A stretch of DNA of 53,073 nucleotides from NCBI GenBank assembly GCA_001603455.1, contig LUZA01000004.1, positions 1 to 53,073 of the forward strand, read 5' to 3'. Every line of letters starts with the position of its first letter. Within the stretch, counting starts at the first letter, position 1. A program made the position numbers and the translations under genes. The stretch is from Bacteroidales bacterium Bact_09 (GTDB lineage Bacteria; Bacteroidota; Bacteroidia; Bacteroidales; UBA932). The notes under the pieces were generated by a model. The model was not told the DNA's origin. It searched no databases and saw only the letters and a list, made by a program, of their open reading frames with translations. Positions 1-53,073 of this stretch are shown here, in pieces.

Positions 1-13
1 GATTTTATTAACA

Positions 14-42
14 CAAAAGTAATAAAAAAAAGCCTACATTTG
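14..42. promoter_or_regulatory. Divergent pair of Bacteroidota -7 elements
   Basis: TACTTTTG on the minus strand (21-14) and TACATTTG on the plus strand (35-42) both match TAnnTTTG. They point outward and are 13 bp apart. The plus element ends 23 bases before the ATG at 65. The minus element would serve a gene lying left of the window. No clear -33 TTG is seen for either. Confidence 0.55.
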
Positions 43-64
43 TTAGCAACAAATTATTATACAG

Positions 65-550
65 ATGAAAGGGTTTAATATTGGAGTTTATTTGCGCCGC
101 GTGCTTAAATACATCATATTTTATACGATTTTGATAATGGCCATGCTGGCCATTGTCTATTTTACCAGCGACCATCCCAGCACAACTTTCTGGGAACTGA
201 TACAGCCCGAACAACAAAAAAACCTGATCATACTGATCGTGGCCTTTTCGGTTGTGTATCCTTTCATTGGGTTCTCAAAAAAAGAGATCTACACCAACCG
301 GCCCATGGCAGAAGATAAAGAAACGGTAATCTGCATTGTTGGTGAGTCGGGGTTTATACTGGTTTCGGACCAGGACGGGAAGATGGTTTTTAAGGCCAAA
401 CGCATAACAATGCGGATTTTCCGCGTTTTTGAAGATAAGATCACGATCAAATACAACGATAATCCCCTGATCATTGAGGGAATGCGCCGGGATATGCAAC
501 GGATCGCCCGTCATTTGGAACTTTTTTTTCAACAATCACAGGAAAAATAG
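65..550 (+). CDS. Small two-helix membrane protein, unknown function
   Basis: This 161-residue protein has two predicted membrane segments, near residues 14-33 and 52-70. A soluble C-terminal domain of about 85 residues follows, which appears to alternate beta strands with a final amphipathic helix. Two inner-membrane helices with a cytoplasmic tail are the simplest reading, because the first helix is preceded by Arg-Arg and Lys. I do not recognise a named family, though the layout resembles conserved Bacteroidales hypothetical proteins. It has its own -7 element 23 bases upstream and is convergent with sdhC, with only seven bases between the two stop codons. No enzyme motif is visible. Confidence 0.75.
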   Translation: MKGFNIGVYLRRVLKYIIFYTILIMAMLAIVYFTSDHPSTTFWELIQPEQQKNLIILIVAFSVVYPFIGFSKKEIYTNRPMAEDKETVICIVGESGFILVSDQDGKMVFKAKRITMRIFRVFEDKITIKYNDNPLIIEGMRRDMQRIARHLELFFQQSQEK

Positions 551-557
551 GCTTTCA

Positions 558-1205
558 TCAGAAGAACATGCACCAGAGCACAATAAGCGTAAATCCTGCA
601 AAAAGCAGGGTGGCATAAACAAATGAGACCTTTCTGAGAATGGGCAGGAGACGTTGGTTATTCAGTCCAAGGGTCTGAAAGGCAGACCAGAACCCGTGAG
701 TCAGATGGAACCAGAGCGCGGTAAACCAGAGAATATAGCAGATGCCCACCCATGGTGTCCCCAGGTACCCTGTAACCAGCGTGTATCCGTCCTGGGCTTC
801 TCCGCCGGTAATCTGCTGCCATTGCATTTTTGTCCAGAATTGCGAAAGATGTAAGACCAGGAATCCCAGGATAATAAAGCCCAGCACCAGCATGTTGCGC
901 GATGCCCAGTGATTCGGTCCAAGGCCTCTGGACTTATTTCCTGCAGCGTAAGGGACCGGACGTGTTTTGCGGTTGCGCAGGGTAAGGATAAAAGAGTAGC
1001 CTATATGCACGATAAATCCAATGGCAAGGACAGGGACCATGATCTGTACAAAAGGATTGGTCCCCATAAATTCCGTAACGGTTCCATAAACTTCCGGACC
1101 AGCCAGTATGGTCAGGTTGGCCGACACATGAAGGGTCAGGAACAGGATCAGAAAGAGTCCCGTCACGCTCATGATCGCTTTTTTTGCAATGGATGATGAC
1201 ATCAT
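558..1205 (-). CDS. sdhC: Succinate dehydrogenase/fumarate reductase cytochrome b subunit (b558 type)
   Basis: This is an integral membrane diheme cytochrome b that would anchor the SdhAB catalytic pair and pass electrons between succinate/fumarate and quinone. Five hydrophobic segments are visible. Candidate heme-ligand histidines lie in LHVSANL, HIGYSF, LHLSQFW and WFHLTHGFW, as in the Bacteroidota/epsilon-type b558 family. The start is placed at the ATG pair 1205/1202, because an upstream ATG at 1226 overlaps the -7 element at 1231-1224. The protein is then about 215 residues, normal for the family. The oddity is that sdhA and sdhB do not follow: the gene runs straight into a convergent unrelated gene, so the complex must be completed from elsewhere. 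Confidence 0.9.
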   Translation of the reverse strand: MMSSSIAKKAIMSVTGLFLILFLTLHVSANLTILAGPEVYGTVTEFMGTNPFVQIMVPVLAIGFIVHIGYSFILTLRNRKTRPVPYAAGNKSRGLGPNHWASRNMLVLGFIILGFLVLHLSQFWTKMQWQQITGGEAQDGYTLVTGYLGTPWVGICYILWFTALWFHLTHGFWSAFQTLGLNNQRLLPILRKVSFVYATLLFAGFTLIVLWCMFF

Positions 1206-1223
1206 GTATAGGAGTATGTAAGA

Positions 1224-1253
1224 CAAAGATACACGGATTTTTATTTATCTTTG
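1224..1253. promoter_or_regulatory. Mirrored divergent -7 elements between sdhC and pyrH
   Basis: TATCTTTG occurs on the minus strand at 1231-1224 and on the plus strand at 1246-1253, separated by 14 bp, so the two form an inverted repeat. The plus element ends six bases before the pyrH ATG at 1260. The minus element ends 18 bases before the sdhC ATG at 1205. The spacing leaves no room for two polymerases to bind at once. Confidence 0.65.
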
Positions 1254-1259
1254 TAAGAT

Positions 1260-1979
1260 ATGAAGGACAAATCTATGAAGTATTCTTCCATATTACTGAA
1301 ATTGAGCGGAGAAAGTCTCGGAGGCGGGAACGGACAAGGACTTGATCCCAAGGTGCTTGAACGTTATGCTCTGGAGATCAAACCCTTGGCCGTAGCCGGG
1401 GTTCGCATAGCCATCGTTGTGGGTGGCGGGAATATTTTCAGGGGCCTGCAGGGAATAGGAAAAGGCTTTGACCGCGTGCACGGGGACCAGATGGGAATGC
1501 TTGCCACGACCATCAACAGCATTGCCCTTGCCGGGGCGCTCCGTTTACAGGAAATGAAAGCCCAGGTATTTACGGCGACCCCCATGCCGGCTATAGCCCG
1601 GTATTACCGGCGTGACGAAGCATTGCGCGAAATGGAGAAAGGGACCATAGTCCTGCTGTCCGGAGGAACGGGAAATCCGTTTTTCACGACCGATTCTGCT
1701 GCGGCCCTCAGGGCGGTAGAACTGGGCGTGGATGCAGTCCTAAAGGGTACCCGCGTGGATGGTGTGTATAGCGCCGATCCGGAAAAGGACCCCCATGCCG
1801 TAAGATTTGAATCGTTGACTTTCAACCAGGTTTTACAGAAAAATCTGAAGGTCATGGATCTGACGGCCTTTACCCTTTGCTGGGAGAATAACATGCCCAT
1901 AGTGGTATTTAACATGAACGTCAAAGGCAATTTGGACAAATTGGTCCGCGGACAGAAAACAGGAACAATCGTAAAATAA
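1260..1979 (+). CDS. pyrH: UMP kinase
   Basis: This enzyme phosphorylates UMP to UDP with ATP in pyrimidine nucleotide synthesis and acts as a cytoplasmic hexamer. The 239 residues fit the bacterial amino-acid-kinase fold. KLSGES lies near residues 14-19, VGGGNIFRG near 54-62, and the acidic TDSAAALRA segment in the C-terminal half. The ATG at 1275 (MKYSSILLKLSG) matches the usual bacterial start better, but 1260 is also possible because the -7 element ends just upstream of it. The gene is followed after eight bases by frr, the common pyrH-frr arrangement. Confidence 0.96.
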   Translation: MKDKSMKYSSILLKLSGESLGGGNGQGLDPKVLERYALEIKPLAVAGVRIAIVVGGGNIFRGLQGIGKGFDRVHGDQMGMLATTINSIALAGALRLQEMKAQVFTATPMPAIARYYRRDEALREMEKGTIVLLSGGTGNPFFTTDSAAALRAVELGVDAVLKGTRVDGVYSADPEKDPHAVRFESLTFNQVLQKNLKVMDLTAFTLCWENNMPIVVFNMNVKGNLDKLVRGQKTGTIVK

Positions 1980-1987
1980 TATACGTT

Positions 1988-2554
1988 ATGGAAATTAGTG
2001 ATGCAAAAAAAGTGTTGGAACAGGTTAAAGGAAAGATGCAGAAAGCCGTAGAATACCTTGAGAATGAATTGGCCACTTATCGTGTAGGGAAAGCCAATCC
2101 GGCTATTTTTTCGGGAATTCATGTGGATTACTACGGGACACCCACACCACTGACGCAGGTATCCAGTATTTCGGTACCGGATGCCCGTACCATGATTATT
2201 CAGCCCTGGGAGAAGAATCTGATTCCGTTGATAGAAAAGGCAATCATGGCAGCTAACCTGGGTTTTACACCGCAAAACAATGGGGAGATTATCCGCATCA
2301 TTGTTCCTCCGCTTACGGAAGAACGTCGCCGCGAACTGGTAAAGAAAGCCAGGGCCGAGGGAGAAAATGCCCGCATCAGTATCCGTAACGCACGCCGGGA
2401 CGGGGTGGAATTCCTTAAAAGGTATCAGAAAGACGGCCTGGCAGAGGATATCGTAAAAGACACCGAAGGTTTTATCCAAAAAGAAGTAGACGGCTTTTCC
2501 AAAAAAGTGGAAGAGGTTCTTGTAGCGAAGGAAAAAGAGATTATGACGGTTTGA
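1988..2554 (+). CDS. frr: Ribosome recycling factor
   Basis: This factor works with EF-G to split the post-termination ribosome and release mRNA and tRNA. The length of 188 residues is typical. The first half carries the conserved ATYRVGKANPAIF and YYGTPTPLTQVSSISVPDART segments. The long helical C-terminal half includes PPLTEERRRELVKKA. The gene lies eight bases after pyrH and is almost certainly on the same transcript. Its TGA stop sits inside a small palindrome shared with the convergent pgk gene. Confidence 0.97.
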   Translation: MEISDAKKVLEQVKGKMQKAVEYLENELATYRVGKANPAIFSGIHVDYYGTPTPLTQVSSISVPDARTMIIQPWEKNLIPLIEKAIMAANLGFTPQNNGEIIRIIVPPLTEERRRELVKKARAEGENARISIRNARRDGVEFLKRYQKDGLAEDIVKDTEGFIQKEVDGFSKKVEEVLVAKEKEIMTV

Positions 2555-2566
2555 GGTTCCACCTCA
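2552..2566. terminator. Short palindrome holding both convergent stop codons
   Basis: TGAGGT (2552-2557) pairs with ACCTCA (2561-2566) around a three-base loop. The TGA of frr and the TGA of pgk (read as TCA on plus) are the outer ends of the stem. No run of T follows on either strand, so it would be at most a weak terminator or pause site. Confidence 0.3.
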
Positions 2567-3820
2567 TTCACGGATAGCCTGGATGCCGGGCAGCACTTTA
2601 CCTTCCAGGTATTCCAGCATGGCACCGCCTCCGGTCGATACGTAACTGACTTTGTCTGCATACCCCATCTGGGTGATAGCAGCCACCGAATCACCGCCTC
2701 CTACCAAAGAGAAGGAGCCTTTAGCCGTAGCCTGTGCAACAAATTCCACAAGATGCAGCGTCCCGTTTGCAAAAGCCGGCATTTCAAAAACTCCGGCAGG
2801 GCCATTCCAGAGAATGGTCTTAGAATCCATGATCACTTTTTGCCATGTTTCCAGGGCCCGGGGCCCCACGTCCATTCCCCTCCAGCCGTCCGGGATCCGG
2901 TCAACCGGACAAATTTTTGTGTTGGCACCGTTGTCAAAGGCATCGGCAGCCACCACATCTTCGGATATATAGATTTTTACGCCTTTATCTCTGGCTTTTC
3001 GCAGGATTCCCAGAGCCAGCGGCATCTGGTCTTCTTCGCATAGTGAGTCCCCTATGCGGCCTCCGCGGGCTTTGATAAAGGTGAAACTCATGCCGCCCCC
3101 TATGATCATATTGTCCACTTTATCCAGCAAATGTTCTATGATGGCAATCTTGCCCGATACTTTGGCCCCTCCCAGGATGGCGGTCACGGGATGTTCGGGG
3201 GACACCAGTAATTTGTCTATGGCTTTGATCTCTCCTTCCATCAGGCAGCCGTACATTTTATCGTTGGGAAAATGAGCTGCAATAAGCGTTGTTGAAGCAT
3301 GGGCCCGGTGAGCTGTTCCAAAGGCATCGTTGATGTAACAATCTGCGTAAGAAGCCAGGGTGGCAGTGAATTTCTTCTGACTTTCCTTCACAGCAGCCTT
3401 GGCAGCCTTCTTTTCCTTTTCAGAAGCATCTTCAGCCAGTCCGCGCGGCTTGCCTTCCTCTTCGGCATAAAAACGGAGGTTTTCAAGCAGCAGGACTTGT
3501 CCGGCTTTCAGGGCTGCTGCCATTTGGGCAGCTTTTTTCCCCATACAGTCGGGAGCGAAAAGGACAGGGGTTCCCAGTTGTTTTTCAATTTCTGCAATGA
3601 TATGCCGCAGGGAAAACGTGTCCTCGGCTTTCTTGGGACGTCCCAGATGGGACATCAGGATGAGAGATCCGCCTTGTTCCAATACTTTTTTCAGGGTGGG
3701 AATGGCAGCCCGGATACGGGTGTTGTCGGTCACCTGAAAGTCTGCGCTCAAAGGCACATTGAAATCTACACGCACAATAGCGCGTTTTCCCTTAAAATCG
3801 TAAGTGCTGATGTTTTGCAT
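2564..3820 (-). CDS. pgk: Phosphoglycerate kinase
   Basis: This glycolytic enzyme interconverts 1,3-bisphosphoglycerate plus ADP with 3-phosphoglycerate plus ATP. At 418 residues it is full length. The N-terminal substrate domain shows VRVDFNVPL and SHLGRPK. The C-terminal nucleotide domain shows [19 protein letters not shown] and [10 protein letters not shown] Lys- and Glu-rich insert ([19 protein letters not shown]) lies near residues 122-140, of a kind I recall in Bacteroidota PGKs. It is a single-gene unit with its own -7 element, divergent from a methyltransferase gene. Confidence 0.97.
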
Positions 3821-3842
3821 TTCTTCCGGTATTTGAATGGAG

Positions 3843-3869
3843 CAAAGATACTTTTTTTATATATCTTTA
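3843..3869. promoter_or_regulatory. Mirrored divergent -7 elements between pgk and the methyltransferase
   Basis: TATCTTTG lies on the minus strand at 3850-3843, ending 22 bases before the pgk ATG. TATCTTTA lies on the plus strand at 3862-3869, ending exactly four bases before the methyltransferase ATG at 3874. The two are 11 bp apart and form an inverted repeat. Confidence 0.65.
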
Positions 3870-3873
3870 CCTT

Positions 3874-4770
3874 ATGCAACTATTATGCCCTGTGTCCTGG
3901 CCTGATTACCAGCTGGTGGATTGCGGAAACGGAGAGAAGCTGGAAAGGTTCGGACCGTATTTTGTTATACGACCCGAACCAAAGGCGTTGTGGGCAAGTT
4001 CGGTTCCCAATCGGCAGTGGATAGATCGTGCCCACGTCCATTTTATTCAGGGTACCGGATTTGGCAGGGCAGGAAAGGAAGACAGCGGTACCTGGGAAAA
4101 GCTGAAAAAGATGCCTGACCATTGGGTCATCCAATATAAAAAGCTTTTCAGATTACGCTTGAGCCTGACATCATTCAAGCACGTGGGGGTTTTTCCCGAA
4201 CAGGCGCCCAACTGGGATTTTGTTTATCATGGTGTGCAAAAAATACGGGGGAGAGAGCCGCAGTTTGTACCCAGGGTCCTGAATTTGTTTGCCTATACGG
4301 GGGCGGCATCGCTGGCTGCCCGTGCTGCAGGGGCAGAAGTGGTTCATTTGGATGCAGTGCGGCAGGTGATTTCCTGGAGTCGGGAGAATATGGAATTGAG
4401 TGGCATGTCGGGGATTCGCTGGATTTTGGAAGATGCTTTCAAATTTGTCAAAAGGGAAGTCCGGCGAGGAAATACATACCAGGGATTGATCCTGGACCCG
4501 CCTGCATACGGGCACGGGCCGGAGGGAGAAAGGTGGAAGCTGGACGATAGCCTTTATACCCTTTTACGGGAGTGTTCGCACATTCTGGCAAAGGAAAATG
4601 CTTTTATGGTCCTGAATTTGTATTCAAACGGTTATTCGGCCTTGCTTGCCGATTCACTGGCCAAGGAATGTTTCCCCGGAAATGGGAATTATACGTTTGG
4701 AGAATTGTACCTCAAAGACGACAAGGGCAAAAAATTGCCATTGAGCGTGTTCTCAAGACTTGAATTGTAA
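3874..4770 (+). CDS. Class I SAM-dependent methyltransferase, RlmI/RlmK-like
   Basis: This is probably an RNA-base methyltransferase. The 298-residue protein has an N-terminal region of about 125 residues, then a Rossmann-fold SAM domain. Motif I is LNLFAYTGAASLAAR, with an acidic motif II in VVHLDAVRQ. DPPAYGHG is the catalytic/target-base motif IV of the RlmI/YccW type. It lacks an obvious N-terminal PUA domain, so the exact substrate is unclear. The start at 3874 is placed exactly four bases after the -7 element, implying a leaderless mRNA. It is followed after 20 bases by lgt, probably on the same transcript. Confidence 0.85.
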   Translation: MQLLCPVSWPDYQLVDCGNGEKLERFGPYFVIRPEPKALWASSVPNRQWIDRAHVHFIQGTGFGRAGKEDSGTWEKLKKMPDHWVIQYKKLFRLRLSLTSFKHVGVFPEQAPNWDFVYHGVQKIRGREPQFVPRVLNLFAYTGAASLAARAAGAEVVHLDAVRQVISWSRENMELSGMSGIRWILEDAFKFVKREVRRGNTYQGLILDPPAYGHGPEGERWKLDDSLYTLLRECSHILAKENAFMVLNLYSNGYSALLADSLAKECFPGNGNYTFGELYLKDDKGKKLPLSVFSRLEL

Positions 4771-4790
4771 ATTGTATAAATAAAAAAGTA

Positions 4791-5666
4791 ATGAATCTTT
4801 TGGCCGTTTACTGGGATGTGGATCCTGTTATTTTCTCGTTGGGAAAGATAGAGATCCGTTATTACAGTTTGTTTTTTGTCATAGCTTTTGCGATAGGGTA
4901 TCAAATTTTTAAATATTTCTTTAAACGGGAAGAAGTCCCGCTCAAATTGCTGGATCCCCTGCTCTATACGCTGATCATAGGGACGCTGGTGGGGGCACGT
5001 CTGGGCCATTGCCTTTTTTACCAGCCAGATTATTACCTGGCCAATCCCATAGAAATACTCTACGTATGGGAAGGAGGTCTTGCCTCGCACGGCGGGGCGA
5101 TTGCCCTGCTGTTGGCCATGTGGTGGTTTGCACACCATTATGGCAGAAAAAATCAGTTCAGTTTTCTCTGGATCATGGACCGGCTGGGAATCACTGTTGC
5201 CCTGGCAGGTTTTTTTATACGTATGGGAAACCTCATGAATTCAGAGATTTACGGTAATGAAACCAGCTTACCCTGGGGTTTTGTATTTCTGCGTAGAGGA
5301 GAACTCGTGGCCAAGCACCCCACACAATTGTACGAAGGTCTTTCATACTTGTTACTCTTTATTCTACTGCTGTTTCTATATCGTAAAAGACTTCCGAAGC
5401 TCAAGGAGGGAACGCTTTTCGGGATCTTCCTGCTGGTATTGTTTGCCGCCCGGTTCTTCATTGAATATATCAAAGAGCCTCAGGTGGCTTTTGAAGAGAA
5501 CATGGCACTAAACATGGGACAGATTTTAAGCATTCCTTTTATCTTTGCAGGCGCCATTCTGTTACTTTACAGTATTATGCGGGGCAAACCGGCTATGCAT
5601 ACAAATCTGCAGGAAAAGAAACAGGATAAACAACCACCGCTAAGTACCACCCGAGGAACCTATTGA
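4791..5666 (+). CDS. lgt: Prolipoprotein diacylglyceryl transferase
   Basis: This inner-membrane enzyme moves diacylglyceryl from phosphatidylglycerol to the lipobox cysteine, the first step of lipoprotein maturation. At 291 residues with about seven membrane helices it fits the family. GGLASHGGAIA (with the HGG seen in active enzymes), the signature RMGNLMNSEIYG, and KHPTQLYEG are all present. The Lys/Gln-rich C-terminal tail (about residues 265-291) is poorly conserved in general. Several lipobox proteins encoded in this window (17, 19 and 20 residues before the Cys) are expected substrates. Confidence 0.96.
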   Translation: MNLLAVYWDVDPVIFSLGKIEIRYYSLFFVIAFAIGYQIFKYFFKREEVPLKLLDPLLYTLIIGTLVGARLGHCLFYQPDYYLANPIEILYVWEGGLASHGGAIALLLAMWWFAHHYGRKNQFSFLWIMDRLGITVALAGFFIRMGNLMNSEIYGNETSLPWGFVFLRRGELVAKHPTQLYEGLSYLLLFILLLFLYRKRLPKLKEGTLFGIFLLVLFAARFFIEYIKEPQVAFEENMALNMGQILSIPFIFAGAILLLYSIMRGKPAMHTNLQEKKQDKQPPLSTTRGTY

Positions 5667-5683
5667 TTCCATAACGCAATATT

Positions 5684-6142
5684 ATGCCCAAAGCAAAGTC
5701 TCAGGTCGTGATTAAAAATAAGCGCGCGTCCTATGAATATGAATTTATAGACACGTATACGGCTGGCATTGTCCTTACCGGAACAGAGATCAAATCCATC
5801 CGGGCGGGAAAAGCCTCGCTGGTGGATTCGTATTGTTATTTTGTAGGAAAAGAACTGTATGTCAAGAATATGAATATTTCCGATTACTGGTGGGGGTCCT
5901 TTAACAAACATGACCCCCGCCGTGACCGGAAGTTACTCCTAACACGGCATGAACTGAACAAACTCTACCGGGCTACCCGGGAAAAAGGGTTCACCATAGT
6001 GGTAACCAAACTATTCATTGCCGATAACGGGTATGCTAAACTCAATATCGCACTGGCCCGTGGTAAACGGAAATACGATAAAAGAGAATCTATAAAAGAA
6101 AAGGATCAGAGAAGGGAATCGAACCGGACGGCCCGTCTCTGA
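5684..6142 (+). CDS. smpB: SsrA-binding protein
   Basis: SmpB binds tmRNA and carries it to stalled ribosomes for trans-translation. The core is typical: [25 protein letters not shown], the KLLLTRHEL segment and [14 protein letters not shown]-like text (here [15 protein letters not shown]). The basic C-terminal tail, which enters the mRNA channel, ends in ESNRTARL. The DNA encoding this tail doubles as the left arm and loop of a bidirectional terminator (6103-6153), so the last 13 or so codons are under a second constraint. The ssrA RNA gene itself is not in the window. Confidence 0.95.
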
Positions 6143-6153
6143 TCCCGTTTTTT
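6103..6153. terminator. Bidirectional terminator overlapping the end of smpB
   Basis: GGATCAGAGA (6103-6112) pairs perfectly with TCTCTGATCC (6136-6145). After one mismatch the stem extends by GGG/CCC. On the plus strand it is followed by CG and six T (6148-6153). On the minus strand the tail complementary to 6085-6102 is also T-rich. It closes both the plus-strand smpB transcript and the minus-strand operon ending with the 58-codon gene. The left arm and loop are smpB coding sequence, and the stop codon lies within the right arm. Confidence 0.75.
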
Positions 6154-6158
6154 GATCA

Positions 6159-6335
6159 TTATTTGCTTGCTCCGGGGAAAGGAACAAAGAGGGCAACGCC
6201 AATGATGGCCAGAAGGAAAACCAGGGGGATCACAATAGCCCACCAAGATATGCCCCAGGCTTCCATGGCGGCCCAAAATCCGTTCTCCTGAAATATCAGA
6301 TACCATTGTCCGGGTGTAATAAAAGGAATGATCAT
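6159..6335 (-). CDS. 58-residue single-helix membrane protein, unknown
   Basis: An ATG at 6335 opens a 58-codon frame ending in TAA at 6159-6161. The product begins MIIPFITPGQWYLIF and is rich in Trp (W11, W21, W27, W31, W32). One strong hydrophobic helix runs from about residue 31 to 52, and the end is a short PFPGASK tail. Support for a real gene: it starts 29 bases after gcvP stops, its composition is that of a membrane protein rather than random sequence, and the terminator lies 13 bases after its stop instead of after gcvP. I do not recognise the family. It could be a small envelope factor linked to the upstream shape genes, but that is only inference from position. Confidence 0.6.
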   Translation of the reverse strand: MIIPFITPGQWYLIFQENGFWAAMEAWGISWWAIVIPLVFLLAIIGVALFVPFPGASK

Positions 6336-6364
6336 AACTGTTCGTTTTTATATTAGATACAATT

Positions 6365-9205
6365 TTAGTTGATAATGCTGCAGCAAATAAGATTTCTGTC
6401 TCCGTACCCGTTATCTACGCGGGTAACTATAGGCCAGAATTTGTGGAGGATGATCCAGGGGAGCGGGTATGCTGCTTTTTCACGCGGATAGGCGTGTGTC
6501 CAGTTATCGGAACAAACTTCGACGGCTGTGTGCGGAGCGTTTTTCAGGAGGTTATCTTCCGGAGTTCCGCACCATGCATCCCCACGGGCAAGGGCTTCAC
6601 ATTCTTCCAGGATGGCGATCATGGCCTGTGCAAAACGGTCCAGCTCTTCCTTTGATTCACTTTCAGTAGGTTCTATCATCAGTGTTTCATGTACCGGGAA
6701 AGAAAGGGTGGGTGCATGAAATCCATAGTCCATCAGACGTTTGGCAAAATCGTTGGCGTCTACTCCGTATGTTTTGGTAAAATGGCGCAGATCTATGATA
6801 CATTCATGGGCCACGTACCCGTGCTCACCTGTATAGAGTGTGGCAAATTTAGGCGCCAGTTTCCTGGATAAGTAATTGGCATTAAGGATAGCGTATTCCG
6901 ATACCCGTCGCAAACCGTCACTGCCCAGCATTTTAATGTAACCGTAAGTAATAGGCAGTAACAAAGGAAATCCGTAAGGCGTAGCGGCCACCGGTCTTCC
7001 TCCTCCGCATGTTACCAAGGGATGGCTTGGCAGGTAAGGTGCCAGTTCTTTGGTGCAACAGATGGGTCCTACACCCGGACCACCACCGCCATGGGGCATG
7101 GCAAAGGTCTTGTGCAGGTTCAGATGACAGACGTCGGCCCCCACAATGCCGGGATTGGTTAAACCAACCTGGGCGTTCATATTGGCCCCGTCAATATAGA
7201 CAAGCCCTCCATTCTGGTGTATGATGTCGCATATCTCGCATATGGCCGTTTCGAACACGCCATGCGTTGAAGGATAGGTGATCATCATACAAGACAGATG
7301 ATCGCGGTGTTCACTGGCCTTTTCACGCAATTGAGCAACGTCAATGTTCCCTTGGCGGTCACAGTCCACGATCACGATTTCCAGACCGGCCATGGTTGCG
7401 CTCGCTGGATTTGTTCCGTGAGCAGAAGAAGGAATCAGGGCAATGTTCCGGTGTCCCTGTCCATTTTCTTTTTGCCAGGCTCTGATGACCATAAGTCCAG
7501 CATATTCCCCCGCTGCTCCGGAATTGGGTTGAAGTGAACAGGCATCCAATCCTGTGATCACCGACAGATCGTGTTCCAGCTCCCTGATCATTTGCAGGTA
7601 GCCTTCAACCTGCCAGGCAGGGGCAAAAGGATGGATGGAATGGAATTCCATCCAGCTTAACGGCATCATTTCAGCTGCCGCATTCAGTTTCATGGTACAG
7701 GACCCCAGGGGAATCATGGAATGGGCCAGTGAGATGTCCCTTGTTTCCAGGGTCTTGATATAGCGCATCATTTCCGTTTCTGAATGATAGCTGTTGAAGA
7801 CGGGCTCTTCCAGCACGGGGGTCATCCTTTCCATAAAGTCAGGGATCACCACTGTTTCGGGTCCGATATCAGGCTTTATATTGAATACCTTAAGCACATT
7901 TTCCAATTCACGGGCATTGGTTAGTTCATCAAAGGACATTCTGACGCTTTGTGAATCGGGATAGAAAAAATTAATCTTCAGGGCTTCTGCATTCGCCCTG
8001 ATACGTGCAGAATCTATGCCGGTCAGCTCAATGGTGTCAAAGAAGTTTTTATGTTTCAGGGTAAATCCGTTCTTTACAAAAGCAGCGGCTGCCATATGGG
8101 CATAATACCTTCCGTTTTGTGCAATCTGACGGATACCTTTGTTCCCGTGATAAACGGCAAACATGCCGGCCATGGTAGCCATCAGGGCGGTAGCCGTGCA
8201 AATATTGGATGTGGCCCGTTCTCGCTTGATGTGCTGTTCGCGTGTTTGCAATGCCAGACGGTAAGCCGGATTGCCCAGTCGATCCACGGAAAGACCTACA
8301 ATACGTCCTGGCAGGGTGCGTTTGTATTTATCTGAACAAGCCATATATCCCGCAGTGGGTCCCCCGAATCCCACAGGCAATCCAAAACGCTGTGCACTTC
8401 CTACCGCGATATCGGCTCCCCAGGTAGCAGGTTCGCGCAGTACGGCCAGTGACAATAAATCACAGATGGCCGTTACCATCAGCCCTTTTTCATGTGCAAG
8501 GCTGCACAGGGCACTGTAATCGCACAATAGTCCGTCGGCACCGGGGTATTGTACCATAATCCCGAAAAGGCGTGAAGCGTGTTCCAGTATTATTTTTTGT
8601 GGATCGGAGTCCAGGTCTGCGGTAATGATCTCAACGCCCAGTCCCTGTGCCCTGGTTTCCATAACGGCCAGCGTCTGCGGGAAGATATTCTTGTCTGCCA
8701 GGAGTACGTTGCGGTTTTCGTTGATAAATACCCGGGACCGCAGGTTCAGCATCATGCGCATGGCTTCTGCTGCGGCAGTGGCCTCGTCCAGCAGGGAACA
8801 GTTTGCCATGTTAAATCCCGTCAGGCTGCATACCATGGTTTGAAAATTGAACAGGGCTTCCAGACGTCCCTGCGAAATCTCTGCCTGGTAAGGTGTATAA
8901 GAAGTATACCATCCCGGATTCTCAAAAATGTTCCTCAAAATGACAGGCAGCGATGCCGTTCCATAATATCCCAATCCGATAAAAGAGCGGAAATTCAGGT
9001 TTTTGGAAGCCAGATCTTTCAGGTGCATGATGAATTCATATTCGCTCATTCCTTTAGGCAGAGCCAAAGGCTCCTTCATCCGGATCCCGGCCGGAACTGT
9101 TTTGTCTATGAGTGAATTCATGGAGTCCAGCCCAAGAAGCTGCAACATGTCCTGAACCTGTTCAGGACGTGGACCAATGTGTCTTTCTGTAAATGATAGT
9201 GCCAT
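6365..9205 (-). CDS. gcvP: Glycine dehydrogenase (decarboxylating), P-protein
   Basis: This PLP enzyme decarboxylates glycine and loads the aminomethyl group on the lipoyl H-protein in the glycine cleavage system. At 946 residues it is the long single-chain form, with fused alpha- and beta-type halves. It starts with SFTERHIGP and carries the PLP-lysine motif HLNLHKTFAMPHGGGGPG near residue 699. The end VDNGYGDRNLIC is close to the usual C-terminus. The gcvT and gcvH partners are not nearby. It sits 18 bases after rodA at the end of the shape-gene operon, an unusual place for it. Confidence 0.97.
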   Translation of the reverse strand: MALSFTERHIGPRPEQVQDMLQLLGLDSMNSLIDKTVPAGIRMKEPLALPKGMSEYEFIMHLKDLASKNLNFRSFIGLGYYGTASLPVILRNIFENPGWYTSYTPYQAEISQGRLEALFNFQTMVCSLTGFNMANCSLLDEATAAAEAMRMMLNLRSRVFINENRNVLLADKNIFPQTLAVMETRAQGLGVEIITADLDSDPQKIILEHASRLFGIMVQYPGADGLLCDYSALCSLAHEKGLMVTAICDLLSLAVLREPATWGADIAVGSAQRFGLPVGFGGPTAGYMACSDKYKRTLPGRIVGLSVDRLGNPAYRLALQTREQHIKRERATSNICTATALMATMAGMFAVYHGNKGIRQIAQNGRYYAHMAAAAFVKNGFTLKHKNFFDTIELTGIDSARIRANAEALKINFFYPDSQSVRMSFDELTNARELENVLKVFNIKPDIGPETVVIPDFMERMTPVLEEPVFNSYHSETEMMRYIKTLETRDISLAHSMIPLGSCTMKLNAAAEMMPLSWMEFHSIHPFAPAWQVEGYLQMIRELEHDLSVITGLDACSLQPNSGAAGEYAGLMVIRAWQKENGQGHRNIALIPSSAHGTNPASATMAGLEIVIVDCDRQGNIDVAQLREKASEHRDHLSCMMITYPSTHGVFETAICEICDIIHQNGGLVYIDGANMNAQVGLTNPGIVGADVCHLNLHKTFAMPHGGGGPGVGPICCTKELAPYLPSHPLVTCGGGRPVAATPYGFPLLLPITYGYIKMLGSDGLRRVSEYAILNANYLSRKLAPKFATLYTGEHGYVAHECIIDLRHFTKTYGVDANDFAKRLMDYGFHAPTLSFPVHETLMIEPTESESKEELDRFAQAMIAILEECEALARGDAWCGTPEDNLLKNAPHTAVEVCSDNWTHAYPREKAAYPLPWIILHKFWPIVTRVDNGYGDRNLICCSIIN

Positions 9206-9223
9206 ATATGATATGTAGTTTGG

Positions 9224-10651
9224 TTATTCGTTAGAAGCGTCCATTTTTAAAAGAATGAACAAAAGTAATGTAAAAGTCCATAGGGAAGACCCGCCGTAGC
9301 TTATAAAAGGCAGCGGAATGCCTATGACAGGTGTTACACCTATGGTCATTCCGATATTTATAAAGACATGGAAAAAAAAGCAGGAGGCCACCCCGTATCC
9401 GTATATGCGCCCAAACGGATGCCGCTGTCTTTCGGCCATCTGGATAATGCGTAGAAGCAGGAACATATATAAAATAATCACCAGGAATGCCCCTAAAAAA
9501 CCCCATTCCTCGCCAATGGAGCAAAAGATAAAATCGGTGCTTTGTTCCGGGACAAAATTGTATTTAGTCTGTGTTCCCTGCAGAAATCCTTTTCCGACGA
9601 ACCCGCCTGATCCTATAGCTACCTTGGACTGGTAAACGTTGTATCCCGATCCGTAGACGTCATTGTCGATTCCCAGCAATGTTTCTATACGTGCCCGCTG
9701 GTGTGGCTTAAGGATGTTGTTGAACACGTAACCGACAGAAAAGATCAGGATAATACTGCTGATAAAACCCAGCAGGAGGGTTTTCAAGTACATGATCCGT
9801 CTGCGGAAGGCTATGATCAGCAGAATGATCACAAGGGGTGCGGTCAGCAGTAGGAACCATTGGTGGGGTTTGAGACGGGCGAAGAGATCGAAGGATAACA
9901 AACCCAGAAGCAGGGGAATCAGGAAATAGGCCCCCGCAAAGGAAACGAGGGTGATCAGAACGGGTGTTTTTCTTCCTGCAAGCAAAAATCCTATGATAAA
10001 ACATATACTGGCACAAAGCCATAGAACATACAGCGGATTCCAGATGATAGACACCAGGAACAAGATGATAGCCACAATGCCCGTTACGGGAATCCAGCCA
10101 GGCAGACCTTCACGGTACAATACGATGATGAAAGCAGACAGGACAAGGGCAAGTCCCGCTTCTTTTTCCAACAAGATCAATCCTGCAGGTATCAGGATCA
10201 TGGCGGCAACCTGGAGCAGGCCCCGCCATGTTTTCAGGTGGAAATGCGGCCGGCTCATAATACCGGCTAGTCCTATAGCCACAAAGACCTTTGTCATTTC
10301 TGCGGGTTGAAAATGTACAGGACCCAGAACGAGCCAGGAACTGGAACCTCCCCGCTCCACACCCAGTGCAAGGACCATGATCAGGAACAATAATCCGATA
10401 AAGTAGATCAGATTTGAGAATAAGGCATAGATACGCGCTGGTATCAGCAAGATAACAACGGCCAGGAACCAGGCTCCGAAAATCCAGATCATCTGCATTC
10501 CATAACGTTGTGTTGTATCAAAGATCTGTCCGTGTTCGGGATCGTACACCGCGGAAAAAATACTGAGCCATCCAATAAGGACCAGAATCACATATGAAGC
10601 CACACTCCACCAGTCGAGCTTTTTGAAAAATGTATAGTCTCTCCTTCTCAT
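9224..10651 (-). CDS. rodA: Rod-shape SEDS glycosyltransferase
   Basis: RodA is the SEDS-family peptidoglycan polymerase of the elongasome, working with PBP2. The 475-residue protein has 10 or more membrane helices. The family features GSGGFVGKGFLQGTQ, FVPEQSTDFIFCSIGEEWGF and the C-terminal PLPFISYGGSSL are present. It is longer than the E. coli protein (about 370) because of an extended central region (about residues 190-300) with extra hydrophobic segments, which I recall as common in Bacteroidota. Its start overlaps the end of mrdA by four bases, suggesting translational coupling. Confidence 0.95.
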   Translation of the reverse strand: MRRRDYTFFKKLDWWSVASYVILVLIGWLSIFSAVYDPEHGQIFDTTQRYGMQMIWIFGAWFLAVVILLIPARIYALFSNLIYFIGLLFLIMVLALGVERGGSSSWLVLGPVHFQPAEMTKVFVAIGLAGIMSRPHFHLKTWRGLLQVAAMILIPAGLILLEKEAGLALVLSAFIIVLYREGLPGWIPVTGIVAIILFLVSIIWNPLYVLWLCASICFIIGFLLAGRKTPVLITLVSFAGAYFLIPLLLGLLSFDLFARLKPHQWFLLLTAPLVIILLIIAFRRRIMYLKTLLLGFISSIILIFSVGYVFNNILKPHQRARIETLLGIDNDVYGSGYNVYQSKVAIGSGGFVGKGFLQGTQTKYNFVPEQSTDFIFCSIGEEWGFLGAFLVIILYMFLLLRIIQMAERQRHPFGRIYGYGVASCFFFHVFINIGMTIGVTPVIGIPLPFISYGGSSLWTFTLLLFILLKMDASNE

Positions 10652-12489
10652 TGCAGATGACGTGTTATCAGGTCTTGTTCAAGCGTTCTTTCATATAGCC
10701 ACTGCCGTGAGGGATGGATCTGTCCGGTAAGGTATTTTTCAACTATAAGCGAAGCCACCGGTGCAGCCTGAGAAGCGCCGAATCCGCCTTGCTCAATATA
10801 AACTGCCACAGCGATCCTGGGGTTGTCCCTGGGAGCAAAACAGATGAAAACCGAGTTGTCTTTCCCATGCGGATTCTGTGCTGTTCCCGTTTTGCCACAC
10901 AGATCCAGACCCGGGATGGCGGCCAGCCGTGCTGTTGCGCCCGAACCGGCCGGCGCATTGACCGCCTGGTACATACCTTCTACTATAATGGGAAAGTGTT
11001 CCGGATCTACCATTACCTGATGACGCTCCACAGTGGGTCTGAAAGAAGGTTCGGCAGGGATCTCCCTGACCAGGTGTGGCGTGTAGAAATGTCCCCTGTT
11101 TGCCATAATGGCAGCCAGGTTGGCCAGTTGCAGGGGTGTGGCACCAATTTCTCCCTGCCCTATGGAAAGGGATATAACAGTCAGTGACTGCCAGCGGTTT
11201 TTGCCATAGATCCGGTCATACAGGGCAGTCCCGGGGAGAGATCCGGTCAGTTCTCCCGGAAGATCTATACCTAGACGTGTACCAAAGCCAAAGCTTTTTA
11301 CGTATTCCTGCCAGTGGTCCATGGCCTGACCAATATTCCGGTATGCCGGATTGTCCAGTATGCTTCTGAACACATTGCAATAATAGGCATTACAAGACAT
11401 CATGACCGATTGCATCAGATTGATGGGCGATGGATGGCGATGGCATCCTACGGTCAGGGAACCTACTCTGTATCCCATGTTGCAGGAATACCTCGTCTCG
11501 GGTTTTACAACGCCTTCCTGCAAGCCAATCAGGCCGTTCACCAATTTGAATACCGAGCCGGGCGGATAGGCAGACATGATGGCACGGTTGAACAAGGGTT
11601 TCAGCGGATCAGATATGACTTGCGAATAATAAGCCCCAAAATGAGTAAGGTATTCGGTGGTAAGACCCGTAGAGGTGATCAAGGTGAGCACTTCTCCAGT
11701 GGAAGGGTCAAGAGCGATGACAGATCCCACTTTGTTACGCATGAGTTCTTCCCCCAAGGTTTGCAGAGATAGGTCAATTGTGGTAACCATATCCTTGCCG
11801 GGGATTGCAGCTTTGTCGTACTCTCCGTCTTCATAGGAGGACTTGATTCGGTTGTGGACATCTCTCAGGTATATGGAATACCCTTTTTCTCCTCTCAGCC
11901 ACTTTTCATAATATTCTTCCAGTCCTGTTCTGCCTGTGTAGTCACCAGGGCGGTATTCCGGGTTCTTTTCAAGGAATGCAGGATCTGCCTCTATGATATA
12001 ACCCAGCAGGTTACCGCATATGGCAGAAGGATAGTTGCGCACACTGCGTGTCTGTACAGAAAATCCCGGGAACTTGTAAGATTTCTCCAGAAAGCGGGTG
12101 TATTGTTCATTGGTTACCTGACGCAGGAAGATGACTGACTGATATCCGATGGCCTTGCGCCGGGCATGTATCTCGGATAACATGTGCTCCAGGCGTTCGG
12201 GGGATAAATTAAAAATGGAACAAAAAGCCGTTGTGTCAAAGGCGTCCAGTTCCCGGGGCGTAATCATGATGTCGTATGCAGAATGATTACCGGCCATGAT
12301 CTGGCCGTTACGGTCCAGAATCAGTCCCCGTGACGGATAGATGATCTCGTAACGCAGTACATTATTGGCGGCAGTGATCTTGTATTCCTTGTTTATGAGC
12401 TGGAGAAAAAAAAGACGAAGCACCAGAATCAGCAGGCAAACAATAAAAAAGGCAATGATGATGTTCTTTTGTCTTATCCTGTGATCCAT
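10648..12489 (-). CDS. mrdA: Penicillin-binding protein 2 (elongasome transpeptidase)
   Basis: This class B PBP cross-links peptidoglycan during sidewall growth. The 613-residue protein has an N-terminal membrane anchor (about residues 9-29). A dimerisation domain follows, with YPSRGLILDRNG and RNYPSAICGNLLGYI. The transpeptidase domain has PPGSVFK (catalytic SxxK), SCN in MMSCNAYYCN (SxN) and KTGTAQNPHG (KTG). It lies between mreD (five bases upstream) and rodA (four-base overlap), the usual partner order. Confidence 0.96.
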   Translation of the reverse strand: MDHRIRQKNIIIAFFIVCLLILVLRLFFLQLINKEYKITAANNVLRYEIIYPSRGLILDRNGQIMAGNHSAYDIMITPRELDAFDTTAFCSIFNLSPERLEHMLSEIHARRKAIGYQSVIFLRQVTNEQYTRFLEKSYKFPGFSVQTRSVRNYPSAICGNLLGYIIEADPAFLEKNPEYRPGDYTGRTGLEEYYEKWLRGEKGYSIYLRDVHNRIKSSYEDGEYDKAAIPGKDMVTTIDLSLQTLGEELMRNKVGSVIALDPSTGEVLTLITSTGLTTEYLTHFGAYYSQVISDPLKPLFNRAIMSAYPPGSVFKLVNGLIGLQEGVVKPETRYSCNMGYRVGSLTVGCHRHPSPINLMQSVMMSCNAYYCNVFRSILDNPAYRNIGQAMDHWQEYVKSFGFGTRLGIDLPGELTGSLPGTALYDRIYGKNRWQSLTVISLSIGQGEIGATPLQLANLAAIMANRGHFYTPHLVREIPAEPSFRPTVERHQVMVDPEHFPIIVEGMYQAVNAPAGSGATARLAAIPGLDLCGKTGTAQNPHGKDNSVFICFAPRDNPRIAVAVYIEQGGFGASQAAPVASLIVEKYLTGQIHPSRQWLYERTLEQDLITRHLQ

Positions 12490-12494
12490 AATAG

Positions 12495-13007
12495 TTACCT
12501 CCCCCTTTCATAAAATGTTTTCTTGAATAAAAGGATCAGAAAGACATTGAGCAGCATACTGCATAGAAAACGGGCCAATGTTTGCCAGAACAGGAAAAGA
12601 CTTAGACTTTCCAGGGTAAAATAAACCAGGTGATGAACCGTAACGCAGAGTAGGACAAAGAATCCAAAACGGACAGAGCCAAATTGAACGAATCCGGGAG
12701 CCGATAAATTGTCCAGATCTCCTTTGACCGTTATTGTTTTTATCAGGCTGTTGCGTAATGCCGCCACCAGGACAAAGGACGACGTGTGCAATCCCATAAT
12801 GCCGGTGCTCAGGGTATCGAGTCCCAGTCCGAAGGCGAACGCCCAAAGCATCAGCCATGCCGTAGGATAGCTGCAGGGGAAGAGGATCAGGAAGAGGATA
12901 TACGGCATGGGGTAGAGGTATGTTCCCAAATTTAGCCCTTCAAACAACAAAAGCTGGGCAGCCATGATGACCACAAAACGCAGGATGTATTTAAGGACAT
13001 CGTTCAT
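12495..13007 (-). CDS. mreD: Rod shape-determining protein MreD
   Basis: This inner-membrane scaffold of the elongasome joins MreC, PBP2 and RodA. The 170-residue protein is almost entirely hydrophobic, with five or six predicted helices, and shows the family-like PYILFLILFPCSYP and GLGLDTLSTGIMGLHTSSFVL segments. MreD is weakly conserved in sequence, so the call rests mostly on size, topology and position. It overlaps mreC by four bases and is followed after five by mrdA. Confidence 0.9.
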   Translation of the reverse strand: MNDVLKYILRFVVIMAAQLLLFEGLNLGTYLYPMPYILFLILFPCSYPTAWLMLWAFAFGLGLDTLSTGIMGLHTSSFVLVAALRNSLIKTITVKGDLDNLSAPGFVQFGSVRFGFFVLLCVTVHHLVYFTLESLSLFLFWQTLARFLCSMLLNVFLILLFKKTFYERGR

Positions 13008-13840
13008 AGATCATCCTCCTTTTCCATACCTGTTAGCTGCCGTAGTTCTTTTATGCCGCTGTGGGATACTACGTTGACATAACGCAGGGTTTTGAAATCA
13101 GAGAACAATTCCACTTCGAGTTCCAGAAAAGTCCCTTTTTTCAGGCTCCCCAACCTGACCGAACCAATAGGTATGCCCGGCGGAAATATCAGGGAAAAAT
13201 GACTGCTTACCACCGTGTCCCCCATGCTAATGTCAATATGTTGTGGGATCTCGGAAAGAAAGATCCTCCTGTAATGCACCCCGTCCCAGCGTAAGGTGCC
13301 AAAAGTTCCTGTTTTCAGGAGTTCTGCTGTGAACCGTTGCTCTGTGTTGAGCAACGATATGACCATCGCATAATGGTCTGTAACCTGGGCTACGACCCCT
13401 ACGATTCCCCGGGCGCTGATTACGCCCATGTCGGGACGAATTCCGTCTGCAAAACCCTTGTCTATAACGATGTGGTTGTGCTGTCTGCTGACTGAATTGC
13501 GGATCACCCGGGCTGGAATGAAAGAAAATGAATCGGAAACAGCCAGCTTCCCTTGCTCTGCGGCTGACAGGATGTCTTCCATATCAGAAAGCCTTGCCAG
13601 TTCCCTCCGTAACCGTGTGTTTTCCAAGGCCAGTTCATCGTTGGTTACTCTGAGTCTGGTAAAGGCAGTCCAGGAGGACCGTCTTTCCCACCAGCGTGTC
13701 TGCCAGGAACGAACTGTCCCCAAGATGGCATTTTGTTGAAAGTAGCTGTTATTGACAAGTAGCACGATGGCCCCCGCCTGCAGAATAAGAAACAACAGCA
13801 GGACTAAAAGTTTCTTTAGCAACGGGGGAAGTCTGGACAT
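13004..13840 (-). CDS. mreC: Rod shape-determining protein MreC
   Basis: MreC is a membrane-anchored periplasmic protein that activates PBP2/RodA. The 278 residues comprise a short cytoplasmic start, a membrane helix (about residues 10-30), a coiled-coil stretch (about 55-90) and a beta-rich C-terminal domain. The family segments IDKGFADGIRPDMGVIS and GIVGVVAQVTDHYAMVISLLN are present. It is 15 bases after mreB and overlaps mreD by four bases. Confidence 0.95.
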   Translation of the reverse strand: MSRLPPLLKKLLVLLLFLILQAGAIVLLVNNSYFQQNAILGTVRSWQTRWWERRSSWTAFTRLRVTNDELALENTRLRRELARLSDMEDILSAAEQGKLAVSDSFSFIPARVIRNSVSRQHNHIVIDKGFADGIRPDMGVISARGIVGVVAQVTDHYAMVISLLNTEQRFTAELLKTGTFGTLRWDGVHYRRIFLSEIPQHIDISMGDTVVSSHFSLIFPPGIPIGSVRLGSLKKGTFLELEVELFSDFKTLRYVNVVSHSGIKELRQLTGMEKEDDL

Positions 13841-13855
13841 GCACGATTTTAGTTT

Positions 13856-14875
13856 TTATCTTAATAAAAAAGGAAATTTCCCAATATTCTTCAACGCAAT
13901 CCCGGTTCCCCTTGCTACAGAATGCAAAGGGCCTTCAGATATATGGAACGAAATATTGATCTTATCCTGGAGTCTTTTATCCACACCACGCAACAAAGCA
14001 CCGCCACCAGTCAGGAATATACCCCGCTGCACGATATCTGAGTACAATTCGGGCGGTGTCTGTTCCAGAACAGACAGTACGGCTGTTTCTATCTTTACCA
14101 GGGATTTATCAAGGCAATGAGCTATCTCCTGGGATGTTACGGACACTTCCACGGGAAGCGCCGTCATCAGGTTGGGTCCACGTACCAGCATGGGTTCCGG
14201 TGGGTTATCCAGGTCAGAGAGGGCAGAACCAACACAGATCTTGATATCTTCGGCGGTCCGTTCCCCTATCTTGATATTGTGCTGATGACGCATGTACTGC
14301 TGTATTTCAGTTGTAAACACATCACCTGCTACGCGGATGCTCTGGTTGCAAACGATTCCCCCGAGTGCAATAACGGCGATCTCGGTCGTACCTCCTCCTA
14401 TATCTACCACCATGTTGCCTTCAGGGGCGGTTACGTCGATACCAATTCCCAGCGCAGCGGCCATTGGTTCATAGATCATATATACGTCACGACCTCCTGC
14501 GTGTTCAGATGAGTCACGCACGGCCCGGATCTCGACCTCGGTGCTGCCCGAAGGGATACATACCACCATCCGCAGACTGGGCATGAAAAACTTATTTTGT
14601 GGATTGATCATTTTAATCATCCCACGGACCATTTGTTCTGCCGCGTTGAAATCGGCTATCACCCCGTCACGCAACGGACGTATGGTCTTGATGTTCTCGT
14701 GGGTCTTTCCCTGCATCATTCTGGCGGTTTTCCCTATAGCAAGGGGTTTCCCCGTATTTTGATCTATGGCGACAATGGATGGCTCATCTACCACGATCTT
14801 ATCGTTGTGGATGATTATGGTATTGGCAGTACCCAGGTCAATGGCCAATTTTTGTGTTAAAAATGAAAAAGCCAT
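13856..14875 (-). CDS. mreB: Actin-like rod shape protein MreB
   Basis: MreB polymerises along the inner membrane and directs lateral wall synthesis. The 339-residue product has the actin-fold nucleotide motifs: IDLGTANTIIIHN at the start, VVDIGGGTTEIAVIALGG in the middle and LTGGGALLRGVDK near the end. A MAFSFL start with a hydrophobic N-terminus could serve as the membrane-insertion sequence. It follows purH by ten bases. From memory, the same purH-mreB adjacency occurs in other Bacteroidales. Confidence 0.97.
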   Translation of the reverse strand: MAFSFLTQKLAIDLGTANTIIIHNDKIVVDEPSIVAIDQNTGKPLAIGKTARMMQGKTHENIKTIRPLRDGVIADFNAAEQMVRGMIKMINPQNKFFMPSLRMVVCIPSGSTEVEIRAVRDSSEHAGGRDVYMIYEPMAAALGIGIDVTAPEGNMVVDIGGGTTEIAVIALGGIVCNQSIRVAGDVFTTEIQQYMRHQHNIKIGERTAEDIKICVGSALSDLDNPPEPMLVRGPNLMTALPVEVSVTSQEIAHCLDKSLVKIETAVLSVLEQTPPELYSDIVQRGIFLTGGGALLRGVDKRLQDKINISFHISEGPLHSVARGTGIALKNIGKFPFLLR

Positions 14876-14885
14876 ATGCTTAATT

Positions 14886-16427
14886 CTAATGTTTGAAATG
14901 GCGTATGCCTGTAAAGACCATAGCCATATTGTTAGCGTTACAATAATCTATACTTAACCGGTCCTTAATGGATCCTCCCGGCTGGATCACGGCCACTATA
15001 CCTGCTTTGTGCGCCAGTTCAACACAATCCGGGAAAGGAAAGAAAGCATCTGAGGCCATGACGGCATCTTTGAGGGATAGACCCCTATTACGGGCTTTTT
15101 CTATGGCGTGCTTAAGTGCGTCGACCCTTGAGGTCTGCCCCATGCCACTGGCAAGGAGCATTCCGTTGGCGGCCAGCACGATGGCATTTGACTTTGTGTG
15201 CTTGACCAATTTGTTGGCGAACACCAGGTCTTCCAGTTGGGTTTTGGAAGGGGCGCGGTGCGTGACCTGAGTAAAGGAAGATGCACTTTCCACCAGGGTA
15301 TCCCGATCCTGAACAATAACCCCGTCCAGCAGCGAACGGAATTCCTTTTCGGGTAGTTGCTGCTGTTGATCGTAAACCAGGATGATCCTGTTTTTTTTAC
15401 TTTGGAGCACTTCCAGTGCATCCTGTTCAAAGGACGGAGCCAGAATTATCTCGAAAAAGAGCTTGTCCATTTGTCGGGCAAGTATTTTGGTGATGGGACG
15501 GTTTACCACGATGATCCCGCCAAAGGCACTTAAAGGATCTGCTGTCAGAGCTCGTTCCCAGGCGATAGTCAGATCTTTGCAACAGGCGCAACCACAGGCA
15601 TTGTTGTGTTTGAGAATGGCAATAGCCGGTTCTTCAAAATCCCGTATAAGCTTAAGGGCTGCTTCTATGTCAAGCAGATTGTTATAAGAGATTTCTTTAC
15701 CGTGTAGTTGCGTTGGAAGGTTGCCGGCCTGTCCAAAATACAGGGCACTCTGATGGGGGTTCTCTCCGTACCGTAAAGAGACCGGGGTTTCAAACGAACT
15801 GTAGCTGAAGGCAGGAAGGTTCATGTCCCTGTTGAAATACTGGAAGATGGCCGTATCGTAATGGGAACTGATTTTGAAAGCCTGTGTGGCAAAATATATC
15901 CTGTCACTCAGTGTGGTGTGACAGTCCTGGGACTGCAACAGGTCCAGTAATTCTGTATACAGGGACTTATCGGGGACAACCATAACATCCCGATAATTTT
16001 TGGCTGCGGCACGAATCAGGGATATACCCCCAATATCTATCTTTTCTATGATATCTGCATGTGATGCTCCGGATGCGACAGTTTCCGTAAAAGGATAAAG
16101 ATCCACAATAACAAGGTCTAGGGGGCCAATCTCCCAGTGTTCCATGTCGGCTCTGTCCCGGGGGTCATCCCTTTTGCCCAGAATACCGCCGAAAACCGTG
16201 GGATGTAATGTTTTAACCCGCCCGCCCAGGATGGAAGGATATCCGGTCAGGTCTTCTACCGGAATGGGCTCTGCACCCAGGCTCTTGATATATTCAAGAC
16301 TTCCCCCCGTAGAGTAAATCCGAACCCCTGCCCTGACCAGAAAACCAATGACGGGGCCGAGTCCCTCTTTGTGATACACAGATATGAGGGCGTTACGTAT
16401 AGGTATGTTCCGCAGATTGTTTGTCAT
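14886..16427 (-). CDS. purH: Bifunctional AICAR transformylase / IMP cyclohydrolase
   Basis: This enzyme performs the last two steps of de novo IMP synthesis. The N-terminal MGS-like cyclohydrolase domain shows RNALISVYHKEGLGP, YSTGG and HPTVFGGILGKR. The C-terminal transformylase domain includes SLRYGENPHQ, KHNNACGCA and ADPLSAFGGII. The frame is open further upstream, but that extension overlaps the regulator gene and is unlike PurH. MTNNLRNIPIR at 16427 gives a normal 513-residue enzyme. The start overlaps the regulator's stop as ATGA, implying coupled translation. Confidence 0.95.
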   Translation of the reverse strand: MTNNLRNIPIRNALISVYHKEGLGPVIGFLVRAGVRIYSTGGSLEYIKSLGAEPIPVEDLTGYPSILGGRVKTLHPTVFGGILGKRDDPRDRADMEHWEIGPLDLVIVDLYPFTETVASGASHADIIEKIDIGGISLIRAAAKNYRDVMVVPDKSLYTELLDLLQSQDCHTTLSDRIYFATQAFKISSHYDTAIFQYFNRDMNLPAFSYSSFETPVSLRYGENPHQSALYFGQAGNLPTQLHGKEISYNNLLDIEAALKLIRDFEEPAIAILKHNNACGCACCKDLTIAWERALTADPLSAFGGIIVVNRPITKILARQMDKLFFEIILAPSFEQDALEVLQSKKNRIILVYDQQQQLPEKEFRSLLDGVIVQDRDTLVESASSFTQVTHRAPSKTQLEDLVFANKLVKHTKSNAIVLAANGMLLASGMGQTSRVDALKHAIEKARNRGLSLKDAVMASDAFFPFPDCVELAHKAGIVAVIQPGGSIKDRLSIDYCNANNMAMVFTGIRHFKH

Positions 16428-16888
16428 TGTTTTACCCAAACCTGACGTTCTATTGCCTGATCCAGAGAAATGAGCGTTTCGGTCTGGATGACCGAGGGAA
16501 TATTCCGGATGATATCTATAAGGACTTCCATCAAATGGTCGTGATCCCGACAATAAAGTTTCAGCCACAAAGCATATTTTCCTGTAACAAAATGACATTC
16601 AACCACTTCTGATATACTCTTGAGTGCCTCTATCACGGTGGGATATTGGTTTGCCTGTGCGAGTTGGATACCTACAAAAGCACACACGTTCAGACCAAGG
16701 GTCTGGGGTTTGACAAGCAACCGGGACCCGGTAATGACCCCAAGGGCTTCCATTTTTTTAACCCGCTGATGTATAGCAGCCCCTGAAACGCCACATTCAC
16801 GGGCAATCTCAAGGAAAGGCATACGCGCATTCTTGACCAGAAACGCTAAAATTTTCTGGTCTGTAGCATCGATCTGATACTTGGACAT
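16424..16888 (-). CDS. Lrp/AsnC-family transcription regulator
   Basis: This 154-residue protein has an N-terminal winged helix-turn-helix: IDATDQKILAFLVKNARMPFLEIARE, then CGVSGAAIHQRVKKMEALGVI. A C-terminal RAM ligand-binding/oligomerisation domain ends at residue 154. Proteins of this family bind amino acids or related small molecules and act as octamers on DNA. Its stop codon is fused to the purH start (ATGA), so regulator and first operon enzyme are made together. The ligand cannot be read from the sequence. It has its own -7 element (16917-16910) inside the end of the upstream gene. Confidence 0.93.
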   Translation of the reverse strand: MSKYQIDATDQKILAFLVKNARMPFLEIARECGVSGAAIHQRVKKMEALGVITGSRLLVKPQTLGLNVCAFVGIQLAQANQYPTVIEALKSISEVVECHFVTGKYALWLKLYCRDHDHLMEVLIDIIRNIPSVIQTETLISLDQAIERQVWVKQ

Positions 16889-16909
16889 AATAATTTTTCG
16901 TTTGGTCTG

Positions 16910-16917
16910 TAAAGTTA
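16910..16917 (-). promoter_or_regulatory. -7 element for the regulator-purH-mre operon
   Basis: TAACTTTA (minus, 16917-16910) matches TAnnTTT(G/A) and overlaps the TAA stop codon of the upstream arginase-like gene. It ends 21 bases before the regulator ATG at 16888. This suggests an internal promoter that can uncouple the purH-mre block from topA transcription. Confidence 0.45.
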
Positions 16918-17907
16918 TGAAAAATTATTAGACTTCTGATAGTAAAACAGCCATTTCATAGGTATTTCGCCCTTGCATGCCATTACGTATTCCCCTGTAG
17001 AGCAAGAAATGTACGAGGGTTTGTCCGGCTGCTTACTATTTGGAACTTCCATCCACCATCTTCCACTTTTTCTGGATTGCAGAAAAACGAGTTCCTGACC
17101 GTCTTCTCCCATTTGGACAGCCTTTCTGTAGAAGGAGGCAGGATCTTCCTGCGGATGCTCGTCAGTTGAAATAGCCAGTCCTTCCGTCAGATGCCAGATG
17201 ATCTGAGCGTTTAGGCGGGCTATCTGGGATCCACCCTTGCATTTGCCGGGGTAACCGTATACCACGGCCAGGCGAAAATGACGGGAAAGTCCCATATACC
17301 TTGCCAGCGTACAGATCTCTTCTGCATACAGTCCGTTGGGTGTGGTATCGTTCCCGTCGGGGACGTCTGCATGACGGACGCACCGCATGTCTATTAAGTG
17401 CAGAGATGCTTCCCTGAGCAGGGGTTCGGCGGTGCCGGGATTATCCCTGAATTCACCCAAGCGAAGCGTTTCTATATACTTATCAGAGAGCGTTTCCAGG
17501 ATTCCCGGATCGGTCAGATACCGCTGGTATCCCAGCCAGGTAAAATAGCGGGGGACAGATCTTTCCAGGAGCTCGGTAACGGGATCGGGATTCTCCGTGC
17601 CCCTCGACACCAGGCTTACACGTACTTCGCCTTGCAGAAAGGCGGTCATCTGCGGGGTATCGTTCCCGTACATGACTATGCAGGGAATGCGCATTTTTTC
17701 AGCAACAGACAAAACCACGGGCATACGAGTCTCTAATGTATCTTCAATATAATATATGCGAGAATGGCTTTGCGGATAAAGCTTTTTCAATTCATTGAGG
17801 ATTTCTCCTCCCTTGCCGGTGAATATCACGATGGCTGTACAGGGGGGCATGTCTTCGCAGAGTGCGTCTGCATGAAGATGTTCCAGGGGAAAACGTTTTT
17901 CACTCAT
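16915..17907 (-). CDS. Arginase/formiminoglutamase-like protein, probable pseudoenzyme
   Basis: This 330-residue protein resembles the Bacteroidota ureohydrolase family. The best match is the segment LIDMRCVRHADVPDGNDTTP with the following NGLYAEEICTLARYMGLS. In active members the corresponding metal site has Asp-x-Asp and an upstream GGDHS motif. Here the second Asp is Arg (DMR), and no GGDHS is visible. The N-terminus keeps only a Gly-rich FTGKGGE stretch. A catalytic role therefore looks unlikely; a structural or regulatory role is inferred. The start overlaps topA by eight bases, so it is translated with topoisomerase I. Confidence 0.7.
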   Translation of the reverse strand: MSEKRFPLEHLHADALCEDMPPCTAIVIFTGKGGEILNELKKLYPQSHSRIYYIEDTLETRMPVVLSVAEKMRIPCIVMYGNDTPQMTAFLQGEVRVSLVSRGTENPDPVTELLERSVPRYFTWLGYQRYLTDPGILETLSDKYIETLRLGEFRDNPGTAEPLLREASLHLIDMRCVRHADVPDGNDTTPNGLYAEEICTLARYMGLSRHFRLAVVYGYPGKCKGGSQIARLNAQIIWHLTEGLAISTDEHPQEDPASFYRKAVQMGEDGQELVFLQSRKSGRWWMEVPNSKQPDKPSYISCSTGEYVMACKGEIPMKWLFYYQKSNNFS

Positions 17908-20194
17908 TGTCTTTCTTTTGAATGAGATTCCTGCAATCCTCCAGGGTCAGGCTTTCGGGATCTGTCCCCTTTGGTATCCTGTAGTTCTTCTTGTTGTGAT
18001 TGATATAGGGACCATAGCGGCCTTTGAGAACCCGGATGTCCTGACCGGGAAACTCCAGGATATGCTTTTTGGCATCCTGTGCCACTGCCTGTTCTATCAG
18101 CTCTATGCTCCGCTCCGATGTGATCGTGTAGGGATCGTCTGTTTTTGACAGGGATACATATTTTCCCTGCCATTTGACATACGGTCCGAACCGGCCTGTA
18201 GAAACAATAACCGGCAGATCTTTGTACTGACCAAGTTCACGTGGAAGACGGAACAGCTGCAAGGCTTCTTCCAGGGTAATTGATTCGAGCAACTGTCCTT
18301 TCTGCAATCCGGCATAGCGTTTTTCGGGATCATCGCTGTTTCCCATCTGGGCCATGGCCCCAAATTTTCCCAGTCTTACAGTAACGGGTTTGCCTGTAAC
18401 AGGGTCGTTTCCCAGGAACCTTTCCCCGTTACCGGGGCGGGAAGTCTTGAGCGCCTGGTCCAGGGTTTCCCGGAAAGGTTTGTAAAAATCTTCAAGCATT
18501 TTGTTCCAGACGAGCTTCCCTGTTGCGATAAGGTCAAAATCCTCCTCTGCCCTGGCCGTGAAATTATAATCCACAATGGATGGAAAATGTTCCATCAAAA
18601 AATCGTTAACCAGAATCCCAATATCTTCGGGAAAAAGCTTTCCTCTTTCCTCCCCATAATTTTCCTTGCATTCCTTTCTGGTCACTTTGTCTCCTTCCAG
18701 CAGGATCTCTGTATATTTTCTCTTCTTGGCTGGGCGGTCTCCTTTGACCACATATTGTCTTTGTATAATGGTAGAGATGGTAGGCGCGTAAGTAGATGGA
18801 CGCCCAATACCCAGTTCTTCCAGTTTTTTGACCAGGCTGGCCTCTGTGTAACGGAACGGAGATTGGGCGAAGCGTTCTACAGCCTTGATCTGAGAAGCAT
18901 CCATGCTGTCGCCCTTCTCAAGGTAAGGCAACGTAGCGGATTGTTTTCCGTTGTTTTTCTCCTGATCATCGTCTGACGATTCGCGGTAAACTTTCAAAAA
19001 ACCATCAAAGGTCACGACTTCCCCCGTGGCCGTAAAAGATCCGGAGTTCCGTCCGTCTGTAATAACTATTCGTGTCTTATCTACCTGGGCATCTGACATT
19101 TGCGAAGCCAGGGTCCTTTTCCAGATCAGATCGTACAATTTCTTTTCGAGTGCGGTACCTTCTATACTATTCTGTTCCATAAAAGTGGGACGGATAGCTT
19201 CATGTGCTTCCTGCGCTCCTTTGGTGCGGGTAGCATATTGTCTTGTTTTGCTGTATTCGGAACCGAAAGAGCCGGTAATCATTTTTTTTGCCGAGGCAAG
19301 CGCTATTTTGGACAACTGCGTGGAGTCGGTACGCATGTATGTAATACGTCCCGATTCATAAAGACGTTGTGCCACACTCATAGTCTGGCTGACCGAGAAA
19401 CCCAGTTTACGGGAAGCTTCCTGTTGCAGGGTGGACGTGGTAAATGGAGGAGCCGGGCTTTTCCGCCCTTTCTTTTTTTCAATATCTGTGACCGTATAAT
19501 GCGCACCGACCAAGGATTTGAGAAAATCCTCCGCCTGATCTGCGGTGCGGAATCGTGTATCGAGCTCTGCCCTGAAAGGGTCGGTATTCCTGGCCGGACA
19601 GCTGAAATGTCCCTCTATACGGAATGAAGAGGATGAAACAAATTTTAAAATGTCCCGTTCCCGTTCCACAACAAGTCGCAGGGCCACAGACTGGACTCGT
19701 CCGGCAGAAAGGCGCGGTTTTACCTTTTTCCAAAGAATAGGTGAAACTTCATAGCCAACCAGTCGGTCCAGAACGCGTCTTGCCTGCTGGGCCATCACCA
19801 GGTTCATATCTATGTCCCGGGGATTGGCAATAGCTTGCAGGATAGCATCCTTGGTGATCTCGTGAAAGGCTATGCGCCGTGTCTTTTCATCGGGGATATT
19901 CAATGTTTCCTTCAAATGCCAGGCAATGGCCTCTCCTTCCCTGTCTTCATCCGAGGCAAGCCATACGATCGACGCATCGGCAGCGGCTTTGGTAAGTTTT
20001 TTGATCAACTCTTTTTTATCGGGAGGAATGACATACAGAGGAGTAAAACCCTGATCCAGGTCGATCCCAAGTTTTTTCTTTGAAAGGTCTCTTATGTGAC
20101 CAAAACTTGATGTAACCAAGTATTCTTCTCCCAGCACCTTGGCAATGGTCTTGGCCTTTGCCGGCGACTCCACAATAACCAGGTTTTTCTTCAT
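17900..20194 (-). CDS. topA: DNA topoisomerase I
   Basis: This type IA topoisomerase relaxes negative supercoils. The chosen start MKKNLVIVESPAKAKTIAKV gives about 764 residues; an ATG two codons upstream is also possible. The Toprim domain shows SDEDREGEAIAWHL. The catalytic tyrosine is in GRITYMRTDSTQLS near residue 286. Instead of Cys4 zinc fingers the C-terminus carries repeats of the form GRFGPYVKWQGKY and GRYGPYINHNKKNY, the Toprim C-terminal repeats of Bacteroidota enzymes. Divergent from PBP1A, it heads a long minus-strand block. Confidence 0.96.
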   Translation of the reverse strand: MKKNLVIVESPAKAKTIAKVLGEEYLVTSSFGHIRDLSKKKLGIDLDQGFTPLYVIPPDKKELIKKLTKAAADASIVWLASDEDREGEAIAWHLKETLNIPDEKTRRIAFHEITKDAILQAIANPRDIDMNLVMAQQARRVLDRLVGYEVSPILWKKVKPRLSAGRVQSVALRLVVERERDILKFVSSSSFRIEGHFSCPARNTDPFRAELDTRFRTADQAEDFLKSLVGAHYTVTDIEKKKGRKSPAPPFTTSTLQQEASRKLGFSVSQTMSVAQRLYESGRITYMRTDSTQLSKIALASAKKMITGSFGSEYSKTRQYATRTKGAQEAHEAIRPTFMEQNSIEGTALEKKLYDLIWKRTLASQMSDAQVDKTRIVITDGRNSGSFTATGEVVTFDGFLKVYRESSDDDQEKNNGKQSATLPYLEKGDSMDASQIKAVERFAQSPFRYTEASLVKKLEELGIGRPSTYAPTISTIIQRQYVVKGDRPAKKRKYTEILLEGDKVTRKECKENYGEERGKLFPEDIGILVNDFLMEHFPSIVDYNFTARAEEDFDLIATGKLVWNKMLEDFYKPFRETLDQALKTSRPGNGERFLGNDPVTGKPVTVRLGKFGAMAQMGNSDDPEKRYAGLQKGQLLESITLEEALQLFRLPRELGQYKDLPVIVSTGRFGPYVKWQGKYVSLSKTDDPYTITSERSIELIEQAVAQDAKKHILEFPGQDIRVLKGRYGPYINHNKKNYRIPKGTDPESLTLEDCRNLIQKKDNE

Positions 20195-20259
20195 ACGCAT
20201 TCTTTATCAGATGGTGCAAAGTAAGACATAAAGTAAGGTATATTCCAAATATTTATACG

Positions 20260-20267
20260 TAATTTTG
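20260..20267 (+). promoter_or_regulatory. -7 element for the PBP1A-ddl-prmC operon
   Basis: TAATTTTG matches TAnnTTTG and ends 20 bases before the PBP1A ATG at 20288. No good -33 TTG is visible at the expected distance. The rest of the 93-base gap to topA shows nothing else clear. Confidence 0.45.
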
Positions 20268-20287
20268 CAAGGCAACACATCTATCTT

Positions 20288-22645
20288 ATGAAGGAAAAGA
20301 CAAAAACAATATTTTGCAAGTGGCTGTGGATTATAGTTTTGATTCCTGTGGCAGGACTCATCCTTATGTTGTTCCTGGTAGGTGCCTTTACCAATATACC
20401 CTCTTTCCGGGTACTGGAGAACCCCAAGAACAACCTGGCCACTGAACTAATATCTGAAGACGGTGTGGTCATTGCGACCTTTCACGTGGAAAACCGTTCC
20501 TATGTACAATATGAAGATCTTTCAAAATCTTTGATAAACGCCGTTTTAGCAACGGAAGACATTCGCTTTTACCGTCATTCGGGCATTGATTTTCGTGCCC
20601 TGGCCCGGGTTGCGGTCAAATCCATCTTGTTGGGGCAGAGTAGCTCGGGAGGGGGCAGTACGCTTAGCCAGCAGGTAGCCAAGACGTTATATCCCAGGGA
20701 TACGACCGTTCACAGATTTCCGGGTGGTGCTGCCGTCAAAATGTTGGTAATAAAAATGAAAGAATGGATCACTGCCGTAAAACTGGAGCGCAACTATACA
20801 AAAGAAGAATTGCTAACCATGTACCTGAACTCGGTATTCTATGGAAGCAATGCATACGGTATCCGGACAGCCGCCTCGACCTTTTTTGACAAGCATCCTT
20901 CACAGCTGACCATAGAAGAAGCGGCTACCTTGGTAGGAATAGTGAACAAGCCCACCCGGTACAATCCCGTATTGAATTATGCATCTTCCCTGCGCAGGAG
21001 GAATCATGTGATATCGCAAATGAGTAAATACAAATTCATTGACCGGCAGGAAGCAGACTCCCTGATGTCGCTGCCGATCATGCTGAATTATACTACCCAG
21101 GATCACAATGCCGGGCTGGCTCCATATTTCCGGGATATGCTCAGGCGGGTGATGAGCGCCAAAGAGCCAGAAAGAAAGAACTATACCTACGAGGAACATT
21201 ATCTGGAAGATCTTGATCTGTGGGAAAACGACCCCCTGTACGGATGGCTGAACAAGAATCTGAAACCTGACGGATCTGCTTACGATCTGGATCGGGACGG
21301 ACTGAAGATCTATACCACCATCAATGCCCGGATGCAACTTTATGCCAACCAGGCCATCGAGGAACATCTGGGAACATACCTCCAACCCACTTTTAACCGG
21401 GAGCTGAGGTATAAGCGCAACAAACCATTTTCGAACGATGTTCCGGCAGAAGTGCTGGATCTTGTAATGAGACAGGCTATCCGTTGGAGTGACCGTTATC
21501 GTAATATGAAGAGCGACGGAGCCGGTGACCAGGAAATTGACAAGGCTTTCAGAACAAAAACATCCATGCGGGTGTTTTCCTGGAACGGAAAAGACGGGAC
21601 GTATGCTACAGATACCATGCTTACCCCAAGGGATTCCATACTGCATTACAAATCGTTCCTGCGTGGGGCAATCATGGCAATGGAACCGGGAACGGGTCAC
21701 ATAAAAGCCTACGTTGGGGGGCCAAATTACAGGTATTTTAAATACGACAATGCCAGTCAGGGAAGACGGCAGGTGGGCTCTACCATCAAACCGTTCCTGT
21801 ATTCACTGGCCATGCAGGAAGGCTGGACGCCCTGCGATGTGGTGGTCAATGTGCCACAGACCTTTATTGTGGGAGATACGACCTGGACTCCTGAAAGCGT
21901 TGACAAACCCGAATGGATCGGGAAAAAGGTCACCCTCAAGTGGGGACTGACCAAAAGCAGCAACAACATTTCGGCATACCTTATGAAACAGTTCGGACCC
22001 GAAGCGATGGTGACCATGTGCCATAAACTGGGAATTAAGAGTCACCTGGACCCTGTAGTATCGCTTTGTCTGGGACCGGCGGACCTGCGCCTGTACGAGA
22101 TGGTCGCCGCTTACAACACTTTTGCCAATAAAGGAGTCTATGTAGAACCATTCCTGGTTACCCGTATTGAGGATAACAGCGGCAACCTGCTGGGATCTTT
22201 CAGTCCACGCAAACGGGAAGCCATAGGGGAACATACTGCATATCTGATGGTAAACTTGTTGCAAGGGGTAGTCAATGAAGGTACGGCCATCAGGATACGT
22301 GCCCTGTACCTGCCGCGGGGAACAGTGGCAGGCAAGACAGGGACTACCAACGATCAGGCAGACGGATGGTTCATGGGCATAACCCCCAGACTGACGGCTG
22401 GCGTATGGGTGGGGGCAGAAGACCGCCAGGTGCATTTTGAATCGCTTGCCCTGGGAGGCGGGTCCAATATGGCACTACCCATTTGGGGTATATTTATGAA
22501 AAAAGTTATGAACGATCCATCGTTGGGATTTTCCGAGGAAGACCAATTCACTGCGCCTCCGGGATTTGATATTTCCCTGAACTGTGATGGTTCTGACCAG
22601 GATATTGACCAACAGCAACGCCGGATAAACAACTTTTTCAATTGA
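20288..22645 (+). CDS. Class A penicillin-binding protein 1A
   Basis: This is a bifunctional peptidoglycan glycosyltransferase and transpeptidase. The 785-residue protein has an N-terminal membrane anchor (about residues 14-35). The GT51 domain has TEDIRFYRHSGIDF and GGGSTLSQQVAKTLY. The transpeptidase domain has GSTIKPF (SxxK), SSNNIS (SxN) and KTGTTNDQ (KTG). It ends in a short Asp/Gln-rich tail. Its stop overlaps the ribosome entry region of ddl, and the three-gene unit PBP1A-ddl-prmC looks like one operon. Confidence 0.95.
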   Translation: MKEKTKTIFCKWLWIIVLIPVAGLILMLFLVGAFTNIPSFRVLENPKNNLATELISEDGVVIATFHVENRSYVQYEDLSKSLINAVLATEDIRFYRHSGIDFRALARVAVKSILLGQSSSGGGSTLSQQVAKTLYPRDTTVHRFPGGAAVKMLVIKMKEWITAVKLERNYTKEELLTMYLNSVFYGSNAYGIRTAASTFFDKHPSQLTIEEAATLVGIVNKPTRYNPVLNYASSLRRRNHVISQMSKYKFIDRQEADSLMSLPIMLNYTTQDHNAGLAPYFRDMLRRVMSAKEPERKNYTYEEHYLEDLDLWENDPLYGWLNKNLKPDGSAYDLDRDGLKIYTTINARMQLYANQAIEEHLGTYLQPTFNRELRYKRNKPFSNDVPAEVLDLVMRQAIRWSDRYRNMKSDGAGDQEIDKAFRTKTSMRVFSWNGKDGTYATDTMLTPRDSILHYKSFLRGAIMAMEPGTGHIKAYVGGPNYRYFKYDNASQGRRQVGSTIKPFLYSLAMQEGWTPCDVVVNVPQTFIVGDTTWTPESVDKPEWIGKKVTLKWGLTKSSNNISAYLMKQFGPEAMVTMCHKLGIKSHLDPVVSLCLGPADLRLYEMVAAYNTFANKGVYVEPFLVTRIEDNSGNLLGSFSPRKREAIGEHTAYLMVNLLQGVVNEGTAIRIRALYLPRGTVAGKTGTTNDQADGWFMGITPRLTAGVWVGAEDRQVHFESLALGGGSNMALPIWGIFMKKVMNDPSLGFSEEDQFTAPPGFDISLNCDGSDQDIDQQQRRINNFFN

Positions 22646-22647
22646 CC

Positions 22648-23655
22648 ATGAACGTAGCCCTGATATACGGAGGCAATTCCTCCGAACGTGAGATTTCCGT
22701 CATGAGCGGAAAGCATATAGCCGGACATTTATCCGGCGGTAACCGGAATGTGTTTGAAATTGATATCTATCAGACAAAATGGAAACTGGTGGCTGTGAAC
22801 GGGCAGGAAATTCAGCCGGTAGAGGTAGACAAAAACGGGTTTACGGTTATATGGGAAGGGGAACGGGTCTTTTTTGACGTAGCTCTGTTGATGATCCACG
22901 GTACACCCGGAGAAGATGGTCTTTTTATTTCCTATCTCGAAATGATGGGCATTCCCCATACGGGATGCCCGGCTAGGGTTGCCCTGTTGGCATTCGATAA
23001 ATACGCCTGTAAGTGTTTTTTACGCAGGGCAGGTGTGCGAATGCCCCGGGATTTCAGAATCACAGCAAACACACCGTCTGACTCATGGATTGAGCAAGCT
23101 GCCGGGATTCTGGGCCCCATGCCCTGGTTTGTCAAACCTGTTGCCGGCGGTTCCAGTTTTGGGGTATCTAAGGTGTGCGATACTGCAGAGTTGCTGCCTG
23201 CCGTAGAAAATGCCCTGAAAGAAGACAGGGTTGTGTTGATAGAAGAATTCATAGACGGGACAGAGGTTACCAATGGGTACATGAAAACAGCTGTCAGAGA
23301 ATACGTGCTGCCCGTTACCGAAATTGTGCCCCACAGCCAGTGTAGTTTCTTCGATTACAATGCCAAATATAAAGGAGCTTCCACCGAGATCACCCCGGCC
23401 CGTATTTCCCCCGAAATGACCAGCCGGGTGCAACAGACCACAGAGTTGATTTATGATACCCTTTTATGCAGAGGGGTCATACGGGTGGATTACATCGTTC
23501 GCGGTTCCGATTTGTACTTTCTGGAAGTCAACACTGTTCCCGGCATGACAACGCGGAGCCTGGTCCCTCAGGAAATCGAAGCGGCAGGAATGACGTTGCA
23601 GGAATTTCTGGATGAACTAATCCGTTCTGTCATAGATGAACATCAAAGAATTTAA
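22648..23655 (+). CDS. ddl: D-alanine--D-alanine ligase
   Basis: This ATP-grasp enzyme makes the D-Ala-D-Ala dipeptide of the peptidoglycan stem. MNVALIYGGNSSEREIS opens the protein. VKPVAGGSSFGVSKV and EVNTVPGMTTRSLVPQ are the ATP/metal and substrate motifs. The 335-residue size is normal. I chose the ATG at 22648 over a TTG at 22642, which overlaps the upstream stop. The last 20 bases overlap prmC in another frame. Confidence 0.96.
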   Translation: MNVALIYGGNSSEREISVMSGKHIAGHLSGGNRNVFEIDIYQTKWKLVAVNGQEIQPVEVDKNGFTVIWEGERVFFDVALLMIHGTPGEDGLFISYLEMMGIPHTGCPARVALLAFDKYACKCFLRRAGVRMPRDFRITANTPSDSWIEQAAGILGPMPWFVKPVAGGSSFGVSKVCDTAELLPAVENALKEDRVVLIEEFIDGTEVTNGYMKTAVREYVLPVTEIVPHSQCSFFDYNAKYKGASTEITPARISPEMTSRVQQTTELIYDTLLCRGVIRVDYIVRGSDLYFLEVNTVPGMTTRSLVPQEIEAAGMTLQEFLDELIRSVIDEHQRI

Positions 23656-24502
23656 GGAATATGCCCGGTTACGGCTGGGGTCTTCGCGGGAACGCCCGGA
23701 ACTACGTTTCCTGATAAGTGCACTTCTGGCCCAACTGGCCGGTGTCCCCAATTACTGGTACCATACCCGTGAAGATTACGTTATTTCTTCCCATGCAGAA
23801 GAAACTCTGCTACAGGCCGTTGATCAGGCCGCCCTGGGAAAACCCCTGCAGTATATACTGGGCTGGGTACCTTTTGGGGATTGCCGCATAAGGGTAGATC
23901 AACGCGTATTGATACCCCGACCCGAAACGGAAGAAATGTGGCACAGGGCAAAAAACATTCCGGGCATCGTACTGGATGCCTGCACCGGCAGTGGCTGCCT
24001 GGCCATAGCCCTGAAAAAGAAAAGACCCGGGACCCCGGTTTATGCTTTTGATATCAGTCGGGATGCTTTGGACCTGGCTGCCGAGAATGCAGCCCTGAAC
24101 GGGGTTGACGTACGTTTTTTCCGTGCCGATCTTTCAGATTTGTCCCAGGTAGAAAAAAACGCCATGTCTGCCGGACTGGAAAAACATTCTCTCGGACTTC
24201 TGATCGCCAATCCTCCTTATGTTACCGAAAAGGAAAAACAGGAGATGTCCCGCGAAGTATTATGCTTTGAACCACATCAGGCACTTTTCGTCCCCGATCA
24301 CGATCCACTTTATCATTACAGGCAACTGGCCATCCTGGGCCGCCATTATCTGAAGTCCGGGGGGAAGTTCCTGGCAGAGATCAATCAGGCTTATGGCCGG
24401 GAGATTCGTTTGCTGATACGGAAAGAAGGGTATAGAGACATTCAGGTGCACAAAGACCTGAATGAAAAAAAAAGATTTATTAAAGCCATGTGGATACAAT
24501 AA
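23636..24502 (+). CDS. prmC: Release factor glutamine methyltransferase
   Basis: PrmC methylates the GGQ glutamine of release factors RF1/RF2. The 288-residue protein has a helical N-terminal domain, the GKPLQYILGWVPFGD segment, and RVLIPRPETEE. A SAM-binding DACTGSGCLAIAL follows, then the catalytic ANPPYVTEKE (NPPY). The start lies 20 bases inside ddl, so the two are likely translationally linked. Its TAA stop is at the edge of a perfect 14-base A/T palindrome (24501-24514) just upstream of the trp leader promoter. Confidence 0.94.
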   Translation: MNIKEFKEYARLRLGSSRERPELRFLISALLAQLAGVPNYWYHTREDYVISSHAEETLLQAVDQAALGKPLQYILGWVPFGDCRIRVDQRVLIPRPETEEMWHRAKNIPGIVLDACTGSGCLAIALKKKRPGTPVYAFDISRDALDLAAENAALNGVDVRFFRADLSDLSQVEKNAMSAGLEKHSLGLLIANPPYVTEKEKQEMSREVLCFEPHQALFVPDHDPLYHYRQLAILGRHYLKSGGKFLAEINQAYGREIRLLIRKEGYRDIQVHKDLNEKKRFIKAMWIQ

Positions 24503-24513
24503 AAAATATTTTT

Positions 24514-24521
24514 TATATTTG
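24514..24521 (+). promoter_or_regulatory. -7 element for the trp leader and trpB2
   Basis: TATATTTG matches TAnnTTTG and ends seven bases before the leader-peptide ATG at 24529, so the transcript has almost no leader before the peptide. An A/T palindrome (24501-24514) lies immediately upstream and may help opening or act as an UP-like element. Confidence 0.6.
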
Positions 24522-24528
24522 TACCGTA

Positions 24529-24603
24529 ATGAAAAAAATCGCTATGATCAACAGATGGTGGTGGCAGGGAGAAGTTCCTTTCTGCGTTGCATCTGTGGCA
24601 TAG
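24529..24603 (+). CDS. Trp leader peptide with three consecutive Trp codons
   Basis: A 24-codon frame begins MKKIAMINRWWWQG and ends at TAG 24601-24603. The three TGG codons lie at 24556-24564. Three adjacent Trp codons in a short frame right after a promoter and before a U-tailed hairpin are the hallmark of ribosome-mediated trp attenuation. A hairpin (24564-24571 with 24578-24585, two G-U pairs) starts on the last base of the third Trp codon, so a ribosome stalled there would break it. The peptide itself is not expected to have another role. Confidence 0.85.
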   Translation: MKKIAMINRWWWQGEVPFCVASVA

Positions 24604-24664
24604 TATAAATACCCGATTTATTAACCGTAAGTGCCCTCTTGCTACGCAAGGGGGCTTTTTTTTT
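24564..24664 (+). promoter_or_regulatory. Trp attenuator: pause hairpin, antiterminator and intrinsic terminator
   Basis: Three alternative helices can be drawn. Pause hairpin: 24564-24571 with 24578-24585. Antiterminator: TGCGTTGC (24583-24590) with GCTACGCA (24641-24648), seven of eight pairs, plus GGCA (24597-24600) with TGCC (24632-24635). Terminator: 24633-24642 with 24646-24655, ten pairs including one G-U, loop TAC, then nine T (24656-24664). Segment 2 is shared by the first two helices and segment 3 by the last two, the classical attenuator logic. Stalling at Trp codons would favour the antiterminator and trpB2 expression. Helices were drawn by eye. Confidence 0.8.
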
Positions 24665-24686
24665 AAAACTTATTTAATCAAAATGC

Positions 24687-25982
24687 ATGAAAACGACTAA
24701 AAAGTTTTTACTTCCCGACCGGGAAATTCCCAAAGAATGGTACAATGTGCTGGCCGATCTGCCATCCCTGCAGCCGATGTTGCATCCTGCGACGCATAAG
24801 CCGGTCCGGCCGTCGGATCTGGAACCTCTCTTTGCCAAAGGACTCATTGAACAGGAATTTTCCAGGAAACGATGGATTGAAATACCTGAAGAAGTACGCA
24901 CGCTGTATAAAATATACAGGCCCACCCCGCTTGTCCGTGCCAGCGGCCTGGAGAAGGCATTAGATACCCCCGCCCGGATCTATTTCAAGAATGAAAGCGT
25001 TTCCCCTGTAGGATCCCACAAATTGAATTCGGCCTTACCCCAGGCCTATTACAATAAAATTGAAGGAGTACGCCGCCTGACGACAGAAACCGGGGCAGGT
25101 CAATGGGGCTCGGCCATCAGTATCGCAGCCAGGCATTTTGGCCTGGACATGGAAGTCTTTATGGTACGGCTGAGTTACGACCAAAAACCTTACCGCAAAG
25201 TGGTCATGCAAACTTACGGAGGCAGGGTGATTCCTTCTCCGAGTAATACGACAGAAGCCGGGCGAAAATTTCTGGCTCAAAAACCAGACACCACCGGATC
25301 GCTGGGCATGGCCATTTCCGAGGCCTGTGAGAGAGCCGCTCTTGATCCTGATACAAGGTACACCCTGGGGAGTGTCCTGAACATGGTCATGTTGCATCAG
25401 ACCATCATAGGACTGGAGGCCGAACGTCAGTTTGAAATGGCACAGGATTATCCCGATACCATCATAGGTTGTTTTGGGGGCGGTTCCAATTTTGGCGGAA
25501 TCAGCCTTCCTTTCCTCAGGCACCAGCTGGCTGGGAAAGCCAAATTTGACCTGATTGCGGCAGAAAGTACGGGATGTCCCAAGTTAACCAAAGGAGCTTT
25601 TCGTTACGATTATGGGGATTCTGCAGGGCTAACACCGCTGATACCGATGTACACCCTGGGGTATGACTATGAACCGGAGGCAATACATGCCGGAGGATTA
25701 AGGTATCACGGCGCCGGTGCCATCATGAGTCAATTACTAAAGGATAATATAATCCGTGCCATGGATATTGACCAGCATGAATGTTTTAAAGTAGGGAAAT
25801 TATTTGCCCAGAGTGAAGGTATTATTCCTGCGCCCGAATCTACACATGCCATTGCGGCTACGATCCGGGAAGCCCTTAAGGCTAAAGAAGAAGGCCACGA
25901 AAAAGTGATATTGTTCAATCTTTCCGGTCACGGCCTTCTTGATCTGGGTGCCTATGAGGCATTTCTCAACGGGCAGCTTTAA
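24687..25982 (+). CDS. trpB: Tryptophan synthase beta chain, TrpB2 type
   Basis: This PLP enzyme condenses indole with serine (or O-phosphoserine) to tryptophan. The 431-residue length, with an N-terminal extension ([14 protein letters not shown] follows at about residue 77), marks the TrpB2 subfamily, which does not need TrpA. PLP lysine is in SHKLNSA, and the phosphate-binding loop is [10 protein letters not shown]. No trpA or other trp gene is nearby. It is controlled by the Trp attenuator immediately upstream, and its 3' end overlaps the convergent amidotransferase gene by 17 bases. Confidence 0.93.
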
Positions 25983-26757
25983 CCAGGTGCCGGAATAGGG
26001 GAAGCAGGGTGTTGTCCCCCTGTGAAACAGGGCCTTCGGGATGGAATTGCACGCCCAGCACGCCGGGATTGCCTTTCATCTCGATGGCTTCTATTATACC
26101 GTCCCGGGCAACGGCTGAAACGATAAATCCCGGAGCCACATCTTTTACGGCCTGGTGATGGTATGAATTTACCCGGTATGTGTTGTCCTTTTCCAGGATA
26201 TCCTTCAATATATCGAATAATGTGGTTCCCCGGTTAACCGTTATGGAATGTGTGCCATATTCCCTTGGAGCGTTCTGCCGGTGTTTAACAGGTGTAGCTG
26301 ACCTTACCTGGGACGGGATATCCTGATACAGTGTTCCGCCAAAAGCAACATTCAGTATTTGTTCTCCACGGCATATGCCCAGCACGGGGATACCCCGTTC
26401 CACGGCGGCGCGGGCCAGGTGAATGTCAAAGAAATCCCTTATCGGGACAATACTTTCCATGGCGGGAAGTGGTTCTTCTCCATACCAACGCAAAGGATCC
26501 ACATCTTCGCCGCCCGTGAGGATAAGTCCGTCAATGGATTCTACCATGCGGGCGATTGCCTTGAGATCATCCGTTGCCGGAAGAATAACAGGGATGCCCC
26601 CGGCTTTTCTTACCGAGATGATGTACGTGTTGGGCACACTGCTCTGACTTGTTTCATAGGTAGCCGAAAGTCCTATTACGGGTACTTTTTCCTGTGCCTG
26701 TAAAGCGGTTACCAAAAGGTTTGCAGCAAACAAGTATACAAATAATTTGCGTGTCAT
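25966..26757 (-). CDS. Secreted class I glutamine amidotransferase-like hydrolase (peptidase C26)
   Basis: This 263-residue protein has a signal peptide ([20 protein letters not shown], cleaved near QAQ). A gamma-glutamyl hydrolase/PuuD-like domain follows. The nucleophile is in GICRGEQ, with the His-Glu pair in QFHPEG, and LTGGEDVDP is the family oxyanion region. It would act in the periplasm on a gamma-glutamyl substrate; which one is not visible. The chosen start overlaps the stop of the upstream serine hydrolase as ATGA, so the two are translated together. Confidence 0.85.
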
Positions 26758-28241
26758 TTCCGGGCCCTCCAAAGCCCCATGTTTTCGTTTTGTTTCAGAT
26801 CAAGATCAAAAGTCAGGAGGTGATCCTCCATGACAAATTTTAAATTAAAGGCCGCTCCCCCAGAACGAAAACGGAAAATTCCCCCGTTAATGTGGGTCAT
26901 CAGGTGTTTGCGATAAGGAAAATTTTCCGGGCCGAGAGTAATATACAATTCCCCGTTTTCTAAAGTAATAACAGCCTGTCCCAGGGCCGGATGGTCATAA
27001 ATACCCGTATATTCATTATAAGGAGCAGCCGGTTCCACAATCATGTTTGCGTTTCCCTGTTGTTCCTTTTCTTCCCTTTCCCTGGCGTTGGCAAGGTATT
27101 TTTCCAGTGCCTGGCCGCTGTAATCCTGTGGGGGAAGATTCATGTAATAATCTATTATGTGGCGCATAATGGCGTAGCGGGGTTCTGAAGGCGGCTCACA
27201 ATTACTGAGCCACATAATGCCCAGTTCCAGTTCAGGAACAAAAGCGCATATGGCTGTGAATCCCCATGTGGTGCCCGTGTGGAACCATACGCGGTAACGG
27301 TTATTCTGTTCTACGAACCAGCACGGTGCGTAAATGTTGGTTTTGCTTTCGGTCTGTGATGTGATAAGCTGTCCTCTGTGCAGATAATCCATCTGGGCGG
27401 CGGAAAGGAGCGTATCGCCGTCAAGAACCCCGTCTGATAAATGAAGACGGCACCATTGCATCATATCGGTCACCGTTGAATTGATGCCCCCGGCAGGTCC
27501 TATGACCGTTAGCCAGTAAAGGGCCTGTTCTTCCCCTGCCATCGGGGTAGTCTGGATACTGCCGTCACGACAGGTTGTTTCGTGGGGTGTATTTCCGGCG
27601 GCAGATGCCAGGAATCCTTCTTCATTGACAGAAGTGTTTTTCATTCCCAAAGGAATAAAGATCCTTTCCTGGAGGTTTTGTTCCCAGCTCTTCCCGGTTA
27701 CAGCTTCAATGATCTTTTCAGCTACAATGAACAACACGTTGTTATAACCGTATGTGGTCCTGAAACTGTTTGTCGGAGGGATGTCCTTCAACAAAGTATA
27801 GACATCATCCCGATCATATCCCAGGCAGGGGATATAGGTGCCGGCCTGTTCGGGCAGACCGGACCGGTGCAAGAAGAGGTCCCGGACCTGCATGTTGTCT
27901 GTTACCCATGGATCGTACATGGCAAAGTCGGGAAGGTACCATTTGATGGGATCATTCCAGTTTACCAATCCATCGTCGACCATCATGGCCATGAGTGTGG
28001 CCGTAAAAGATTTGCTGACCGATCCTATTTGGAAAACGGTATTTCCGTCAACGGGCAGACCGCTGCCGTTGCGTTTTTCACCAAATCCACCTGTAAATAC
28101 AATGGAATCATTTTTGATGACGGCCAGGGCAGAACCGGTGATATTCCAGTCTTCTGCTACTTTCAGAGCATAAAGGGAAAAGTCCTGGGCCCATGACAGA
28201 GCAGGTGCCAGGAGCAATATAAGTAAGATCTGTTTTTTCAT
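26754..28241 (-). CDS. Exported serine hydrolase, beta-lactamase/PBP4* fold
   Basis: This 495-residue protein has a signal peptide ending near SWAQ and a class C beta-lactamase-like domain. The motifs are SVSK (catalytic SxxK, residues 74-77), YGYNN (YxN, about residue 166) and HTGTTWGF (the KTG equivalent). A C-terminal lipocalin-like domain (about 380-495, PYNEYTGIYDHPALG) completes it. Such proteins include D-amino-acid esterases and peptidases; the substrate is unknown. It is paired with a secreted amidotransferase, suggesting joint work on extracytoplasmic peptides. The -7 motif ends exactly four bases before this ATG. Confidence 0.88.
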   Translation of the reverse strand: MKKQILLILLLAPALSWAQDFSLYALKVAEDWNITGSALAVIKNDSIVFTGGFGEKRNGSGLPVDGNTVFQIGSVSKSFTATLMAMMVDDGLVNWNDPIKWYLPDFAMYDPWVTDNMQVRDLFLHRSGLPEQAGTYIPCLGYDRDDVYTLLKDIPPTNSFRTTYGYNNVLFIVAEKIIEAVTGKSWEQNLQERIFIPLGMKNTSVNEEGFLASAAGNTPHETTCRDGSIQTTPMAGEEQALYWLTVIGPAGGINSTVTDMMQWCRLHLSDGVLDGDTLLSAAQMDYLHRGQLITSQTESKTNIYAPCWFVEQNNRYRVWFHTGTTWGFTAICAFVPELELGIMWLSNCEPPSEPRYAIMRHIIDYYMNLPPQDYSGQALEKYLANAREREEKEQQGNANMIVEPAAPYNEYTGIYDHPALGQAVITLENGELYITLGPENFPYRKHLMTHINGGIFRFRSGGAAFNLKFVMEDHLLTFDLDLKQNENMGLWRARK

Positions 28242-28245
28242 ATAG

Positions 28246-28269
28246 TAAAGATAGAATAAATTATCTTTG
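28246..28269. promoter_or_regulatory. Mirrored divergent -7 elements, both leaderless type
   Basis: TATCTTTA (minus, 28253-28246) and TATCTTTG (plus, 28262-28269) face outward only 8 bp apart. Each ends exactly four bases before its ATG (28241 for the serine hydrolase, 28274 for radA). Two start sites this close would compete for one polymerase footprint. Confidence 0.65.
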
Positions 28270-28273
28270 TATT

Positions 28274-29650
28274 ATGAGTAAAATAAAAAAGGCCTGGTTT
28301 TGCCAAAATTGCGGGGCCGAATCAGCTAAGTGGCTGGGGCGATGTCCCTCTTGTGGAGAATGGAATACTTTTGCCGAAGAGATCATCAGCACTGCGCGTG
28401 ACAGCACGGGAGAGGCCACCGCTGCATCAAAGGCTGTTCTCATACGCGAGATTCCCGCCAGGCTTCAGGATCGGATATTCCTCAACAACAGGGAATTGGA
28501 ACGCATTCTGGGCGGAGGACTCGTACCAGGTTCAGTCGTGCTCATCGGGGGTGAGCCGGGTATAGGCAAATCTACGCTCAGTCTGCAGATACCACTGCAT
28601 TCCCCGCATTTAAGAACATTGTACGTTTCCGGAGAAGAATCGGCACGCCAGATCAAGATGCGGGCCGAGAGGCTTGCTTCATCACAGACCGGGGACAGTC
28701 CACAGGACAATTGCCTGGTATTGTGTGAGACTATGCTCGAGAACATCCTGGACCAGGCCCGTGAAATACAACCCTCCTTGCTGATAATAGATTCCATTCA
28801 GACCGTCTATTCTCAAAGGCTTGACCCTTCCCCCGGAAGCGTTACCCAGGTCAGGGAATGTGCGGCCCGGCTGCTCAAATATGCCAAGGAAACCCACATT
28901 CCGGTAATCTTGGTCGGGCACATTACAAAGGAGGGGAGCATAGCGGGACCAAAGGTGCTGGAACACATCGTAGATGTGGTCCTTCAGTTTGAAGGGGACA
29001 ACACCCACGCTTATCGCATATTGCGGAGTATCAAGAACAGGTACGGATCGACAGCCGAACTGGCACTGTTTGAAATGACGCAAAAAGGGCTCAGGGAAGT
29101 AGAGAATCCTTCAGAGATGCTCATTCCCATGCACGATGAAAACCTGAGCGGTATTGCGGTGGCTGCCATGTTGGACGGGACCCGTCCGTTCCTGATAGAA
29201 ACTCAGGCCCTGGTAAGTACGGCTGCATACGGAACACCCCAAAGATCGGCGACCGGCTTTGATACGCGCAGGATGAATATGTTGCTGGCTGTTCTGGAAA
29301 AAAGGGCGGGATTCCACCTCTCTGCCAAGGATGTGTTCCTGAATATGGCCGGCGGTCTCAGGGTGGCAGATCCTGCTGTTGACCTGGCCGTGGCCTCGGC
29401 CGTTCTTTCCTCGGCCTTTGATCTGGCGATCCCGGCGCGATGGTGTTTTGCTGCTGAGGTGGGGCTGAGCGGGGAGATCCGTCCGGTACCCCATCTGGAA
29501 CGAAGGATCGCAGAGGCAGACCGTCTGGGATTCGAAAAGATATTCGTTTCGGGTTATAACGCTGCTGCGCATATTCCCAAAGGAACGCGCATTCAGGTGG
29601 AAAAAGTGACCGGAATGGGGCCGTTGAGCCGCAAGATCTTTAAAATTTAA
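28274..29650 (+). CDS. radA: DNA repair protein RadA (Sms)
   Basis: RadA is a RecA-related ATPase that promotes branch migration in recombination. The 458-residue protein has an N-terminal zinc motif (C10, C13, C24, C27) and a Walker A GGEPGIGKSTL near residue 95. The RadA-specific KNRYGS motif is near residue 252, and a C-terminal Lon-like domain has GLSGEIRPVPHLERRI. The start is fixed by the -7 element four bases upstream. Its last 11 bases overlap the convergent outer-membrane protein gene. Confidence 0.97.
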   Translation: MSKIKKAWFCQNCGAESAKWLGRCPSCGEWNTFAEEIISTARDSTGEATAASKAVLIREIPARLQDRIFLNNRELERILGGGLVPGSVVLIGGEPGIGKSTLSLQIPLHSPHLRTLYVSGEESARQIKMRAERLASSQTGDSPQDNCLVLCETMLENILDQAREIQPSLLIIDSIQTVYSQRLDPSPGSVTQVRECAARLLKYAKETHIPVILVGHITKEGSIAGPKVLEHIVDVVLQFEGDNTHAYRILRSIKNRYGSTAELALFEMTQKGLREVENPSEMLIPMHDENLSGIAVAAMLDGTRPFLIETQALVSTAAYGTPQRSATGFDTRRMNMLLAVLEKRAGFHLSAKDVFLNMAGGLRVADPAVDLAVASAVLSSAFDLAIPARWCFAAEVGLSGEIRPVPHLERRIAEADRLGFEKIFVSGYNAAAHIPKGTRIQVEKVTGMGPLSRKIFKI

Positions 29651-30281
29651 CGGAAAGTCCGGCGTTGAAGACTCCCTTGTAACCCAGGCCAAGATCGGCA
29701 AATATGCCCAAAGTACTGCCCCACCTTACGTGTAGCGGGCTCAGGTGATAAGCGAACCTCCACCGGGCCGTATCCTGCGAAATATCCTGGGACGAGGATA
29801 AAATCATTTCCTGATCGTCTATCCAGCGGGTAGCTCCGGCCGCCGCATGTGCCGATATTTCCCATAACCCTGTCCGGAAATAAACCCAATGGGCCGTTAA
29901 CAGGCCGGTAAGGCTTAGAACACTACTCTTGAAAACAACCGTACCGGTGTCTTTGCCGGCCATTTTCATCATGGCGGCACTGATCCCCAAATAGCCGCCA
30001 AAACTCATGTAAGGTGATGTATAATACTTATACCCCAAAGCGGCAACACCTGTATAGACAAAACGGTCCGGGACATAGATCTTCCCATCTTTTGCCACAG
30101 ACGTTTCACGTCGTATCTGGGTGCTCAGTTCCTGGAACGTAGGTGCGCCATACTGCAGAAATATTTCGTGACGGGTATATGTTATGTAATCGTAGCGGTC
30201 GTACTGTGCCAGAAGCGTTTGAGCAGAGGTTAGCATGATGGCGGCTGCCATCAGCAGTATCAGAATAGACAATCGTTTCAT
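29640..30281 (-). CDS. Outer-membrane beta-barrel protein, unknown
   Basis: This 213-residue protein has a signal peptide (about residues 1-20, MKRLSILILLMAAAIMLTSA). Alternating hydrophobic strands rich in Tyr, Phe and Gly follow, and the C-terminus ends in Phe (VKF), as in outer-membrane barrels of eight strands or so. No family name is evident. It overlaps the upstream flippase-like gene by four bases, so both are one transcript. Confidence 0.72.
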   Translation of the reverse strand: MKRLSILILLMAAAIMLTSAQTLLAQYDRYDYITYTRHEIFLQYGAPTFQELSTQIRRETSVAKDGKIYVPDRFVYTGVAALGYKYYTSPYMSFGGYLGISAAMMKMAGKDTGTVVFKSSVLSLTGLLTAHWVYFRTGLWEISAHAAAGATRWIDDQEMILSSSQDISQDTARWRFAYHLSPLHVRWGSTLGIFADLGLGYKGVFNAGLSVKF

Positions 30282-31288
30282 TGTTTTGCCTGTTTGGTTT
30301 TATTGTTTTTATTAGTAACGCCCATATAGATGACAGCGAACAAACCGGTCAGGAGCATGGTGCAAGCCTGTGATTCGTGGCTGATGGTGGCAAAAACCAT
30401 ACCGTTGGTCTGTGTCAGACCGTAAACAGCCATCAATGCCAGTGTCACAATGAAATGGAAAGCACCGATGCCGCCCTGTACAGGTACGACCCAGCCAAAG
30501 CTCCCGACAACCATCAGGAAAAGAGCATCGATCAGGGTAAGCTCTCCCCGCAGGGGTGTGGCCAAAATGGTGCAGTAACTGGTGCATACGTAAAGAAACC
30601 ACATGAGAATGGTCAAAAAGAAGAAATGACCTTTTCGGGGCATTTTAAGGCTTTGGACCAATCCTTTCCAAATACCGGTGAAAAATCCGGAGATTTTTCT
30701 TATGACCTTAAGCTTTCCAAGTTGTTTACGAAATATATATCCGGCGATTATCAGAACCAGCGGAATTCCTGTCACCAGTATGACGGCCGTCAGGGTAGAT
30801 CCGCCCAGCCGGTCAATGAAAGGGTCCCAGATTTGGGTGATCATGAAATGCCCGAACACGTTCCGACGCAGGAAAGCCACGGCTATGGTTATGATCAAAA
30901 GGCAAAGCATATCAAAGGTCCTTTCCAGCAATACAGTTCCCAGTACTTTATCAAAGCCCAGTCCGGCGCGTTGTGCCACTACGCCGCAACGTGCGACCTC
31001 ACCGGCCCGCGGTAACGCAAAATTGGTCAGATAGGCTATTCCCACACCATTGAAAGTGTCTATCCTTTTGACGGGTTTTCCCAAGCTCAGGAGGATGATC
31101 CGCCAGCGAGCTGCTCTTATGTAGAAAGAAAAAGCCCCTACCACAATGGACATCAGGATCCAGAAATAATCTGCCGATCGCAGACCATCCATGAAATCGC
31201 TCCAATGGATGCCCCTGAAAGAAAAGTACAGTAACACAAGGGCAAGTGTGGCAAATAATACCACTTTCAGGAGTTTTTTCCAGTTCAT
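30278..31288 (-). CDS. Lysylphosphatidylglycerol-synthase-like/UPF0104 membrane protein
   Basis: This 336-residue polytopic protein (eight or so helices) matches the family of MprF flippase-type integral membrane proteins. It has the motifs YIRAARWRIIL near residue 57, NFALPRAGEVARCGVV near 90 and a C-terminal Gly-rich GSFGWVVPVQGGIGAFHF. Known members are tied to phospholipid or isoprenoid-lipid handling; the substrate here is unknown. It has its own -7 element, with little untranslated leader, and is divergent from the PfkB kinase. Confidence 0.8.
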   Translation of the reverse strand: MNWKKLLKVVLFATLALVLLYFSFRGIHWSDFMDGLRSADYFWILMSIVVGAFSFYIRAARWRIILLSLGKPVKRIDTFNGVGIAYLTNFALPRAGEVARCGVVAQRAGLGFDKVLGTVLLERTFDMLCLLIITIAVAFLRRNVFGHFMITQIWDPFIDRLGGSTLTAVILVTGIPLVLIIAGYIFRKQLGKLKVIRKISGFFTGIWKGLVQSLKMPRKGHFFFLTILMWFLYVCTSYCTILATPLRGELTLIDALFLMVVGSFGWVVPVQGGIGAFHFIVTLALMAVYGLTQTNGMVFATISHESQACTMLLTGLFAVIYMGVTNKNNKTKQAKQ

Positions 31289-31295
31289 AACCGTG

Positions 31296-31339
31296 CAAAG
31301 TTACAAAAAAAGGACATTCAGAAAATTGAGTTAAATTTG
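31296..31339. promoter_or_regulatory. Divergent -7 elements between flippase-like gene and PfkB kinase
   Basis: TAACTTTG (minus, 31303-31296) ends seven bases before the ATG at 31288. TAAATTTG (plus, 31332-31339) ends 17 bases before the ATG at 31357. They are 28 bp apart. Confidence 0.55.
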
Positions 31340-31356
31340 TCGTAAATAATAGCGTT

Positions 31357-32349
31357 ATGAAATCTATTCTTGGGATCGGGAATGCCCTTACGGATATCCT
31401 CGCTTTATTACCCGATGACTCTTTGCTGGAACGGTTCCACCTGCCGCCCGGCAGCATGCAGCATGTAGATGCGCTGACTGCCGAAAAGATCTGGCAGAAT
31501 CTCAAGCCAATAGGAGTGCAATACGTGGCCGGAGGTTCAGCCGCCAACACCATAACAGGGACGGCTGTGCTGGGCATGCCTTCGGGATTCATTGGCAAAG
31601 TGGGCGATGATGAACTGGGGTCGCTGTTTTATGCCGATCAGCATCGCAACGGGATCAAATCGTGTTTGCTGAAAGGAGTTCATTCTTCCGGCAGGGCAAT
31701 GGTTTTTGTTACCGAACCCGATGCAGATCGTACGTTTGCCGTTTATCTGGGAGCAGCCCTGGAACTGGTGCCCAATGACCTTGCTCCGGACATGTTCCAA
31801 GGATATGATTATTTTCATATAGAAGGCTACCTGGTGCAGAACCAGCATCTTGTAAGAAAGGCGGTAAGGCTTGCAAAAGAGGCGGAAATGATCATTTCCA
31901 TAGATATGGCCAGTTATAATGTGGTGGAAAGCAACAATTCCTTTTTGCATGATATAGTGGAAAATTATGTGAACATAGTTTTTGCCAACGAAACAGAAGC
32001 TTTATCATTTACCGGTAAGGAACCTCGGGAGGCGTTGAGGGAAATATCGCAAATCTGCGACATAGCTGTGGTAAAGATGGGAAAACAGGGATCCATGGTC
32101 AGAAGCGGCAACAAGGAATATGATATTATAGCATGGCCCGGTGTATCCATTGATGCCACTGGTGCGGGGGATCTCTATGCAGCCGGCTTTCTGTATGCTC
32201 ATTCACTGGGGCTCTCCTTAAATAAGTGTGGCGATATTGGCTCAATGGTTGCGGCCAAAGTCGTGGAAGTTGTAGGTCCCAAGATAGATATACCACGCTG
32301 GAAGGCAGTAAAACAAGAAATTCGTCAACGGATCCAGGACCCTGAATAA
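31357..32349 (+). CDS. PfkB-family sugar/nucleoside kinase
   Basis: This 330-residue carbohydrate kinase has the N-terminal GIGNALTDILA, the GGSAANT signature, and DATGAGDLYAAGFLY (PfkB signature 2, with the catalytic Asp). It is close to adenosine kinase/ribokinase-like proteins of Bacteroidota. The substrate cannot be set from motifs alone. It is immediately followed (one base) by DAHP synthase/chorismate mutase, so the two are co-transcribed, which suggests a metabolic link that is not obvious. Confidence 0.85.
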   Translation: MKSILGIGNALTDILALLPDDSLLERFHLPPGSMQHVDALTAEKIWQNLKPIGVQYVAGGSAANTITGTAVLGMPSGFIGKVGDDELGSLFYADQHRNGIKSCLLKGVHSSGRAMVFVTEPDADRTFAVYLGAALELVPNDLAPDMFQGYDYFHIEGYLVQNQHLVRKAVRLAKEAEMIISIDMASYNVVESNNSFLHDIVENYVNIVFANETEALSFTGKEPREALREISQICDIAVVKMGKQGSMVRSGNKEYDIIAWPGVSIDATGAGDLYAAGFLYAHSLGLSLNKCGDIGSMVAAKVVEVVGPKIDIPRWKAVKQEIRQRIQDPE

Positions 32350-32350
32350 A

Positions 32351-33421
32351 ATGAACCATCCGATTATCATAGCAGGCCCCTGCAGTGCCGAAACGCAGGA
32401 ACAGGTACGATCTGCGGCCGTACAGCTTAAGGACTTCCGATTGCCCCAACCGGCCGGAGGCGGAGGTATATCTTTTTTTCGGTCCAGTATATGGAAATCC
32501 AGGACACGTCCCGGGACATTCGAAGGTATAGGAGAGATGGGACTTCCCTGGCTGACTGCCGTTCAGGAAGAACTGGGGCTCCCCGTATGCACCGAGGTGG
32601 TTTCTGCACATCACGTTGAGCTGGTGCTTAAAGCCGGGCTGCAGGCGGTCTGGCTCGGTACCCGTACAACAGCCAATCCATTCCTGGTAGAAGAGATCGC
32701 CAAAGCCCTTGAAGGAACTTCACTGCATATTTTTGTGAAAAATCCCATCAATCCGGACCTGGATTTGTGGATAGGAGCCGTACAGCGTATGTTAAGGTAT
32801 AGTCAGCATGTGTATGCCATACACCGGGGTTTCAGCGATTATCATGTCGGAAAGCTGCGAAACGCTCCGTTGTGGAGGATCCCAATAGAATTTAAGGTGC
32901 GAATGCCCGGGATACCCCTGTTATGTGATCCTTCGCATCTTTCGGGCAATACGGCGTTCATTCCGGAATTGGCACAAAGGGCGCTTGATCTGAACTTTGA
33001 CGGGCTAATGCTTGAAGTACATCCCAGGCCGTGTAAGGCCTTGTGTGATGCCCGGCAGCAGCTAGATCCCGACGCCTTCAGGAAACTGATGCAGTCATTG
33101 TCCTGGAGGAGATCGATCGTGCCTGACGATTCGTTGTTGGAAGAAAGAATTGTCATAGATGCCATACGTACTCGGATAGATGTTCTGGATGATGACCTGG
33201 TGGACATCCTGGCACAACGGATGTCCCTGGTTGATCAGATAGGCCAGGTAAAAAAACGCGGCGGTGTAGAGATCATACAGATTGAACATTGGAATGCTGT
33301 CTCATCCCGTATCCGCAGGCTGGCGGCTGAAAAGGGACTGGACGACTCCTTTATAGAAGAAGTGTACAAGGCTATTCACCAGCAATCCATCAAACGGCAG
33401 GAAAAAATCATCAGGGAATGA
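32351..33421 (+). CDS. Bifunctional DAHP synthase / chorismate mutase
   Basis: This 356-residue fusion joins a KDOPS-type 3-deoxy-7-phosphoheptulonate synthase to a C-terminal AroQ-type chorismate mutase. The synthase domain is residues about 5-255: IIIAGPCSAETQEQ, WKSRTRPGTFEGIG and LCDPSHLSGNT. The mutase domain is about 265-350: RTRIDVLDDDLVDILAQR. The arrangement opens aromatic amino-acid synthesis and lets chorismate-pathway products act on both activities. In the mutase, the position usually Arg in the RW-type motif reads His (IEHWNAV), which may lower activity. Confidence 0.9.
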   Translation: MNHPIIIAGPCSAETQEQVRSAAVQLKDFRLPQPAGGGGISFFRSSIWKSRTRPGTFEGIGEMGLPWLTAVQEELGLPVCTEVVSAHHVELVLKAGLQAVWLGTRTTANPFLVEEIAKALEGTSLHIFVKNPINPDLDLWIGAVQRMLRYSQHVYAIHRGFSDYHVGKLRNAPLWRIPIEFKVRMPGIPLLCDPSHLSGNTAFIPELAQRALDLNFDGLMLEVHPRPCKALCDARQQLDPDAFRKLMQSLSWRRSIVPDDSLLEERIVIDAIRTRIDVLDDDLVDILAQRMSLVDQIGQVKKRGGVEIIQIEHWNAVSSRIRRLAAEKGLDDSFIEEVYKAIHQQSIKRQEKIIRE

Positions 33422-33481
33422 GCCGGATTATCTTATCGGACGATTTTAGTATCGTGCGGGGGTTGATCCCAGCCGGAACGC

Positions 33482-34660
33482 CTAATCAAATTGGCGCATC
33501 TTTTCAAGAATTAGCCGGGTTGCTCCTGTGTTTTTTAAAACGTAATCCCTACCTGCCCTGCCTGCTTTTTCTCTCAGGGATGGATCTTTGATCCAAGGCC
33601 TAAGGGCTTCCAGGCAAGTTTTGTAGTCCCGGAACCCTGTGGCGGCGCCAAGGCGGATCAGATCACACGCTTCCCCAAATTTTTTATAGTTGGGTCCAAA
33701 AACAAGCGGTTTGCCGTAAACGGCCGCTTCCAGTGTATTATGTATCCCCGAAGGATTGAACCCCCCTCCTATATAACAAACGGTTCCGTACCGGTAAAGA
33801 GACGAGAGTATGCCAATGGTGTCTATTATCAGGACTTTGGGCTGGGGACCTTCTTTGACTGCCGAGAAAAAGACCGGGTCCCATTTAGCGAACAGACGGG
33901 CTATAGAAGACAAATGCGACGGGTGGACCTCATGGGGGGCAATGATGAGTTGTAGCTCCGGAATTTCACCTGCCAGGCGTTCCAGGATAACTTCGTCCCG
34001 GGGCCATGTACTGCCTGCGATCAGGACGGGCTCCCGGACAAGTTCTTTGAATAGGTCCGGGGTATTATCCCTGGACGCATTGCCTGCAACCTGGTCAAAA
34101 CGCGTATCGCCCGCCACTGTGACGGGAAGAGATGATCCTGCAAGAGAAGAGAGCAGATTGAGCGAACTGCCGTCCTGGACAAAAAGATGGGTGAAACAAT
34201 GCAGCATACGACGGAAAGGAGCTCCGTATATTTTGAAAAATGGCTGGTCCGATCTGAAGCGGGCAGAGATCAAGTATGCGGGAATGTTTCTTTTTTTTAG
34301 AGTAGTTAGGTAAAAGTACCAGAATTCATATTTAACGAAAAGGGCGGCACCGGGACGTACCAGGTCCAGAAACCTGCGTGCGTTACGGGGGGTGTCCAGA
34401 GGCAGGTAAAATACATAATCTGCCAGGGGTGTGTTTTTACGAATTTCGTGTCCGGAAGGAGAAAAAAAAGTCAGCAGGATCTTTTTACCGGGAAACATTT
34501 GCCGGTATGCTTCCATGACTGGCCTGCCCTGTTCAAATTCGCCCAATGAGGCACAATGTACCCACAGGGGAGGGTTGTTCCGGTCTTCATCCCGGAATGT
34601 TGCTGACAGTCGTTTCCACTGTCCCTTTCTCCCCATAAAAAAAAGCAATGTTTTGTTCAC
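33482..34660 (-). CDS. kdtA: KDO (3-deoxy-D-manno-octulosonic acid) transferase, N-terminally short
   Basis: This glycosyltransferase adds KDO to lipid A. Matching motifs are WVHCASLGEFEQGRPVME, SPSGHEIRKNT and YEFWYFYLTTLKK. The C-terminal glycosyl-donor site is GGGFNPSGIHNTLEAAVYG. Family members normally begin with a membrane anchor of about 40 residues; here none is present. The start is set at GTG 34660 because the minus-strand -7 TACCTTTG ends exactly four bases upstream, as in five other genes here. ATG 34636 is the alternative. An upstream GTG at 34663 would lie before the likely transcript start. Confidence 0.88.
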   Translation of the reverse strand: MNKTLLFFMGRKGQWKRLSATFRDEDRNNPPLWVHCASLGEFEQGRPVMEAYRQMFPGKKILLTFFSPSGHEIRKNTPLADYVFYLPLDTPRNARRFLDLVRPGAALFVKYEFWYFYLTTLKKRNIPAYLISARFRSDQPFFKIYGAPFRRMLHCFTHLFVQDGSSLNLLSSLAGSSLPVTVAGDTRFDQVAGNASRDNTPDLFKELVREPVLIAGSTWPRDEVILERLAGEIPELQLIIAPHEVHPSHLSSIARLFAKWDPVFFSAVKEGPQPKVLIIDTIGILSSLYRYGTVCYIGGGFNPSGIHNTLEAAVYGKPLVFGPNYKKFGEACDLIRLGAATGFRDYKTCLEALRPWIKDPSLREKAGRAGRDYVLKNTGATRLILEKMRQFD

Positions 34661-34664
34661 CACA

Positions 34665-34692
34665 CAAAGGTATAGATTTTACCTTACCTTTG
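34665..34692. promoter_or_regulatory. Mirrored divergent -7 elements between kdtA and the PHP gene
   Basis: TACCTTTG on the minus strand (34672-34665) and on the plus strand (34685-34692) form an inverted repeat, 12 bp apart. The plus copy ends four bases before the ATG at 34697. The minus copy ends four bases before the GTG at 34660. Confidence 0.65.
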
Positions 34693-34696
34693 CAGC

Positions 34697-35836
34697 ATGA
34701 GTAGAAAACATAAAACAATCCGGAAATTGTTGTGGACAGGATCGTTTTTAGCCTTATTTCTACTTATCCGCATGATGCCTTTCTATAAACCGACTCCCGA
34801 AGATCCTTTTTCGGGACCATACTGGTATAATCCCTATGAACACGTGGTCCCCGGCGGTCGTTGGCTGAGAGCGAACTTTCATGCCCATTCCAATGCCTGG
34901 GGCATTTTTACAAATGGCAGGAAAAACACAGTGGACGATATTTTGTGTAAATACGATTCCCTGGGGTATGATATTATCGGAGTGTCTGATTATCAGCATA
35001 TTACAAAAACCAACACCAACTTGTTTATTCCGGTTTACGAGCATGGTTTCAATATACTCAAGACACATCAGGGTGCCATTGGGGCCAGAAAGGTTTACCA
35101 CAACGATTACATTCTGCCCCAGACAAGGTCACAGAAACAACAGGTGATCAACAAACTGGCCCAACATGCAGAGTTGGTAGTCCTGAACCATCCTGCCTGG
35201 AGGGGTGGTTATTCCAAAAAGGACATCAGGCAGCTTACCGGGTATGACCTTTTTGAAGTGCTCAACGACTTCTGGATATCCGAAAAACTCTGGGATGTTG
35301 CCCTGTCCGGTGGAAAGCCGGTCATGCTCCTGGGAGGAGACGATGCGCACAATGTTTTCAAACAGACCGATCTGGCACGGGATCTTACCCTTATTTATAC
35401 AGATTCCGATACGGTAACACTCCGGGACATATACAAGGCACTTAGCTGCGGAATGGCCTATGGGATAGAAGTGACAAAAAACCTGGCCCGGTCCAGCGTC
35501 ATTGAAAAGCGTGCCGGGCTGGATGATATGCCGTTGTTAAAGACGTGCCTGATCAGGCAGGACAGCCTGGTAGTTGCCCTGACCGGGAAGGCCGGTCATA
35601 TCAGTTTTATTGGACAGAACGGGAGGCTGCTCAAAAAGGTTCCGGACCTTGGCAACGGCTGGGAATCTGCTTATTATCTGCTCCGACCAGAGGACACCTA
35701 CGTAAGGGTGAGGATTTCCCTGCCCGACAGTTCCCGGTTATACCTGAATCCGGTTATGCGCACGGGCGTTAAAGGACAAAAACCACAGATGCCGGTATCA
35801 CAAAAGCGTAGGTTATTTACTATCTTTGACAAATGA
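34697..35836 (+). CDS. Membrane-anchored PHP-domain protein
   Basis: This 379-residue protein has an N-terminal hydrophobic anchor (about residues 10-26) and a PHP metalloesterase fold outside it. The metal-ligand motifs are intact: NFHAHSNAWG (HxH), GVSDYQH, LNHPAW and LGGDDAHN. PHP proteins are phosphoesterases or related hydrolases; a substrate is not suggested by the motifs. It is leaderless by the -7 spacing. Its last four bases overlap mlaE, whose own -7 element lies in this gene's 3' end. Confidence 0.8.
   Translation: MSRKHKTIRKLLWTGSFLALFLLIRMMPFYKPTPEDPFSGPYWYNPYEHVVPGGRWLRANFHAHSNAWGIFTNGRKNTVDDILCKYDSLGYDIIGVSDYQHITKTNTNLFIPVYEHGFNILKTHQGAIGARKVYHNDYILPQTRSQKQQVINKLAQHAELVVLNHPAWRGGYSKKDIRQLTGYDLFEVLNDFWISEKLWDVALSGGKPVMLLGGDDAHNVFKQTDLARDLTLIYTDSDTVTLRDIYKALSCGMAYGIEVTKNLARSSVIEKRAGLDDMPLLKTCLIRQDSLVVALTGKAGHISFIGQNGRLLKKVPDLGNGWESAYYLLRPEDTYVRVRISLPDSSRLYLNPVMRTGVKGQKPQMPVSQKRRLFTIFDK
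35821..35828 (+). promoter_or_regulatory. -7 element for mlaE inside the PHP gene
   Basis: TATCTTTG, in the last codons of the PHP gene (encoding part of TIFDK), ends exactly four bases before the mlaE ATG at 35833. The spacing is identical to the leaderless group, so mlaE-mlaF can probably be transcribed alone. Confidence 0.6.
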
Positions 35837-36579
35837 TCAAGAAAACCCTGGAGCTTACCGGAGAATATATCCAGCTTATGAAACGGGTCTTTACAAAGCC
35901 CGAAAAATGGCGGATTTTCTGGAAACAGTGCTTGGTGGAAATGGAAAAGCTCGGACTGACATCTGTCCCGTTGATCGGGATCATTTCCATTGCCATAGGT
36001 GCCGTTCTGGTAATTCAGACCGCGTATAACATTGAAAACCCGTTTATCCCCAAAATGTATGTTGGCTATATGGTACGTGAGAGCCTGATCCTGGAATTCT
36101 CATGCACTATGGTGGCTTTGATACTTGCTGGCAAGGTGGGGTCCAATATTTCATCCGATATTGGCACCATGCGGCTGACAGAACAGATTGACGCCATGGA
36201 AATGATGGGCATCAATTCTGCCAACTACCTGATCCTGCCCAAAGTGGTATCTGTCTGTGTGTTTAATCCCGTACTCATGCTTTTCAGCTTCATGATCGGG
36301 ATACTGGGTGGCTGGTTGATCGTGGCTGCAACCGGAATGATTACCCTGAGCCAGTACACCATCGGTTTGCGTTTTGCTTTCAATGGCTATTATATTGTAT
36401 ATGCTGTGACAAAAATGATTGTATTTAGCTTTATCATAGTCACGGTATCGGCCCTGTACGGTTATTCTCCCAAAGAGAACTCCATGGAAGTAGGACACGC
36501 CAGCACACGTTCTATTGTGGCCATTTGCCTGCTGATTCTGATTACGGACCTGATGTTGACCCAATTGATGCTGAACTGA
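35833..36579 (+). CDS. mlaE: ABC transporter permease, MlaE family
   Basis: This permease of the phospholipid-trafficking MCE system has 248 residues and about five helices. It carries the family segment GVTSVPLIG-like text (here LTSVPLIGIISIAIGAVLV) and RLTEQIDAMEMMGINS, which docks the ATPase. It would help keep lipid asymmetry of the outer membrane. The next gene is its ATPase, overlapping by one base. The MCE-domain substrate-binding protein (MlaD) is not adjacent. Confidence 0.92.
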   Translation: MIKKTLELTGEYIQLMKRVFTKPEKWRIFWKQCLVEMEKLGLTSVPLIGIISIAIGAVLVIQTAYNIENPFIPKMYVGYMVRESLILEFSCTMVALILAGKVGSNISSDIGTMRLTEQIDAMEMMGINSANYLILPKVVSVCVFNPVLMLFSFMIGILGGWLIVAATGMITLSQYTIGLRFAFNGYYIVYAVTKMIVFSFIIVTVSALYGYSPKENSMEVGHASTRSIVAICLLILITDLMLTQLMLN

Positions 36580-37334
36580 TGATTTACGTAAAGAACATTA
36601 ACAAGTCCTTTGGCCAGCAGCAGGTCCTGTCCGGTATATCGGTCGAATTCTTGGATGGGAAGACGAACTTGATCATCGGTGCCAGCGGATCGGGCAAGAC
36701 GGTACTGCTCAAGGCGGTTGCCGGCCTTCATAATATTGACTCGGGTAAGATCTTATACGACAAAATAGATTTTACGGGATTGGGGGAAAAACAACGCAAA
36801 GAGATACACAAACAAATGGGCATGTTATTCCAGGGCGCGGCCCTTTTTGATTTTGCCACAGCCCGGGAAAACGTGCGGTTCCCCCTTGATTTCTTCACAG
36901 ACTGGTCTATGGCTCAGAAGAATGAACGGGTTGATTTTTGCCTGCACCGGGTGAACCTGGGTGATATCGGCAATAAATATCCGTCCGAACTGAGTGGCGG
37001 TATGCAAAAAAGGGTCGGCATAGCCAGGGCTATTGTGATGAATCCGCGGTATTTGTTCTGTGATGAGCCCAATTCGGGTTTGGACCCGCAAACGGCTATT
37101 GTCATCGACAGGCTGATCAGCGAACTTACCCACGAATACAATATGACGACCATCATCAACACCCATGACATGAACTCTGTGATGGCTATAGGGGAAAAAC
37201 TTGTTTTTCTTTACCAGGGTAAAAAAGAATGGGAAGGTAGCAAGGATGATATCTTACATGCAGACAACAAAGCCCTGAACGATTTTGTATTTGCTTCGGA
37301 AATGGCACGTCTGTTAAAGAAACCTATATTCTGA
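36579..37334 (+). CDS. mlaF: ABC transporter ATP-binding protein, MlaF family
   Basis: This ATPase of the Mla-type lipid transporter has 251 residues, starting at ATG 36579 (MIYVKNINKSFGQQQVL). An upstream in-frame start overlaps the permease and is rejected. Walker A is GASGSGKTVLL, the ABC signature LSGGMQKRVGIARA, and Walker B YLFCDEPNSGLDP. The stop/start pair TGATG couples it to mlaE. Its 3' end overlaps the convergent barrel gene by 11 bases. Confidence 0.95.
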   Translation: MIYVKNINKSFGQQQVLSGISVEFLDGKTNLIIGASGSGKTVLLKAVAGLHNIDSGKILYDKIDFTGLGEKQRKEIHKQMGMLFQGAALFDFATARENVRFPLDFFTDWSMAQKNERVDFCLHRVNLGDIGNKYPSELSGGMQKRVGIARAIVMNPRYLFCDEPNSGLDPQTAIVIDRLISELTHEYNMTTIINTHDMNSVMAIGEKLVFLYQGKKEWEGSKDDILHADNKALNDFVFASEMARLLKKPIF

Positions 37335-38538
37335 AACGGATCCCGAGCTCCATCCTGAATTGGGTGGGTTGTATGGTCCGGATGCTCTTGGGCTGGTTGT
37401 TTTCAAAGTAATGCGAGACAGTAGGTTCAATGTAGATGCCCATCAGATCGGACCATTTGTATTCGATTCCGAGTCCCCCGAATAAAGACCATTGGAATCC
37501 CTGTACGGGGACGTACTGACGGGTGACTACGTCATTGAGCTGGCAAATATATTCGTCGGCCACTGCGCGGTCAATCGCACCTCCGCTCACGGCATATACA
37601 GTCAGGTGGGGAGTATTCACTGCCCGGAAATATATGCTGACAGGAATGCCAATGTAATGCGTGTTTTGATTTACAATATATGATTTGTCGGCCGTATGCA
37701 CCTGGTATTCTCCGCGGAGCAGGGTATAAGTGAGTGAGGCACCGACCGATAGCCATTTGTTGAATTCTTTCTGGACATTGATTCCGGCAGAAATGGGGGT
37801 GGAAAAATGGGCCGAGATATGGTTCACATCATCTTCATCAAAGTAAGGTGCCATGTAATCGGGAATACCCAGGTTCGTGAGATCGCTCCCTGCCAGGCTG
37901 AGGGGTGTTTCCCATTTGGTAGTATAGGTAGAAGGCGTGAACAAGTATGTGCCGTTAATGGCTCCCTGGTATGAAAAATTGGCTGCAGTGATCCATTTTT
38001 TGTTCAGTCGTATGTTTTTTGGGGGATCAACCGGGAACAAAACATTTTGGGTTTGACCCTTATTTTTTACAGGTTCCTGTACAGGCATGTTCCCGTGCAT
38101 AACCCTTTCTTCCTGTCCGGGTTGAAGCGGAACAGGTTCAACCGGTGTGGCAGAAGGGATTCCGGTACGGTCAGCCGTAACCTCGGAAGTAACCGGGACA
38201 ACGGATGCACTGCGCAACAGGTCCAGATGCGCCTTTGTGTATAATTTTGCAATATCCGGGCGGATATCAGGAAGATCTATGGAAACAGGGCGGTCAATGA
38301 TCCGGCATATGGTCCCGGGTGCAGTATCCAGCCGGGTTCTAAAAGGCATGAATAAAACAAACAGCAACAACAGACATGCCGCTGCAGCCGTTCCTAGGAA
38401 CATAATCCGTTTGCGCCGGCGCAGCACAACACGATGTGACATCCGCGCTGTAAGGGCTTCCCAGTCCCCTGTCTCCCCCGGGAGGGAGAACCCAGACAGT
38501 TTCTCCCGTATTTTTTTATCAAAAAGATCTTCAATCAT
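37324..38538 (-). CDS. Inner-membrane-anchored protein with C-terminal outer-membrane beta-barrel domain, anti-sigma-like
   Basis: This 404-residue protein has a short cytoplasmic head (residues 1-44, with DWEALTARM around W26), a membrane helix (about 45-65), and a Pro-rich linker to about residue 170. A beta-rich domain then ends in RFRI, as in the outer-membrane beta-barrel family. It is coupled to an ECF sigma gene two genes upstream; the head matches the place where anti-sigma factors bind sigma. I recall this architecture from Bacteroidota, but its mechanism is not established in what I can see. If the barrel folds in the outer membrane, the protein spans the envelope. Confidence 0.7.
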   Translation of the reverse strand: MIEDLFDKKIREKLSGFSLPGETGDWEALTARMSHRVVLRRRKRIMFLGTAAAACLLLLFVLFMPFRTRLDTAPGTICRIIDRPVSIDLPDIRPDIAKLYTKAHLDLLRSASVVPVTSEVTADRTGIPSATPVEPVPLQPGQEERVMHGNMPVQEPVKNKGQTQNVLFPVDPPKNIRLNKKWITAANFSYQGAINGTYLFTPSTYTTKWETPLSLAGSDLTNLGIPDYMAPYFDEDDVNHISAHFSTPISAGINVQKEFNKWLSVGASLTYTLLRGEYQVHTADKSYIVNQNTHYIGIPVSIYFRAVNTPHLTVYAVSGGAIDRAVADEYICQLNDVVTRQYVPVQGFQWSLFGGLGIEYKWSDLMGIYIEPTVSHYFENNQPKSIRTIQPTQFRMELGIRFRI

Positions 38539-38995
38539 GTTCCAAAGGGGTTAAAATTTTGTTTACCGTCATGTAAGTACTTCCAAAAAACTGGGGACCA
38601 TACTCCAGGATCTCTTCCCGGGTAAGCTGGAAGGTGGGCAGCATAAAATGTACATAAAGCGTTTCCGGTTCGTACAAAGGGTTGAAGTGTTCACCGTATG
38701 CATTGAATATCAGGCGGAATTCCTGCGAGATGGGGAAGGCGATGGTTTGCGTCCGGAAAATGCCGTCATCGTCTGTAAATACGGGTTCCTCCAGACGCAG
38801 ATAAACTGAAATACAGGGGACAGGTTCCTGAGTCAGGGAATCCACAATCTTTCCTTCCACTATGAAAAAGGCATGCGGATACTCCCGGGTTGCAAGGGAA
38901 TCGGACTGCAGAGGGTAACGGAAAGGAATTGTATCCTGGCACGAAACCAAAAGCCCCGTCAAAAAAACAAATCCTATGAGATATATCCGTTTCAT
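38531..38995 (-). CDS. Lipoprotein with carboxypeptidase-regulatory-like domain
   Basis: This 154-residue protein has a signal peptide with a lipobox (TGLLVSCQD, Cys19). A small beta-sandwich of the carboxypeptidase regulatory type follows (FFIVEGKIVDSLTQEPVPCISVYLRL), as in many envelope proteins. It overlaps the sigma gene by four bases (ATGA) and the following barrel gene by eight, so the three are translated together. It may be a periplasmic sensor or ligand partner of the barrel protein; this is inferred from position only. Confidence 0.78.
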   Translation of the reverse strand: MKRIYLIGFVFLTGLLVSCQDTIPFRYPLQSDSLATREYPHAFFIVEGKIVDSLTQEPVPCISVYLRLEEPVFTDDDGIFRTQTIAFPISQEFRLIFNAYGEHFNPLYEPETLYVHFMLPTFQLTREEILEYGPQFFGSTYMTVNKILTPLEHD

Positions 38996-39558
38996 TTAAA
39001 ATCGTTCAGTTTATGTTGCAGCCAGGACCTTGCCCTTGAATACTGGGAGCGGGAAGTGCTTTCGCTGATGTTCAATATTTCTGCTATTTCGTTGTGTGAG
39101 TATCCTTCAATGGCATACATGTTAAAAACAGTCCGGAAACCAGAGGGCATTTGTTCTATACAGCGGAGTATGTCACTGGCCGAGATTTTTTCCAGGATCA
39201 ATCCCGTGGTAACCGATTTGCCGGCAGAGTTCTCTATCTGCTCGCTGTATCGCAGGGCATCGTTTTTGCGTAGATAAGAAAGAGAGATGTTCACAAATAT
39301 TTTCCGCGCCCAACCCTCAAATGAACCTGTTCCTGCATACGTCCCTATTTTTTCAAATAAAACAACAAATCCGTCCTGTACAATGTCCTTGGCCGTCTCG
39401 CGATTGCCTGTGTACCGTTGACAAACCGCCAGCATTTTCGAATAGAGACGCTCATATATAACACGTTGTGCCGCAGGCTCTTTTTTTCTGCAGGCAACAA
39501 TGAGGTCCCTTTCCGGAATGTCTTTATTTAGATGAAAATTACGGCCGGAATGTTGCAT
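38992..39558 (-). CDS. ECF-type RNA polymerase sigma factor
   Basis: This 188-residue sigma-70 family protein has region 2 with AKDIVQDGFVVLFEKIG and WARKIFVNISLSYLRK, and region 4 with YAIEGYSHNEIAEILNISESTSRSQYSRARSWL-type helix-turn-helix (about residues 145-180). It is the first gene of a three-gene operon with a lipoprotein and a membrane-anchored barrel protein, the likely regulators of its activity. A -7 element lies at 39593-39586, 27 bases upstream of the ATG. Confidence 0.93.
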   Translation of the reverse strand: MQHSGRNFHLNKDIPERDLIVACRKKEPAAQRVIYERLYSKMLAVCQRYTGNRETAKDIVQDGFVVLFEKIGTYAGTGSFEGWARKIFVNISLSYLRKNDALRYSEQIENSAGKSVTTGLILEKISASDILRCIEQMPSGFRTVFNMYAIEGYSHNEIAEILNISESTSRSQYSRARSWLQHKLNDFK

Positions 39559-39585
39559 GGATGTAAGAAAATTCTACAGGCTAAA

Positions 39586-39631
39586 CAAAAGTAAAATAAA
39601 TAATTGAATTGAACGAATTATGGTAACTTTG
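39586..39631. promoter_or_regulatory. Divergent -7 elements between ECF sigma operon and TPR lipoprotein
   Basis: TACTTTTG (minus, 39593-39586) ends 27 bases before the sigma ATG. TAACTTTG (plus, 39624-39631) ends 24 bases before the TPR ATG at 39656, with a TTG (39604-39606) 17 bases upstream. The plus element lies inside an upstream reading frame, which is why a start at 39620 is rejected. Confidence 0.55.
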
Positions 39632-39655
39632 CAACTCCCTCAATACTTTGATAAC

Positions 39656-41341
39656 ATGTGGAAACGTGTTTTATTGTTCATGTCTTTGGTCATCGTGACA
39701 GCTTGTGGTTATCGCGCCGAGGTTGCCTCCGAAGAATCCAGGATATTATTTCATCAGGGATTGAAAATGTTTTACCTGGGAGATATGTATCAGGCGCGGG
39801 ATTATTTTCAACGGGTAGTCTCAGGAAACAAGGACAACGATGCAGCTTTTTATTACCTTGCCCAAATAGCCGGTTATGCAGGTGAATGGGACGAATCGGC
39901 TGCTTATCTTCAGAAAGCCCTAAAGTTGCAGCCTGGTAATTACTGGTACCGTCTTCAGGAAGCGAAACTGGCCGTTGCCTCGGGAAAAACAGAAGAAGCG
40001 GAATCCCTTTATGAAATCCTCTGGAAGGATCATCCTGGCAAAATCGAATTGTTATACGACCTCATAGGGTTGTATATGAATAACCACAAAACGGACAGGG
40101 CTCTGGGACTGTTGGATACCCTGGAGGACAGGGATGGCGTAAGTGAATCCAGTCTGCTGCTTCGTTTTAATCTATTGATGGAGAGCGACCGTGAAGCAGC
40201 CGTGAAAATGCTGCACGATCATGCCCGGAACAATCCCACGCCCAGGGTACTAAGTATATCGGGAGACCTCGAGGCGGGGAACGGCCAGACAGATCAGGCA
40301 AATGATTATTACCAGCGTGCACTGGAAATGGATCCCACATTTATGCCGGCAGTCTTTGGACTGGCCGAGACATACAGGATGAAAAGGCAGTTTGATCTGT
40401 ACTTTGAGAACATCAATGTATTTCTGGCCTATCCCGACATTGAGGCGCGGATGAAGACTGATTACCTGAAACAAATTCTGGATGTCAGGGGGTTTGTTGC
40501 CACATTCCAGCCACAGGTGGACACCCTCTTTTTGAGTACACGCAGTGCGCATCCGGCAGACAGCGCTCTTGCCTATGTCTATGCCGGATACCTTATCCAG
40601 ACACAGCGACCTGCACAGGCCAGAGAGGTAATAACCGAAAATCTAGGTCATTATCAACACGATTACCAGGCATGGTATCAGACCCTGGGTGTCATTTATT
40701 ACCTTAAGGAATGGCCTCTGTTGTGTGAATATGGTGCCAGGGCTCTGGATGTGTTCCGCGATGATGTGGATTTCAGCAGCTTGTATGGCTTGGCATTATG
40801 GCAGACAGGGAAGCTGGAGGAGGCCATTGCACGTTTTGAACTGATCCTGAAACTGCTCAAAAAGGGAGATACGAAGAACAAGGTACAGACCATGTCCCTT
40901 TTGGGAGATCTGTACCATGAAAAAGGAGACTGGGAAAGATCCTTCCGGATGTATGAGGAGGTCCTGCGACTGGACCGGGAGAACCTGCCGGTGCTGAACA
41001 ATTATGCTTATTACCTTTCACTCAGGGGAGAAAAGCTGGAAAAAGCGTTGTCCATGAGCCGGATCACTATAGACAAGGAATCGAATAATTCCACCTATCT
41101 GGACACTTACGGTTGGATCCTTCACTTGTTGGGGCGTTCTGCCGAAGCAAAGACCATTTTCAGACAGGCGCTGGCTTACGGAGGAAAAGAAAGCGCCGAG
41201 ATACTGAATCATTATGGAGATGTGCTCAACGCGCTCAACGAACCGCTCATGGCCATAGTATATTGGCAACAGGCCTACGACATTGAACCTCGTGAAGATA
41301 TTCTTAGTAAAATTGAGACCAACAGGAAAACCGGGCAATAG
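39656..41341 (+). CDS. TPR-repeat lipoprotein
   Basis: This 561-residue protein has a lipobox at MSLVIVTACGY (Cys17) and about ten TPR-like helix pairs (for example AFYYLAQIAGYAGEWDESAAYLQKAL near residue 60). They form a superhelical scaffold exposed to the periplasm. The start at 39656 is chosen because the -7 element lies between it and the earlier ATG. It precedes the EnvC-like activator by three bases, suggesting a shared role in division or envelope remodelling. Confidence 0.82.
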   Translation: MWKRVLLFMSLVIVTACGYRAEVASEESRILFHQGLKMFYLGDMYQARDYFQRVVSGNKDNDAAFYYLAQIAGYAGEWDESAAYLQKALKLQPGNYWYRLQEAKLAVASGKTEEAESLYEILWKDHPGKIELLYDLIGLYMNNHKTDRALGLLDTLEDRDGVSESSLLLRFNLLMESDREAAVKMLHDHARNNPTPRVLSISGDLEAGNGQTDQANDYYQRALEMDPTFMPAVFGLAETYRMKRQFDLYFENINVFLAYPDIEARMKTDYLKQILDVRGFVATFQPQVDTLFLSTRSAHPADSALAYVYAGYLIQTQRPAQAREVITENLGHYQHDYQAWYQTLGVIYYLKEWPLLCEYGARALDVFRDDVDFSSLYGLALWQTGKLEEAIARFELILKLLKKGDTKNKVQTMSLLGDLYHEKGDWERSFRMYEEVLRLDRENLPVLNNYAYYLSLRGEKLEKALSMSRITIDKESNNSTYLDTYGWILHLLGRSAEAKTIFRQALAYGGKESAEILNHYGDVLNALNEPLMAIVYWQQAYDIEPREDILSKIETNRKTGQ

Positions 41342-41344
41342 AAA

Positions 41345-42517
41345 ATGAAGCGGATATTGCTGATCATATTCTTTCTCATTACGATAACGGGGATACTTCA
41401 GGCTCAGGATGTGGGAGAGTTGCAGGCTCGCAACCGCCGCCTGCAGCAGGAGATCGCCACCCTGGAAAAACGGATCAGCACTACGGCAGATGATATCAGG
41501 GGTCAACTCAATCAGCACAGGCTGGGACAGCGCCTGTTGTCCAGCAGACAAGAATTGATCAGGGGTATGGAAGAAGAGCTTGCCAGACTCAACGACAGCA
41601 TTACAAAAAAGAATCTCATGATCGCCCGCCTGAAACAGGAACGCCAGGAACTAACCACGGCTTATGAATCTTTGCTCCTGCAGGCATACAGACACCGGGA
41701 CAAAAAACTGTGGATTATGCACGTTCTCTCAAGTGAAAGTGCATTGCAGGCCTACCGCAGGTGGCGCTATTTTCGTAATTACAGCGATTACATGCGTACG
41801 CAGGAAAAAAAGATCCGAGAAACAGAGGCACTTTTGCGCCGGGAAGAAATCCGTCTTGTTTCACTGCAGCAAGAACGCGTGAAGGCCCGTGATCAACTGG
41901 CCCGTGAAATAGTCAGGATGCAGGATGATCAACGAAAACTTAACAACAACATCAGAAAATTACAGCAGAACGAAAAGCAATTAAAAGCAGCATTGCAGAA
42001 ACGTATAGAGGAACAACGCAAGCTGGACAATGAAATTCAAAAAGCCCTGGCCGTCCTGGAAAAGAAAGACGAGGCAAGGGATCCGGGGGCCATAGAGGCA
42101 GCCCGGGCGCTATCGGCAGATTTTGTAGCCAATAAGGGAAACCTTCCCTGGCCTTTGAAAGATGCCGTTGTTATAGAACGATTTGGGCGGATTACCGATC
42201 CTAAATGGGGCTTTGTATTTGATAACAAGGGCGTTACCCTTTCCGGACCCAGGGGAGGCGATGTAGTTGCCGTGTTCAATGGCACTGTGGCAAGTATCTG
42301 GATGGATAACAGGGACAGTTACCTGATCAGGGTTTTGGTCACACACGGGGAATTCAGCACCATATACTGCCACATGGTAGATGTAGTGGTCAGGGAAGGT
42401 GACCAGGTGAACACAGGGCAAAAGATTGGGACTCTCTCCCCCCTGGGAGAAGGGAGCAGCTATTTTCAATTGCTTCGCAACGGGATTCCCGTCAATCCGG
42501 CTGACTGGTGCCGATAA
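41345..42517 (+). CDS. EnvC-like murein hydrolase activator (degenerate LytM/M23 domain)
   Basis: This 390-residue protein has a signal peptide (MKRILLIIFFLITITGILQA) and a long coiled coil (about residues 25-245). A C-terminal LytM domain follows (about 270-390, GRVTDPKWG-like text here GRITDPKWGFVFDNKG). The canonical zinc ligands of M23 enzymes are missing (KGVTLSGPRGGDVVAV lacks HxxxD; the last motif reads YFQ), as in EnvC, which activates amidases rather than cleaving murein. It follows a TPR lipoprotein after three bases; its end overlaps the convergent kinase gene by 26 bases. Confidence 0.88.
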   Translation: MKRILLIIFFLITITGILQAQDVGELQARNRRLQQEIATLEKRISTTADDIRGQLNQHRLGQRLLSSRQELIRGMEEELARLNDSITKKNLMIARLKQERQELTTAYESLLLQAYRHRDKKLWIMHVLSSESALQAYRRWRYFRNYSDYMRTQEKKIRETEALLRREEIRLVSLQQERVKARDQLAREIVRMQDDQRKLNNNIRKLQQNEKQLKAALQKRIEEQRKLDNEIQKALAVLEKKDEARDPGAIEAARALSADFVANKGNLPWPLKDAVVIERFGRITDPKWGFVFDNKGVTLSGPRGGDVVAVFNGTVASIWMDNRDSYLIRVLVTHGEFSTIYCHMVDVVVREGDQVNTGQKIGTLSPLGEGSSYFQLLRNGIPVNPADWCR

Positions 42518-44108
42518 ATTCCCTAATGACCGAAGCATAAGGAATATACCGTTCATCCCTAGGATGGACCGGCGTAAAATAACTCAGGAAATTCAATAGA
42601 CGGAGCGCTTCGGGGAAAGCGGCCGAAACAGGAAGAATGCGGTGCAGCAGCGGCTCGGCATGTGATTTAAGAACAGCCAGTTCATAGGGCAGGGCCGAGT
42701 TGAACATTACATCTGCCTCTTCTTGGAAAGGAAAGATGTTCTGCCTTTCTCCGTAACTGATGCTGGGCCAGCGAAGAATGGTTTCTTCTGCCGTGATGCC
42801 ACGGAATTGTGCATCACGCACCATCCGGCGGATCATCCTGGTATCGGTGGTCGAAATCCGGTTGTTTTCGTCCATGGATAAAGAGGTAAGTGCCGATGCA
42901 TAAATCTTGAATTTATTTTTGGCGGGTATATCTCGGGTCAGAACCGGATTCAGTGCGTGGATGCCTTCCATGATCAGGATGTCGTTTTCCTTCAGTTTCA
43001 ACCTTTTGCCGTTGAAAGTGCGTTGGCCTGTGAGGAAATCGAAAGAAGGTATCTCCACTTCCTTTCCATCGAGCAGTTTAAACAATTGTTCATTCAGGAA
43101 TTGCACATCCAGGGCAAGGAGGGACTCAAAATCATAATCCCCCTTATCGTCACGTGGGGTATCTTCCCGGTTAACAAAATAGTTATCCATTTCCAGCACG
43201 ACAGGTTTCATACCCAACACCTTCAATTGTGTGGAGATCCTTTTGGATGTAGTGGTTTTTCCGCTGCTTGAGGGACCGGCTATAAGCACCAGTTTTACTT
43301 TGTCACGACATTCAAAAATCCTGTCGGCAATATCTGCGTAACGCCTGCCATGGAAAGCTTCTCCGGTAAGGATCAGATCTTTGGTCTGCCCTTTTTGTAT
43401 TTTTTGATTGAGACTCCCGATGTCTTTGATTCCCATTATTTTGCCCCAGTGAACATACTCTTCGAACACTTCCACCAATTTGTTCAACTTGGGGGGACCG
43501 TCCAATTTTCCGGGGTTGTCCGGTTGTGGGTACTGCAGCAAAAAACCTCTGTGGAACCGGCACAGGTCGAACAATTTCAGATAGCCGGTGGAAGGTACAA
43601 GCGGGCCGTAAAAGGTGTCTGCATGGTCTTCCAGGTAATAGACAGAGGTAAAGAAATGACCTCGCGTTTCCTGTAGCAATGCCTTTTGCGGAAACCCGCC
43701 GCCGGCGAATATTTTTTGTGCTTCGCCAGTGCAAAGCTTTTCTCGCTTGAAAGGAATATTTTTTTCCACTATATGCTTCATCGCCCCCCGGATAAGGACC
43801 ATATCTTCTTCCGTTTCCTCCCGGTAGTCGGGAAAGATCAGGTCGCAGTAAAGAGAATTCCCCACCGAATAGGAGATTCTGAGCCGCGCGCAGGGGAATA
43901 CCTCCCGCACGGCTTTCTGTAATACGAAGGACAACGATCGGATGTATGTCCTTCTTCCGTCCGGATGTGAATAATCAATGAATTGGATATCGTGGGGATT
44001 ATACAGGACATAATCAAGGCTCTTAAGCCGATTGTCCACCAATGCGGCAAGGTATTTGTTGGCATCCGCCCCGTTCCATTCCCTGTTTATCTCTTGTAAT
44101 GTCTTCAT
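42492..44108 (-). CDS. Nucleoside (uridine) kinase with N-terminal domain, AAA/P-loop type
   Basis: This protein has about 538 residues and a P-loop GPSSSGKTTTSKRI near residue 293. DNYFVNREDTPRDDKGDYDFE carries the uridine-kinase-type substrate site, and MEGIHALNP is the family motif. The N-terminal 280 residues are a domain that resembles the TGS/threonyl-tRNA-synthetase-like part of this nucleoside-kinase group (FFTSVYYLEDHAD). The start MKTLQEINREWN at 44108 is chosen over an earlier frame that would overlap uvrA. It lies ten bases after uvrA on the same transcript. Confidence 0.85.
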   Translation of the reverse strand: MKTLQEINREWNGADANKYLAALVDNRLKSLDYVLYNPHDIQFIDYSHPDGRRTYIRSLSFVLQKAVREVFPCARLRISYSVGNSLYCDLIFPDYREETEEDMVLIRGAMKHIVEKNIPFKREKLCTGEAQKIFAGGGFPQKALLQETRGHFFTSVYYLEDHADTFYGPLVPSTGYLKLFDLCRFHRGFLLQYPQPDNPGKLDGPPKLNKLVEVFEEYVHWGKIMGIKDIGSLNQKIQKGQTKDLILTGEAFHGRRYADIADRIFECRDKVKLVLIAGPSSSGKTTTSKRISTQLKVLGMKPVVLEMDNYFVNREDTPRDDKGDYDFESLLALDVQFLNEQLFKLLDGKEVEIPSFDFLTGQRTFNGKRLKLKENDILIMEGIHALNPVLTRDIPAKNKFKIYASALTSLSMDENNRISTTDTRMIRRMVRDAQFRGITAEETILRWPSISYGERQNIFPFQEEADVMFNSALPYELAVLKSHAEPLLHRILPVSAAFPEALRLLNFLSYFTPVHPRDERYIPYASVIREFIGTSQPD

Positions 44109-44118
44109 GTCATAATAT

Positions 44119-46950
44119 TTAATGTAACCACTCCCTGAGCAGCCTGCCTGTATAGGATTGCAAATTCTCTGCCAGTGCTTCAGGCGTGCCGTAACCCACA
44201 ACAAATCCTCCGTCTTTTCCTCCTTCAGGGCCCAGATCTATGATATAATCTGCCGAACGGATGATGTCGGGATGGTGCTCAATGATCAGCACTGTGTTGC
44301 CTTTGTCGGTAAGCTGCTGCAAAATGTTGAGCAGCACCCTCACGTCCTCAAAGTGCAGCCCGGTAGTTGGTTCATCCAAGATGTACAGGGTATTGCCGGT
44401 CGAAGTGCGGGATAATTCGGCTGCCAGCTTTACGCGTTGGCATTCTCCCCCGCTCAGGGTTGTGGAGGGTTGCCCCAGTTTGATATATCCCAAACCTACG
44501 TCCTGCAGCGTTTTAATCTTCTGGATAATAGAGGGAACATACCTGAAGAATTCAACGGCTTCATTAACCGACATGTCCAGAACCTGGTTAATGTTTTTGT
44601 TTTTGTAACGGACGGCAAGAGTATCGCTTTTATAGCGTTTCCCCTGGCACTCGGGACACGTTATGTGGACATCGGGCAGAAAGTTCATTTCTATGAGCTG
44701 GATCCCTGCTCCTTTACAGGCTTCGCATCGTCCTCCCCTGATATTGAATGAAAAACGGGAAGATTTAAAGCCTCGTGTTTTGGCATCGGGAGAAGAGGCA
44801 AAAAGTTTGCGGATCTCACCAAAGACATTGGTATAAGTTGCCGGATTACTGCGTGGTGTTTTTCCGATGGGCGACTGGTCAACTTCCACCACTTTATCAA
44901 TATACTGGATCCCGGTGACCGATTCATGCGGCAGTGGATGCCTTTTGGACCGGTAAAACTTTCTTGTTAGTACGGGCAGGAGTGTTTCGTTAACCAAAGT
45001 GGATTTTCCGCTACCGCTTATTCCGGTGATACAGACAAAACATCCCAGGGGAAAATCGACTGTGATATGCTTAAGATTGTTTCCGCTGGCCCCGCATATG
45101 CGCAGAACATGTCCGTTGCCTGGTCGCCTTACGGAAGGGACGGGAATGCTGCGGATTCCTTTAAGGTATTGCCAGGTCAGGCTTTGCGGGAGGGATTGTT
45201 GCAGGAACTTGTCCATAGGCCCTGAGTAAAGCAAATTACCTCCCTTGCGGCCTGCCCCGGGGCCCAGGTCCACCAGCCAGTCCGCACTCCGGATGATTTC
45301 CTCATCGTGTTCCACTACGATCACCGAATTCCCCAAATTACGCAGTTTCATCAGGGCGTGTATCAACCGGCGGTTATCCCACTGATGCAATCCTATGCTG
45401 GGTTCATCCAGGATATAGAGTACATTGACCAGCGTAGAGCCTATCTGCGTGGCCAGGCGGATACGCTGGCTCTCTCCGCCACTGAGCGTGCGGGTACCCC
45501 TGTTCAAGGACAGATAGGAAAGGCCGACATCGATCAGGAATTGCAACCTGTCCCTGATTTCCTTCAGGACATCCGTTGCAATGGCTTTCTGACGGTCGGA
45601 TATCCGTTCTTCGATTCCATCCAGCCAGGAAGCCAGCGGTTGTATGTCCATTGCTGAAAGTTCGGCAATATTTTTATCTCCGAAGCGGAAACAAAGAGCC
45701 GTCTGGTTCAGGCGGCTTCCGTGACAGGCAGGACATTCTATCTCTTCCAGGTGTCTCTCCCAACTGGCCATTTTTCCTTCCGATTCACTATTCATTTGCT
45801 CCATCCGGTTGATCAGGCCGGGGAATGTAATGGTATAGGTGCCACCCACAGGTGAATGAACATAGATCAGGTCTTCGCTGCCGTAAAGAAGCGTATCCAT
45901 TGCCTCTTCGGGTATTTCGGCAATGGGGGTATGCAGGGAAAACCCGTATTTTTTTGCCAGGCCTTCCAGGTGATGAAAAAGCGTATTATCCCGGTATTTA
46001 CCAAAAGGTTCAAGCCCCCCCTGTGCTATGGACAGGGAATCATCCGGAATGATCTTTTTTAGATCGATACGTGTAGTAAATCCCAGTCCCTTGCATACAG
46101 GACATGCTCCGAGTGGAGAGTTGAAGGAAAAACTGTGGGGGGCAGGTTCCGGAAATGAGAGTCCACTTTCAGGGCACATCAGGTGTTTGCTAAAATGACT
46201 GACTTGTCCTGTATCGGGGTCCAGCACGGCAAATGACCCGTTCCCATGATATAAGGCAGTATTGACCGAGTCGCGTAAGCGGGCCAGGAAGGCATTATCA
46301 TTATCGCATCCTTTTGCAGGGATCAGTTTGTCAATTACGATCTCTATGAAATGAGCCTTATAACGGTCCAGCATCATATTGTGGGTGATCTGTGTAATGG
46401 TCCCGTCAATACGCACTTCAAGAAAGCCTTTTTTCAGGATCTGGTCCAGCAATTCGCGGTAATGCCCTTTTCTGCCTTTTACAACAGGAGCCAGCAGAAT
46501 ACATTTTTTCCCGTCGTACTGTTCTGCGATGAGCGAAACCATCTGTTCTGCCGTATAACGTATCATGGGTTTTCCCGTGACCGGGGAATAGGCGATGGAT
46601 GCCCTGGCAAACAGGAGCCTGAGAAAATCGTAGATCTCGGTAACTGTTCCCACGGTAGAACGCGGATTGCGGGTGGTGGTTTTTTGTTCAATGGCAATGA
46701 TGGGACTAAGTCCCGAAATATAGTCCACATCGGGACGTTGCAGGGTGCCCAGGTATTGACGTGCGTAAGAGGAAAGCGTTTCCAAATAGCGACGCTGTCC
46801 TTCGGCATGCAATGTGTCAAAAGCCAGGGATGACTTTCCACTCCCGCTTAACCCGGTAATAATACACAAGGAATGGCGGGGGATATCAAGGCTTATGTTC
46901 TTCAGGTTGTTGACACGGGCACCTTCTATCCGGATGTAACTTTTTGCCAT
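44119..46950 (-). CDS. uvrA: Excinuclease ABC subunit A
   Basis: UvrA is the damage-recognition ATPase of nucleotide excision repair. The 943-residue protein has two ABC modules, with Walker [10 protein letters not shown] and GISGSGKST and signatures LSGGESQRI and LSGGECQRV. Zinc-binding clusters are CPVCKG, CPACHG and, late in the protein, CEACKG/CPECQG. It is preceded by an MBL hydrolase gene after five bases and followed by the nucleoside kinase. Confidence 0.97.
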
Positions 46951-46955
46951 TGTGA

Positions 46956-47600
46956 TCAGACTAGATGTTGCAGATAAGGATTGACGGCAAATTCGCCGGC
47001 CAGGGTGGAAGACGGACCGTGCCCCGGATAAATGCGTGTTTCCGGGGGTAATACACCGATCTTCCCGGAAAGGGATTCCATCAGCTGGTCGTAATCGCCG
47101 CCAGGCAGATCGGTTCGGCCTACACTGCCTGCAAACAGAAGATCGCCGGTAAACAATACGGCGTCCCGGCTGCCGTAAAGACAGACACTGCCGGGACTGT
47201 GCCCCGGTGTGTGGATCACCTTGAGCTCAGAATGGCCAAAGGTAAGGACCTCCCCGTCGCTGAGGGCCGTATAATCACTCCGGGGCTGGATTATATTGAA
47301 ACCAAAGAGCCGTGCGTAATTGGCTGCACGCTCCAGGTTGCCGAGTTCAAAAGGATGCATGCGGAGTGGAATGTTGTATGTTTTACGTATGAAATCCAGC
47401 CCCATTAGATGGTCAAAATGACAATGGGTATTTACAATATACAGGGGGGTCAGGTTGTTATTCCGGATATAACCGGCAAGGCGTTGTTCTTCGGTTGGTC
47501 CAAAGCACCCGGGATCAATAATTATGCAATGGCCTGTCTGGTCGTAAGCCAGGTAACAGCAGGTCCGCAGTGCATTGAAAAAAAATGTTTTGAACTCCAT
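46956..47600 (-). CDS. MBL-fold metallohydrolase, glyoxalase II-like
   Basis: This 214-residue protein has THCHFDHLMG (HxHxDH), HTPGHSPGSV and TGDLLFAGSVGRTDLPGG, matching glyoxalase II-like metallo-beta-lactamase-fold hydrolases. These act on thioesters or similar substrates; the true substrate is not shown. It lies six bases after pcm and five before uvrA, so it belongs to a repair-linked operon. Confidence 0.9.
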   Translation of the reverse strand: MEFKTFFFNALRTCCYLAYDQTGHCIIIDPGCFGPTEEQRLAGYIRNNNLTPLYIVNTHCHFDHLMGLDFIRKTYNIPLRMHPFELGNLERAANYARLFGFNIIQPRSDYTALSDGEVLTFGHSELKVIHTPGHSPGSVCLYGSRDAVLFTGDLLFAGSVGRTDLPGGDYDQLMESLSGKIGVLPPETRIYPGHGPSSTLAGEFAVNPYLQHLV

Positions 47601-47606
47601 ATGCTT

Positions 47607-48251
47607 TTATTTTTGGATTCCACCAAGCATTGGGACAAACTGGTAAGCCCCAAAATCTTCAGTCTTATAATCATCCTGGCCGGTTCTGGTGATGCGCAAC
47701 ATACGCTGTTCATTATGACCTACGGGGATAACCATCTTCCCGTTAATGGATAACTGTTCCTTGAGTCTGACCGGAATTCCGGGGGCACCACAGGTCACCA
47801 GAATGCCCTTGAAGGGAGCAAATTGGGAAAGACCGGAAAAACCGTCCCCGTAAAAAAGCCCTGACGGATCAAAGCCACTGTTAACCAGGTTTTTTTGGGC
47901 CAGGATATAAAGCTCTCTTATGCGCTCAATGGAATAAACATGGAATCCCATCGCCATGAGAACGGCGGCCTGATAGCCGCAACCTGTTCCGATTTCCAGG
48001 ACCTTGTCCCTTTTTTGGCAATCCAGCAGGTGTGTTTGCATGGCAACGGTATAAGGCTGTGAGATGGTCTGACGGGCAGCAATGGGCAGGGGCTTGTCCT
48101 TGTAAGCCATGTGTTCCAGTCCTTTATCCACAAATAAATGACGCGGGACACGTTCCATTGCTTTGAGGACTTCGGGATCAAATTCATATTTACGGGCCAA
48201 CTCCTCTATCAGCAGCCTTCTTTGTCCTTTTTGTCTAAGGGTATCTGGCAT
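47607..48251 (-). CDS. pcm: Protein-L-isoaspartate O-methyltransferase
   Basis: Pcm repairs isoaspartyl damage by methylating the side chain with SAM. The SAM motif EIGTGCGYQAAVL and the substrate motif ARQTISQPYTVAMQT are present. The start MPDTLRQKGQ at 48251 gives 214 residues; a longer upstream extension runs through the hairpin region and is rejected. It is first of the pcm-MBL-uvrA-kinase operon. A TAGTTTTG motif ends only two bases before the ATG, too close to be a clear promoter. Confidence 0.93.
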   Translation of the reverse strand: MPDTLRQKGQRRLLIEELARKYEFDPEVLKAMERVPRHLFVDKGLEHMAYKDKPLPIAARQTISQPYTVAMQTHLLDCQKRDKVLEIGTGCGYQAAVLMAMGFHVYSIERIRELYILAQKNLVNSGFDPSGLFYGDGFSGLSQFAPFKGILVTCGAPGIPVRLKEQLSINGKMVIPVGHNEQRMLRITRTGQDDYKTEDFGAYQFVPMLGGIQK

Positions 48252-48277
48252 TTCAAAACTAAAGATGCAAATGATTA

Positions 48278-48303
48278 AGCCCCCTCTCTTCCGGGAGGAG
48301 GCT
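48278..48303 (-). terminator. Hairpin between the OmpA/TPR gene and pcm
   Basis: AGCCCCCTC (48278-48286) pairs with GAGGAGGCT (48295-48303) with one C-A mismatch and an eight-base loop. It lies after the OmpA/TPR stop on the minus strand. The tail is TTAATCATTTG, only weakly T-rich, so it is at best a moderate terminator. Confidence 0.45.
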
Positions 48304-48327
48304 TTCATCCAGTTTAGGTAAATAGGT

Positions 48328-49992
48328 CTAGTTGTCTAAATATCTTAAAGATGGATCAAGCCGGAAGGCTTTGGCCTTATATTCCTCTGCCTTCGCATTT
48401 TCGTTAAGTCTTCCATAGGCTATACCTGTTACATACAGCGTGTAGGCACAATTCTGGTCCAGACCCTGAAGCACGTTTAACGCGTCTTTGACTTTGTTCT
48501 TATTCAGAAGAGCAATGGCATAGTTAATGTCTTTGCTTCTGGAGAGCAGGTCAATGGCCTTGTCATTTTCGTTCTGATAAATGGCCAGTACGCCGCGGTA
48601 ATAGCGTGTAACTTCTTTATCCGAGATGGCATTCAATGCTGATGCAGCCTCGTTGTACTGAGCTTGTTTTATGGCTATGCAGGCACGCTGCAATTCTATC
48701 ATGTCTTTTTCTTCCTGTTGATCAGCTACCAACATCCCATCTGCAAGTGTTTGACGCGCAGCATCCAGATTGTTTTTTTGTATCTGGTTGTATGCCAGAT
48801 TTATGTAAAGTTCAACAGCGTCCGGGTAACGTTCCAGTGCCCTTTTATAGAGCGTAATGGCCTGGTCGGGTTCCATTTCCATGGAAGCCTGAATGATATC
48901 GTTGGGGGTCAGGTATTCGGGCTGGTTATCGGCAATAACGCGGATTTCATCGGCGGTCAGCTGTATGGGTTCAAAATTAACGGCAACGGATCCGTAACGG
49001 AGCAAAGGAAGCATGACATTTTTGACTTCTGCATTGGAAGCGATCTCGGCACGGATCTGGCGTTCAGCCTCGGCCGGATTTGAGGCCAGGCGCAGGAACT
49101 GTTCTGCAAGCTGGTCCTTGTTGCTGATGTTGGATTCTTTCATTGCCGTGTAGAATTCGTTCCAGAATCCCATTCCCGAGGTGCTTGTCACAGTCCAGGC
49201 GCTGGCCGGAATATCTTTGGTATAACCCTGGTCTTTCAAAGCCTGGGCAAAGAAATTGCGGGTGTTATCGGCACGTTTTTTTGCCAGGGGATCGTTGATG
49301 CGGGAGGTGCCTTCGGGAGAAGCGTTGCCTTCCACGTCTATGCGTGTGATCCGGAAATCTTCACGGCTTGCCAGCTGCCGGAGTGAATTCAGAACGCGGG
49401 TGATCTCGGGTTGTGTGGCAATGGTACGGGTCACGGTGTACCCGTTGACAGGGAAGTAAATTTTTCCCCTGAGGGCAGCCCTGGCATCCGATTCGGATGC
49501 TATATGAGCCATGTAAATCGGAAGAACCGGAGTAAGAGGTACAGCAACTGTCCAGTTACACAATGGCAGGCATAGTTCCTCCTTGCTCAGACAGTTGTAA
49601 GCCCATGCTTTTGTTTGCAGGGTGGCCGTTGCCAGTCCGTCATGGTATGGTATGGTCGTGCTGTAACACAGAATCTGCTGAACAGACCAGTCAACCACAG
49701 GGTAATTGGTGTCAATAACGCCATATCCCTGTACAGTATAGTAAGGCAGTTCTCTTACATCACCGTTAGCGTAAAGTATGGAAGGCATTATGGAGAAAGT
49801 GATCCTTTTTTCGAAATAGCCGGCGGGAACTTCCACACAGAAAGAAACTTTTACCGTTCCGTTCTGCTGCACGTCAAAAACAGGCTCTCCGCAAACAATT
49901 CCGGAATAATCGGCCGGGATCCTCGTTGTTGCGCAGGATATCGCTATCAGAGACACTGCACCGAGGAGGAGAATATTCAATATTTTCTTCAT
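48328..49992 (-). CDS. OmpA-like and TPR lipoprotein
   Basis: This 554-residue protein has a lipobox (LIAISCATT, Cys20), a beta-rich N-terminal domain (about 25-180), and an OmpA-like region (about 200-245, with RITRIDVEGNASPEGTSRIN). TPR-like helices run to the end (about 380-554, SMEMEPDQAITLYKRALERYPD). Such proteins tether the outer membrane to peptidoglycan and form part of envelope assemblies. It is a single-gene unit with a -7 element (50043-50036) about 43 bases upstream. Confidence 0.75.
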   Translation of the reverse strand: MKKILNILLLGAVSLIAISCATTRIPADYSGIVCGEPVFDVQQNGTVKVSFCVEVPAGYFEKRITFSIMPSILYANGDVRELPYYTVQGYGVIDTNYPVVDWSVQQILCYSTTIPYHDGLATATLQTKAWAYNCLSKEELCLPLCNWTVAVPLTPVLPIYMAHIASESDARAALRGKIYFPVNGYTVTRTIATQPEITRVLNSLRQLASREDFRITRIDVEGNASPEGTSRINDPLAKKRADNTRNFFAQALKDQGYTKDIPASAWTVTSTSGMGFWNEFYTAMKESNISNKDQLAEQFLRLASNPAEAERQIRAEIASNAEVKNVMLPLLRYGSVAVNFEPIQLTADEIRVIADNQPEYLTPNDIIQASMEMEPDQAITLYKRALERYPDAVELYINLAYNQIQKNNLDAARQTLADGMLVADQQEEKDMIELQRACIAIKQAQYNEAASALNAISDKEVTRYYRGVLAIYQNENDKAIDLLSRSKDINYAIALLNKNKVKDALNVLQGLDQNCAYTLYVTGIAYGRLNENAKAEEYKAKAFRLDPSLRYLDN

Positions 49993-50035
49993 GGTAAATA
50001 AGATTATGAATAGTAGATATCTATCAGGTTATATG

Positions 50036-50122
50036 CAAAGTTATGTAAAATATTTCCACGTAACAACAATTTTTGTTAATTACCTGTTAATTGTTTTTAA
50101 GGAGCAAAATTTCGTATATTTG
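50036..50122. promoter_or_regulatory. Divergent -7 elements between OmpA/TPR gene and deoxynucleoside kinase
   Basis: TAACTTTG (minus, 50043-50036) serves the OmpA/TPR gene. TATATTTG (plus, 50115-50122) serves the kinase and has a TTG (50091-50093) 21 bases upstream, a full match to the TTG-N19-21-TAnnTTTG pattern. The region between is A/T rich. Confidence 0.65.
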
Positions 50123-50142
50123 CTTTAGATAAATCATTGTGT

Positions 50143-50754
50143 ATGCATATAGCTGTTGCCGGGAATATCGGAAGCGGAAAAACCACCCTTACAAGACTCC
50201 TTTCCAGACATTACGGATGGATCCCCAAATATGAAGAAGTAGTGGACAATCCTTATCTGACGGATTTCTATGAAGATATGCAGCGTTGGTCCTTCAACCT
50301 ACAGATCTTCTTTTTGAACCGTCGTCTGGCGGGGATTGTAGAAATTCAGAAAACAGGCCGGACGGTCATTCAGGACCGGACCATCTACGAAGATGCCAGT
50401 ATCTTTGCCACCAATCTTCACGCCATGGGACTGATGTCGACCCGCGATTTTGACAATTACATCAAGCTTTATGAGCTGATGATATCGCTTATCCCCGCTC
50501 CTGATCTGATCATATACCTAAGGGCATCTGTTCCCACGCTTGTAAAACGCATCCAGAAAAGAGGCAGGGAGTATGAAAGTTCCATCCGTCTGGATTACCT
50601 TACGGGACTGAACGAAAGATATGAATCCTGGATCGGCAGTTATGAAGGACCCAAATTGATTTTGGAAGTAGACAACCTCCAGGTGGAGGAGAATCCGGAA
50701 GATTTCAGCAAGGTGATCGACAAAATCGATGCCCGGCTTCACGGACTTTTTTAG
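50143..50754 (+). CDS. Deoxynucleoside kinase (dAdo/dGuo type)
   Basis: This kinase salvages deoxynucleosides. The 203-residue protein has the P-loop VAGNIGSGKTTL, the DRT substrate motif QDRTIYEDASIFA, and the LID region RGREYESSIRLDYLTGLNERY. The start at ATG 50143 (MHIAVAGN) is preferred to a TTG six bases upstream. It has the best-formed promoter of the window. Confidence 0.9.
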   Translation: MHIAVAGNIGSGKTTLTRLLSRHYGWIPKYEEVVDNPYLTDFYEDMQRWSFNLQIFFLNRRLAGIVEIQKTGRTVIQDRTIYEDASIFATNLHAMGLMSTRDFDNYIKLYELMISLIPAPDLIIYLRASVPTLVKRIQKRGREYESSIRLDYLTGLNERYESWIGSYEGPKLILEVDNLQVEENPEDFSKVIDKIDARLHGLF

Positions 50755-50816
50755 TTCCGTATTTCGGATATTTGCTTTTTTACCCGCACACGTATTTGGT
50801 ATATACTTTATGAAGT

Positions 50817-52337
50817 ATGTTGGTAAAGGCATACGGGAGTGCGGTGTGCGGTATAGAAGCGATCACCGTTACCATAGAGGCAGATGTTTCTCCCGGCATC
50901 AATTTTCATCTGGTAGGATTGCCCGATAGCGCTGTACGGGAATCCCAGCAACGAATTTCAACTGCAGTACATTCCGTGGGGTTGCGTATCCCCTGCAAAC
51001 GGATCGTGATCAACATGGCCCCTGCAGATATCCGCAAGGAAGGATCGGCTTACGACCTTCCCCTCGCTCTTGCCGTTCTGGCAGCTTCGGAACAGATCAG
51101 GGCCCCGATGCTCGGCACAACCATATGTATGGGGGAACTGGCGTTGGACGGAACGCTGCGCCCGATCAGGGGGGCACTGTCCATGGCCCTTCATGCCAGG
51201 GACAACGGATTCAAAGCCTGTATTTTTCCCATGGAATCGGCTCTCGAGGCTGCCGTGGTCGAAGACATCAATATTTACGGAGTGTCCCACCTGGCACAGG
51301 TATTGGACCTGACTGAAGGGTTCGGAGGGGTTCCCGTGCTGGAAAACGTTCCCGGGATACATAACAGCCGGCCGCAGCCCCAACATCCCGATTTTTCACT
51401 GGTAAGGGGACAGGCACAGGCCCGGAGAGCGCTGGAAGTAGCCGCGGCCGGGAGTCACAACGTGCTGATGACCGGACCGCCCGGTGCGGGAAAAACCTTT
51501 ATGGCACGCTGCCTGCCGGGAATCCTTCCGCCTTTATCCCGTGCCGAGGCCGTGGAAACCACCCGCATCTGGTCTGTAGCCGGGGTACCCCGGGGCGAGA
51601 TCGGCCTTATGAGCATCCGACCCTTCCGAGCCCCGCACCACACGGCATCGGTCATTTCCCTTACAGGAGGAGGCTCCTCGGCCCTTCCCGGTGAAATATC
51701 CTTGGCGCACAACGGGGTCCTGTATTTGGACGAGCTGCCCGAATTCCAGGGACGTGCGCTGGAAGTCCTGCGACAACCCCTGGAAGACGGGACCATCCAG
51801 TTGTCCCGGGTACGCTACAAAGTGTCGTATCCTGCCCGGTTTATGCTGGTAGCCTCGATGAATCCCTGTCCCTGCGGATTCCGGGGACATTCCTCCAGAC
51901 CCTGTGTCTGCACGGAATACCAGGTGCAACGCTACCGGAACCGGATCTCGGGACCACTGCTGGACCGGATAGATATCAGACTTTTTGTAAAGCCAGTAGA
52001 AGTGGAAGATTTAATACCCGGACAGGGGCGTTCACGGGAAGTCGAATCTACCGAATCCATTCGCAAAAGAGTGGAAAATGCCAGGAATATCCAGCAGGAA
52101 CGTTTCAGGGAACAACCCGGAGTACATACCAATGCTCATATGGATGCGGGACTGCTGCCTCGTTATTGCAGCCTGAATCCTGCTACGCTGACTTTTCTGA
52201 AAGAAGCTGTTTCCAGACTGCATCTTTCGGCCAGGGCGCATCACCGGATCCTGCGCCTGGCCCGCACCATAGCAGATTTGGAAGGATCTGCTGCCATAGA
52301 GATCCAGCACCTTGCCGAGGCAATACAGTATAAGTGA
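50817..52337 (+). CDS. comM: YifB-family Mg-chelatase-like AAA protein (ComM)
   Basis: This 506-residue protein has an N-terminal Lon-like domain (MLVKAYGSAVCGIEAI), a Walker A GPPGAGKTFMARC near residue 222, and a Walker B-like YLDELPEF near 305. A C-terminal zinc cluster region is CPCGFRGHSSRPCVC. ComM is a helicase-like protein that aids branch migration during transformation. No good -7 is visible; GATATTTG at 50767-50774 has one mismatch, so the gene may share the kinase transcript. Confidence 0.93.
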   Translation: MLVKAYGSAVCGIEAITVTIEADVSPGINFHLVGLPDSAVRESQQRISTAVHSVGLRIPCKRIVINMAPADIRKEGSAYDLPLALAVLAASEQIRAPMLGTTICMGELALDGTLRPIRGALSMALHARDNGFKACIFPMESALEAAVVEDINIYGVSHLAQVLDLTEGFGGVPVLENVPGIHNSRPQPQHPDFSLVRGQAQARRALEVAAAGSHNVLMTGPPGAGKTFMARCLPGILPPLSRAEAVETTRIWSVAGVPRGEIGLMSIRPFRAPHHTASVISLTGGGSSALPGEISLAHNGVLYLDELPEFQGRALEVLRQPLEDGTIQLSRVRYKVSYPARFMLVASMNPCPCGFRGHSSRPCVCTEYQVQRYRNRISGPLLDRIDIRLFVKPVEVEDLIPGQGRSREVESTESIRKRVENARNIQQERFREQPGVHTNAHMDAGLLPRYCSLNPATLTFLKEAVSRLHLSARAHHRILRLARTIADLEGSAAIEIQHLAEAIQYK

Positions 52338-52418
52338 TGCGACCCCGTCGTTAGCAAGTATGATGGCTGCCTGCTGGTCTTCAAGGCGGTGCGCCAAACG
52401 CGTTTGACGCGTATAAAA

Positions 52419-52447
52419 GGCGCTGCTCCGCAGCACCATACATTTTT
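52419..52447 (+). terminator. Weak terminator after comM
   Basis: GGCGCTGC (52419-52426) pairs with GCAGCACC (52430-52437), seven of eight positions, loop TCC, followed after five bases by five T (52443-52447). It lies 81 bases beyond the comM stop. Confidence 0.45.
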
Positions 52448-52481
52448 ATGGCTGCTTTGCGGGAGGGTGAACTGCATTGTG

Positions 52482-52580
52482 GGAGGGTGGTAAGTAGCAG
52501 TGCTGTTGCAAAAATCAGCAATGCGTTCATATTGTATGAATTACAGCCGTTGGTGCTATTTTGGCTACTTACTACCCTCC
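52482..52580. repeat. Inverted repeat IR1, 17 bp arms
   Basis: The arms at 52482-52498 and 52564-52580 pair over 17 positions with one G-T wobble, around a 65-base spacer. The left arm begins within the second GGGAGGGTG copy. Confidence 0.75.
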
Positions 52581-52695
52581 AGTACCAACTATTTGCTCAA
52601 GGCAGCCTCTTCATCACAAAAACTTATCGGGAGTATTGATCTTTGGACTTCCGATAGGTTTAGCGTCTGTCTAACGTCTGTCAATTGAATTGCAG

Positions 52696-52756
52696 CACCA
52701 CAAAGAACCGGGAGCTTTTGTGGTATGGTATGCAGAGGCTCCCGGTTCTTGTGGTG
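52696..52756. repeat. Inverted repeat IR2, 19-20 bp arms, with an alternative pairing
   Basis: The arm at 52696-52715 pairs with 52738-52756 over 19 bases with one unpaired A. The 22-base loop contains TTTGTGGT (52717-52724), which can itself pair with ACCACAAA (52697-52704) in the left arm, so two mutually exclusive folds exist. Confidence 0.75.
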
Positions 52757-52766
52757 GCAGAAAAAA

Positions 52767-52887
52767 GGTACAACGTACACATTGTTCGTTTGCCTCATTA
52801 TCAGCCATTTGTGAAATTCAGACCCCCGGGGCACTATTTTCTTAACTCTTTGAATATCAGCCAAACGAACAATGTGTACGTTGTACC
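52767..52887. repeat. Perfect 26-bp inverted repeat IR3 around 69 bp
   Basis: The arms at 52767-52792 and 52862-52887 are exact reverse complements over 26 bases (left arm begins GGTACAACGTACAC). The spacer is 52793-52861. There is no flanking duplication, and no T-run follows on the plus strand. The element ends 68 bases before the -7 of the next gene. It could be an invertible switch, a small transposon-like remnant or a stable RNA hairpin; the sequence alone does not decide. Confidence 0.8.
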
Positions 52888-52955
52888 CTAGTCTCGCACT
52901 TCATTCACTAATCATATTTATGTAAAATATACTTGTCAAATAGTAAAATATAGTT

Positions 52956-52963
52956 TACATTTG
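52956..52963 (+). promoter_or_regulatory. Promoter of the last gene
   Basis: TACATTTG (52956-52963) has a TTG (52933-52935) 20 bases upstream, fitting the Bacteroidota promoter well. It ends 27 bases before the ATG at 52991. Confidence 0.65.
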
Positions 52964-52990
52964 TGCGACAAATTACTAATCCCGGATATT

Positions 52991-53073
52991 ATGAAAAGAA
53001 AAAGAATTCTTCTTCCGCACAAATTTCAGATTATTGGCTGGGGCATGTTTTCCTTGCTGGCAGCACTATCCCC
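52991..53073 (+). CDS. N-terminus of a membrane protein, cut by the window edge
   Basis: An ATG at 52991 opens a frame still open at the last base (27 complete codons). The product begins MKRKRILLPHKFQIIGWG and then becomes hydrophobic, the start of a membrane helix. This N-terminus resembles a group of Bacteroidota membrane proteins of unknown function. Its upstream region is the inverted-repeat-rich stretch and a well-formed promoter. Confidence 0.65.
   Translation, partial: MKRKRILLPHKFQIIGWGMFSLLAALS

Follow-up and report, generated by a model that had tools for sequence, protein, structure and literature searches.

A perfect inverted repeat at the end of a Bacteroidales contig raises the question of whether such a structure is a genetic switch, a mobile element or a signal acting at the RNA level. 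The stretch of DNA analysed here (hereafter the window; 53,073 nucleotides) is the whole contig C7 of the 1.93-Mb draft genome of Bacteroidales bacterium Bact_09, which is 96.7% complete. A preliminary description had reported two perfect 26-bp arms around a 69-bp spacer, a match judged far beyond chance, and no clear TAnnTTTG in the spacer; it weighed a recombinase-driven promoter switch, a small transposon-like element, a terminator or RNA element, and a remnant. The geometry was borne out at 52767–52887 (arms 26/26 complementary, spacer of 69 nt), and since the runner-up among perfect inverted repeats spanning up to 600 nt measures only 13 bp in the whole window, chance is excluded as the source of the arms. 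We also agree that the spacer has no clear TAnnTTTG.

The repeat and its locus

The 121-bp element is the last of four palindromic repeats that stand in a row 3′ of a YifB/ComM-type gene, upstream of a membrane-protein gene that starts at 52991 and is truncated by the contig end (Table 1). The promoter of this downstream gene lies beyond the element (TTG at 52933–52935, TACATTTG at 52956–52963). Relative to the family consensus, each arm tip of the window copy bears two substitutions, and these are mirrored in both arms.

Table 1. Features of the window at and around the inverted repeat (positions are those of the window).
Feature	Position	Strand	Remark
YifB/ComM-type Mg-chelatase-like ATPase gene	50817..52337	+	upstream of the repeat array
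Dispersed palindromic repeat (i)	52369..52466	.	
REPIN-like inverted repeat (ii), 17-bp arms GGAGGGTGGTAAGTAGC, 99 bp	52482..52580	.	
Hairpin repeat (iii), CACCACAAAGAACCGGGAGC...	52696..52756	.	dispersed in the genus
Whole element, probably REPIN/TIR-type	52767..52887	.	near-symmetric; best match to family model R1 on the - strand
Left arm GGTACAACGTACACATTGTTCGTTTG	52767..52792	+	
Left-arm tip mini-palindrome GTAC-AAC-GTAC	52768..52778	+	family consensus GTGC-AAC-GCAC
Sub-arm motif CTCATTATCA	52794..52803	+	recurs in the palindromes of RAYT-like loci in other genera (L071, L093)
Central-hairpin remnant CCCCCGGGG	52823..52831	.	terminator-like in many other copies, decayed in the window copy
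Sub-arm motif CTGATATTCA, right half	52851..52860	-	
Right arm	52862..52887	-	exact reverse complement of the left arm
Right-arm tip mini-palindrome	52876..52886	-	
Bacteroidota-type promoter TTG...TACATTTG of the downstream gene	52933..52963	+	outside the repeat

At the orthologous locus of genome G007, repeats (ii), (iii) and the element follow one another as in the window, while that of G011 has (ii) and (iii) on a contig that stops where the element would start. None of the four repeats is found in G004, where no more than about 80 bp separate the comM stop codon from the promoter and downstream gene known from the window. Given this difference between G004 on the one hand and G007 and the window on the other, the insertions of the array were gained in, or lost from, part of the genus.

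The other three repeats also occur elsewhere in the genus. Repeat (i) has about 25–35 matches each in G001, G003 and G012 and few in the window's own genome; repeat (ii) has two copies in G008 (at L135), and GGTAGGAGGT-type repeats similar to it flank a different Y1 gene of ~300 aa in G006 (L088); repeat (iii) has near-perfect relatives in G003 and G012 (L213, L133).

Distribution, fold and tips of the family

A first DNA search retrieved a second copy from the same genome (on C38), copies from seven sister genomes of the genus and, outside the genus, one marginal partial match. With a covariance model, the family of ~121 bp was found in 12 of the 13 genomes of the genus (the match in G005 being marginal, E = 0.009) and in none of 48 others from the family and order; copy numbers, about 5–20 seen per genome, are lower bounds, as part of the candidates was scored. 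The preliminary description had proposed looking for further copies in the same genome, and held that a single copy without conservation in close relatives would speak against a switch and a mobile element alike. The genome turned out to hold five loci (one on C7, three on C38 and one on C15), and the relatives hold many.

The arm pattern also occurs in named records, i.e., the Bacteroidales MAGs WOFB08 and UBA1374 and Rikenellaceae bacterium DTU002. Phage and plasmid collections yielded no relevant match to the element and Rfam nothing credible, its miRNA and U12 matches lying far below the cut-off, as any long hairpin gives. Two viral-contig matches and three from BP5.bin30 were not counted, because they have the core arm letters alone in common and differ in outer arm and spacer: L052, L058, L060 (BP5.bin30), L064 and L065 (IMG/VR) are long palindromes sharing only the CATTGTTCTTTT core, and the two IMG/VR contigs (205 kb and 113 kb, respectively) carry one hairpin of this kind in opposite orientations. 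Finally, the element occurs in two records labelled as other phyla, L049 (JAQVAJ010000172.1, Clostridia) and L062 (JAHDNZ010000018.1, Bacillota); the agreement of L062 with the C38 copy and its flank suggests misbinned contigs.

The best copies fold into a cloverleaf, in which the arms form the outer stem and enclose a pair of short hairpins of the CTGAnnnTCAG type as well as a long central hairpin tipped by C5/G5. In an alignment of 25 copies (A1), which was not fitted to the structure, although the structure was drawn from one of its sequences, 27 of the 54 pairs show change on both sides. Cells with both-side changes number 103, against 55.9 in shuffles (none of 500 shuffles was as high), and shifting the partners by 1–3 columns lowers the pairing from 83% to 34–45%.

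Tandem copies have one terminal tip palindrome in common, GTGC-nnn-GCAC serving two elements at once (L042 1954–2184; L157 3943–4173). Across 85 copies collected with their flanks from the genus, the two tips of a copy are identical in 40, compared to 24.5 when permuted (maximum 33). This within-copy agreement, like the mirrored tips, would fit hairpin-templated correction or arm-to-arm conversion, and one of these two processes has probably kept the arms of the window copy perfect and its substitutions mirrored.

Transposase genes and related systems

Searching the genus with PF01797 (Y1_Tnp, IS200-like) brought up matches near element copies. In G007, a gene of 265 aa (C9:21073–21867) has one copy upstream (20834–20956) and another over its 3′ end (21836–21958), while its orthologue in G011 (86% identical) is preceded by an arm and bears two tandem copies at the 3′ end. 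The G007 protein scores above the PF01797 cut-off and carries an HuH motif (THIH) 55 residues from the tyrosine motif (YILRNP); a C-terminal HTH match is weak, the match to the NCBI REP-associated tyrosine transposase model falls far below its cut-off and a PDB sequence search with the transposase gave no meaningful match. In G009, the palindrome flanking a 55% identical gene is related to the element but distinct from it, with ATGCGTYGCAT tips. Moreover, other genera of the family have RAYT-like genes set between palindromes of their own (e.g., L071, L074, L091, L092, L093), mostly of 105–135 bp with arms of 20–38 bp, whose arm sequences are unrelated. A palindrome with arms of at least 18 bp is present at 14 of 30 RAYT-like loci, against 0.33 expected from shuffles, a figure that overstates the contrast, since 7 of 20 control loci of the genus (several of them picked for holding repeats) are positive too.

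Neither the window's genome nor G001, G002, G003 and G012, all of which have copies, possesses the close RAYT gene, so that the link with the element rests on G007 and G011. The window copy is probably an orphan, since no Y1 gene of its genome comes closer than 31% over about 110 aa. One distant Y1_Tnp gene there (G000:C13, L045 3732–4613) is of another type, with 293 aa and a score below the Pfam cut-off; palindromes with 18–33-bp arms lie 1.8–3.1 kb upstream of it, and it may have a repeat family of its own.

Over the 85 copies, no target-site duplication emerged for lengths between 2 and 12, and complementarity of the flanks past the arms is only slightly above chance (3.59 vs. 3.27, sd 0.16). 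At face value, the size, the perfect terminal repeats and the dispersed copies would suit a MITE mobilised through its terminal inverted repeats by a classical DDE transposase. This origin is nonetheless very unlikely in view of the missing duplication, of internal hairpins that covary, which recognition of the ends by a DDE enzyme would not need, and of the bracketed gene, which encodes a Y1 transposase.

Among known systems, REPINs consist of two REPs in inverted orientation and have a cognate RAYT; a clover fold has been proposed for them (PMC3116915). The family resembles the REPINs and RAYTs of Pseudomonas and E. coli (PMC3116915) in its two conserved ends inverted around a short spacer, its hairpin or clover fold, its compensatory changes, its dispersed extragenic copies, its tandem clusters, its copies beside a RAYT gene (in G007 and G011, not in the window's genome) and its lack of target duplication. 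It differs from REPINs by its three internal hairpins, its arm tip palindrome, its few copies and the lack of a conserved GT[AG]G foot (GTAG/GTGG at the third hairpin in 19 of 150 aligned rows), and its transposase differs from REPIN-associated RAYTs by the THIH and YILRNP motifs and the HTH-like C-terminal end.

In TIRtrons (or TIRYTs), described mainly outside Bacteroidales, a RAYT-like gene lies between long inverted repeats that have no relation to GTAG REPs; some of these repeats are self-complementary, they can be moderately abundant elsewhere and the flanks may overlap the 3′ end of the gene (PMC3733652). Our family likewise features a tyrosine transposase gene flanked by long non-GTAG inverted repeats, while the GGGGWSAS motif, common but not universal in TIRtrons, is absent from the arms examined. 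As for the Bacteroidetes TnpA-REP subclass 2.6 (RAYT group 5), "atypical secondary structures" flank its genes and have copies elsewhere in the genome, and its marks are NH[LIV]H, WQ, YIH[QN]NP and a longer HuH-Y distance (PMC6006769). Host phylum and structure-flanked genes with copies elsewhere are shared with this subclass, in contrast to the G007 motifs (THIH; YILRNP rather than YIH[QN]NP), HuH-Y distance (55 residues vs. a median of 82) and protein length (265 vs. 179 aa). Owing to the unconserved GT[AG]G foot and to a transposase that departs from the subclass 2.6 motifs, the element is REPIN-like or TIR-type rather than a canonical REPIN. A text search, with most subscription journals outside its scope, found no paper joining RAYT with Bacteroidales.

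Gene ends, terminators and orientation

Only 14 of the 85 copies lie inside reading frames of at least 90 aa, compared to 84% of random positions. By simple reading-frame calls, rather than annotation, 33 neighbouring gene ends fall within 3 nt of an element edge with the stop codon abutting (orthologues included), and 11 further reading frames enter the element to end at its own stop. Part of this preference for 3′ ends could come from the compactness of the genomes and from selection against insertions that break genes. A tie to one cargo gene family was rejected, as the 135 neighbouring reading frames form 92 clusters, and an apparent class of ~400-aa neighbours was an artefact of flanks cut at about 1.2 kb.

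One element of G007 (L176, on C3) stands exactly between two convergent stop codons, while the orthologous site lacks it in G001, G004, G011 and G012; in its place, G001, G004 and G011 have an ordinary hairpin followed by a T-run. Furthermore, the central hairpin passes as an intrinsic terminator in 64% of strand-copies (shuffles: 8%), and in 45 of the 85 copies it does so on both strands. Such figures, together with the adjacency to stop codons and the position of L176 where relatives have an ordinary terminator, are what one would expect of a structured RNA or terminator kept for its function and spread by duplication or recombination without a dedicated transposase. We consider this account highly improbable, because it leaves unexplained the bracketed transposase genes, the tandem copies that share a tip and the transposase-specific palindromes of other genera, and because the window copy has kept its arms without a terminator centre: it scores 5.7 on one strand, below the threshold of 12, and has no terminator on the other. 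Thus, the terminator and remnant options of the preliminary description are right in part: the central hairpin is terminator-like in many copies, and the window copy has lost it.

The nearest relative of the window copy is the orthologous copy of G007, at the same site and as reciprocal best match, yet inverted (58/69 positions agree in the inverted sense vs. 41/69 in the direct one). Two more loci fit inversion better, but the copies there are not mutual best matches, so that conversion or re-insertion is equally plausible, whereas most other orthologous pairs have kept their orientation. These inversions, along with the perfect arms, are the best case for a recombinase-driven switch, in which the spacer would flip between the arms to turn the neighbouring gene on or off, and Bacteroides surface-gene promoters do invert between short perfect repeats upstream of a membrane-protein gene. 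Unlike these, the element has no inner promoter and no recombinase nearby, and it belongs to a dispersed family sitting mainly at gene 3′ ends. The downstream promoter lies outside the element and is conserved in the element-free G004, and flipping a spacer of near-complete symmetry would change little. In keeping with the preliminary description, Pfam scans of 42 of the window's 44 reading frames of at least 120 aa revealed no recombinase. The promoter switch that this description had put forward is therefore very unlikely, and the inversion in G007 sets two species apart without being evidence of phase variation.

Altogether, the 121-bp repeat is probably a non-autonomous mobile palindrome of the REPIN/TIR type, which a RAYT-type Y1/HuH single-strand transposase would copy in trans. 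This reading, drawn from genome comparisons, is founded on a dispersed, structured and genus-limited family, its copies next to a RAYT-type gene in two sister species, distinct palindromes at related genes in other genera, an element-free orthologous site, placement at gene 3′ ends and the lack of target-site duplication. Accordingly, the small transposon-like option of the preliminary description is supported by the dispersed copies, the element-flanked RAYT-type gene and the element-free site. IS200/IS605 enzymes insert without target duplication. By analogy, the transposase would recognise the arms and hairpins on single-stranded DNA and insert copies in the same manner; insertions would survive where genes stay unbroken, i.e., at stop codons and between convergent genes, where the central hairpin may act as a two-way terminator. 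With its decayed centre and no close RAYT in the genome, the window copy is an old insertion and probably immobile. Hairpin-templated correction or arm-to-arm conversion, or conversion by another copy, could have produced the inverted orthologue of G007.

REPIN/RAYT systems are known mainly from Proteobacteria and, for Bacteroidota, the literature consulted offers little past "atypical secondary structures". The family described here adds a concrete system for the latter phylum, with a covarying cloverleaf, palindrome-bracketed transposase genes, orthologous insertions and one inverted orthologue. More tentatively, and with considerable doubt, RAYT-moved palindromes of Bacteroidales might be portable two-way terminators, which land at stop codons, replace the native terminator between convergent genes, equalise their arms by hairpin-templated correction and, in the course of evolution, become inverted at the same site. 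The adjacency to stop codons and the replaced terminator make it testable whether such elements shape gene 3′ ends and transcription termination.
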